A DNA stretch of 35,989 nucleotides from a virus (IMGVR_UViG_3300037961_005180:1-35989), one strand, 5' to 3'. Counted from the stretch's first letter, positions 1 through 35,989 are shown. The notes: generated by a model not told the origin, from the letters alone. Numbers and translations are program-made.

Positions 1-261
1 TCTATATGTTTTCCAATTATCTGCAAGTGTCAAATCAGAACTAGCTCTCCAATCACAAGCTGTTAATAATCTATCTCTTTCTAATCTTAAAAGTCTCATA
101 GGTTCTGCATTGTTTAACCTTGTAACTTCGGCATCTATTTCAGCTTCAGTTGGGGGTGTGTCGCTTTCATGCCAAGTTAAACCAGAATAATCTGTTCCAC
201 CCCAAGACCATTGCTTGTTAGGTTTGAGAATTGTTAATGCTTTAATTCTGTTATAAATCAT
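1..261 (-). CDS. Tail assembly chaperone-like protein, copy 1 (3' end off window)
   Basis: The frame opens with ATG at 261 and runs off the left edge, so the C-terminus is missing. The visible 87 codons encode nearly the same protein as the complete 119-residue gene at 35603-35962; I find one substitution (Asn for Asp just before WKTYR). The motif RLERDRLLTACDW followed by a WKTYRQ-type segment is typical of the Phage_tail_APC family, small proteins coded beside tail-fibre genes and thought to help fibre assembly. Its start overlaps the stop of the upstream fibre gene as TAATG, which suggests translational coupling. The family call is from memory of the motif. Confidence 0.8.
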   Translation of the reverse strand, partial: MIYNRIKALTILKPNKQWSWGGTDYSGLTWHESDTPPTEAEIDAEVTRLNNAEPMRLLRLERDRLLTACDWRASSDLTLADNWKTYR

Positions 262-288
262 TATGCACCGACTTCCATTACGATAAAA
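1..288. repeat. Left terminal copy of a 288-bp near-identical repeat
   Basis: Bases 1-288 align without gaps to 35702-35989 with 18 mismatches (about 94% identity); the last 62 bases are identical. The repeat covers the chaperone gene start and the last nine codons (including stop) of the fibre gene before it. It is either a terminal overlap between two variants of one circularly permuted genome or one unit of a tandem duplication. Confidence 0.9.
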
Positions 289-854
289 GAACCTTTTGTG
301 GTATGTTGTGCGCCGTTCCAGCCAGCCCTAGTACCACCATCAAGTCTTATTTGAACTTTATATGTATGTTGGTTTGTATCTCCAGGAGAGTCTAAATAAA
401 CCATAGTACAAGGCATTTCTTGATCTTGTGCTCCTGGATAGTAATATTCGTGCATCATAGTAAGACCGCCTGTTGAATGACCTAAATTAGTACTATCTCT
501 TCTAATCGTTGCAAAAGACCTATTATTACTACCATCACATTCCATATTAGCTGAAGCTATTACTAAAACTTTACTTGAATTTGCTGAATTTGTAATATTT
601 GCTGTGAAATCGAATACATCAACAAAACTAGAACTTGTTGTAGCAAATCCAGTTGTTGATTCTTGACCTATAACTTGAAGAATTTTTCCAGCACTTAAAT
701 TTGTTAAAGCTGCACCAGAAATTGCTGGTAAAGCACCTGTCAGCTTTGAAGCTGCCATTCCATTTATATCTGCATCTAATATGCAACCATCAGGTAAACC
801 GCCGTTTGCTAAACCGCTTATTGTATTTGCAGAACCATCAAAAACTAAAGCCAT
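261..854 (-). CDS. Tail fibre / receptor-binding-region protein (197 aa)
   Basis: A Gly/Ser/Thr/Asn-rich structural protein. The N-terminus has the segment LVFDGSANTISGLANGGLP, followed by an AALTNL-type motif, a style common in short fibre proteins of marine phages. The remainder (about residues 60-197) looks like a beta-rich head domain ending in FIVMEVGA. It follows another fibre gene with a TAATG overlap and precedes the chaperone gene with another TAATG overlap, so three genes are likely coupled. Role inferred: distal tail fibre or side-fibre component. The receptor is unknown. Confidence 0.75.
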   Translation of the reverse strand: MALVFDGSANTISGLANGGLPDGCILDADINGMAASKLTGALPAISGAALTNLSAGKILQVIGQESTTGFATTSSSFVDVFDFTANITNSANSSKVLVIASANMECDGSNNRSFATIRRDSTNLGHSTGGLTMMHEYYYPGAQDQEMPCTMVYLDSPGDTNQHTYKVQIRLDGGTRAGWNGAQHTTKGSFIVMEVGA

Positions 855-1810
855 TATGGAATTGTTACAACTGAAGGACTATTTATTGTTAGTGTAGCAC
901 CACTAGCAACTGTGAGAGGGCCAGCAACTAAAGCGTTATGATTTGATGAAATTGTATAACTTGTATTCATTTCATTTTCAGATTCAAAAAATATTTGTTC
1001 ACCGCCTCCACCAGTTCCACCACCGCCACCAGCATCTGCATATTCAAGCTGACCAACTGCTGTTGCACCAGAGCCAGAAATACTTTTAACTTTTAAAACT
1101 TTATCAGCAGCAATTTGGTTATCTGGCAAAATCAAAGTATAAGATTGACCAGCACTATGAGCAGGAGATTTAATTTTTACCCCATGACTGTTTTGATTAC
1201 AGTTAAGTTGTAAAGTACCGTCATTAGTATTTCCTTTTATTTCAAATAATCCTGTGCCGTTTGGTGTTACTTTTATATTTCCATTTGTTGTAGATGTATT
1301 TACCTCGAACGCTTGTACATCAAGGTTTCCTCCGAGTTGCGGTGAAGTGTCGTCAACTACGTTTGATATACCGCTTGCACCACTTAATGAACCCCAAGCA
1401 CCATTGTTATAACCTTCAAACTGGTTTGTTTGACTATTATGACGAATCATACCCACTGCAGGGCTGCCGTCTCTTTGAGCCGTTGTACCAGAGGGCAAAG
1501 TTATTGAAGATGTAACGTTAAAAGTTGCTCTAGCAGTAAATGTATTTGCTGAAGATAAAGAAGCATGACCAAAGTTTGCAAGACTTACATCACCTAAAGT
1601 TACAAAGGCATTATTTGCGGCATTTCTAATTTTTAAAGTATTACCATCAATATGTTGTGTATAAGCTGCAACACCGATTGTCGGATCACCAGAGCCTTGA
1701 TTAGTTGTGCTTAATGCAGCAATTATTTGATTTAACTTTGTTCTTACAACAAGACCAGTTCCGTTATCAACGGTAAACCCAGATCCACCAGTATTATTAA
1801 CTCTAGCCAT
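854..1810 (-). CDS. Tail fibre protein (318 aa)
   Basis: A repetitive low-complexity structural protein placed directly after the J-like tip protein. It contains the segment MIRHNSQTNQFEGYNNGAWG (about residues 122-141), seen in many phage fibre proteins, a GGGGGTGGGG linker near residue 260, and a short C-terminal beta segment ending NSPSVVTIP. The N-terminal 60 residues probably attach to the tail. No enzymatic motif is visible. Starts at ATG 1810, 34 bases after the J stop. Confidence 0.75.
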   Translation of the reverse strand: MARVNNTGGSGFTVDNGTGLVVRTKLNQIIAALSTTNQGSGDPTIGVAAYTQHIDGNTLKIRNAANNAFVTLGDVSLANFGHASLSSANTFTARATFNVTSSITLPSGTTAQRDGSPAVGMIRHNSQTNQFEGYNNGAWGSLSGASGISNVVDDTSPQLGGNLDVQAFEVNTSTTNGNIKVTPNGTGLFEIKGNTNDGTLQLNCNQNSHGVKIKSPAHSAGQSYTLILPDNQIAADKVLKVKSISGSGATAVGQLEYADAGGGGGTGGGGEQIFFESENEMNTSYTISSNHNALVAGPLTVASGATLTINSPSVVTIP

Positions 1811-1844
1811 TTAAAAAAAGATTATTGCTTTCAGTATATATGTT

Positions 1845-4800
1845 TTATCCTCCTTTACCAAACCCAACAGCAGTAAAATTAAAATTTCTATTTACTGAAG
1901 CACCTGAACTGTTTTTGAACTGTACTTTAAATGATGAAGCTGTGATATCAGATAGGGTAAAAAAGTCCCCTGCCTGTAGATCAGTTGCTGTAATTCCTAT
2001 TGATGGAAGTTGTGTATTTGCACCTAATAAAGAACTTGTGCCAACAAAAAATGGAGAACTAAAATTCACAGTAGTTAAACCGCTTGATGTGAGTGTTCCT
2101 GATTCAGTTCTTCTTTGTAAACTTGCAGTATAGCCTAATTCAGTAATTCTTATTGTTTGTGCTGGATCACCAGATGTTAAAGTACTCCTAAATTTAAATC
2201 CTCTTCCTTTATATGTTCCATTTGCAAAAGTTTGAAAACCTGCATAAGTTGCAGATCCAGAACTAGGGTCATCTTGAGTTACATTTATTTCAGTAATAGC
2301 ATTAACATCAACACTACCAGTACCATCAAAATCTTGTAAGTCATCAATCAAACCTCTGTTATCAATTAAATCATTTGGGTAAATAGCTTCAGATTTTAAA
2401 TGTCTTTTAAGATCTAAAGAAAATACACCACCTAAATCTAAAAAAGTACCGCCAGCACTACCGCCAAACTCATAAGTACCAGATGATGCAACACCACCAA
2501 TAAAATCAAAACTAGTTTCTGCATCAAAATCAGATATTGAATCAACCAAACCTGTGCCAGTTAAAGTTAGAGAATTTGAAACATTGTCAAAAGCAGTAGT
2601 TGTTTTAATTCCTTGAAATTTTGGATTATCTTGATCTTCTCGTCTAGTTTGTGTAATTAAAGCTGGAACTGGATCAGGTGGATCAATAATTACAGATGTT
2701 TCTCCTGTACTAAAACGGCCACCGTCATCTTGTGCTCTTAAAATTACCTCACCAGCCAAAATCGGTATTTCTGCAGAACTTGTATTACCAGCAACAGCAG
2801 TTACTAAGTCAGTTGCATTTGAAAAAGTACCATTTCCTGTTGTATCAGGTGTATGCCTAATAAAAATTTTTCCACCGGCGAGTACATCTGCTTCCGTTGG
2901 TGGTGTCCATCTAAGTCTTGCGAGTTTATCTGTTAATGGTTCATATGTTAAACCTGTTATATCTGCTGGTGGTGCTGTTTTACCTACAGCATCAAAAGTT
3001 AACTCTGCTGGGATTCTACTTGGCTCTCCAAGACCATTAAAAGAAAATACTCTAAATTCATATCTACCAGCCTGACTATTTACTATTTCAGCATCACTAG
3101 AAACAGTATCAATTTTAAAAAAACTGCCGTTATCTACTCTGTAGTGAACTTCATATCTATTTGCTCCTTGTTGTGTTTGCCAGTCAATAAGAATCTTTGC
3201 AACAGCTTTATTGTTAATAATTACAATTTTTTCTTGTGCTGATAGTCCCTCCGGTGGGTTTAAAATAGCTGTTAATATAGTTGTATTTCTAACTGGTAAA
3301 GCTGTTCCATCTTCAACAAAAGCATATTTTCCTTCATTATGTTCAAGAGCTGTTATTGAATAAGTTGAATCATCATTTTCAGTTACAGAAATAACTCTCC
3401 ATGTTGTAGTTTGTAAATTTGAACTTTCTAATACATAGGGTGCATTATTATTTGGAGTTGTACTAAATGCAGAAGAAACAGTAATTGTTGCTCCTGATAC
3501 GCTATTAATATTTTTAGTTTCTACTGAGCCATCAGGCATTACAATTGAAATTGTTGGACTGTTTGAAGTAGGTATATCTGTTGAAGCTGAATCATCTAAA
3601 ACAACAACAGTTGTACTTGTTACAGAAGAAAGTAAACCACCTCTTCTAACACCTGCTTTTAAAGAATCTGCAATTTCAATAATGTCACCACATCTTACTA
3701 ATACACCAGCAGCTAAAGTTGTAGCAAAAGCGCAAGTTTCTCCTGAGTTTTGTTCATTAAATAAAAACCATTTACCTAGTCTTGCAGCTTGACCTCTTGA
3801 AGTACATGCAAACGCTTTTATAGTTTTTGTTTTAATTCCATATTTTGCTTGAGTTGCTGCATCAGCTTCAATAGTTTCAATATCTAATTCTTGTGTAATC
3901 ATGTCAAAATATTGAACATTAATTACTGTATGTCTAGTCTTAAGACTTGAACCGTTATATACAAAACCATCTTCAGTTATATTTGAATTATTAAAAATAT
4001 ATTTTGTTGCTTGACCTTCTGCATCTTGAGAAATTGCTACTGTTCCAGCAGAGTAAAAAGCTATAGCTCTCATGGTGCTACATAAGGCATTAATCAAATG
4101 AAAAGCATCTTGTTGCTGTGTTATGTTAACGTTGCAGCTAAAACGTGGTTCTGTACTTCCATCACCATTACCAGCATCAATTAATGCCCCACAATATTCA
4201 CTAACAGATTTAAAAGTAAATTTATCAAGTGAAGTTTCAGCAATATTACAGCCGTAACGATCATTTGTAAGTAAATCATATAAAATCCAAGCTGGGTCAG
4301 AACACCACTCTTTACTGGCTTTAAAAGTACCGTTCCATGTGCCTGCATAAGATAAACTACCATGAGTTGCATTTACTGTTGCATTAGATGGTATTTTTAC
4401 TTTTATTCCTCTTATGCGATAACGCCTATTGGGTATTCTAGGGAATTTCTCAGCACTAAATCGTAAAGCTGTATGCGCAGTGTTCGGATATGCGTTCTGC
4501 TTCATTATTATATTTGTTGCAGAATTAAATCTAAAAGCATCTACAATTTTTGAATCTGTACTATCTGGACTAACTCTTTCAACTCTTATTTGAACTGGAA
4601 AAGAAGTTGTTGATTTTAAATTAATTAAGTAATCTCTAAAATATGCATTAGTTGATCTACCACTTACTAAATCATCTACGACAGTTGTTGTTGTGCCATC
4701 ATTTTCTATTGTTTTAATTCTTAACTGAACAGTTCGACCATCTATTCCACCTTCATCGTTAAAACTTTGTATCGATGGAAAATTTAATGTAACCCTAACA

Positions 4801-5219
4801 GCATTTATATTAGATTGACTAACCGTATGTGTTACTGGGTTTGCAACAGTTACTTGCGTTCCAATACCTACCTCTGTCTCAATATTTTTTATACCAGAAA
4901 TAAATGTTTGGTTTGCAGTACCATCTCTAAAATCAAGACCTACATCTTTAAAATTGAAGTCACTATCTTGTGGATTTGTTACACTAGCAGCAGCCTGTAA
5001 TATCGGTGTTTGATTTAAAAAAATATCTTTCTTTAATGAGTTAATATAAGCGGTTGATGTTTTATCAGTTATTCCATTTTTGGAGGCTGTTGCACTTCCC
5101 TCTATTTCTCCTTCAGATAGTAACTCCACTATCGTATTAAACTGCTTTGAAGATAATGCACCACTAGGTAAATCAGGATTTGTAAAAGTAGTATTTTGAT
5201 CAAATTCTTTTATTGGCAT
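1845..5219 (-). CDS. J: Tail tip attachment protein, lambda J-like
   Basis: At 1124 residues this is close to lambda gpJ in size. It forms the tail tip and contacts the host receptor. J-family hallmarks are NTIVELLSEGEIEG near the N-terminus and KEWCSDPAWILYDLLTNDRY about a quarter of the way along. Fibronectin type III-like segments lie around residues 670-830 (for example RYEFRVFSFNGLGEPS and ARLRWTPP). The C-terminal third is beta-rich and probably holds receptor specificity. Gene order M-L-K-I-J matches lambda. The start overlaps the stop of the I-like gene as TAATG. Confidence 0.93.
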   Translation of the reverse strand: MPIKEFDQNTTFTNPDLPSGALSSKQFNTIVELLSEGEIEGSATASKNGITDKTSTAYINSLKKDIFLNQTPILQAAASVTNPQDSDFNFKDVGLDFRDGTANQTFISGIKNIETEVGIGTQVTVANPVTHTVSQSNINAVRVTLNFPSIQSFNDEGGIDGRTVQLRIKTIENDGTTTTVVDDLVSGRSTNAYFRDYLINLKSTTSFPVQIRVERVSPDSTDSKIVDAFRFNSATNIIMKQNAYPNTAHTALRFSAEKFPRIPNRRYRIRGIKVKIPSNATVNATHGSLSYAGTWNGTFKASKEWCSDPAWILYDLLTNDRYGCNIAETSLDKFTFKSVSEYCGALIDAGNGDGSTEPRFSCNVNITQQQDAFHLINALCSTMRAIAFYSAGTVAISQDAEGQATKYIFNNSNITEDGFVYNGSSLKTRHTVINVQYFDMITQELDIETIEADAATQAKYGIKTKTIKAFACTSRGQAARLGKWFLFNEQNSGETCAFATTLAAGVLVRCGDIIEIADSLKAGVRRGGLLSSVTSTTVVVLDDSASTDIPTSNSPTISIVMPDGSVETKNINSVSGATITVSSAFSTTPNNNAPYVLESSNLQTTTWRVISVTENDDSTYSITALEHNEGKYAFVEDGTALPVRNTTILTAILNPPEGLSAQEKIVIINNKAVAKILIDWQTQQGANRYEVHYRVDNGSFFKIDTVSSDAEIVNSQAGRYEFRVFSFNGLGEPSRIPAELTFDAVGKTAPPADITGLTYEPLTDKLARLRWTPPTEADVLAGGKIFIRHTPDTTGNGTFSNATDLVTAVAGNTSSAEIPILAGEVILRAQDDGGRFSTGETSVIIDPPDPVPALITQTRREDQDNPKFQGIKTTTAFDNVSNSLTLTGTGLVDSISDFDAETSFDFIGGVASSGTYEFGGSAGGTFLDLGGVFSLDLKRHLKSEAIYPNDLIDNRGLIDDLQDFDGTGSVDVNAITEINVTQDDPSSGSATYAGFQTFANGTYKGRGFKFRSTLTSGDPAQTIRITELGYTASLQRRTESGTLTSSGLTTVNFSSPFFVGTSSLLGANTQLPSIGITATDLQAGDFFTLSDITASSFKVQFKNSSGASVNRNFNFTAVGFGKGG

Positions 5220-5794
5220 TAATTTGTACCCTCTACTTGAACTGTATCAATTCCATTAGATACCACAATAGAACCTACAACAATTTCACCGTATGCTAGA
5301 TTTACTGGAATACCAGCTTGACTAATATTTGTAAGTCCAGTAAATGAATAATTACTTGCTAAAGAAGATGGGTCAAGTGGGTCTTCCCTAGATTGAGGAT
5401 TTTGTGTGTTTTGTTGAGGAGAAATTAAATTATTTAATCCTTGAGTAATCATACTAACGGCAACATACGTTAATATTGTTGAAATAATTTTAGTTTTAAT
5501 ATATTCTTTAGCAGCATATTTTAAAAGTAATCCTCCAACAAACATAATAAAATTACCGTGTACTAAAGGAATTATTTTTATATCTTGTTCTGTTCTAATA
5601 CTTAAAAGATCTTCAGTTATTGGCTTATCTCCAACTTTTACACAAAAATGTTGTTTAACCATTTTTTGTTCAAGACCTTTAAAATTACAAAATAAAAAAC
5701 TAAAAGCCTCATGAGGTGAATTAACGTCAGCCATAAATTCACTCTGACCTGTATATTTTCTTATAAATCCATAAACTTTTATTTTTTTAAGCAT
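5219..5794 (-). CDS. I: Tail assembly protein, lambda I-like
   Basis: 191 residues, as expected for lambda tail assembly protein I (PF06805). The N-terminal half resembles a ubiquitin-like fold (starting KIKVYGFIRKYTG), then a hydrophobic stretch at about residues 101-140 (FIMFVGGLLLKYAAK onward), then a polar tail. In lambda it is needed to assemble the tail-tip initiator but is absent from the mature particle. Its first 8 bases overlap the K-like gene. The place between K and J supports the call. Confidence 0.88.
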   Translation of the reverse strand: MLKKIKVYGFIRKYTGQSEFMADVNSPHEAFSFLFCNFKGLEQKMVKQHFCVKVGDKPITEDLLSIRTEQDIKIIPLVHGNFIMFVGGLLLKYAAKEYIKTKIISTILTYVAVSMITQGLNNLISPQQNTQNPQSREDPLDPSSLASNYSFTGLTNISQAGIPVNLAYGEIVVGSIVVSNGIDTVQVEGTN

Positions 5795-6128
5795 CTTCTT
5801 TAGGCTTTATTACAATCATTTTATCTAAATCTGGACAAACAAGGTAAAAAGGTATTTCAACTGAATTACAACTTACAATATCTTCCTCTGAAAACTCTAA
5901 TACATTTTGAGGGTGAGAATGAACAACACCTACCACTTCTCCTTTATCCTCACCATCAGCAAAGTCTAATGGGTCAATAATAAAAGAAGTCGTTTCAAAT
6001 GCATGCGAAATATTTTTACACTTAAAATATTCATAACCTTTTTCTGTTTTTATAAACAAGCCACAACATTCATTTGGTGCTTCTTCTTTAGCATGCTGTA
6101 TAGCTTGTTTTTTACATTTTTCATTCAT
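5787..6128 (-). CDS. JAB/MPN-domain tail tip protein, lambda K-like (N-terminal domain only)
   Basis: 113 residues with a complete JAMM metalloprotease signature: Glu20 in the ECCGLFI motif, then HSHP with His70 and His72, seven residues, Ser80 and Asp83 (H-x-H-x7-S-x2-D). Lambda gpK has this JAB domain plus an NlpC/P60 peptidase domain. Here the protein stops after the JAB half, so no cell-wall peptidase domain is present. Likely role: tail-tip assembly and perhaps processing during infection. The stop-TT-start junction (TAATTATG) with the L-like gene suggests coupling. Confidence 0.9.
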   Translation of the reverse strand: MNEKCKKQAIQHAKEEAPNECCGLFIKTEKGYEYFKCKNISHAFETTSFIIDPLDFADGEDKGEVVGVVHSHPQNVLEFSEEDIVSCNSVEIPFYLVCPDLDKMIVIKPKEDA

Positions 6129-6130
6129 AA

Positions 6131-6748
6131 TTAATTTATAAAAGTACCAACACCTTCAAAATCTTTTCTAGTTACTTGTCGTCCAGGTACTCTTTTATTT
6201 TCCATATCAAGTCTATTTACTAATTCAAAAGAAACTAAATCTCTACTTTCTTGAATTTTTCTATCAATAAAATGTATTTCTTTTGGAAATTCATTTGAAC
6301 TAGGGGTACCAAAAGGATTTGTGTTGCCCGCAAAATTACTTGCATCTAATGCATCAGCTGTCAAAGTACGTCTTGTTACTTTTGCATCAAGTAAATCATT
6401 ATGAGCCGTTATTAAATTTACTGTTATTAATAAATCTGTAACTCTTATAACAGAGCCTAATCTTGTAATGCCTCCTAAGTTGCTCATAATTAAAGTTGGT
6501 CTAGGAATTTGCCCTTTTCCTGTAAATTCATAACCTTTTGCTTCTATAGGAAATCTTTCATAAGTATTTGTTTGCCAAACAATATTTGCATAAGTACTTA
6601 TATTACCACCAGCATGAAAGCGAAAAATAGTAGGAACATTTGTTGGATTACCAGTTGCATAATGCAAACCTTCAACAAGTTCTAGCTCAAATAATTCAAT
6701 AATTGAATTTGGATTTAATTTTTGTAATTCTGAATGTGGTATTGCCAT
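6131..6748 (-). CDS. L: Minor tail protein, lambda L-like, lacking the Cys-rich C-terminus
   Basis: 205 residues matching the lambda L family (PF05100) by the N-terminal PNSIIELFELEL motif, the GQIPRPTLIMSN segment and position between M and K. Lambda gpL carries a C-terminal domain whose cysteines bind an iron-sulfur cluster. This protein ends about where that domain would begin (near VPGRQVTRKDFEGVG) and has no cysteine at all. It probably still forms part of the tail-tip hub. Overlaps the M-like gene stop as TAATG. Confidence 0.88.
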   Translation of the reverse strand: MAIPHSELQKLNPNSIIELFELELVEGLHYATGNPTNVPTIFRFHAGGNISTYANIVWQTNTYERFPIEAKGYEFTGKGQIPRPTLIMSNLGGITRLGSVIRVTDLLITVNLITAHNDLLDAKVTRRTLTADALDASNFAGNTNPFGTPSSNEFPKEIHFIDRKIQESRDLVSFELVNRLDMENKRVPGRQVTRKDFEGVGTFIN

Positions 6749-7095
6749 TAAGGTACAAAAACTTCTTCAAAAGTTAAATTTAAAGTAACTCTATTTAAAT
6801 ATGGTATAGATGCACGCCTACTTGTGCATTTGAATTTTCTTGCTGAAGATTCGCCTGAAATTGTATAGTCAAAGGCTTCTTGATCATCAAAACGTGCATT
6901 TAAAAAAGTATTAATTGTATTAGCATCTGTTTGTGAAACTTCAAAAACAAAATTACCAATAACTTTTCGTTTATTTGCAGCTAGTCCTCTAACTAATCTC
7001 TGCTCATAACCATCACCTAGTTTTACTACAATATTATCTAATTCAATAGTTTGTGTTTCTCCATATTTTGGTTTGAAATTAGGAAATGTAGCCAT
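6748..7095 (-). CDS. M: Minor tail protein, lambda M-like
   Basis: 115 residues of the Phage_min_tail family (PF05939). The N-terminus contains FKPKYGETQTIELDNIVVKL, then GDGYEQR, and a C-terminal LNLTFEEVF strand typical of the family. It acts in tail-tip (distal tail) assembly, bridging the tape measure complex and gpL. It lies directly after the tape measure gene and overlaps its stop as TAATG, as in lambda-like tail operons. Confidence 0.9.
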   Translation of the reverse strand: MATFPNFKPKYGETQTIELDNIVVKLGDGYEQRLVRGLAANKRKVIGNFVFEVSQTDANTINTFLNARFDDQEAFDYTISGESSARKFKCTSRRASIPYLNRVTLNLTFEEVFVP

Positions 7096-9215
7096 TATGC
7101 TAATAAACCTCCGTTTCTTTTTTCTTTAACAAGTGTTTCTTGAACAACAAGAGCTATTGTTTGACCAAGTTGCTGAGATTGAGGTTCATTACCTTGCACA
7201 CTAGAACCACTTGCATCAACATTTACTGTAATCATATTTGTAACACCTCCTAAAGCATTATTTGGTGTAATATTACCTGAAGCACGTGGAGTGAAAATTT
7301 CAGGTCCGCGCTCTCCAACAACATAACTCGAACCTTGTTTTACAGGACCACCGTTAGCTTTAAATATTGATCCTAAAATTCCACCTAAAAATCCTTTATT
7401 TCCTGAATCGTTGCCAAATACTGCGTCACCTATTCCACTAAATAAATTACTTAAAGCTCTATCCATTAATTTATTTTTTAAACTATTTAATACATTATTC
7501 ATAGCTTGACCAAAAGTTTGTGTTCCATTTATTGCACCTTTAATATTTTCTACTAAACCTTGTTCTAAAGTATCACCAAGTTCTTTTGAAATGGAAACTT
7601 GATCTCTTACTTTTTGATTAAGTATTTCCTGTCTGTCAATTTGATAATCTTTTAAAATTAATTTACTTTTTTCGAGGCGTAAACCTTCATCTTCTATACC
7701 CATAACTTCTTCCATTTTATTTTGAAATTCAAACTGTCTTTCTAATAATTCTCTGTCTATATCATTTTCTTGTGATTTTATTTCTATTCTTTGTTTTAAA
7801 AGTTTTATGCTATTTGCTGCTTTTTCATTATCAGAACCTTTTTCAAAAGTTCTTTCCTCTTGCTTTATTCCAGGACCGGATATAGCTTTACCACTAGCTG
7901 TATCATAAGTAAAATCGCCAACTTTATAAGTTTTATTTTGTTCCATAATTTTATTTAACTCTTTCATAGATTCATTTCTTTTATCTAATTGTTCAATTTG
8001 TAATTTTAAATCAGCTATATCTTGATAAATTAAACTTTTTCCACGTTTTGCATTTTCTAATCTTGCTTCAGCTGCTTCTAATTCTTTTTGTTTAACTTCC
8101 ATTAAACTTTCAACTTGTTTAGATGTTCCTTCTTCTAAAATTTGAGTTAATTTTTTTTGTTCTTCCGCTTGTTTTTTATAATGTCCAATTATTCCGGTAA
8201 TAGCTAAACCAACAGCTGCTATAGCTGCTACTACAGGTCCAGCTAATAAAACTTTTAAAATGACAAATTTTTTAGTTAATACGCCAACAGTAACTGACAT
8301 TGCTTTAAGTATGGGCATCAAAATAGTTGCAGCAGCAGTTACAGCAGTTATTCCTGCAGCAATTGAAATAAATTCAGGCGGTAAAAAATTTAACACTTTT
8401 GCGGTTATCGTTAAAACTTCTGTTAAAGCCTTTGCTGCTGGTAATAAAGCAGAACCAACAGCGATTTGTAATTGTTCAACTTCATTTTGTAAATTTTTAA
8501 ATACTTGTGTTGGATCATTTTCTAATATTTTCTTTAAATCTTCTGCACCGCTAGAACCTAATTTTCTTAATGCTCGTATTACAACTTCACTTGTAAGTTT
8601 TCCTTCTGCTGCTAATTGTTTTAATGCACCAGTTGAAACATTAAGTTCATCAGCTAAAGGTTTAAGTATTAAAGGAACTTGTTCTGAAACTGATCTAAAT
8701 TCATCTCCTGCTAAACGACCAGAACCTAAAGCCTGAGCTAATTGTCTAAAAGCATTTGAGGCTTCAATGGCAGTTGAACCTCCTAATTTTGCAGCAGTAT
8801 TAAATCCTATAAAAGTAGTTTCTATATCTTCTAAACTAACTCCTAGTGGTTTTAATCTCGAAGTTATATTTGTTACTCCTTCAAGTGCTTCTGTTGCACT
8901 CATTCCAAATAGTTTTTGACCACGAGTAGCAATAGCCTGAGCTTTTGAAAATTCTCCTGTTTGTTCAGTTAAAATTTTTAATCTTAATTCTAATCTTTGA
9001 AAATCTGCTGCAGTTTGTATTGATCTTCTACCAATTTCTAATAAAGCTCCTGCAGCTAATACTTTTCCTAAAGCATTAAATCTTTTTGTTATACCTCCTG
9101 CTCTTTTATCTAATTTTGCAAAATCTTTTGCTGCTTTATTGGCAGATGCATTGATTTTCTTAAGCTTATTACTGGCTTTATCTACGACATCAATAATAAC
9201 GCTTGAATAAGCCAT
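7095..9215 (-). CDS. H: Tail tape measure protein
   Basis: 706 residues. The N-terminal third has the conserved tape-measure domain with ALGSGRLAGDEFRSVSEQVP (TIGR02675-like). A long hydrophobic stretch at about residues 280-345 would insert into or cross the host membrane, followed by charged coiled coil (KELEAAEARLENAKR and neighbours). The C-terminus has a glycine-rich segment and GGPVKQGSSYVVGERGPEIF, a common tape-measure ending. At about 1.5 angstrom per residue the tail would be near 100 nm (inference). No peptidase domain is seen. No Shine-Dalgarno precedes the ATG. Confidence 0.95.
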   Translation of the reverse strand: MAYSSVIIDVVDKASNKLKKINASANKAAKDFAKLDKRAGGITKRFNALGKVLAAGALLEIGRRSIQTAADFQRLELRLKILTEQTGEFSKAQAIATRGQKLFGMSATEALEGVTNITSRLKPLGVSLEDIETTFIGFNTAAKLGGSTAIEASNAFRQLAQALGSGRLAGDEFRSVSEQVPLILKPLADELNVSTGALKQLAAEGKLTSEVVIRALRKLGSSGAEDLKKILENDPTQVFKNLQNEVEQLQIAVGSALLPAAKALTEVLTITAKVLNFLPPEFISIAAGITAVTAAATILMPILKAMSVTVGVLTKKFVILKVLLAGPVVAAIAAVGLAITGIIGHYKKQAEEQKKLTQILEEGTSKQVESLMEVKQKELEAAEARLENAKRGKSLIYQDIADLKLQIEQLDKRNESMKELNKIMEQNKTYKVGDFTYDTASGKAISGPGIKQEERTFEKGSDNEKAANSIKLLKQRIEIKSQENDIDRELLERQFEFQNKMEEVMGIEDEGLRLEKSKLILKDYQIDRQEILNQKVRDQVSISKELGDTLEQGLVENIKGAINGTQTFGQAMNNVLNSLKNKLMDRALSNLFSGIGDAVFGNDSGNKGFLGGILGSIFKANGGPVKQGSSYVVGERGPEIFTPRASGNITPNNALGGVTNMITVNVDASGSSVQGNEPQSQQLGQTIALVVQETLVKEKRNGGLLA

Positions 9216-9245
9216 AAATATGAGTTTTTTATTAGTTTACACGTT

Positions 9246-9772
9246 TTATTTTATTTTATCCAATTGTTCTTTTTCAATTTCCCATTTATTTTCATAAAAA
9301 GCGGCAAAAAAAATTAATTCAGCTTGTGTTAGCTCTTTTCTTAGTCTGCTAACTGTCATTTTCAATTCTGTTGCTAGGAAAAACTCAAAATTTAACCAGT
9401 TATCCCCTTTTAATCGTTTTTTGCTTCTTCTATTTCAAGATCGCCAGCTACATTAAATAAAAACAGTTCTAATTGATTTAAAACCTCTTCAGGTATTTCT
9501 CTTTGTAATCTTATTGCATCTCCAGGCATAAATGCTTTTTCACCATTTTCTTTTTCAGCAATTAAACAAAGCATAGCAGTAGAAGCCTTTAAAGCATCTC
9601 CGTCTTTAGCCATACTATTAACTCTTACTCTATCTGATCTGGTTATTGGTTTAAAATATAAATCAACTAATGGACTTCCATCGGGTTTATTTAAAGTAAA
9701 TTTTCTTCTTTGATTAAGATCAAAGGCACCTACTAAAAGATCAACAGTGCGGGTTTGTTTTTCTGTTGTCAT
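9246..9772 (-). CDS. Tail assembly chaperone, -1 frameshift product (gpGT-like, 175 aa)
   Basis: Reading shifts -1 on A AAA AAC (9422-9416), bypasses the TAA at 9412-9410 and continues for 56 codons to TAA at 9248-9246. The extension has the segments TVSRLRKELTQAEL and AFYENKWEIEKE, the usual look of the T domain in lambda-like GT proteins (paired helices ending with Y/W-E). Lambda gpGT recruits the tape measure and the tail-tube subunits. The extension lies just upstream of the tape measure gene, as expected. An in-frame ATG at 9359 could instead give a short separate protein. Confidence 0.88.
9410..9772 (-). CDS. G: Tail assembly chaperone, unshifted product (gpG-like, 120 aa)
   Basis: Located between the major tail tube gene and the tape measure, the classic place for the lambda G chaperone. 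Sequence features include FTLNKPDGSPLVDLYFKPIT and a C-terminal acidic stretch (DLEIEEAKND). In lambda, excess gpG coats the tape measure and a small fraction of ribosomes shift to make gpGT. Starts at ATG 9772, three bases after the tail-tube stop. The slippery sequence is its last full codons before the stop. Confidence 0.88.
   Translation of the reverse strand: MTTEKQTRTVDLLVGAFDLNQRRKFTLNKPDGSPLVDLYFKPITRSDRVRVNSMAKDGDALKASTAMLCLIAEKENGEKAFMPGDAIRLQREIPEEVLNQLELFLFNVAGDLEIEEAKND
9416..9422 (-). promoter_or_regulatory. Programmed -1 ribosomal frameshift site (A AAA AAC)
   Basis: On the minus strand the codons GCA AAA AAC GAT TAA contain the canonical X-XXY-YYZ heptamer A-AAA-AAC, placed two codons before the zero-frame stop. 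Shifting back one base opens a 56-codon extension with tail-chaperone T-domain character. The downstream stimulatory structure, if any, was not resolved by eye. Confidence 0.85.
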
Positions 9773-9775
9773 AAA

Positions 9776-10192
9776 TTAAATTGCAAAGGTTACATCACCA
9801 CTTACTTGAAAGTTTACTGTCTGAGTTGTAAGTTCGCCAACAGTAGAAGCCGCACCTACTCCAGTAACAATTCCATTAAATGCGTATTTTTTGGCGCCTG
9901 AAGTATCTAAAAATAAATTAAATGATGCATCAGCTGGATCTTCACTTGTATTTATATCTGCTAAAAGTTCAGCAACCGCATCACCTGAAGTAGCTGTATA
10001 TTGAACTTCTATAGTTCCAGTTGCACTTTTTAAACTACCAACATATTTTCTTGACACGTCACCGTGAGCAGTACATTCAAGAACATCTTTAGTTAAATCG
10101 AGAGTCCATGCTGTAGTACCAACAACAGCAGATACTGATCCCGATCCATTATCAAATGAAACTGAACCTTCCTCTCCGCGAACATTTGCCAT
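9776..10192 (-). CDS. Major tail tube protein
   Basis: 138 residues, starting MANVRGEEGSVSFDNGSGSV, with alternating beta-strand segments such as TAWTLDLTKDVLECTAHGD and TGTIEVQYTATSGDA. This pattern and length fit the lambda V / tail-tube superfamily. It should polymerise into the hexameric tail tube. The position immediately before the G/GT chaperone pair supports the call. No additional Ig-like C-terminal domain is present. Upstream is the 47-residue small gene. Confidence 0.85.
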   Translation of the reverse strand: MANVRGEEGSVSFDNGSGSVSAVVGTTAWTLDLTKDVLECTAHGDVSRKYVGSLKSATGTIEVQYTATSGDAVAELLADINTSEDPADASFNLFLDTSGAKKYAFNGIVTGVGAASTVGELTTQTVNFQVSGDVTFAI

Positions 10193-10217
10193 AATGAAAA
10201 AGAAATTTAATTATAGT

Positions 10218-10361
10218 TTATCCTTTTTTTTGATTTTTTTCTACTTTTTCAATTTTTTTTCTTGCTAAAGCTGATTGACAGCGTGAATCCCATAAATTAG
10301 GATTTCTTTTTCCTTTTACTTGCTCAATAATATCAAGCATTTCTTCTGTGATTTCAATCAT
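10218..10361 (-). CDS. Small protein of unknown function (47 aa)
   Basis: A short gene filling the only gap between the tail-terminator-like and tail-tube genes. ATG at 10361 overlaps the preceding stop as ATGA and the frame ends with TAA at 10220-10218. The protein begins MIEITEEMLDIIEQVKGKRN, has an NLWDSRCQSALARKK segment and a lysine-rich end. It is mostly helical and charged. No family is recognised; the coupled start and gap-filling fit are the support. Confidence 0.6.
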   Translation of the reverse strand: MIEITEEMLDIIEQVKGKRNPNLWDSRCQSALARKKIEKVEKNQKKG

Positions 10362-10783
10362 AAGTTTTCAAAAGTTTCAAATGAAATTGACATTACACTT
10401 TGAACAAAACCTTCAGGACTAGCATTTTCTAAAACAGTAGGTCCAGTAGGAGGTTCAAAATAAATGCCATTTAATATTACCCTATTGTATAAATCTCTTA
10501 TTCTTTTGGCTAGTGTTAAATTATCTCCTAAGCCAATACCCATTTTTGTAAAAATATTAAAAGTAATAACTCCAGTCTGACTATTTGTACTATTACTCGT
10601 TCCTCCAAGAGTGACATATTCACTGCCAGTAAATTCAATTAAACATTGAATAAAACTTGTATCAGAAGGTGGGTCAAAAGGTTGATTCCCAAATACAACT
10701 GTAGTTGTAGGATTACTAGCCATTTCTGTCGCTAGCCTTGATTCAATATTTTGTCTAACAGTATTTAAATTTAATTGAGCCAT
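10358..10783 (-). CDS. Tail terminator-like protein (DUF4128-type)
   Basis: 141 residues. The layout (N-terminal helix with VRQNIESRLATEM, central strands with ITFNIFTKMGIG, a helix LAKRIRDLYNRVILNG and a final beta strand) matches DUF4128-type tail terminator proteins, relatives of lambda gpU that cap the tail tube and join it to the head. Position after the neck genes and before the tail tube gene agrees. Family assignment is from motif and context, not a search. Confidence 0.7.
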   Translation of the reverse strand: MAQLNLNTVRQNIESRLATEMASNPTTTVVFGNQPFDPPSDTSFIQCLIEFTGSEYVTLGGTSNSTNSQTGVITFNIFTKMGIGLGDNLTLAKRIRDLYNRVILNGIYFEPPTGPTVLENASPEGFVQSVMSISFETFENL

Positions 10784-11214
10784 TAATTTTTACTTTGAGC
10801 TTTTCTAACTTTTCTAGCTACAAATTCTACTTCTTTCAATGGCCAACCTGCACTTCTGTTACTATCTCTTGATTGAAAAGTATTATTCCAGGAAGGAGGT
10901 GTATTTGTACCAAAACAAACTGCTTCTGCATAAGGCAAAGGATTTATTAAACTATATGTATTTCCTACTTTTTCTTTTAGATAATTTAATTTAAAAGGAG
11001 GAATAATTGCAGATTTATTTGGATTGAAAGGACCACCTTGAATAGGTGCACTTCTTTTATTTTCTGCTAATTGCCAGTTCATACGAAACCTTCCAGTATC
11101 TACAGGCGAAACCTGTTTTATTCGAGAATCTAAAGTAAAAACAGCAAAACGAATAAGTGCTTCATGTTCTTCTTCAAAAAACTTTCCTATTTGTTGTATT
11201 TTTATTTTTTTCAT
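10783..11214 (-). CDS. Tail completion / HK97 gp10-like neck protein
   Basis: 143 residues. The sequence has an N-terminal helix, the phrase VSPVDTGRFRMNWQLAENKR typical of HK97 gp10-type and related neck proteins (PVDTGRFR...W), and the later PLPYAEAVCFGTN segment typical of the same group. These proteins sit at the head-tail interface and are needed for tail joining. Start overlaps the upstream gene's stop (ATGA) and its stop overlaps the next start (TAATG). Confidence 0.78.
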   Translation of the reverse strand: MKKIKIQQIGKFFEEEHEALIRFAVFTLDSRIKQVSPVDTGRFRMNWQLAENKRSAPIQGGPFNPNKSAIIPPFKLNYLKEKVGNTYSLINPLPYAEAVCFGTNTPPSWNNTFQSRDSNRSAGWPLKEVEFVARKVRKAQSKN

Positions 11215-11570
11215 GCTCGTAAATAAATTTCATATTTAATATTTTCGTTATCGTTTTCATCTGTATTTATTCTAATAATTTGATATTCAATACTTGCTAT
11301 TAAAACTCTGTCGCTTGTAGTTGGTGTTTGTTCTAAATCTTTAGCTGCAATAGTTAATATTTTATCGTTTTCTTTTATAAGATCATTAATTTCTCGTTGG
11401 TTTACATTTTGTAATATTCCCTTGATTGTAGTACTAGTTATTGATTCACTTACTGAACCTGTTGCTGTATCATAACTGCCATGAGTAATACGTTTAAAAG
11501 TTACATCACCGCCTAATTTACCTAATACAGTTGAAGAAACTTTTCGAAAACTTTTAGACAGTTTTGACAT
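11211..11570 (-). CDS. Head-tail stopper-like protein
   Basis: 119 residues, beta-rich, with GDVTFKRITHGSYDTATGSV followed by TSTTIKGILQNV and DRVLIASIEYQIIRI. This order (short strand, YDTATG turn, KGIL, then a late strand pair) is the pattern of SPP1 gp16-type head completion/stopper proteins that plug the connector channel. Neighbours are an adaptor-like and a gp10-like gene, giving the usual neck cluster. The final residues are YEIYLRA. Confidence 0.72.
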   Translation of the reverse strand: MSKLSKSFRKVSSTVLGKLGGDVTFKRITHGSYDTATGSVSESITSTTIKGILQNVNQREINDLIKENDKILTIAAKDLEQTPTTSDRVLIASIEYQIIRINTDENDNENIKYEIYLRA

Positions 11571-11794
11571 TACAACCTATAAGCAATAACTGATCCGCTA
11601 GCTAATGTAAATCCAGTAATAACGCCACAAATTTCACAACTCGCATTTAAAGTAATGCTTGTACTAGCACCATCTATATTTTGAGCAGTTAATGAAGCAA
11701 TTACAGTATCTTCATTTGCCTGTATTTTTCCAAATCTTCCTGTAACAGCTCCTGTTCCATTAATAATTGTTGCTGAAGGATATTCGTAAGCCAT
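11570..11794 (-). CDS. Small beta-rich structural protein of unknown role (74 aa)
   Basis: A short Ala/Thr/Ser-rich protein beginning MAYEYPSATIINGTGAVTG with a CEIC pair near residue 54 and a C-terminal hydrophobic segment. It sits inside the neck gene cluster, with a TAATG overlap to the stopper-like gene and two bases after the adaptor-like gene (TAACTATG). Similar small proteins occur beside neck genes in marine phages, but I cannot name a function. Probably a virion or assembly protein. Confidence 0.6.
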   Translation of the reverse strand: MAYEYPSATIINGTGAVTGRFGKIQANEDTVIASLTAQNIDGASTSITLNASCEICGVITGFTLASGSVIAYRL

Positions 11795-11796
11795 AG

Positions 11797-12357
11797 TTAA
11801 CTCCTTTTTACTCCTATTGTAGCTGGCCCACTTATTCTAATGCCAGTTAAGTATTGTTCAATTATAGGTGGTATTCGATTTGCACCAACAGCACCATAAA
11901 ATCTAGGTTTTACTTGTAGATTTCCAATTGATACTTCATTATAATCTTCAAATCCACTTAAATCCAATCCATCTTTATTATTATTCAAATAAACTGCTAA
12001 ATGAATTTGAGCATGTTTTACTCTGTCAGGTATTTCATCATCTGCATAAAAAGCAGGTTGTAAATTACTAGGATATAAAGCGTTATAAGTACTTGTATAA
12101 GTATATGGTTTTTTTACACCAGTTCTAGGCCATTCAAGTGCTTGAGCATCATTAGTCCTGGCACCTAAAAATCTTTCCCTATCAATTCTTTGTGTAGCAC
12201 TAAAAAGGGCGCGGTTTTTTTGGTCTGTTGTTGCACTACTCCATGCAGTAACATCTTCATTTTCTACTAGACCATCTATAAAAGCCTGAGCCTGAGCTAA
12301 AGTAACATAGCTATTAGCAGTTGCACTTCCAGCTGTTTCAACTATTGAGATTGCCAT
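11797..12357 (-). CDS. Head-tail connector/adaptor-like protein (annotated as DnaT-like in databases)
   Basis: 186 residues. The N-terminus SATANSYVTLAQAQAFIDGL, helical middle with RALFSATQRIDRERFLG and the QALEWPRTGV motif are the signature of the family usually labelled DnaT-like ssDNA-binding domain (PF20557). In phage genomes it lies in the neck cluster and is better read as a head-tail adaptor. Position between the capsid/decoration genes and stopper supports that reading. The first 20 bases overlap the 43-residue small gene. Confidence 0.75.
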   Translation of the reverse strand: MAISIVETAGSATANSYVTLAQAQAFIDGLVENEDVTAWSSATTDQKNRALFSATQRIDRERFLGARTNDAQALEWPRTGVKKPYTYTSTYNALYPSNLQPAFYADDEIPDRVKHAQIHLAVYLNNNKDGLDLSGFEDYNEVSIGNLQVKPRFYGAVGANRIPPIIEQYLTGIRISGPATIGVKRS

Positions 12358-12469
12358 TAGTTTTTAATTTTTTTGGCTTTTTTACTTTTTTTTGTTCGAG
12401 AAGTGGAGAAGCCACTTTTAATTTAGCAGCTTCCCTTTCTCTAGCTAATCTGAATGTAGCTATACCCAT
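12338..12469 (-). CDS. Small basic protein of unknown function (43 aa)
   Basis: Fills the gap between the decoration-like and adaptor-like genes. ATG at 12469 overlaps the upstream stop as TAATG, and TGA at 12340-12338 lies 20 bases inside the next gene. It starts MGIATFRLAREREAAKLKVA and ends in a lysine-rich segment (QKKVKKPKKLKTN). A tiny protein of this kind between capsid and adaptor genes is common in tailed phages. No function is assigned. Confidence 0.62.
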   Translation of the reverse strand: MGIATFRLAREREAAKLKVASPLLEQKKVKKPKKLKTNGNLNS

Positions 12470-12846
12470 TACTTTCTAAACGCACTAACAGCAGTTGAAC
12501 TTGTAACTCTAAAAATAAAAGTTCCAGAAGTATCTGCAGTAATGTCTGGCTCGCCAACAATTGTGACACCAGAACCAGCGGTCAAAGTAAATTTATGAGT
12601 TGACGCTGCCTTATTGACAATAGTTAACTCAAAACATTGACCAACTTTGTTTTGAATACCAAGAGCAGTAAGAATTTCTGCTGCAGTTGGAGTTGTAATA
12701 GCCCTATTACCTGTAGGTGTTCCATCAACAATGCCTTCAATAATTTCAGCAGTTGTTAAAGTATGAGCTCCGTTTTCAGTTTTAATAACTTTAGTTTTAG
12801 TTAATTGACCAAAAGGAGGGTTTTGAAGTTCGAAAATACTAGCCAT
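12469..12846 (-). CDS. Capsid decoration / head fibre-like protein (125 aa)
   Basis: Follows the major capsid gene, two bases after its stop (TAATCATG). Composition is Thr/Ala-rich and beta-prone: TAAEILTALGIQNKVGQCFE, then HKFTLTAGSGVTIVG and SGTFIFRVTSSTAV. Such C-terminal beta domains are frequent in phage surface and decoration proteins encoded beside the capsid. Likely decorates the capsid exterior; this is inferred from position and composition. Confidence 0.6.
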   Translation of the reverse strand: MASIFELQNPPFGQLTKTKVIKTENGAHTLTTAEIIEGIVDGTPTGNRAITTPTAAEILTALGIQNKVGQCFELTIVNKAASTHKFTLTAGSGVTIVGEPDITADTSGTFIFRVTSSTAVSAFRK

Positions 12847-12848
12847 GA

Positions 12849-13910
12849 TTAATCTAATGGTGAAGTAACAGTAGCACGTACGATTCCTATATTTTTGATG
12901 TCGTACACTTTTTCCCAGTTAGTTGCTGTTTCGAGTTGTGCCCTTGTTGGGTTAGTAGTTGTAACTGCCCATTTCAAACCTATTGGGTGATAAATGTAAG
13001 CATGTTTAAATGAAACTACATCTTCAAATGCAAGAACATCTTCATCAACTTTAGTTACTAAAGCTGCCTGCTCGCCCGTTGCTACGCTTCCTTGAGAGAA
13101 AAAATACACAGCATATTCCGTTGAAGAACCTGAACCAGCAGTTGGAATATCATCTGAAACAACAATATTCATTCCCATGTACTGAGGAACAGAAACATCA
13201 CCGTAAGCACCAGCAGAAGAACCGCCAAAAGCATTAATTGTACTTGCACCTGTTGCTGCAGTACTTAAACGTGCTTCTGTATTAGTAACATAATCCAATG
13301 CTCTTCTTTCTTTAAGTGCATAAAACACTTTTGAATGCATTGCGATTGTTGTTAACTTGTCTCCTTGATCTCCAAGTAAAGACTGAGCTTTAGCAACAGT
13401 ACCAGCACCTAAAGCTGTTGGAGTGTCACCTGATTCGGAATCAATTGAAAGTTCGAATAAAGCAGAAGCGCTAGTATTTGAAGTTAGAGAACCGAAAGCA
13501 CCTTGTAAACAACTGTACAAATCTTTTTGTTTTTCGTTGTTTATATAAGCGCCTAATTTTTGTCTGATTGCTGCTATTGGATCGGGTGAGTTTGAACCAA
13601 TTTTTTGACCTGCAAGCTGTCTTGCAGAAAAAGCATCTCCAGCAGTTAGAACAACACCAATTTGGCTGCTTTGTTCAATTTTGTTAGGAGTAAGTGAAGA
13701 ACTATCATTCAAACGAGTATAGTTACCACTTAAATTTGCCTTATAAAAAGGTATGTTGACGAAATTTCCGCCAGCTGTTGAGCTTAAATTTAGCTCAGGT
13801 AGAGGTGCAAGAACGCCACTTTGAAGAAAACTATCTCTTAAAGTTGTCTCTTCAATAATGGAATCCGCAAATACCTCTGGAATAATAATGTCCGAAAGAG
13901 TAGTTGCCAT
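12849..13910 (-). CDS. Major capsid protein (gp13-like family)
   Basis: 353 residues, beginning MATTLSDIIIPEVFADSI with the later GGNFVNIPFYKANLSG and LTAGDAFSARQLAGQ segments, the pattern of the major capsid protein 13-like family (PF20036). These carry the HK97 fold with an N-arm, P-domain and A-domain. It follows the scaffold gene and a 124-base leader holding three copies of GGCTGTGCT. No protease gene is visible, so maturation cleavage is doubtful. No Shine-Dalgarno precedes the ATG. Confidence 0.88.
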   Translation of the reverse strand: MATTLSDIIIPEVFADSIIEETTLRDSFLQSGVLAPLPELNLSSTAGGNFVNIPFYKANLSGNYTRLNDSSSLTPNKIEQSSQIGVVLTAGDAFSARQLAGQKIGSNSPDPIAAIRQKLGAYINNEKQKDLYSCLQGAFGSLTSNTSASALFELSIDSESGDTPTALGAGTVAKAQSLLGDQGDKLTTIAMHSKVFYALKERRALDYVTNTEARLSTAATGASTINAFGGSSAGAYGDVSVPQYMGMNIVVSDDIPTAGSGSSTEYAVYFFSQGSVATGEQAALVTKVDEDVLAFEDVVSFKHAYIYHPIGLKWAVTTTNPTRAQLETATNWEKVYDIKNIGIVRATVTSPLD

Positions 13911-14034
13911 TTCAAAGAAATGTTTAAGTTTACAAAGATGAGCACAGCCCTCTAAATCTCAGCACAGCCTTAATTTAGTTTTTCAAATCAGCACAGCCGA
14001 ATTTGTTATTACTAAAACTATAACTCAATATTTC
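13911..14034 (-). promoter_or_regulatory. Untranslated leader of the capsid gene
   Basis: This 124-base spacer is unusually long for the minus block and separates scaffold from capsid. It holds three GGCTGTGCT repeats within AT-rich sequence and no plausible gene. It may carry a capsid-specific promoter, an RNA stability element or a protein-binding site. No convincing -35/-10 pair was identified. Confidence 0.5.
13941..13998 (-). repeat. Three direct copies of GGCTGTGCT before the capsid gene
   Basis: The nonamer (AGCACAGCC on the plus strand) occurs at 13941-13949, 13961-13969 and 13990-13998, with start-to-start spacings of 20 and 29 bases. Two copies extend to GGCTGTGCTGA. They are GC-rich islands in AT-rich sequence, in the only sizeable spacer of the head module. 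Confidence 0.85.
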
Positions 14035-14742
14035 TTATTTGTAATCTTTAGCAATTTTTTTAGCAGCTAGCCAAGCATCACGACCATATTTTGCGTGAAT
14101 TTCATGTGCAGCAGTATCTTCGCCTTGAGCCATTCTTTTTAATAAATTTGTATCAATACCAGCAATTGATCCAGGTATTTCACTTTTTCCAATAGGCGCA
14201 CCTGATCCAACAGGCGGTTGATTTTTCAAAGCCCATGTTTGTACTTTTTCTTTTACAGCTTCTTGTATTGGCCTTGAAGTAAAGCCATCATCTGATAAAT
14301 AAACAACCGCACCATCTTTTTGAACTTGAATTTTATCTTTATCAAGTTTGCTCATTGCATAATCAGGATCATGTACAAGTTCAGATAATGCACTTACAGC
14401 CGGTGTAACTAATTTCAATTCTTTTAATTCGTTTTTTAAAGAATTTATTTCATCATCTTTTTTTTGAATAGCTTCTTTAAATTGTTCTTCCCTTTTATTT
14501 AGTGCTTCTGAATATTGACCCTTTTCTTCTAATCTTTCTTGTTCAACTTTTTGTTTAAATTCAATCAAAGCTTGAACATCAGTTCCTTCCGGTAAAGTTG
14601 CAACTGATTTAGCATTAGAAGTAATTTTTTGCTTTTCTTCAACAACTTCTCGATTTTTCTGTTTTAATAATTCAATTTCTTTTTTTAATCGATCAACTTC
14701 AGCTGAATTATCAACAGCTGCTGCGGGATTTTCTTCTGCCAT
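14035..14742 (-). CDS. Capsid scaffolding protein
   Basis: 235 residues. Residues 15-110 are a charged coiled coil (VDRLKKEIELLKQKNREVVE, then KGQYSEALNKREEQFKEAI). A central globular part is followed by a basic C-terminal helix (DAWLAAKKIAKDYK), which usually docks scaffold onto the capsid. It precedes the capsid gene, the standard order. Scaffold guides procapsid assembly and then leaves the shell. No Ser/His protease triad is evident. Confidence 0.85.
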   Translation of the reverse strand: MAEENPAAAVDNSAEVDRLKKEIELLKQKNREVVEEKQKITSNAKSVATLPEGTDVQALIEFKQKVEQERLEEKGQYSEALNKREEQFKEAIQKKDDEINSLKNELKELKLVTPAVSALSELVHDPDYAMSKLDKDKIQVQKDGAVVYLSDDGFTSRPIQEAVKEKVQTWALKNQPPVGSGAPIGKSEIPGSIAGIDTNLLKRMAQGEDTAAHEIHAKYGRDAWLAAKKIAKDYK

Positions 14743-14786
14743 ATAAAAATATTAAAGTAATCCTAATATACCTTGTTTTTAAAAAA

Positions 14787-15062
14787 TTAGCATTTCCAAC
14801 GTTTTAAAGCTTTATTTATTCTGCTATTTGGATCATTTGCTTTTTTGCTACCAGTTAATTTTTTCTTCATTCCTTTCATACGGCTACAAAATGATTTTCT
14901 TCTTTTAGCTGCTTTACTTCCAGGCTTAACTTTACCGGTAACAGGTGCCTGTAAATTTCCTCCTGTAGCTTTATTGTATTTTGCTCTTCCTTTAGCAGTT
15001 AAACCACCTTTTTTTGATTTATCTTCTTTTTTAAAATTAACTACTTTTCTTTTTGTTGTCAT
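14787..15062 (-). CDS. Very basic small protein (91 aa), head module
   Basis: Roughly one third Lys plus Arg. It contains KKGGLTAKGRAKYNKATGGN and KPGSKAAKRRKSFCSRMKGM, and ends in a KRWKC tail. Similar small basic proteins recur in environmental phages near portal and capsid genes. The charge suggests nucleic-acid binding, perhaps DNA condensation inside the head, but this is inference. Its start overlaps the 63-residue gene's stop as ATGA. Two other cysteines besides the final one are absent apart from the one in SFCS. Confidence 0.72.
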   Translation of the reverse strand: MTTKRKVVNFKKEDKSKKGGLTAKGRAKYNKATGGNLQAPVTGKVKPGSKAAKRRKSFCSRMKGMKKKLTGSKKANDPNSRINKALKRWKC

Positions 15063-15250
15063 TTTCCTTTTTTCCTCATAGCAATTGAATGTGCTTCCAT
15101 AAAAGTTTTACCACTAAGCATTGCTTTTGTCATTTCGTCCATGTGTTTTTTTGAATGACCATGAGTTGCTTTGTGTCTTATTAAAGCATCTTTTTGCCTT
15201 TTAGTTAGTCTAACTCTTCTTTTATTAATTTTGCCAGATTTAATTTTCAT
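15059..15250 (-). CDS. Very basic small protein (63 aa), head module
   Basis: Starts MKIKSGKINKRRVRLTKRQK and continues with ATHGHSKKHMDEMTKAMLSG, a His/Met/Lys-rich central part. The mix of basic N-terminus and amphipathic C-terminal helix suggests a small DNA-associated or capsid-internal protein. Overlaps both neighbours by four bases (ATGA). No named family is recognised with confidence. Confidence 0.65.
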   Translation of the reverse strand: MKIKSGKINKRRVRLTKRQKDALIRHKATHGHSKKHMDEMTKAMLSGKTFMEAHSIAMRKKGK

Positions 15251-15537
15251 TTCTTTTTAGTAGTAGTTTTACGTTTTCGTCTCATTTGAAATGAAATTTT
15301 CTTTTTACCTGTTTTAGCTGCGGTAAATCTTTTTTTCTCTGCTGGCGATAATTCCGAAAGTAATTTAGGTGTTTTACTTGAAACTCTTCTTGTTGGTCTA
15401 CAAGCAGGGTAACCTCGTCTTTTTTTCTCAGATTTTTTTCTGCCGCAAGGTTTACCTGTTTTTACGTCAACCCATTTTTCTTTAAACCAATCGGTTAAAC
15501 CACCTTTAGCTCTTTCTTTTTTTGCCACGTTTAGCAC
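15247..15537 (-). CDS. Very basic small protein (96 aa), DUF5872-like
   Basis: The segment GGLTDWFKEKWVDVKTGKPC, followed by GRKKSEKKRRGYPACRPTRR and later LSPAEKKRFTAAK, is typical of a phage and environmental protein family catalogued as DUF5872. Two conserved cysteines (in KPCG and PACR) are present. The function is unknown. It overlaps the upstream 69-residue gene by 32 bases and the downstream gene by four. Confidence 0.72.
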   Translation of the reverse strand: MLNVAKKERAKGGLTDWFKEKWVDVKTGKPCGRKKSEKKRRGYPACRPTRRVSSKTPKLLSELSPAEKKRFTAAKTGKKKISFQMRRKRKTTTKKK

Positions 15538-15715
15538 CTTTTTTAGTTTTTGCTTTTGGCTTATTAACGGTAGTATATCCTCCGCCGGCTCTTTGATAGG
15601 CCTGAACTAATTGCGCACTTGCATACGCGCTTGGCCATCTTTTAACACGTGCTTTAACTTTAGCTTTTACACGTGCATACAGTTCCGGATCGGTTGGCTT
15701 GTTTACCTTTGCCAT
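15506..15715 (-). CDS. Very basic small protein (69 aa), head module
   Basis: Contains DPELYARVKAKVKARVKRWP followed by SAYASAQLVQAYQRAGGGY, a pattern recurrent in small phage proteins (DPELY...K...PSAYA...L...Y...GGGY), then a lysine-rich tail. Start ATG at 15715 overlaps the 25-residue gene's stop as TAATG. Unknown function; likely DNA-interacting or virion-internal by charge and position. Confidence 0.7.
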   Translation of the reverse strand: MAKVNKPTDPELYARVKAKVKARVKRWPSAYASAQLVQAYQRAGGGYTTVNKPKAKTKKGAKRGKKRKS

Positions 15716-15792
15716 TACTTTTTAACAGCTTTTTTTTTTCCTTTTTTCTTTTTAGTACCTTTAGGCTTCATTGAACCGTAATGACCTGGCAT
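15715..15792 (-). CDS. Tiny lysine-rich protein (25 aa) of the MPGHYG type
   Basis: ATG at 15792; 25 codons; TAA at 15717-15715 overlaps the next ATG as TAATG. The peptide starts MPGHYGSMKPKGTKKKKGKK and ends in Lys. Tiny proteins with an MPGHYG start and a lysine tail are seen in other marine phage head modules (from memory). The stop-start coupling and conserved-looking N-terminus make a real gene likely despite the length. Confidence 0.62.
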   Translation of the reverse strand: MPGHYGSMKPKGTKKKKGKKKAVKK

Positions 15793-15824
15793 AATTTTAA
15801 AAGCAACTATTTATAGTTTACTAT

Positions 15825-15974
15825 TTATTTCTTTTTTCGTCTTGTTTTTTTCTTTTTCTTACCCGCAGTTGATAAAGCGATAGCAACAGCTTGATTATGT
15901 GGCTTCCCTTCTTTTTTTAACATTTGAATGTTTTTTGAAATTATATTTTGTGACCTTCCTTTTTTAATTGGCAT
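15825..15974 (-). CDS. Small basic protein (49 aa), DUF6496-like
   Basis: ATG at 15974 lies 11 bases inside the MuF gene and the frame ends with TAA at 15827-15825. The protein begins [20 protein letters not shown], then [16 protein letters not shown] and a K/R tail. The MP-KKG-S-x-I-S-x-N-I and [12 protein letters not shown] motifs are the hallmark of DUF6496, a small phage and environmental protein family of unknown role. It adds a sixth member to the basic-protein cluster. Confidence 0.8.
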
Positions 15975-17208
15975 TAGCTTGTCTTAACTCTTCTAATGTT
16001 AACGTTGATCCGTCTGAACGCACGAATTTACGAAAAACATCTGTAGGATTATTATTTTTTAATTCAGATCTATAAATTTTTGATTTTTCAATACCAAATA
16101 CTTTATTCTGAGTTTCTATATCCTGTTTACTTAACCAAACTGCATAATTTTCAGAAGCCGGAACTAGTTTTCCTCTATTAGATAATCCTGTTTTTGAAGG
16201 TCTTTGTAATCCTTCTTCTAGATCATCATCTTCTAATCCAAATTGTTTTAGAAAAGAATCTTTAATTATTGGAACAATAGTTGATCTACAATTGAAATGT
16301 TGTGGAGGTTGAGGACCTTTACCCATTTCAAACACTTGACCATCAAGCCTTCCACAAATAGCAGAAGTTCGACTATCTAAAGTTGCTACATATTTATAGC
16401 GGTCAATCATATCTGAATTTGCTTGAAAAACACTATTAATAGCTGAATTACTTACTTGGTTAATACTTGTTCGAACAATAGTATCAATTTGATTATTAGC
16501 TAAAGTAGTTCCAATACCACCTTTTGCTTTTATTTGAGCAAGAGTACCTGTAGCTTCAAAGTTTAATTGACCTCTTAATTCTTTAGCTATTTGAGCAGTA
16601 GTATTATTTGATAATAAACCGGTTCGAATTGTATTTTGTAAAAGTTCAGTTTGAGATGCAGCTATTCTTCGAAAAGCAGTTCTTACATTTACACCATTAG
16701 GTAAATTAATTACAGCACCTTCACGCGCAGTCAAACTAAATTTAGGAATAGTACCAGTTTGAACTGCAAATTCTTCAGGTAAAGTAAAAACATTTATTTG
16801 ACGCGGATCAGTATTAACAACGCTTTGTGCAAACTGCGGACTTATTTCAACTGTTCGAACTGCATTTTTAGTTGCCTGACTTGGTAATACTTTTTTTAAT
16901 TGTTCCTGTATAAAATCAGATTGCAATTCAGCCAAACCTTGTAATTCTTGAGTTAAAACTAATGAACTACTTTCAGCCCAAGTATTTAAACTTTCTTGCA
17001 ATTGTAATAATAAAGTTCTTTGTCTATTAACAGCAGCCGGAGTTAAAGTAAGTTCACCAGCTTCAAATTGTTTTAATCTGTCTGTTATTCCAACAATTAT
17101 ATTGTTATATTCCTGGACTATTTTAAGAGCTACGCTGTTTTCATATCTATTTAAATTTATAGCATTTCTATATAATGCTTCCGGTATTTGTTGTTGCTCT
17201 ATAGCCAT
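15964..17208 (-). CDS. MuF-type minor head protein
   Basis: 414 residues. A long helical N-terminal region is followed by the Mu F-like domain (PF04233) with [20 protein letters not shown] and [14 protein letters not shown], in which Cys and His residues match the family signature. These proteins (SPP1 gp7 relatives) associate with the portal and enter the capsid. Starts as a TAATG overlap with the portal gene. No fused toxin domain is seen; after the MuF domain there are only about 90 residues without recognised motif. Confidence 0.9.
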
Positions 17209-18593
17209 TATTCATTAGTTGTTTCTTGTTGATCCATTTCAATTAATCCACCCTGCATTGTTTTACTTAGCATTTCTTCAATATTTATACTGTCACTTAA
17301 TACTTCTCCTTCAATTAATTTTTTAAGCAGTTCTTCCTGATCTATAATTCCCTGCGCATAAATTTTTAATAATGCATCTACTTGCGCAGGTTCCAAACTT
17401 GAATCTACAAAATCTCTATTTACAAAGCTAGTTCCTGCCACACTTTGTTTTTCAAATGCTGCATGATATTTTAAACAATTATCAATTAAATCTTGTATTT
17501 GTTGACTTAAAACCATCATTGTAGAATCGCCCTGTGATCTATCAATTCTTTTACTTGTAGCTGTTTCCGCGCTCATTTTTTGCCCGAGTATAGCTGCTAA
17601 TCCTAATTCGTTTATTTGATATTCAAGTTTATCTATTCTTTCTCTTTGAGCATTAAAACTATTTCCATTTGGTTCAATATAACTTGCACTACTTCCTTCA
17701 GGCAAAGATAATGCTTCACTTGGACCAGCAGAAACCTCTTCGGCTGCTGCCGGAAATCCAAAAAAAGCAAGCATTGGAACAGCGCTTATATGTAATTGAT
17801 TATCATAATCGCTTTGAATTTGATAGCTTTTGATGTTTAATTCAGCAATATCTTCTAATGGTGGCCTGCTTTCAAAAATACCAACCTTGTTGCTATATGC
17901 GACACTAAAAGGAATAAAATCTAAACTTGTAGTTCCTTCATTTACTTTTTTAAAATCACCTTTATTATTTCTTTGAAATAATTGAAATGTTCCAGGTTCT
18001 AATACTCTTATTTGTTCAACAGTTTCTTCACCATATAAACCTTTAGGTCTTACTACTCTTTCAGTTAATCTTAATTGCGTAAGCTTTCTTAATCCATTAT
18101 CAATTTCAGTACGCCAACCAATAATGTCTCGTGGAGTATAAGGAATCCAATAAGGTCGGCCACCTTCTGCGGGGGCATCAACTAATACACCAACATGACC
18201 ATAACGAATACATAAACGAGAAATATTATAAATAAAATTAGTTAAATTATTTCCTTCAAGGTCTGTATCGAATAATTGTTCTTCAATTATTTCTGGAACA
18301 TCTGTTAATCTTACTGGTTTACGCGTAAGCATACCAGCCAACATTCTTTCCATTCTTACATAGTAAGGAGGACAAACTGAACGGGATAAACGAACATCAT
18401 AGCTTTCATCTTCTTCACGCGGTTCTTGTTTTAAATAAATTCTTGCTTTACCTCGAATTTTACTAGTACCTTCAATTAAATCTTCTATTAATCCCCAATG
18501 ACTTTGCATATTTCTCCACGCCTGATTTTGCTGCTGTACTTCTGTTACCGGTATTTCAAAACTATCAATTCTATTTGTGAAAGAGCTATACAT
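17208..18593 (-). CDS. Portal protein (DUF4055-type)
   Basis: 461 residues matching DUF4055 (PF13264) portal proteins: PPYYVRMERMLAGMLTRKPV in the N-terminal part, YTPRDIIGWRTEIDNGLRKL in the middle, and the conserved GQKMSAETATSKRIDRSQGD segment in the C-terminal third. The portal dodecamer is the DNA channel and nucleates capsid assembly. It lies between TerL and MuF. The start is ATG 18593, 27 bases after the TerL stop. Confidence 0.92.
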   Translation of the reverse strand: MYSSFTNRIDSFEIPVTEVQQQNQAWRNMQSHWGLIEDLIEGTSKIRGKARIYLKQEPREEDESYDVRLSRSVCPPYYVRMERMLAGMLTRKPVRLTDVPEIIEEQLFDTDLEGNNLTNFIYNISRLCIRYGHVGVLVDAPAEGGRPYWIPYTPRDIIGWRTEIDNGLRKLTQLRLTERVVRPKGLYGEETVEQIRVLEPGTFQLFQRNNKGDFKKVNEGTTSLDFIPFSVAYSNKVGIFESRPPLEDIAELNIKSYQIQSDYDNQLHISAVPMLAFFGFPAAAEEVSAGPSEALSLPEGSSASYIEPNGNSFNAQRERIDKLEYQINELGLAAILGQKMSAETATSKRIDRSQGDSTMMVLSQQIQDLIDNCLKYHAAFEKQSVAGTSFVNRDFVDSSLEPAQVDALLKIYAQGIIDQEELLKKLIEGEVLSDSINIEEMLSKTMQGGLIEMDQQETTNE

Positions 18594-18620
18594 TGTTTTT
18601 AAATTAATAATATCAGGTCT

Positions 18621-19967
18621 TTAGTAAATTCTAATGCCTGTTTTATTTCCTGCTCTACTATAAATCATATTAAACTCCTTATAACATAAATATCCAAGCG
18701 CGTCATTAAGGTGGTCGTAACCATTTTGTTTATCTGGATCGCCTGTTTTTTCATCATAACTTTGTAATTCCAAACATTCAATTAAGCGTCGGCAACGGGC
18801 ATAAATCGCCACACGCACCCGTCCTTTTGAGTTTTCCAAGAGTGCTTGTAAGGTTTGAACTCGGTCTTTAATTGGTGGGTTACTTCTAAGCGCCATACTT
18901 GTGAAGCCATAACTTTGCAAAATTGCAATATCTGTTTTGCTTGCGTTGATTGTTGATCTATTGGCACCACTAGCATCTGGATAAACTAAAATCTTATTTC
19001 TACCATAACGCCTAACTATTTCTCTTGCCAGAGCATCAGTATCTTGTTGTTTAGTTATTTCATCAATAATAAATAATTGATCTCCAGATGTTATACAAAC
19101 AACTGCATTGCAATTCATAACGTTAAAGTCAATTCCAATTTTTAAAATTTCATTTTCAATAGAAAAAGGTATTTCATTAATTACATGTTTGTTTCGATCA
19201 AACCTTGAATAAACTGCCCCTGTAGTTAGGTTTACAAATTCGCCATTTAAATATGCTTTTATTAACTGAGGAGGATAATTTTCTTCTAATGAAGGAATAA
19301 ATGTTTCGGGTAAAAATGGATTATCGCTTGTTTTTCCTTTTATTAATCTTGTATCTTCTTTTTTATTTTTTTCAAATGTTTCAAACGCCCACCCATGACC
19401 CTCAGGAGTTGTTGTTGCATAAAATTGCTGAATATTACCAGATCTTAATCTTGCTAAAGCCATATTCATAGCTTGCTCCGCGTCTCTTTTTGGTACAGTA
19501 TCAGCCTCATCAAATCCAACAGCGCAGAGATTTTGTCCTCGAAGACGTTGATATGTAAGGATAGTTCTTAATAAAATAGTATGCGAACCTTCTTGGAAAG
19601 ATAAAACATATTCAGGTAAAGGACTTGCACGAAAAGTATATGGTATTTCCCATTCTTCGAGCAAATCATTCATAGTACGCATTAAAATGTCACGAAGCAT
19701 AGGACTCGTAGGTTCAAAAATAGCAGAGATATGTCCGACATTCATAGCAGCAAGCATAAAAGATTTTGATACTAAAGCGTAAGTTTTACCCGCACCAAAA
19801 CCACAAACTAAAGCTAATTTTCTATGTTCAGTATCTTCACAAAATTTTTCTTGATGCGGTAATAAATTATTTCGAATTTTTGTTATAACTTCATTAGCAG
19901 AAGGTAATTCATATAAACCATTACCGCTTAATACATGACCTTGTTTTAAAGTATCTAAAAAACTCAC
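18621..19967 (-). CDS. terL: Terminase large subunit
   Basis: ATP-driven packaging motor plus headful or site nuclease. Walker A is CGFGAGKT (about residues 56-63 from the GTG start), Walker B is AVGFDEAD, followed by a coupling TTTPEG motif and the RNase H-like nuclease start IGIDFNVMNCNAV with a later YPDASG. I choose GTG at 19967 because it overlaps the TerS stop as GTGA; TTG at 19973 would add two residues. No ATG is available. About 448 residues, usual for the family. Confidence 0.95.
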   Translation of the reverse strand: MSFLDTLKQGHVLSGNGLYELPSANEVITKIRNNLLPHQEKFCEDTEHRKLALVCGFGAGKTYALVSKSFMLAAMNVGHISAIFEPTSPMLRDILMRTMNDLLEEWEIPYTFRASPLPEYVLSFQEGSHTILLRTILTYQRLRGQNLCAVGFDEADTVPKRDAEQAMNMALARLRSGNIQQFYATTTPEGHGWAFETFEKNKKEDTRLIKGKTSDNPFLPETFIPSLEENYPPQLIKAYLNGEFVNLTTGAVYSRFDRNKHVINEIPFSIENEILKIGIDFNVMNCNAVVCITSGDQLFIIDEITKQQDTDALAREIVRRYGRNKILVYPDASGANRSTINASKTDIAILQSYGFTSMALRSNPPIKDRVQTLQALLENSKGRVRVAIYARCRRLIECLELQSYDEKTGDPDKQNGYDHLNDALGYLCYKEFNMIYSRAGNKTGIRIY

Positions 19968-20287
19968 GAGCAAAGATCAGCTAATTTTGCTGCTGTATTT
20001 ATAGCTCCGAGAGCAATATTAAATTGACCGGCATTTCTTGCTTCCATTTGTAAAGTAGAACATTGAGCTAATAAATCAGCAATCATTTGAGGTCTTTCAA
20101 TATCCCAATCTTTTTTAATTTCATCTCTTGCTTTTTTTAAATAATTGTCAACTGTACCTTCAGACACCCCCCAATTTTCCCTAGCGTATCGCAAACAATC
20201 AGACCTTCTACCACCGCGCGCAATGATACGAGAAAGCTTTTGTACCCTGACTTCTATCTCAATTTTGCTTGATTCAGCAGCTGCCAT
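19964..20287 (-). CDS. terS: Terminase small subunit
   Basis: 107 residues. The N-terminal half has a helix-turn-helix (LRYARENWGVSEGTVDNYLK), the DNA-recognition part, followed by helices for oligomer formation (QMIADLLAQCSTLQMEARN). It recognises the packaging site and loads TerL. Placement right before TerL with a GTGA overlap is decisive. Starts three bases after the methyltransferase stop. Confidence 0.86.
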   Translation of the reverse strand: MAAAESSKIEIEVRVQKLSRIIARGGRRSDCLRYARENWGVSEGTVDNYLKKARDEIKKDWDIERPQMIADLLAQCSTLQMEARNAGQFNIALGAINTAAKLADLCS

Positions 20288-20290
20288 TAA

Positions 20291-21322
20291 TTAATTATCC
20301 TGAAAAAACCAATGTTTATATATTTCTAATGCTACACGCTGAGTCATAAAAGGGGGAACACTCATACCCATTACATAGCATGGATCAGTATTTAAAAAGT
20401 TAAAATCTTCTGGAAAAGTTTGTATTCTTTTTATTTCATAAGAATTTAAATATCTAGGTTTTTTCCAATAAACTAATCCCTGAGTTGCAGTTACAGTACG
20501 CGAAGGTAATCGAGGATTAACAGTACTCATGTTAAAACAATGTCCTTTTGGGTGAACAGTTGAAAATGATTTACCAGGTTTTACTTTATACCAAAGTTCT
20601 TTTAATTTATCACTAATTAATTTTTCTTCGGTATTAGGTTTTATTGTTTTACATGCTTCTGCAACTGAAATCGGTTGTTCATTAAAAATTGGTTTAAAAG
20701 GTTTTAAATTTAAATCAGACCTGCGTGCAATAAAAAAAGTTCTTTCTCTTGCTTGCGGTACACCCATTTTTGCAGCATTAAATAAAAACAATTGTGTTTC
20801 ATAGCCCGCTTTTTTAAAATCTCTGAATATTTCTTTTACATAACCACGAGCATTTCCAGCAATTAAACCTTTTACATTTTCAGCAACAACTATTTTAGGC
20901 TGTAAAAGTTTAGCTGTTTGAATGAAATGAAAAAATAAATCATCAAGTCTTTGATATTTTTGACCTTCTCTAAATTTATATTCAGTTCCCCATTTTTTTT
21001 CACGCTTGCCTGCCATGCTAAAAGTTGAACAAGGAGGTGAGCCATCTAATATATCTAAATTTTTTAATTCGTCAGGTATTTCTGAAAGTTTGTTAAATTC
21101 CTGGACTCCCATTAAATAACTATATTTAGGTTTATGGTTAGCTCTATAAATAGCCATCATTTCTTTATCAATTTCAACACCACCTAAAACATTAAAGCCT
21201 GCAAGTTTATAACCCATTGAAGAGCCACCGCCACAATGAAAACAACTAAAAACATTTAAATTATTTTTTTTAATATCTTTTAAATCAGATAGTTTCCAGG
21301 CACCAATTTTTTTTTCAATCAT
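20291..21322 (-). CDS. DNA (cytosine-5-)-methyltransferase
   Basis: 343 residues with the C5-methyltransferase motifs in order: motif I FSCFHCGGGSSMGYKLAGF (residues 25-43), motif IV GSPPCS with catalytic Cys98, motif VI AENV (147-150), motif VIII QARER (190-194) and motif X near the end (VMGMSVPPFMTQRVA). It transfers methyl from S-adenosylmethionine to cytosine C5. The target-recognition region is short, about residues 215-285. It probably protects phage DNA or marks it for packaging or replication timing. No cognate restriction enzyme is nearby. Overlaps the ParB-like gene by four bases (ATGA). Confidence 0.93.
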   Translation of the reverse strand: MIEKKIGAWKLSDLKDIKKNNLNVFSCFHCGGGSSMGYKLAGFNVLGGVEIDKEMMAIYRANHKPKYSYLMGVQEFNKLSEIPDELKNLDILDGSPPCSTFSMAGKREKKWGTEYKFREGQKYQRLDDLFFHFIQTAKLLQPKIVVAENVKGLIAGNARGYVKEIFRDFKKAGYETQLFLFNAAKMGVPQARERTFFIARRSDLNLKPFKPIFNEQPISVAEACKTIKPNTEEKLISDKLKELWYKVKPGKSFSTVHPKGHCFNMSTVNPRLPSRTVTATQGLVYWKKPRYLNSYEIKRIQTFPEDFNFLNTDPCYVMGMSVPPFMTQRVALEIYKHWFFQDN

Positions 21323-21843
21323 TTTTTATTATTAAATTCAAATCCACAACGAGGACAAGTGTTATCAAATTCACTAAAATCTGCTTCTCCGTGTTCTTTT
21401 GAACCTTCAAAATCTTTAATTTCACCGTCGCCTAATAATTGAGATAGATCATCATCATCAAAAAAAGGCTTTAAATCATAGTCCATAGTTAGTTCTTCTA
21501 ATACTTCTCTATCCCACTCTGATAAATCAGATGACCTATTATCTGCAATTGCTAAACCAACTTTTTGATCTTTAGTTAAATTAGTTCTTTTTACTGCAAT
21601 AATTTCATCTCCATTTGTTTCTATAACTTTTACATTTTTTACTCCAGCAGCTTTTGCACCTTCAATAGTTCCATTACCAGCAATAATTGTATTATTTTCA
21701 TCAATAACAATTGATCTACCAGTACCAAATTTTTCTAAAGATTCAGAAATTAATTTTGCTGATCGATCAGTTCTTAATCGAGCATTGTTCGGATCTTGAT
21801 TTAATTCCTGGATTGAGATCGTGTTTTCCAATTTTTCCTGCAT
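21319..21843 (-). CDS. ParB-like domain protein with C-terminal zinc ribbon
   Basis: 174 residues. Residues 9-85 form a ParB/sulfiredoxin-type domain (NTISIQELNQDPNNARLRTD, then the GNGTIEGAKAAGV motif that in ParB-like proteins surrounds the nucleotide site). The C-terminus has CPRCGFEFN, half of a zinc ribbon. ParB-domain proteins often sit beside phage DNA methyltransferases, as here, possibly giving DNA binding or nicking. A helix-turn-helix for parS binding is not evident. The first 77 bases overlap the upstream gene. Confidence 0.8.
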   Translation of the reverse strand: MQEKLENTISIQELNQDPNNARLRTDRSAKLISESLEKFGTGRSIVIDENNTIIAGNGTIEGAKAAGVKNVKVIETNGDEIIAVKRTNLTKDQKVGLAIADNRSSDLSEWDREVLEELTMDYDLKPFFDDDDLSQLLGDGEIKDFEGSKEHGEADFSEFDNTCPRCGFEFNNKK

Positions 21844-22018
21844 AATCTAATGATTTGTCTATTGATTTTAATTGGTTATGAACTGATAATATCAAGTCTT
21901 TTTCAATTGGCATCTTTTCTTCTATAGCGTTATCACGAATAGCTGCTGCAATAACTTCAGCTTTAAACAATAATTTTTTTAAAGATTTAATCACTGGTTT
22001 CTGTCTTTCTGATGTCAT
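21767..22018 (-). CDS. Hypothetical protein (83 aa)
   Basis: Starts MTSERQKPVIKSLKKLLFKA; an amphipathic, probably helical protein. It bridges two genes: 32 bases overlap with the upstream gene and 77 with the ParB-like gene. The overlaps are long, but bases 21844-21986 have no other candidate. The last 25 residues fall inside the ParB overlap and may be poorly constrained. No family recognised. Confidence 0.55.
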   Translation of the reverse strand: MTSERQKPVIKSLKKLLFKAEVIAAAIRDNAIEEKMPIEKDLILSVHNQLKSIDKSLDYAGKIGKHDLNPGIKSRSEQCSIKN

Positions 22019-22457
22019 TTAAAATACCTTTTGAGTTGTTTAATTGTTGTTTAACTTTAAGAATATAACTAGGAAGTTCCATTTTATTTCCTTTTAAATT
22101 TTCTTGTCTAATTTTATTTAATTCTTTACAACTAGATTCCCAACTTTCTTTTCTTAAAGTATGAATTAATCTAGTTTTATCTTTTGGTATATCTACCCCA
22201 ACATTGTTACAGATATTTGAAGATTCATCACGAAAGCCAGATTTTACAATTGAACCATCATCTCCTCTTTGTGGATAAGCAGCTTGACACCAACAAATAA
22301 TAGCTAAATCATGGTTTTGATTGTATCCAGGTAATTCATTAGATAAATATCCATCAGAATTATGAACAATTCCAGAATCATTGCAAGCGAAACAATTAAA
22401 ATCTGGAACTCGAAAAGTTAAATCTCGATCAGTAGCTGATCTTTTAAAAAAAGTCAT
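21987..22457 (-). CDS. Hypothetical protein with CxxC motif (156 aa)
   Basis: Near the N-terminus it has a FNCFACNDSGIV segment and, about 30 residues on, an ICWC pair, together a plausible zinc-binding site. The C-terminal half is basic and helical (ESSCKELNKIRQENLKGNK). The cysteine spacing suggests metal binding and possibly nucleic-acid contact. The family is not identified with confidence. It lies between the Rep-like gene and the ParB/methyltransferase pair. Confidence 0.65.
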   Translation of the reverse strand: MTFFKRSATDRDLTFRVPDFNCFACNDSGIVHNSDGYLSNELPGYNQNHDLAIICWCQAAYPQRGDDGSIVKSGFRDESSNICNNVGVDIPKDKTRLIHTLRKESWESSCKELNKIRQENLKGNKMELPSYILKVKQQLNNSKGILNDIRKTETSD

Positions 22458-22463
22458 AATAAA

Positions 22464-22616
22464 TTAAAAGTTTTGTCTAACTTCATAAATTTCTTTATAA
22501 ATAATATCTTCGGTTTCAATATCTGCTATTCCTTGTTTTAAATAATTTTTTAATACTTTTGTACTTGTATTTTTCACATCTGAATAAGTTTGATGTGTTT
22601 TTGTAGAATTAAACAT
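22464..22616 (-). CDS. Small hypothetical protein (50 aa)
   Basis: Fills the gap between the Rep-like gene and the CxxC protein. ATG at 22616 lies ten bases after the Rep stop and TAA at 22466-22464 lies six bases before the next ATG. Begins MFNSTKTHQTYSDVKNTSTK and continues with an acidic helix (GIADIETEDIIYKEIYEV). No family recognised. Tight tiling is the main support. Confidence 0.6.
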   Translation of the reverse strand: MFNSTKTHQTYSDVKNTSTKVLKNYLKQGIADIETEDIIYKEIYEVRQNF

Positions 22617-22626
22617 AATGCGGGAT

Positions 22627-23424
22627 TTAAAATGGAACATGTTTGTTCCTGGACTTTAATTTTAACTTGCTTTTTTCTTCTTGTACACAAAGAAATACTT
22701 CATAGTAGCCATCACGTAACCATTTAAAAGCATTTGGAAAACAAGTAACAAAGCCACCATCTTTTTCAATTTTATTTTGGTCAGCTATAGCTCTTAACAA
22801 AGCAGGTTTTAACTGACTTTGTATTTTTTTTGATAATTTTTTATAGTGCTGATAAGTAAGTTTTTTAGATTGACCACTAGCCCTTTTTTTAATTTTTTGA
22901 TATTGATTCCAAAAATCATTAAATTCATCAGTATATATATTATTTGTTTTAGTTATTTGTTTTAGTTTATCTTGTTTTAGTTCGTGTATCTCTCGAATAC
23001 TACCCCCCGTATCTGAGAAAGACTGGGGTGGTATCTCAGAAATACTAGTATTTGAGAAATACTGCGGTTGTTTACTGGGGTTTTGAAGTTCTGGGTGGGT
23101 GGTGGTATTTAAAAGAGACTGCCTATTTGGTGGTTCAACTTTTAATTCATGCCATACTGTAACTCGATAAGCATTTGTTGATTGAAGGCCATCTTCAACT
23201 CTACCAATTTTTTCTAACCAACCTTTTTCACATAATGATTTAATTACTTTAACAACTTTATTACGACCAATTTTTGCATCTTTTGCAATAGTTGAATAAG
23301 AAGGCCATATATTAGGATAGTAACTTTGTAAAACCCATAAAACAGCTAATTCATAAGGATCAATTCTGCCTTTTAAAGCTGTTGGTAATGATACAAAGGG
23401 CGTTTTTTCAGGTATAAAACTCAT
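22627..23424 (-). CDS. Replication initiation-like protein (winged-helix N-terminus)
   Basis: 265 residues. The N-terminus is a winged-helix domain (LWVLQSYYPNIWPSYSTIAK, then GRNKVVKVIKSLCEKGWLEK), as in phage replication initiators and replisome organisers. A Ser/Pro/Gln-rich linker of about 60 residues follows. The C-terminus has DEFNDFWNQYQKIKKRASG and FVTCFPNAFKWLRDGYYEVF, the arrangement of proteins that load the host helicase. The phage encodes no polymerase, so it likely recruits the host replisome. The start codon shares CATG with the divergent RusA gene. Confidence 0.75.
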   Translation of the reverse strand: MSFIPEKTPFVSLPTALKGRIDPYELAVLWVLQSYYPNIWPSYSTIAKDAKIGRNKVVKVIKSLCEKGWLEKIGRVEDGLQSTNAYRVTVWHELKVEPPNRQSLLNTTTHPELQNPSKQPQYFSNTSISEIPPQSFSDTGGSIREIHELKQDKLKQITKTNNIYTDEFNDFWNQYQKIKKRASGQSKKLTYQHYKKLSKKIQSQLKPALLRAIADQNKIEKDGGFVTCFPNAFKWLRDGYYEVFLCVQEEKSKLKLKSRNKHVPF

Positions 23425-23854
23425 GGTTCAAAAAATTTATATTGATGTCAAAGGGCTAAATCCAGCTCCGCAAGGAAGTAAAGTCTACTTGGGAAAAGGT
23501 CGAATGATTGAAAGTTGTAAAAGATTGAAGTCATGGCGGGATTTGATTAAGAAAAAAGTATTAAAAGCTAATAAAGAAATGATAAGTGGACCGTGTGAAG
23601 TCTTTATTTGTTTTCGTTTATCGAGGCCAAAAATACATTTTTCCAGTAAAGGTGAGTTAAAAAAAGATGCTCCAAAATATCCAATTACTAAGAACAGAGG
23701 TGATCTTGATAAATTAGTCAGAGCATGTTTTGATTCACTAAGCATGACAGCTATTTCAGATGATGCCACCGTTGTGCAGTTAAATGCAAAAAAAAGGTTC
23801 GTCACTGAACATGAAGAACCTGGAGCACAAATTTTAATTTTAAGTAAAGAATAG
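23423..23854 (+). CDS. rusA: RusA family Holliday junction resolvase
   Basis: 143 residues. The active-site pattern is clear: NRGDLDKLVRACFDSL with Asp94, Asp96 and Lys97, then ISDDATVVQLNAKKRF with Asp113/Asp114, corresponding to the catalytic Asp/Lys cluster of E. coli RusA. It cuts branched DNA during recombination or before packaging. It is a lone plus-strand gene between two minus blocks. The start overlaps the divergent Rep-like start (CATG). A TATAAA at 23413-23418 a few bases before the ATG would imply an almost leaderless transcript (weak evidence). Confidence 0.92.
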   Translation: MVQKIYIDVKGLNPAPQGSKVYLGKGRMIESCKRLKSWRDLIKKKVLKANKEMISGPCEVFICFRLSRPKIHFSSKGELKKDAPKYPITKNRGDLDKLVRACFDSLSMTAISDDATVVQLNAKKRFVTEHEEPGAQILILSKE

Positions 23855-24031
23855 CCGAACAGACCCCAACCCGCAAAAGTTAGTCTTTCCCTTCAATAGC
23901 TTTGCAATAAAGAAGGTATTTTATCCTTAAAAGGATTCGACTAAACTAAGAATAGCAGAATTATACTGGTCTTACGTTTTCTACCAACACTCATCTTATC
24001 TGTGAGTTTAAATAGCCTAACTGCCAGTTAA
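23850..24031. other. Non-coding region with AATAGC repeats and two dyads; candidate regulatory site or origin
   Basis: The spacer lies between convergent RusA and the 130-residue gene and shows no gene. It contains AACCCGCAA (23868-23876), four same-strand AATAGC hexamers (23850, 23895, 23951, 24011), a palindrome ATCCTT-AA-AAGGAT (23933-23946) and the odd dyad TAACTG-C-CAGTTA (24018-24030). Neither dyad is followed by a T run, so they do not look like standard terminators. Iterated hexamers near Rep-like and RusA genes could be binding sites for a replication or regulatory protein. Confidence 0.5.
23868..23876 (+). repeat. AACCCGCAA motif, copy in the RusA downstream spacer
   Basis: Identical nonamer to those at the two divergent early starts (25393-25401 minus, 25539-25547 plus). 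Followed by AAGTTAG, similar to the GTTATT that follows the other two. Confidence 0.75.
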
Positions 24032-24424
24032 TTAAATAAATTCAGGATAGGACTGACTTAATCTTTTTTCTATATTTTTATGGTCAACATTAAATTCAAT
24101 CAATAAATCTTCTTTTTCTTTAATTAAATCAACTTTACGTTGTTTAGTTTTTTTAATTCGATCTTTAAGATTTTTAATTTGTTCTTCAAGACCTTCAATA
24201 AAATCATCAGTATCTTGAATTTTTTCATCATGTTTTTCAAGAATTTGAAATTCTTCAGAATCTTTTCCCCAAGTGATTGCTTGTCTTAAGATTCTTTCCC
24301 AATGGTTTAATTCATCACACCAATGTTCACTTTCTTCTCCACCTAATTCAAACATTTTAGTGTGGAATTTGTTTAGAATTTCATATGCTTTTTCAGCACG
24401 ATTTAAGTAATGTCCAGCTTTCAT
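24032..24424 (-). CDS. Coiled-coil hypothetical protein (130 aa)
   Basis: Begins MKAGHYLNRAEKAYEILNKF. Residues 60-115 are a strongly charged heptad-like coiled coil (FIEGLEEQIKNLKDRIKKTK). No catalytic motif. It is the last gene of the small minus-strand early block, four bases after the 45-residue gene. Function unknown. Confidence 0.68.
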   Translation of the reverse strand: MKAGHYLNRAEKAYEILNKFHTKMFELGGEESEHWCDELNHWERILRQAITWGKDSEEFQILEKHDEKIQDTDDFIEGLEEQIKNLKDRIKKTKQRKVDLIKEKEDLLIEFNVDHKNIEKRLSQSYPEFI

Positions 24425-24427
24425 TTT

Positions 24428-24565
24428 TTAAAGTTCCGTAATAAATACAATTTTTTCGTTAGATTTAATTTCTTTTCGAATTTTTTTTATAAATTCAATT
24501 TTGTTTTCAGCTTCCGCTGTAATACAAGCCCAAGGCTCTAATTCTGCATAAAAAAGTTTTTTCAT
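24428..24565 (-). CDS. Small hypothetical protein (45 aa)
   Basis: Fits exactly between two minus genes: ATG at 24565 lies four bases after the preceding stop and TAA at 24430-24428 lies three bases before the next ATG. It begins MKKLFYAELEPWACITAEAE and ends IVFITEL. The layout looks like a beta-alpha-beta mini-domain. No family recognised; tiling is the support. Confidence 0.6.
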   Translation of the reverse strand: MKKLFYAELEPWACITAEAENKIEFIKKIRKEIKSNEKIVFITEL

Positions 24566-24569
24566 AGTT

Positions 24570-24755
24570 TTAACTCATCATTTGTACATAATCACTAATT
24601 TCAGTAATGGACATACCGCCATCATAAAATTCAGTAATATCATTATCAAAAAAGCCACTTTGAACTTTTTTAATAGCTTTTTTAGTATTTACATCAAGTT
24701 TTAATAACTCACGTAAATCTTGAAGAACTTCGTCTTTTAAAGTAATTTTTTTCAT
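24570..24755 (-). CDS. Hypothetical protein (61 aa)
   Basis: Starts MKKITLKDEVLQDLRELLKL and has a C-terminal GGMSITEISDYVQMM segment, a helical, acidic protein. It sits three bases downstream of the 129-residue gene in the early minus operon. No motif identifies a function. Confidence 0.58.
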   Translation of the reverse strand: MKKITLKDEVLQDLRELLKLDVNTKKAIKKVQSGFFDNDITEFYDGGMSITEISDYVQMMS

Positions 24756-24758
24756 TTT

Positions 24759-25148
24759 TTAGCCCCAAACCATAGTTTTTATTTCTTCATCATTCATATG
24801 AATGTGTAAGTTTTGTCCTTTAATTAAATCTTTAAGCATAGTTTCATTTAAAGGAATATTTTCAGCAAAATCATCTCTACTTACATCATTTGCTTTTTCC
24901 CAAACTTCATTTCTATCTAAAGTATTGGGATTATATCCTCTTGCAAAAGCTACTATAAATTTTTCACCTTTATAGCAACTCATTACATAAATTCCTTCAT
25001 CTTTAACTAACCAAAAAGATTTTTTGTTAGTGTACTTATCTTCATAAGCAACTTTAAATTCTTTAGCTTCAAGTGTTGCTTTAGCTAAATCTCTTAACTT
25101 TTTAGTTGATGGAAAAGTAAGACAGTGAACATTTGTGTTGTAATTCAT
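24759..25148 (-). CDS. Hypothetical protein, possibly DUF3085-like (129 aa)
   Basis: The segment FWLVKDEGIYVMSCYKGEKF followed by VAFARGYNPNTLDRNEVWEK resembles DUF3085 proteins of plasmids and phages (LVKDxGxYLMS ... YARGxNP). No catalytic residues are known for that family. It is co-directional with its neighbours, two bases after the 77-residue gene. The family call is tentative. Confidence 0.6.
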   Translation of the reverse strand: MNYNTNVHCLTFPSTKKLRDLAKATLEAKEFKVAYEDKYTNKKSFWLVKDEGIYVMSCYKGEKFIVAFARGYNPNTLDRNEVWEKANDVSRDDFAENIPLNETMLKDLIKGQNLHIHMNDEEIKTMVWG

Positions 25149-25150
25149 GA

Positions 25151-25384
25151 TTAAACCTCTACTGTGTCTAAATCAAGAACTTTAGGTTCCATCATTGAAC
25201 CTTCTAAATCCATTGCTAAGTCTTGAGCTAAATAGTCATTTCCAGCAATTTCAATAGCTGTAATTTTCCAACCAAAGAAATCATCAAAAGCTTTTATTCC
25301 TTTAGCTGTAACAGCTTCAAAACGAATTTTATCGTTTTCTTTTTGATATTTTCTAGTAATATCAAAGGTTTGAGTTAGTTTCAT
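25151..25384 (-). CDS. Hypothetical protein (77 aa), first gene of the minus early operon
   Basis: Starts MKLTQTFDITRKYQKENDKI and ends LDTVEV. It looks like a small beta-alpha protein with an acidic end. It is the first minus-strand gene after the divergent control region and therefore probably transcribed early. Its leader carries the AACCCGCAA motif. No family recognised. Confidence 0.62.
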   Translation of the reverse strand: MKLTQTFDITRKYQKENDKIRFEAVTAKGIKAFDDFFGWKITAIEIAGNDYLAQDLAMDLEGSMMEPKVLDLDTVEV

Positions 25385-25392
25385 TGAATAAC

Positions 25393-25401
25393 TTGCGGGT
25401 T
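25393..25401 (-). repeat. AACCCGCAA motif in the leader of the minus early operon
   Basis: On the minus strand AACCCGCAAGTTATTC lies about ten bases before the ATG at 25384 and next to the predicted transcription start. It mirrors the copy at the plus operon start. Confidence 0.8.
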
Positions 25402-25409
25402 ATATATAT

Positions 25410-25443
25410 ATTATACGCCGTATTTATAAGTAATAGCTGTCAA
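25410..25443 (-). promoter_or_regulatory. Candidate minus early promoter (weak geometry)
   Basis: A consensus TTGACA (25443-25438) and TATAAT (25415-25410) face the minus operon, but 22 bases separate them instead of 16-18. The TATAAT is well placed relative to the start at 25384. It may work as an activated or extended promoter, or the -35 match may be chance. Confidence 0.45.
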
Positions 25444-25487
25444 TAGCTCTAATGCGTTGCAATAGTTGTATTCTTAGCATAGCTATT
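25432..25487. promoter_or_regulatory. AATAGCT operator-like repeats between divergent early genes
   Basis: AATAGCT occurs at 25432-25438 and 25442-25448 and inverted (AGCTATT) at 25481-25487, the last abutting the plus -35 box. The first two overlap the minus promoter candidate. Such an arrangement could let one regulator control both early operons. Confidence 0.5.
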
Positions 25488-25514
25488 TACAGTTATAGAA
25501 AGGCACTGCATAAT
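25486..25514 (+). promoter_or_regulatory. Sigma70-type early promoter for the plus operon
   Basis: TTTACA (25486-25491) and CATAAT (25509-25514) are each one base from consensus and are separated by 17 bases, the optimal spacing. Predicted transcription start is near 25521, 26 bases before the ATG at 25547. Confidence 0.72.
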
Positions 25515-25538
25515 AAAAGAGTACTTTATTTTATTTTC

Positions 25539-25547
25539 AACCCGCAA
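25539..25547 (+). repeat. AACCCGCAA motif overlapping the plus operon start codon
   Basis: The last A of the motif is the A of the ATG at 25547. It is the same nonamer that precedes the divergent minus operon, and occupies the place where a ribosome-binding site would normally lie. Confidence 0.8.
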
Positions 25548-25840
25548 TGAAGTTATTAACAAAAGAACTTCTTAAGAAGTTACCTCCAATTGGTCATTCA
25601 ATTGACACTAAAGAAGAGCCCCAAGCTATAGTTAAATGGTTTACTCCTGATTCTAACTGGACTTGGTATGTAGCTGAATACAACCCTGAAAATGGTATGT
25701 GTTGGGGTTTAGTTGATGGATTAGCTAAAGAGTTTGGTTATTTCACTATTGATGAAATACAAAAATGTAGAGGACCTTTAAAACTACCTATTGAAAGAGA
25801 TAAGTGGTTTGAAAAATGTAATCTTAATTCTTTAGTTTAA
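25547..25840 (+). CDS. DUF2958 domain protein (97 aa)
   Basis: Clear DUF2958 (PF11171) pattern: start KLLTKELLKKLPPIG, then VKWFTPDSNWTWYVAEYNPE, FGYFTIDEIQKCRGPLKLPI and ERDKWF. The family is common in plasmids and phages; its function is unknown. It is the first gene behind the predicted plus early promoter. The TAA stop overlaps the next ATG (TAATG). Confidence 0.86.
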   Translation: MKLLTKELLKKLPPIGHSIDTKEEPQAIVKWFTPDSNWTWYVAEYNPENGMCWGLVDGLAKEFGYFTIDEIQKCRGPLKLPIERDKWFEKCNLNSLV

Positions 25841-25971
25841 TGAAAAATCTATTTCTTTATATAGCAGTGGGCTTTATCAGCTACACTGCTTTTTCTTCCT
25901 CTTTAGATAAGAGTACTCAAATTCATTGTAATAGTGGAATACAACGCGCTTGCGCAGCTTTAGCAAAATGA
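25840..25971 (+). CDS. Small membrane or secreted protein (43 aa)
   Basis: ATG at 25840 overlaps the DUF2958 stop (TAATG); TGA at 25969-25971 overlaps the next ATG (ATGA). The N-terminus MKNLFLYIAVGFISYTAFSS looks like a Sec signal or a single membrane helix, followed by a short tail with two cysteines (IHCNSGIQRACAAL) that could pair in the periplasm. No family recognised. Coupling on both sides supports it. Confidence 0.65.
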   Translation: MKNLFLYIAVGFISYTAFSSSLDKSTQIHCNSGIQRACAALAK

Positions 25972-26168
25972 AAGAACAAATGAAAGAGACAATTATTGTT
26001 GAATCTTTTAATTTACTTCAAAAGTTAAAAGGAATAGTTGAAACTCAACAAACTCAATTAAATATATTAATTGATGACAATACTGCTCTCAAACAAAGAG
26101 TAACTTCTTTAGAAGATCAATTAAACATTAAATCTCATTTAAATTCAGATGACAAACGCTTTATTTAA
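25968..26168 (+). CDS. Small coiled-coil protein (66 aa)
   Basis: The ATG at 25968 (ATGA overlap with the preceding gene) is preferred over TTG at 25950, which would add six residues. The protein begins MKEQMKETIIVESFNLLQKL and has a coiled-coil-like region with NTALKQRVTSLEDQLN. It may oligomerise. The last 20 bases overlap the exonuclease gene. No known family. Confidence 0.62.
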   Translation: MKEQMKETIIVESFNLLQKLKGIVETQQTQLNILIDDNTALKQRVTSLEDQLNIKSHLNSDDKRFI

Positions 26169-26955
26169 AGATGAATTTATAACTGAAAAAGTTTATAGAT
26201 CATCTTCTGATTATTCCGCAACTGACATTAAAACGGAAATTAAATACAATGGTTTTACTTTATGGGACCAAAAATTTAATCCTAATACAAGACCAAAACC
26301 ACCAACTGCTGCACTTAAATTAGGCTCAATGCTGCATAAAGCAGTTTTAGAACCTAATGAATTTAATTCTTTTTATCAAGTAATTGAGAATAAAAGAACT
26401 AAAGAAGGAAAAGCAAAAATCCTGGAATTAGAAGAAAAAGGTATTGAAGCTATTTCATTTGAAGAAAAAATTCTTTGCAATGATATATGTGATGCAGTAG
26501 CAAATCACCCAATAGCTTCTGAACTGTTTTCAAAAGGTGCTCCTGAACAAAGTTTTTTCTGGGATCATAAAGAAACAAATTTACCACTTAAATGCAGAGC
26601 TGATTGGATTAATGGTGATACTATTATTGATTTAAAAACAACTGCTGAAGGTGGTGCTCACGAAGATACTTTTTCACGTGCAGTAGCAAATTTTTTATAC
26701 CATATTCAAGCTGCTCATTACTGTGAAGGAATTGGTCTTAAAAAGTTTGTATTTGTAGCTGTTGAAAAGGTTTATCCTTTTAATATCGGTGTTTATGAAC
26801 TTGACGAGGAAACAATACAAGAAGGCTTACAAGTACAAAAAGAATCGTTAAAAAGAATAAAGTCCTACGTAAAATCCGGAATTTGGCCTGGCTATAACAA
26901 GCCTAATGAAGGAATTAAAACTATTAGCATACCTTATTGGGCATTTAAAAAATGA
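26149..26955 (+). CDS. RecE/exonuclease VIII-like PDDEXK nuclease
   Basis: 268 residues. His63 in GSMLHKAVLEP, then CRADWINGDTIIDLKTTAEG with Asp152, Asp161 and Lys163 (D-x8-D-L-K) and a later IQAAHYCEG with the conserved Gln, the arrangement of DUF3799/RecE-type PD-(D/E)xK exonucleases. It degrades duplex DNA 5' to 3', giving single strands for annealing. It is followed, with ATGA overlap, by the ERF annealing protein: a two-component phage recombination system. Confidence 0.9.
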   Translation: MTNALFKDEFITEKVYRSSSDYSATDIKTEIKYNGFTLWDQKFNPNTRPKPPTAALKLGSMLHKAVLEPNEFNSFYQVIENKRTKEGKAKILELEEKGIEAISFEEKILCNDICDAVANHPIASELFSKGAPEQSFFWDHKETNLPLKCRADWINGDTIIDLKTTAEGGAHEDTFSRAVANFLYHIQAAHYCEGIGLKKFVFVAVEKVYPFNIGVYELDEETIQEGLQVQKESLKRIKSYVKSGIWPGYNKPNEGIKTISIPYWAFKK

Positions 26956-27617
26956 CTTTAACTAATCCTGAAATAGAGACACAGTCTCCAAAAATTCGTT
27001 TTATTTTTGCTTTACAAAAAGCACAAAGTGAATTTCCTTCTTTAGTGAAATCTAAGCATGTTGATAACGGTAAATTTGGCTATGATTATTTACCTTTAGA
27101 ACAAATGCTTTCTTTAATACAACCTGTTTTACATAAAAATGGTTTTCATTTATCTCAACTTTTTGGTTACACGCCAACAAGTCAAACCTTAATAAAAACT
27201 AAATTAGTGCATATTGGTGGCCATGAAGAAGTAAGTGAATTACCTTTATTTCTTCCACCTCGTGATTTACAAAAGAAAAATGAAGCTCATGTTTGGGGTG
27301 GTGCTGTTACCTATCAGAGAAGATACAGTATTAAATTAATTCTTGGTCTTGAAACTGATATGGATAATAATATGGAAATTGAAGAAGAAAAGCCTAAAAA
27401 AGAAAAGCCAAAACCACCTGTAAGTCAAAAATCTACAACTTTTGTTTTAGCTAAAAAAGCTATTGAAGATTGTAAGCAGCTTAAAAAACTTGATTCTTAT
27501 ACTGATTCTTTTAGCGATAGATTAAATGAAGGCAAAATAACAAAAGAAGAATATAGTAAATTAACTGATTTACTAGAAGCTAAATATGTAAATTTAACTG
27601 AACAAATAAATAGCTAA
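26952..27617 (+). CDS. erf: ERF-family single-strand annealing protein
   Basis: 221 residues. Residues 17-125 match the ERF superfamily (PF04404): FALQKAQSEFPSLVKSKHVD, FGYDYLPLEQMLSLIQPVL and GGAVTYQRRYSIKLILGLET. The remaining part is a Lys/Glu/Pro linker and a helical end. It anneals complementary single strands made by the neighbouring nuclease and so promotes recombination, concatemer formation or circularisation. The gene overlaps the nuclease (ATGA) and the next gene (TAATG). Confidence 0.92.
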   Translation: MTLTNPEIETQSPKIRFIFALQKAQSEFPSLVKSKHVDNGKFGYDYLPLEQMLSLIQPVLHKNGFHLSQLFGYTPTSQTLIKTKLVHIGGHEEVSELPLFLPPRDLQKKNEAHVWGGAVTYQRRYSIKLILGLETDMDNNMEIEEEKPKKEKPKPPVSQKSTTFVLAKKAIEDCKQLKKLDSYTDSFSDRLNEGKITKEEYSKLTDLLEAKYVNLTEQINS

Positions 27618-27847
27618 TGGATAAACAGTATTTAACTACAAAAGATCTAGCTTTTAGATATGGTTTAAAACCTGCAACCATTAAAAGTTGGCGAGATAAA
27701 ACTAAAGCTGGTAAACAAACAGGTCCGTCCTGGTATACATTACCAAAAACACATTTAGCGATCGGTCATTCTCGAGTTCGCTATGAGCTTCATCAAGTTT
27801 TGGCTTGGGAAGAAGCACACAACATTACACCAATTCATTCATTTTAA
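27617..27847 (+). CDS. AlpA/excisionase-type HTH protein (76 aa)
   Basis: The N-terminus reads YLTTKDLAFRYGLKPATIKS W, the pattern of MerR-like winged HTH in AlpA and Xis-type proteins. A basic middle (RDKTKAGKQTG) and a short helix follow. Since no integrase is present, a transcriptional or replication role is more likely than excision. The neighbours are recombination genes. Confidence 0.72.
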   Translation: MDKQYLTTKDLAFRYGLKPATIKSWRDKTKAGKQTGPSWYTLPKTHLAIGHSRVRYELHQVLAWEEAHNITPIHSF

Positions 27848-27852
27848 AAATT

Positions 27853-28200
27853 ATGGCTTATCAAGAATTTGATCCAGCACTTACTCTTCCTGTTAACTTT
27901 ACAGTTAGAGATAATCCATTTGAAAACAGCAAACAAAAATATCCTAAACAGTTGCGTTTGTTTATTCCTTTAAGTTCAATTGATGAATTTTGTAACCACA
28001 TAAAGGCTGTTGCAAAAATGAAAATTGAAACTGGAAAAGTATATGACATGCGAACAAACGAAAGAGAAGAAGTTGAAGGTATTTATTTAAATGGAAATGG
28101 TAGAAAAAATACTTTTGAAGATGATGAAGATTCATGCTTCGGAACTATAAATCCTAGAAGAATTCAATTAGTTGATGAAACAGAGGAGATTCCTTTCTAA
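27853..28200 (+). CDS. Likely single-stranded DNA-binding-like protein (115 aa)
   Basis: ATG at 27853 is preferred; an upstream alternative at 27805 would lie inside the HTH gene. The protein starts MAYQEFDPALTLPVNFTVRD and is beta-rich in its first two thirds. The final eight residues are DETEEIPF, closely like the acidic D/E-x-IPF tip of bacterial SSB that recruits partner proteins. Position between the ERF annealing gene and replication-era genes fits. The OB-fold is not proven by sequence alone. Confidence 0.6.
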   Translation: MAYQEFDPALTLPVNFTVRDNPFENSKQKYPKQLRLFIPLSSIDEFCNHIKAVAKMKIETGKVYDMRTNEREEVEGIYLNGNGRKNTFEDDEDSCFGTINPRRIQLVDETEEIPF

Positions 28201-28664
28201 TGGAAAAAAATTACTGGTTTTTAACAAATCCTACTTTAAAAGCTGCTTATGAAGAAGCTGATGCAGAAGGAAAAAAATTTATGGAAATGACGGATAATGT
28301 TATTCGTCAAAAACCTAAAGAATGGCAGTTAAAATTTGCAAAATCACCGACTGCAGAAGCATTTCAAATGCTTAAAAAAGAGTTTGAAGAAGCAGCACGA
28401 ATAGAAGAACTTTTATCTAAATTAGAAAAATCTGAACCGGCCTTAAAAGATTTAACTTTTCAAGAAAAAAAAGAGTTTTATAAAGCAGCTGCTATTGAAC
28501 AAAGAAGATTACTTTTTCAAGAACCATGGTTATTACGAAAATTTAATCCTGAAAAACGTATGGAAATATTAGCTGAATATACGCCTGAACAACAAGCAAA
28601 TATGAAAGCACGAATGGATTTAGAAGATGACTTTAGAAAAGAAAAAAGAAAGGGGTTTGGATAA
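28200..28664 (+). CDS. Helical hypothetical protein (154 aa)
   Basis: Starts MEKNYWFLTNPTLKAAYEEA; the remainder is charged and helical (FAKSPTAEAFQMLKKEFEEA, then LTFQEKKEFYKAAAIEQRRL). No catalytic motif. TAATG overlaps at both ends indicate coupled translation with the SSB-like gene and the next small gene. Function unknown. Confidence 0.65.
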   Translation: MEKNYWFLTNPTLKAAYEEADAEGKKFMEMTDNVIRQKPKEWQLKFAKSPTAEAFQMLKKEFEEAARIEELLSKLEKSEPALKDLTFQEKKEFYKAAAIEQRRLLFQEPWLLRKFNPEKRMEILAEYTPEQQANMKARMDLEDDFRKEKRKGFG

Positions 28665-28867
28665 TGAAATTAAATGAAAATCAATTTTTCCTAATAGCTG
28701 TTTCGCTAATTGAAAAAAAGCAAGCATTGTTAAAAAAAACAATGGATAACTATTGCATTGAATTAATTAACGAAATAGACCAACTATTAGATGAATTAGA
28801 AAAAAGTAATCCTGAATTAGAAGGAATAATTGATCTTATTTATAAAACTCAAAATTATTTATTATGA
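28664..28867 (+). CDS. Helical small protein (67 aa)
   Basis: Begins MKLNENQFFLIAVSLIEKKQ and continues with an amphipathic acidic helix (LINEIDQLLDELEKSNPELE). Coupled at both ends: TAATG upstream, ATGA downstream. No family recognised. Confidence 0.58.
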   Translation: MKLNENQFFLIAVSLIEKKQALLKKTMDNYCIELINEIDQLLDELEKSNPELEGIIDLIYKTQNYLL

Positions 28868-29007
28868 CTGAAAAAGAATATGATGCTGCAATGTCTCAAC
28901 TAAATGATCGTTATTTAAAAGAGTCAACAATGACTAACGAAGATTATTTACGAGATAAAAAAGCTATTGAAATTGAATACTTAAAAACTAAATTTAATTC
29001 GGATTAA
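28864..29007 (+). CDS. Small acidic-basic helical protein (47 aa)
   Basis: ATG at 28864 overlaps the preceding stop as ATGA; TAA at 29005-29007. Starts MTEKEYDAAMSQLNDRYLKE and is charged throughout, likely a helical hairpin. It fills the gap before the GIY-YIG-like gene. No family recognised. Confidence 0.6.
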   Translation: MTEKEYDAAMSQLNDRYLKESTMTNEDYLRDKKAIEIEYLKTKFNSD

Positions 29008-29012
29008 AAAAA

Positions 29013-29648
29013 ATGAGTTTTACCTTTAATACTGGTCAAACTTATACAGATACTTTCTTAAAAGGATTAGCCGAAGGTGTTTATATCAATGAAACTCTTG
29101 ATAAAAGAAGTGAAATTGAAAAACTTTTTGGCCTTTCTGAAAAAGAAATATTTGATAAATATGGCATAAGTTTTACTAAAAACAAAATATCATTTCATGG
29201 ACAAACAACTTATACTATAGAAAATGATGCAGAAGCATTAATTTATTTAATTAAAAATGGTTTTCTTAAATATGTTAGGGGAAAGGAAGTTTGGCATGAC
29301 GAAGCTATTGAACAAGGTTGGAAAAATGCCTGGACACCTCCAAAAAACTATGAAGCACCGAAAAAATCAAAAGAATTAGGTCATGTTTATTTTGTTGAAA
29401 GTCAAGGCTATCACAAGATTGGTAGAGCTACAGCTGCAAGAATAAAAATTAGAATTAAAGAACAACAACCTGATAAAGTTTTAGCAGTTAGTCCTATTAC
29501 AAGTAAATTTAAAACACTAGAAAGAAAGCTACATAAAATGTTTAAAGATAAAAGAGTTCTTAAATATGAAGTTTTTAGAAATCTTAATAAAGATGATATA
29601 AAAGTAATTATGAATGAATTAGGCAATAAAATTAACGTAGATATTTAG
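29013..29648 (+). CDS. GIY-YIG superfamily protein (T5orf172/MUG113-like C-terminal domain)
   Basis: 211 residues. The N-terminal 110 residues have no recognised motif (a helical LFGLSEKEIFDKYGISF region, then mixed strands). From residue 123 the segment GHVYFVESQGYHKIGRA resembles the GIY-YIG nuclease core as found in T5orf172 and MUG113 domains (VY...KIGRT), followed by LERKLHKMFKDKRV with a Glu-like position. The DNA-nicking capacity is uncertain because canonical catalytic residues are only partly recognisable. Confidence 0.68.
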   Translation: MSFTFNTGQTYTDTFLKGLAEGVYINETLDKRSEIEKLFGLSEKEIFDKYGISFTKNKISFHGQTTYTIENDAEALIYLIKNGFLKYVRGKEVWHDEAIEQGWKNAWTPPKNYEAPKKSKELGHVYFVESQGYHKIGRATAARIKIRIKEQQPDKVLAVSPITSKFKTLERKLHKMFKDKRVLKYEVFRNLNKDDIKVIMNELGNKINVDI

Positions 29649-29652
29649 ATTT

Positions 29653-29808
29653 ATGAAAAAAACTAAATTTCCTGAAAATCCTTATATTGGTAGAATTTTT
29701 TATGACGGTGAAAAAACCTATGAATATATAACTAACCCTTTTTATAAACAGATTCCAGGAGTAAAACCGCAACCTTGCTGGATTGATATTTCACTAGAAC
29801 TAAAATGA
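29653..29808 (+). CDS. Small hypothetical protein (51 aa)
   Basis: ATG at 29653; TGA at 29806-29808 overlaps the next ATG (ATGA). The protein begins MKKTKFPENPYIGRIFYDGE and has a PQPCWIDISLEL end. It appears beta-rich. No family recognised. The coupled stop is the main support. Confidence 0.6.
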   Translation: MKKTKFPENPYIGRIFYDGEKTYEYITNPFYKQIPGVKPQPCWIDISLELK

Positions 29809-30089
29809 AAAAAGTACATTCTTCAGTTAAATTACAAAGATTAAAAGATATTAGGCGAAAAAATTTAGAAAGAAACTTTTTAGATGTTCAATTAAAAGGT
29901 CAAGATCACTATGTTTTTATTAAAGAAAATGGTAAAGCCCAAGTAGTTTATGAAGAGGGTCGTTGGGTAAAAGAGCATATAAGAACAGCAGTTCTTAAAT
30001 TTAATTATGAAATTGATAAAATTGATAAATTATTAATTCGTGATTTTACTGAAAAAGAAATTAACCAATACGAAAAAGCTTTTTTATAG
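29805..30089 (+). CDS. Hypothetical protein (94 aa)
   Basis: Starts MKKVHSSVKLQRLKDIRRKN with a basic N-terminus, then GQDHYVFIKENGKAQVVYEE and a helical C-terminus. Last gene of the plus early operon. Its 3' end overlaps the convergent minus gene by 29 bases, so there is no room for a conventional terminator between them. Function unknown. Confidence 0.6.
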   Translation: MKKVHSSVKLQRLKDIRRKNLERNFLDVQLKGQDHYVFIKENGKAQVVYEEGRWVKEHIRTAVLKFNYEIDKIDKLLIRDFTEKEINQYEKAFL

Positions 30090-30330
30090 GATTAGTTTTT
30101 TTCTCTTCAGCTAAATTTTTTTTAACTAAAGCAGCTTCAAGTTCAATTAATCTTCCGAGCATTGAAGCAAGAAAAACATCTTGATCCATTTGATGTCTTA
30201 CCAAGTGAGTGCAATATCTTTTAATATTGTCATAATCTTCACTTTGCATAATGTCTCTGCATCTCATTTCAACAGAAAGTTGAAGTTCAGGAGGTGCTTC
30301 TTCAATTTCAATATTTAAAAATTTTCTCAT
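30061..30330 (-). CDS. Hypothetical helical protein (89 aa)
   Basis: Starts MRKFLNIEIEEAPPELQLSV and contains RYCTHLVRHQMDQDVFLASM followed by LGRLIELEAALVKKNL. Similar short proteins occur in marine cyanophages (from memory) beside lysis or membrane genes. It forms a two-gene minus unit with the 54-residue gene through an ATGA overlap. Confidence 0.65.
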   Translation of the reverse strand: MRKFLNIEIEEAPPELQLSVEMRCRDIMQSEDYDNIKRYCTHLVRHQMDQDVFLASMLGRLIELEAALVKKNLAEEKKTNPIKKLFRIG

Positions 30331-30491
30331 TGTCTTACAGGAAATAATTGTTTTTCCAAAATATCCACTGCACGATCATCGAGACTATTTGAGGTTTGTT
30401 TACAAATAGCACGTAAAAGATCAACTACTAAACGTTTTACAGTTGTAGTTGTAAGAAACGTCATTAGTATTGGTTTTAAAATTTTAATCAT
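30327..30491 (-). CDS. Small hydrophobic-start protein (54 aa)
   Basis: ATG at 30491; TGA at 30329-30327 overlaps the next ATG as ATGA. The protein reads MIKILKPILMTFLTTTTVKR, then LVVDLLRAICKQTSNSLDDR and a short end. Small proteins with KP-L-T-VK-LV-DLL and SLDD motifs occur in marine phage genomes near holin-like genes. A membrane-proximal role is possible but unproven. This gene is too short for routine detection. Confidence 0.66.
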   Translation of the reverse strand: MIKILKPILMTFLTTTTVKRLVVDLLRAICKQTSNSLDDRAVDILEKQLFPVRQ

Positions 30492-30557
30492 AAAAAATGT
30501 GTGTTACTTTCCAAACATAACAATTTTTGCTAAATTTGCCATAAATACAGTTTTTTT

Positions 30558-30815
30558 ATGGAAGAAGATAAAGAAGAAAAAGAAGGCACAGATTGGGCTG
30601 AAATTTTTGGTCATGCAGTTAGATTTATGATCTTATGCTGGTCATTAGCAATGATGACTTTAGGTTACATGGATAAAATTCGAAATGACGGAGCTTTTTT
30701 AGCCGGTCTCACGAGTGGGGTTTTAGGCAGTTACGGTATCTCTGTTAACAAAAAGAAAAATGCAAATTCACCTAAAATGATTGATAATAGTAAAAACAAC
30801 GTAGGAATCAAATGA
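30558..30815 (+). CDS. Holin-like small membrane protein (85 aa)
   Basis: An acidic N-terminus (MEEDKEEKEGTDWAE) is followed by a membrane helix VRFMILCWSLAMMTLGYM and a second hydrophobic segment (GAFLAGLTSGVLGSYGISV), with a Lys/Asn-rich tail. Two membrane helices and charged ends fit class II-like holins, but the family is not certain. The stop overlaps the next ATG (ATGA), which links it to the secreted proteins. Confidence 0.6.
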   Translation: MEEDKEEKEGTDWAEIFGHAVRFMILCWSLAMMTLGYMDKIRNDGAFLAGLTSGVLGSYGISVNKKKNANSPKMIDNSKNNVGIK

Positions 30816-31291
30816 AAAAATTATTAACTTTACTTTTATTTTTACCTACGGCTGCTTTTGCAGATATAACCTCTTCAATAAGTTCATCTGTAAAATTAGA
30901 GGTTTCAGCAGCGGCTACAGCAGCAGATAGAATTGGAAATTCATATAGTGTTTCAGGAACTGGTGTTACAACTACAGATGGAACAACTGCCGGAAGTCTT
31001 GGAGGTTTAGGTGCAGCAACTAATGGCGTAAATGCTTATACACCAATTACAGCTAGTCAGCTCACTGATGGCGAATCTTTTTCGTACACTGTTTCACACA
31101 CTACAGGCGATACTATATCAACAAGTTTAACTACAGGCGAAGTAAGTGCTTTTGGAGATTTAACCAGTACTTCAGGAGGTACAGCAACAAATTTAGCTGG
31201 AACAGTAGATAATCATGTAATTACAGTAACTGCTGGATCAGCTGGAACTACTGCAACAGGTCAATATGTGACAACAGTAACTGTAGATTAA
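30812..31291 (+). CDS. Secreted Thr/Ser/Gly-rich protein 1 (159 aa)
   Basis: The N-terminus MKKLLTLLLFLPTAAFADIT is a textbook Sec signal peptide with a probable cut after AFA. The mature part is Ser/Thr/Gly/Ala-rich and beta-prone, with RIGNSYSVSGTGVTTTDG and QYVTTVTVD. Similar proteins exist in marine cyanophages (from memory) without assigned function. Mature product would be periplasmic, outer-surface or virion-attached. The protein is coupled to the holin-like gene by ATGA. Confidence 0.75.
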   Translation: MKKLLTLLLFLPTAAFADITSSISSSVKLEVSAAATAADRIGNSYSVSGTGVTTTDGTTAGSLGGLGAATNGVNAYTPITASQLTDGESFSYTVSHTTGDTISTSLTTGEVSAFGDLTSTSGGTATNLAGTVDNHVITVTAGSAGTTATGQYVTTVTVD

Positions 31292-31297
31292 TGAATT

Positions 31298-31735
31298 ATG
31301 CGAAAGCTTTTTTTATTAGTTTTTTTATATGTTTTACCAGTTAATGCTAATATCGTTCCAAATTTTGTTCAGGGTAGTATGCAAAGTACAACGAATACTC
31401 AGAGCACTATTACAGAAAGTATTACGAGTACAGATTATTTTGGCAATTCGTATGAATATACAGTTACAGGAACTGGAATTACTACAGATGGTGCAGTTTC
31501 ACCTCAAACAACAACAGTTACAGGAACGACCTCAGGGCAATCATATAATTATACAGGGTTAGATTTATCAAATACAAACAAGCCACAATTTACTTTAGTA
31601 AATCCAACTTCTGGAAATTCTTTTCAATATACAGAGACATATCGCGGTCCAGGTGGAATTTCAAACATAACATCAATAACAAGACAAATATCAACAGAAT
31701 CAGTTACTTCTACTACCTCTGTATTTTCGCAATAA
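31298..31735 (+). CDS. Secreted Thr/Ser-rich protein 2 (145 aa)
   Basis: Signal peptide MRKLFLLVFLYVLPVNA with likely cleavage after NANA-like small residues. The mature part shares a motif with its upstream neighbour: DYFGNSYEYTVTGTGITTDG here and DRIGNSYSVSGTGVTTTDG there, so the two are probably paralogues. Later GNSFQYTETYRGPGG. No enzymatic residues. Six bases downstream of the first gene. Confidence 0.72.
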   Translation: MRKLFLLVFLYVLPVNANIVPNFVQGSMQSTTNTQSTITESITSTDYFGNSYEYTVTGTGITTDGAVSPQTTTVTGTTSGQSYNYTGLDLSNTNKPQFTLVNPTSGNSFQYTETYRGPGGISNITSITRQISTESVTSTTSVFSQ

Positions 31736-32367
31736 TTTTAAGTCCATTTAAAGTTTTTGCTAATGCTGTAAGTCAATCAAATTCAGGTTCAGTTACTAAT
31801 CAAAATTGGAATGTAAATAACGGAAGTTTTCATACAAATCAATTTGGAGGAGGCATAGTTTGTCAAGGAGCAATGATGACTATTACACCATTTACTACAT
31901 TTAATTCAAATTATAGAAAGCCTTATAGAGACTATTATAAAACGCCTGTTTATGATGAAACTGATATTGTGGGAGATTTTGATGATAATGGAAATCCAAT
32001 AGGAGATGGTACTCCTGATAATCCAGGGGTTATACTTTATGAACAAATAAATTATTCAGGTACAAATAAAGATAGTTATGCTTTAGGAACTGGAATAACA
32101 TTAAATTTTTCAATACCTTTAGATAGGCAATATACAAGACAATGTAAAGAAGCTGCTCAAGTTCAAAATGATATAAATAAACAAAAACTTAAAAATTTAG
32201 AACTTGATTGGCATTTCGCCAGATTAAAACATTGCGGAGAGAAAAAAATTGCTGGAATCCAATTTACTAAAGACAGCCCTTACTATAATTTATGCAAAGA
32301 TATTGAAATTGTACCGCGTAAAAATCAAGTTATTCCCCATCAACATTCTTTGACTTCCGAGAAGTAG
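31723..32367 (+). CDS. Secreted protein 3, start codon unresolved
   Basis: The frame reads IFAIILSPFKVFANA|VSQSNSGSV directly upstream of the first ATG at 31873, a convincing signal peptide, and GGGIVCQGAMMTITPF bridges the ATG, as in related phage proteins (from memory). No ATG, GTG or TTG opens this frame between 31549 and 31872; ATT at 31723 or a frameshift from the preceding gene could serve. The C-terminal part has a CKEAAQVQND helix and a KHCGEKK/YNLCKD cysteine pair. Coordinates are provisional. The 3' end overlaps the convergent gene by 38 bases. Confidence 0.55.
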   Translation: MFAIILSPFKVFANAVSQSNSGSVTNQNWNVNNGSFHTNQFGGGIVCQGAMMTITPFTTFNSNYRKPYRDYYKTPVYDETDIVGDFDDNGNPIGDGTPDNPGVILYEQINYSGTNKDSYALGTGITLNFSIPLDRQYTRQCKEAAQVQNDINKQKLKNLELDWHFARLKHCGEKKIAGIQFTKDSPYYNLCKDIEIVPRKNQVIPHQHSLTSEK

Positions 32368-32980
32368 CTTTTTTTATAGCAGTTTTAACAATATTTTTTA
32401 AAAAATTTACCAATAAAGGAGATGTAGCAGCCGTAATTGCAATAAGGCTAGTATTGATAATAAGAGGAGGAGATGGTATCCAACGATCAACAAATCGAGT
32501 TTCTTCGAATAAGGTAATACAGGTTTTGCCATCTTCAGAAATTTTATGGCCTACAACCTTTTCTAACCTATCTTCTGATGCATACATACCCACTCGTAAA
32601 TCTTTGTCACCTGGACATTTAATAAAAAACTCTTCTTCTTTTTTTTTTGGTAATTTAGGTTTTTCTTGTTTATATTCAGGCTGTACTTCTTTTACTTCTT
32701 CTTTTTTATCTTCTTTTACTTCTGTAATTTCAATTTTTCTTCGATCATATAACATTGGTTCAAAAGTTGGCATTGACCCGTGTGGACAGCTTATCGAAGT
32801 TCCGCGAGGATCATCTTCGTAAAGCGCTGTATTTTTAATAGAAGCATCTCTATGCTGTTTATAACAACCCGGTAAAACTAATGAAGGTAAAGGTACATTT
32901 AAAACATTATAAGGATTATTATCTGGAATATTAATTACTGGAATACTAATATCTGGAATATTAATATTAGGTATTTCCAT
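32330..32980 (-). CDS. Membrane-associated protein with IP-rich N-terminus (216 aa)
   Basis: The N-terminus repeats IPNINIPDISIPVINIPD, followed by LPGCYKQHRDASIKNTALYE and DDPRGTSISCPHGSMPTFEP. A Lys/Glu-rich linker, then KCPGDKDLRVGMYASEDRLE and a KTCITLFEETRFVDRWIPSP segment precede a C-terminal hydrophobic stretch (LIINTSLIAITAATSPLLV) and a basic end. It resembles proteins I recall from marine cyanophages of unknown function. The four cysteines suggest disulfides. The start touches the preceding stop (TAA ATG). Confidence 0.72.
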   Translation of the reverse strand: MEIPNINIPDISIPVINIPDNNPYNVLNVPLPSLVLPGCYKQHRDASIKNTALYEDDPRGTSISCPHGSMPTFEPMLYDRRKIEITEVKEDKKEEVKEVQPEYKQEKPKLPKKKEEEFFIKCPGDKDLRVGMYASEDRLEKVVGHKISEDGKTCITLFEETRFVDRWIPSPPLIINTSLIAITAATSPLLVNFLKNIVKTAIKKATSRKSKNVDGE

Positions 32981-33193
32981 TTACAAAGGTAAAGAAGGAC
33001 CTGTTATTTTTGGCATTTCTAAAGGTATTTGTTTTTTCATTTTTTCAGTTAAATCGTTCATTAATTTATTTTTTAAATCTCTTTCAAATTCAGGACTTTT
33101 CATATATTGAATGGCAACAAAACCAAAAGCAGCCATTGACCCAGATAACAATAAAGACAATAATGAGGCTACTTGGCAGATACGATTAAACAT
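32981..33193 (-). CDS. Small membrane protein with N-terminal helix (70 aa)
   Basis: Starts MFNRICQVASLLSLLLSGSM with one membrane helix (to about residue 30), then a charged helix (SPEFERDLKNKLMNDLTEKM) and a Pro-rich end. It precedes the 216-residue gene directly and probably acts with it at the membrane. The ATG shares CATG with a divergent plus gene. Topology resembles a small spanin-like or scaffold membrane protein, but this is not established. Confidence 0.7.
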   Translation of the reverse strand: MFNRICQVASLLSLLLSGSMAAFGFVAIQYMKSPEFERDLKNKLMNDLTEKMKKQIPLEMPKITGPSLPL

Positions 33194-33323
33194 GATTAAA
33201 TTTGCAATTTTAAAAGCACTATCTTTTACAAGTGTGCTGGTATTACTGCTTATTGTAGCCCTATCCCCTCTCTACGTCACTATGGGGTTAATGACAAGGC
33301 AAATGCACGAAAAGGTTAATTAA
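33192..33323 (+). CDS. Candidate small membrane protein (43 aa)
   Basis: ATG at 33192 lies inside the same CATG as the divergent minus start, and TAA at 33321-33323 shares TTAA with the convergent minus stop. The protein starts MIKFAILKALSFTSVLVLLL and is essentially one membrane helix with a short basic end. An upstream in-frame start at 33111 would run antisense through the 70-residue gene and is less likely. The exact fit between neighbours is the support. Confidence 0.52.
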   Translation: MIKFAILKALSFTSVLVLLLIVALSPLYVTMGLMTRQMHEKVN

Positions 33324-33487
33324 TCAGCAGGGTCGGGTTCATTTCCCTCTGCCTTCCAATCAAGATATTGTTGATATAAAGAGCTTTCTGGATTGAAATT
33401 TATAAAATATGTTATGCCACCCTCAGTAAGCTTTACTTTATCAACAACTCCTGTGTCTATATTTTTAGTTAATTTGTATTTAGCCAT
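33320..33487 (-). CDS. Small tail-region protein (55 aa)
   Basis: ATG at 33487, two bases after the fibre stop (TAATTATG). Begins MAKYKLTKNIDTGVVDKVKL and ends with YLDWKAEGNEPDPAD, a C-terminal motif (Y-x-W-x-AEGN-x-PxPAD) frequently seen in small proteins beside phage tail fibres. Probably a fibre-associated accessory protein. Too short for usual length cut-offs but well supported by the motif. Confidence 0.78.
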   Translation of the reverse strand: MAKYKLTKNIDTGVVDKVKLTEGGITYFINFNPESSLYQQYLDWKAEGNEPDPAD

Positions 33488-33489
33488 AA

Positions 33490-34668
33490 TTAAAGTTCTG
33501 CACTATAACCTATTCTAGCACTAGCATTATTAAGTCTTAACAAAGCTATTTGGCCTGGAGTCATTCCACTTAAACCATCACTAAAACTTAATTCCGCTTG
33601 TAGAAGTCTTTCATTTCCACCTCCTATCGCATCTGGGTATCCATTTGCCCCACCAGCTTGAAATACTCTAAAATAATCTGTTCCTCCAACTGAGTAAATA
33701 TCAGGAATTGTACGCATTGATACTGGAAAATGAATCATGGCTCTTGCATTTGATGCTGTGTAAATAAACATAGCAGCAACAGTATCATTATTGTCTACAG
33801 AACCATCTGCTACCATAAGAAAATATCTTTGACATAAAGCAAGCTCCTGTGCAAATGACCTGTGTTCAAAATCTGTTGCTACGCTACCTACCTCTAATTG
33901 AACTCCTGTAAGCTCAAATGTTGCATCATTTGTTGTATACCATGTTGAAGTGAAATCTTTATATCTAGCATTCCCATCATAAGCTGCCCAAGCATTTAAA
34001 GTTGGACTTGCAGTTGTATAATCAGTTCCTACAAATTGTCCAAAAGCTATATATAAACCTTCAGAATTATTATTATCAAAAGTTAAATTAGAATTTCCCG
34101 AAATTGGTACAGTTACTTTTGTCCAAGTATCAGCACTTAAAGAGCCTGTTTCAAAAATAAAAGCCTGAGCTGTACCATCATAGCTATATAATCTTCCATA
34201 AAAATTTTGTGCAACACTAGATTTACACCAAAAAGATAAGGTTATGAAACTTGATGAAGAAGTATAATTCCAACCACTATTTGCAACATCTTGTGCTTCA
34301 ATTTTATATTCTATTCTTACCCGATCACTAGTTCCTGCACCGCTTGTTTGGTTTCCGTTAGTTATTCTTAATGCTTTTCTGAATCCTAATGTGTAAGGTG
34401 TCGTTCCACTAGCAACATCAACTTGTGCTTGCGTTGGTGCTTCATCTGCACCGCTGACTTGCATTTGAAATCTATCAACAGTTTGGTAGCCAGAAGATGT
34501 TGATGACGTACCACGTTGAGCCACTTGCATAGCTCCGTTGATTATTAAATTTCTATTACTTAAGTTATTAGTAATATTCGCAGTACACGTTCCATCAGAA
34601 TTGTTAACAGTAATAGCAGCAGTACTTGCTCCTACTCCTTTTATTGAATTTACCTTGATCTCTGACAT
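33490..34668 (-). CDS. Tail fibre protein with carbohydrate-binding-like domain (392 aa)
   Basis: N-terminus MSEIKVNSIKGVGASTAAIT (adaptor-like), then NLIINGAMQVAQRGTSS, a signature of many marine phage fibre proteins. The middle is a beta-sandwich-like domain (FITLSFWCKSSVAQNFYGRL, then SADTWTKVTVPI). The FELTGVQLEVGSVATDFEHR motif with SFAQELALCQRYF follows. The C-terminal region is a further beta domain. Likely receptor-binding fibre. Confidence 0.85.
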   Translation of the reverse strand: MSEIKVNSIKGVGASTAAITVNNSDGTCTANITNNLSNRNLIINGAMQVAQRGTSSTSSGYQTVDRFQMQVSGADEAPTQAQVDVASGTTPYTLGFRKALRITNGNQTSGAGTSDRVRIEYKIEAQDVANSGWNYTSSSSFITLSFWCKSSVAQNFYGRLYSYDGTAQAFIFETGSLSADTWTKVTVPISGNSNLTFDNNNSEGLYIAFGQFVGTDYTTASPTLNAWAAYDGNARYKDFTSTWYTTNDATFELTGVQLEVGSVATDFEHRSFAQELALCQRYFLMVADGSVDNNDTVAAMFIYTASNARAMIHFPVSMRTIPDIYSVGGTDYFRVFQAGGANGYPDAIGGGNERLLQAELSFSDGLSGMTPGQIALLRLNNASARIGYSAEL

Positions 34669-34674
34669 AATTAA

Positions 34675-34863
34675 CTAGGTTTTAGGAAATCTCTCTTTGA
34701 CAGCTTTTACATCTAAATACCATGCTCCTGTTTTAGCATCAGCACCAAATTTGCCATCATCTATATCATGCCACAATAAATCTAATTGTTCTTTAGTGGA
34801 CTTGTAGCCTTGCTCATTTGTTGAAGGCTTACCATTTATTCGATTAAATTCATAAATTTCCAT
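34675..34863 (-). CDS. Small tail-fibre-associated protein (62 aa)
   Basis: Contains the pattern KSTKEQLDLLWHDIDDGKFG followed by GAWYLDVKAVKERFP, a recurrent small protein between fibre genes in marine phages (QLD-LWHDI-x-GK ... GAWY). Its role is unknown, perhaps fibre assembly. The start overlaps the preceding stop (TAATG). Confidence 0.76.
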   Translation of the reverse strand: MEIYEFNRINGKPSTNEQGYKSTKEQLDLLWHDIDDGKFGADAKTGAWYLDVKAVKERFPKT

Positions 34864-35600
34864 TAGACTGACCCTATAGCTTTAATGCCTACACAAGGCA
34901 TATGAAATTGATTGTTTTCAAAAGATTGATCGGATGCTCTAAATGCTTCTCCAAATCTGTGAATAGAACCCTCGTAGCTACTTGACCAATATCTCATTTG
35001 AATCCTTATCGTTTTTGCACTACTCCAACTTTGAACACGACCAATGCTTGAATCTGCACTTAAACCTGATTCAATTCTAAAAGGATGTGTAATAATTGCT
35101 GGTTGATAATTATTATTTGCACTTCTTATCGTATGAGGTCTTTTCCCAACTCTTGTTCCATCTAATTGAAGTTCAAAACCACTTATACTATCGGCATCTA
35201 CATAACTATAAGCAAATGCAAAAGTATATACAACAATCTTTGTATTTGCTGGTGGCTGGTACGAGATTTCAGAACCAGTACAAGTTGTTAAAGATGATGG
35301 AACAGCTTGATAAGCGGTAACATTTTGTATAGAAACAGAACCTTGAGCAGTTGTTACGGCTGTACCATCACAAGGTACAAAAAATTCTTCTAAAACTTGT
35401 AAAGGATTTGAATTACCAGCAGCAGCAAACTCAAGCTCTGCATTTGTTGAGCTATGGTTCGCACTTGCTACTTTTAAAACTTGACCAGCAGAACCAGTTG
35501 TAGATGGTAATTTTAAAGTAATATCAGAACTAGGATTAGCTGCTGGACTATTTAAAATAGTGCCATTTCCAGAAGTATGTTTTAATTTAATACTTGCCAT
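34863..35600 (-). CDS. Tail fibre protein (245 aa)
   Basis: N-terminus MASIKLKHTSGNGTILNSPA with ITLKLPSTTGSAGQVLKVAS, a typical fibre-attachment segment, and a beta-rich C-terminal half (IVVYTFAFAYSYVDADSISG, RIQMRYWSSSYEGSIHRFGE). Ends CVGIKAIGSV. Located two bases after the chaperone stop (TAATTATG). Related in style, not obviously in sequence, to the 197-residue fibre at 261-854. Confidence 0.78.
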   Translation of the reverse strand: MASIKLKHTSGNGTILNSPAANPSSDITLKLPSTTGSAGQVLKVASANHSSTNAELEFAAAGNSNPLQVLEEFFVPCDGTAVTTAQGSVSIQNVTAYQAVPSSLTTCTGSEISYQPPANTKIVVYTFAFAYSYVDADSISGFELQLDGTRVGKRPHTIRSANNNYQPAIITHPFRIESGLSADSSIGRVQSWSSAKTIRIQMRYWSSSYEGSIHRFGEAFRASDQSFENNQFHMPCVGIKAIGSV

Positions 35601-35602
35601 AA

Positions 35603-35962
35603 TTAACTTGGTTCAGTAGGAAAAGTGACAGAACTCATATCTAAATTACCATCAGAATCTAATTTAGGCGATGCACTAGCTGGTAAATCTCTTAATGCCT
35701 GACGATATGTTTTCCAATCATCTGCAAGTGTTAAATCAGAACTGGCTCTCCAATCACAAGCTGTTAATAATCTGTCTCTTTCAAGTCTTAATAATCTCAT
35801 AGGTTCTGCATTATTTAATCTTGTAACCTCTGCATCTATTTCAGCTTCAGTTGGTGGTGTATCGCTTTCATGCCATGTTAAACCAGAATAATCTGTTCCA
35901 CCCCAAGACCATTGCTTGTTAGGTTTAAGAATTGTTAATGCTTTAATTCTGTTATAAATCAT
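35603..35962 (-). CDS. Tail assembly chaperone-like protein, copy 2 (complete, 119 aa)
   Basis: Complete gene of the Phage_tail_APC type: IYNRIKALTILKPNKQWSWG at the start, PTEAEIDAEVTRLNNAEPMR, then RLERDRLLTACDWRASSDLT and KTYRQALRDLP. The last motif (W-x-YRQALRDLP) is diagnostic. The preceding fibre stop overlaps the ATG as TAATG, exactly as at position 261. The family is thought to help fold or attach fibres. Confidence 0.85.
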   Translation of the reverse strand: MIYNRIKALTILKPNKQWSWGGTDYSGLTWHESDTPPTEAEIDAEVTRLNNAEPMRLLRLERDRLLTACDWRASSDLTLADDWKTYRQALRDLPASASPKLDSDGNLDMSSVTFPTEPS

Positions 35963-35989
35963 TATGCACCGACTTCCATTACGATAAAA
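35702..35989. repeat. Right terminal copy of the 288-bp near-identical repeat
   Basis: Gap-free partner of 1-288 with 18 substitutions, 17 of them silent in the chaperone gene. The window stops nine codons into the upstream fibre gene, whose visible bases match those at 262-288 exactly. Confidence 0.9.
35962..35989 (-). CDS. C-terminal fragment of tail fibre protein (5' part off window)
   Basis: Only the final FIVMEVGA codons and the TAA are visible, identical to the end of the 197-residue fibre gene at 261-854. If the molecule is circular this is the same gene. If a tandem duplication exists, it belongs to a second fibre copy. Confidence 0.75.

Follow-up and report, generated by a model that had tools for sequence, protein, structure and literature searches.

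A Conserved Gene Cassette in Phages of Marine Picocyanobacteria and Its Possible Role in Host Lysis

Results

The Locus and Its Source Phage

The window analyzed here is a whole stretch of viral DNA of 35,989 bases (IMGVR_UViG_3300037961_005180). The virus is a siphovirus and a relative of Prochlorococcus phage MED4-184, and the nearest relatives of its terminase are those of the cyanosiphoviruses MED4-184/MED4-117, S-H1, and KBS-S-2A. The record is linear and possibly slightly incomplete (MED4-184 has 38,327 bases), so that the lack of a gene in the window alone is weak evidence. No T4-GC219 gene was found in the window.

The cassette occupies positions 30327–33323, flanked by the early operon and by the fibre genes, as a preliminary description of this DNA had placed it. 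All ORFs listed in that description are present (table 1). Most of them have matches in conserved phage families without an assigned function, and they align with the cyanomyovirus T4-like gene clusters (T4-GCs) 237, 236, 235, 234, 218, and 414. Genes 234 and 414 are on the late strand, where they follow the tail fibre genes, and 234 converges on 235 with an overlap of 38 nt. Scans for promoters and terminators gave signals at chance level only. Elsewhere in the window (20291–21843), a DNA methyltransferase gene adjoins a ParB-like gene, immediately ahead of the terminase genes.

Table 1. Genes and Features of the Cassette, in Coordinates of the Window
Feature	Position	Strand	Remarks
54-aa protein, phrog_2738	30327..30491	-	Cassette neighbour kept in sipho- and podoviruses; 82% identical to the P-SCSP2 protein
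T4-GC218 / DUF6450 / phrog_721, 85 aa, proposed holin	30558..30815	+	Two hydrophobic segments, the first kind clear, the other weaker
T4-GC237 / phrog_564	30812..31291	+	Sec signal; Thr/Ser-rich, beta-rich
T4-GC236 / phrog_650 / DUF6322	31298..31735	+	Sec signal; paralogue of 237
T4-GC235 / phrog_848, predicted exported	open frame 31549..32367	+	Overlaps 236 in the -1 frame
235 signal-like stretch	~31711-31767	+	Mature part from ~31768
T4-GC234 / phrog_570, 216 aa	32330..32980	-	IP-rich start, Lys/Glu/Pro-rich middle, four Cys, C-terminal membrane segment, basic tail
T4-GC414 ("plasmid stability") homologue	32981..33193	-	N-terminal membrane helix; TGPxxP-type end
43-aa single-helix protein	33192..33323	+	Diverges from 414 at common CATG; related ORF in 70 loci

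Protein Features

The locus had been described as an envelope cassette that encodes a holin-like protein, three secreted proteins, an IP-rich anchored protein, and one or two single-helix proteins, and most of this picture stands. The holin-like protein is that of 218, although it has no holin-family match. Sec-type signals are present on the paralogues 237 and 236; none of 116 representatives of 236/237 carries a lipobox-like motif. The third secreted protein, 235, is real, but the ATG at 31873 is not its start, as it lies deep within the conserved domain. The IP-rich protein is 234. In its family, the N-terminal part carries negative charge and has a median of four cysteines, and the tail that comes after the membrane segment is strongly basic. 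As for the single-helix proteins, the 414 homologue holds, whereas the plus-strand gene placed at 33111–33323 is better read as 43 aa from 33192, because MED4-184 has a 43-aa homologue. The palindrome CATG at 33191–33194 contains the overlapping start codons of these two divergent genes, and a like arrangement is found in MED4-184 (locus L001, 3331–3332).

By its sequence, the T4-GC414 family is a small protein anchored in the membrane by a single helix and ending in a TGPxIP-type motif. This sequence does not support its "plasmid stability" label, which has been used in the literature to argue for mobility of the cassette and looks like a misannotation. Examples are the window gene, SSM1_164 of S-SM1, and Syn33_158 (loci L163 and L003).

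In agreement with the earlier statement that no known lysis, superinfection-exclusion, or surface-display family is evident, profile searches of the cassette proteins revealed no catalytic domain and no match to a hydrolase, holin, spanin, or exclusion family, and five family profiles gave nothing significant against solved structures. The AlphaFold model of 235, whose overall confidence is low, contains several strands along with a helix of 42 residues. A fold search of this model against the PDB gave no significant match (best E 0.27), and its significant named matches in BFVD were cyanophage relatives. The model of 237 (pLDDT 59) had no PDB match.

Conservation, Order, and Spread

The recurrence of the cassette in marine phages, proposed in the preliminary description, is extensive: 235 was found by tblastn in 432 to 455 phage records, whose names are nearly all those of phages of marine Synechococcus or Prochlorococcus. 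Besides cyanomyoviruses, the carriers include siphoviruses and T7-like podoviruses (P-SSP7, S-RIP1, and P-SCSP2), and therefore all three tail types are represented. A few matches occur in assemblies labelled Nonlabens, Lewinella, Formosa, Euryarchaeota, and others (loci L155–L157 and L159–L162); these are probably contaminating cyanophage contigs.

It had also been asked whether the genes travel together in relatives, and they do. Families 237, 236, 235, and 234 are each present in 149–155 of 155 loci, far above chance. Since 235 served as the query that fetched the loci, its own count is true by construction; those of 237, 236, and 234 are not. The order 237>236>235> <234 is nearly universal among these loci, with 414, 219, and 218 nearby.

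In cyanomyoviruses, the cassette is located among replication genes and not among late genes. In T7-like podoviruses, it takes a compact form, namely 218, one 236/237-like gene, and 235. Several of these phages also have, beside the compact set, the 54-aa protein and a 234-like protein that is IP-rich and C-terminally anchored.

Between the window and the podovirus P-SCSP2, the 218 proteins are 85.5% identical, and a 514-nt stretch (window 30327–30840; locus L173, 4162–4663) shows 75% DNA identity, even though the terminases of the two phages share no meaningful similarity by BLAST. This block is thus likely to have been transferred between siphovirus and podovirus lineages.

The Start of 235 and Its Overlap with 236

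In the window, the hydrophobic signal of 235, YYLCIFAIILSPFKVFANA, lies upstream of the ATG at 31873, over the 3′ end of 236 and in the -1 frame. Of 148 loci, 146 likewise have a 235 frame that continues open into 236, with no canonical start near the signal peptide. A canonical start within the overlap or just after it is present in 141 of 144 loci; L086 and L087, which belong to the window clade, are among the three that do not have one. In most loci, an out-of-frame ATG is situated ~54–58 codons before the end of 236, and the annotations of S-SM1 and Syn33 begin 235 at this nested ATG.

Of 30 representatives, 28 have an A at the wobble base that forms the nested ATG, where 15.1 would be expected; because of this bias, the nested start appears to be under selection in the relatives. 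Third-position conservation is barely higher in the overlap (0.373) than upstream (0.336), so the leader peptide of 235 is not clearly constrained. In the window clade (also L086 and L087), the nested ATG was lost via a Trp-to-Tyr change in 236 (window 31549–31735).

As no canonical start is found near the signal peptide, a programmed -1 frameshift fusing 236 and 235 was considered. It was rejected as a general mechanism, since canonical starts exist in the 141 loci mentioned, the wobble base is biased, and classic slippery heptamers are limited to 13 loci. A -1 frameshift may nevertheless serve 235 in the window and its nearest relatives.

The Genomic Slot of the Cassette

In P-SSP7, S-TIP37, KBS-P-1A, and S-RIP1, the set is placed between the tail fibre and large terminase genes, with 235 directly before TerS in KBS-P-1A. 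The respective order in T7 is the holin gene 17.5 directly before TerS, followed by the -1-frame nested spanin genes 18.5/18.7 and then by TerL; the podovirus 218 lies near the T7 holin position. In P60 and S-CBP42, a lysozyme gene comes right after the tail fibre gene, and in KBS-S-2A, a GH19-type endolysin gene follows the tail fibre genes. In S-PM2, there is no annotated gene between regA and hsp20, which is the site of the cassette in S-SM1 and Syn33.

Cassette and Endolysin Genes

Twenty-two phage records were searched for the cassette and for endolysins. Ten were chosen for a stand-alone endolysin (P60, S-CBP42, S-CAM7, ACG-2014f, S-B68, S-CREM2, S-H34, S-B28, KBS-S-2A, and S-PM2) and 11 for the cassette (S-SM1, P-SSP7, S-TIP37, P-RSP2, KBS-P-1A, S-RIP1, P-SCSP2, MED4-184, S-TIM5, Syn33, and P-SSM2), and the last was S-H1. 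The genome-wide hydrolase search comprised four families, that is, phrog_181, PF00959, PF01510, and PF08291.

Genes 236/237 are absent from all ten endolysin phages, and 235 is absent from nine; the tenth, S-CAM7, has only a partial match. That match (KU686212, 31569–31799) corresponds to the C-terminal part of 235, runs through a stop, and is possibly a remnant of a lost cassette. Conversely, phrog_181 is absent from all 11 cassette phages, in which PF00959, PF01510, and PF08291 match only inside the 925-codon ORFs of S-SM1 and Syn33. We infer that these ORFs encode gp5-like tail-hub proteins. S-H1 has neither the cassette nor any of the tested endolysins.

The contrast is seen separately in podo-, sipho-, and myoviruses, in 21 phages chosen by trait with kinship ignored; no P value is claimed, because the sampling was by trait and phylogeny was not corrected for. 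The absence of the cassette from S-PM2 was confirmed by HMM, and this phage has a full-length stand-alone lysozyme domain. A C39-type peptidase gene, possibly for a second lysis enzyme, is located directly upstream of the lysozyme gene in S-PM2 (locus L178, 17035–18218) and in S-CREM2 (locus L185).

Three of the endolysin phages (S-B68, S-CREM2, and S-H34) contain 218 without 235. This fits a holin role for 218 and also fits a looser association of 218 with the cassette. Among the subset of window ORFs scanned, none matched the PHROG lysis families. In P-SSP7, gp50 gave a hint of an endolysin (phrog_38472), which was not supported by Pfam.

Discussion

A Candidate Lysis or Egress Module

The preliminary description left the function of the cassette open. 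It is correct that none has been assigned, but the possibilities are now narrowed by the genomic position, the exclusion of endolysins, and a published list of phages that seem to have no spanins. In a 2018 survey, 20 phages of marine picocyanobacteria, cassette phages among them, were flagged as having no identifiable spanin, including P-HM1, P-HM2, P-RSM4, P-SSM2, P-SSM4, P-SSM7, Syn1, and Syn33, and a fragile outer membrane of the host was suggested (PMC6139136). On these three grounds, we read the cassette, with somewhat more belief than doubt, as a lysis or egress module of the phages of marine picocyanobacteria, which replaces the ordinary endolysin-based module. The apparent selection on the nested start of 235, the lysozyme of the cassette-free S-PM2, and the lack of a virion label on the cassette genes in the S-SM1 record also favour this reading.

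In such a module, the DUF6450 protein (218) would be the inner-membrane holin, and the Sec-exported proteins 237, 236, and 235 would build up in the periplasm and the outer membrane. The membrane-anchored proteins 234 and 414, with their IP/Pro-rich stretches, could bridge the inner membrane to the exported proteins across the periplasm. Upon triggering, the resulting complex would disrupt the envelope in a spanin-like way. The roles of the individual proteins, their assembly into a single complex, and the breakage of the envelope are all conjectural at this stage.

A broader and more tentative suggestion is that the majority of the phages that infect Prochlorococcus and marine Synechococcus, whatever their tail type, exit their hosts by one shared and horizontally exchanged machine without a dedicated endolysin or a classical spanin. 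This machine might combine a holin-like protein with two or three beta-rich proteins exported by Sec, one of them made from a nested out-of-frame start, and with proline-rich partners anchored in the membrane.

Several results speak against a lysis function. There is no match to a lysis family, 236/237 have no lipobox, the cyanomyovirus cassette is situated in the replication region, S-H1 has neither system, and 218 is found without 235 in three endolysin phages.

Other Explanations

The replication-region site fits early or middle expression and therefore also suits a role in envelope remodelling or superinfection exclusion, in which the exported proteins would coat or alter the outer membrane and block reinfection or competing phages. 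Three exported proteins together with membrane anchors are what such a system might use, and the cassette moves between morphotypes, as immunity genes do. However, the mutual absence of cassette and endolysin and the occupation of the T7-like lysis slot in podoviruses are left unexplained, and no cassette protein matches a known exclusion family. We regard this explanation as unlikely, though worth keeping in mind; neither superinfection immunity nor surface display gained positive support from the present results.

According to another view, the set supplies no more than the holin and the outer-membrane part of lysis, while the wall is cut by an unrecognized endolysin encoded elsewhere in each genome; the observed exclusion would then stem from the existence of two lineages of complete lysis systems. 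Coexistence with an enzyme is possible at least for 218, which occurs together with a canonical endolysin in the three phages mentioned, and the genome-wide search covered only four hydrolase families. Against this, the scanned window ORFs did not match PHROG lysis families and the sole hint in P-SSP7, gp50, failed in Pfam, which makes a hidden enzyme rather improbable.

It is very unlikely that the products are virion-associated or fibre proteins. The window set does adjoin the tail fibre genes, and the model of 235 combines beta strands with a long helix; yet 237, 236, and 235 have signal peptides, and the cyanomyovirus cassette is located away from the structural genes. In the proteome-annotated record of S-SM1, moreover, the detected T4-GC969 is labelled "virion structural" and the cassette genes are without this label, as far as record labels go.

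A phage curli or type VIII secretion system of the kind reported for pelagiphages and phage Melnitz shares with the cassette the exported, beta-rich proteins in a marine phage and has precedent in the literature, but it deserves almost no credence here, as the gene families differ, no cassette protein matches CsgG, CsgF, or curlin, and csgG, the gene for the defining pore, is absent.

Implications

The ocean is very rich in picocyanobacteria and in the phages that infect them. If the cassette is a lysis module, it fills a gap in the understanding of host lysis by most of these phages, and it gives a function to families now listed as hypothetical, DUF6450, DUF6322, or "plasmid stability." If it is an exclusion system instead, that system is still common to hundreds of sequenced ocean phages.

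Comparison with Known Systems

One paper on the phage curli genes proposes a role in lysis for them. The cassette resembles the T7 genes 17.5 and 18.5/18.7 in three respects: in cyanopodoviruses, it occupies the slot between the tail fibre and large terminase genes, it encodes a small holin-like protein, and two of its envelope-protein genes overlap in the -1 frame. Unlike the T7 lysis genes, with which it has no shown sequence relationship, it has no lipoprotein signal and no identified endolysin, and it includes partners with Sec signals and an extra IP-rich anchored protein. As the set has neither a recognizable endolysin nor a lipobox spanin in 236/237, it is not counted among the classical lysis cassettes. 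In related phages, the post-tail-fibre slot is held by the endolysin modules of P60, S-CBP42, and KBS-S-2A; these modules and that of S-PM2 differ in having a recognizable GH19-type enzyme or lysozyme, in phages without 236/237 and 235.

The closest known system is the cyanomyovirus cassette of Sullivan et al. (2010), who found T4-GCs 218, 219, 234, 235, and 237, often with a plasmid stability protein, in all their cyanomyoviruses except S-PM2 and suggested a functional, mobile cassette without assigning its function (PMC3037559). The gene families and the convergent order are the same in both. The present window differs in that it comes from a siphovirus, 219 was not found, and 218 lies upstream of 237; in addition, podoviruses now join the carriers and a function is proposed. 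The gene set is thus a member of the cassette catalogued in 2010, and its reading as a candidate lysis module is new.
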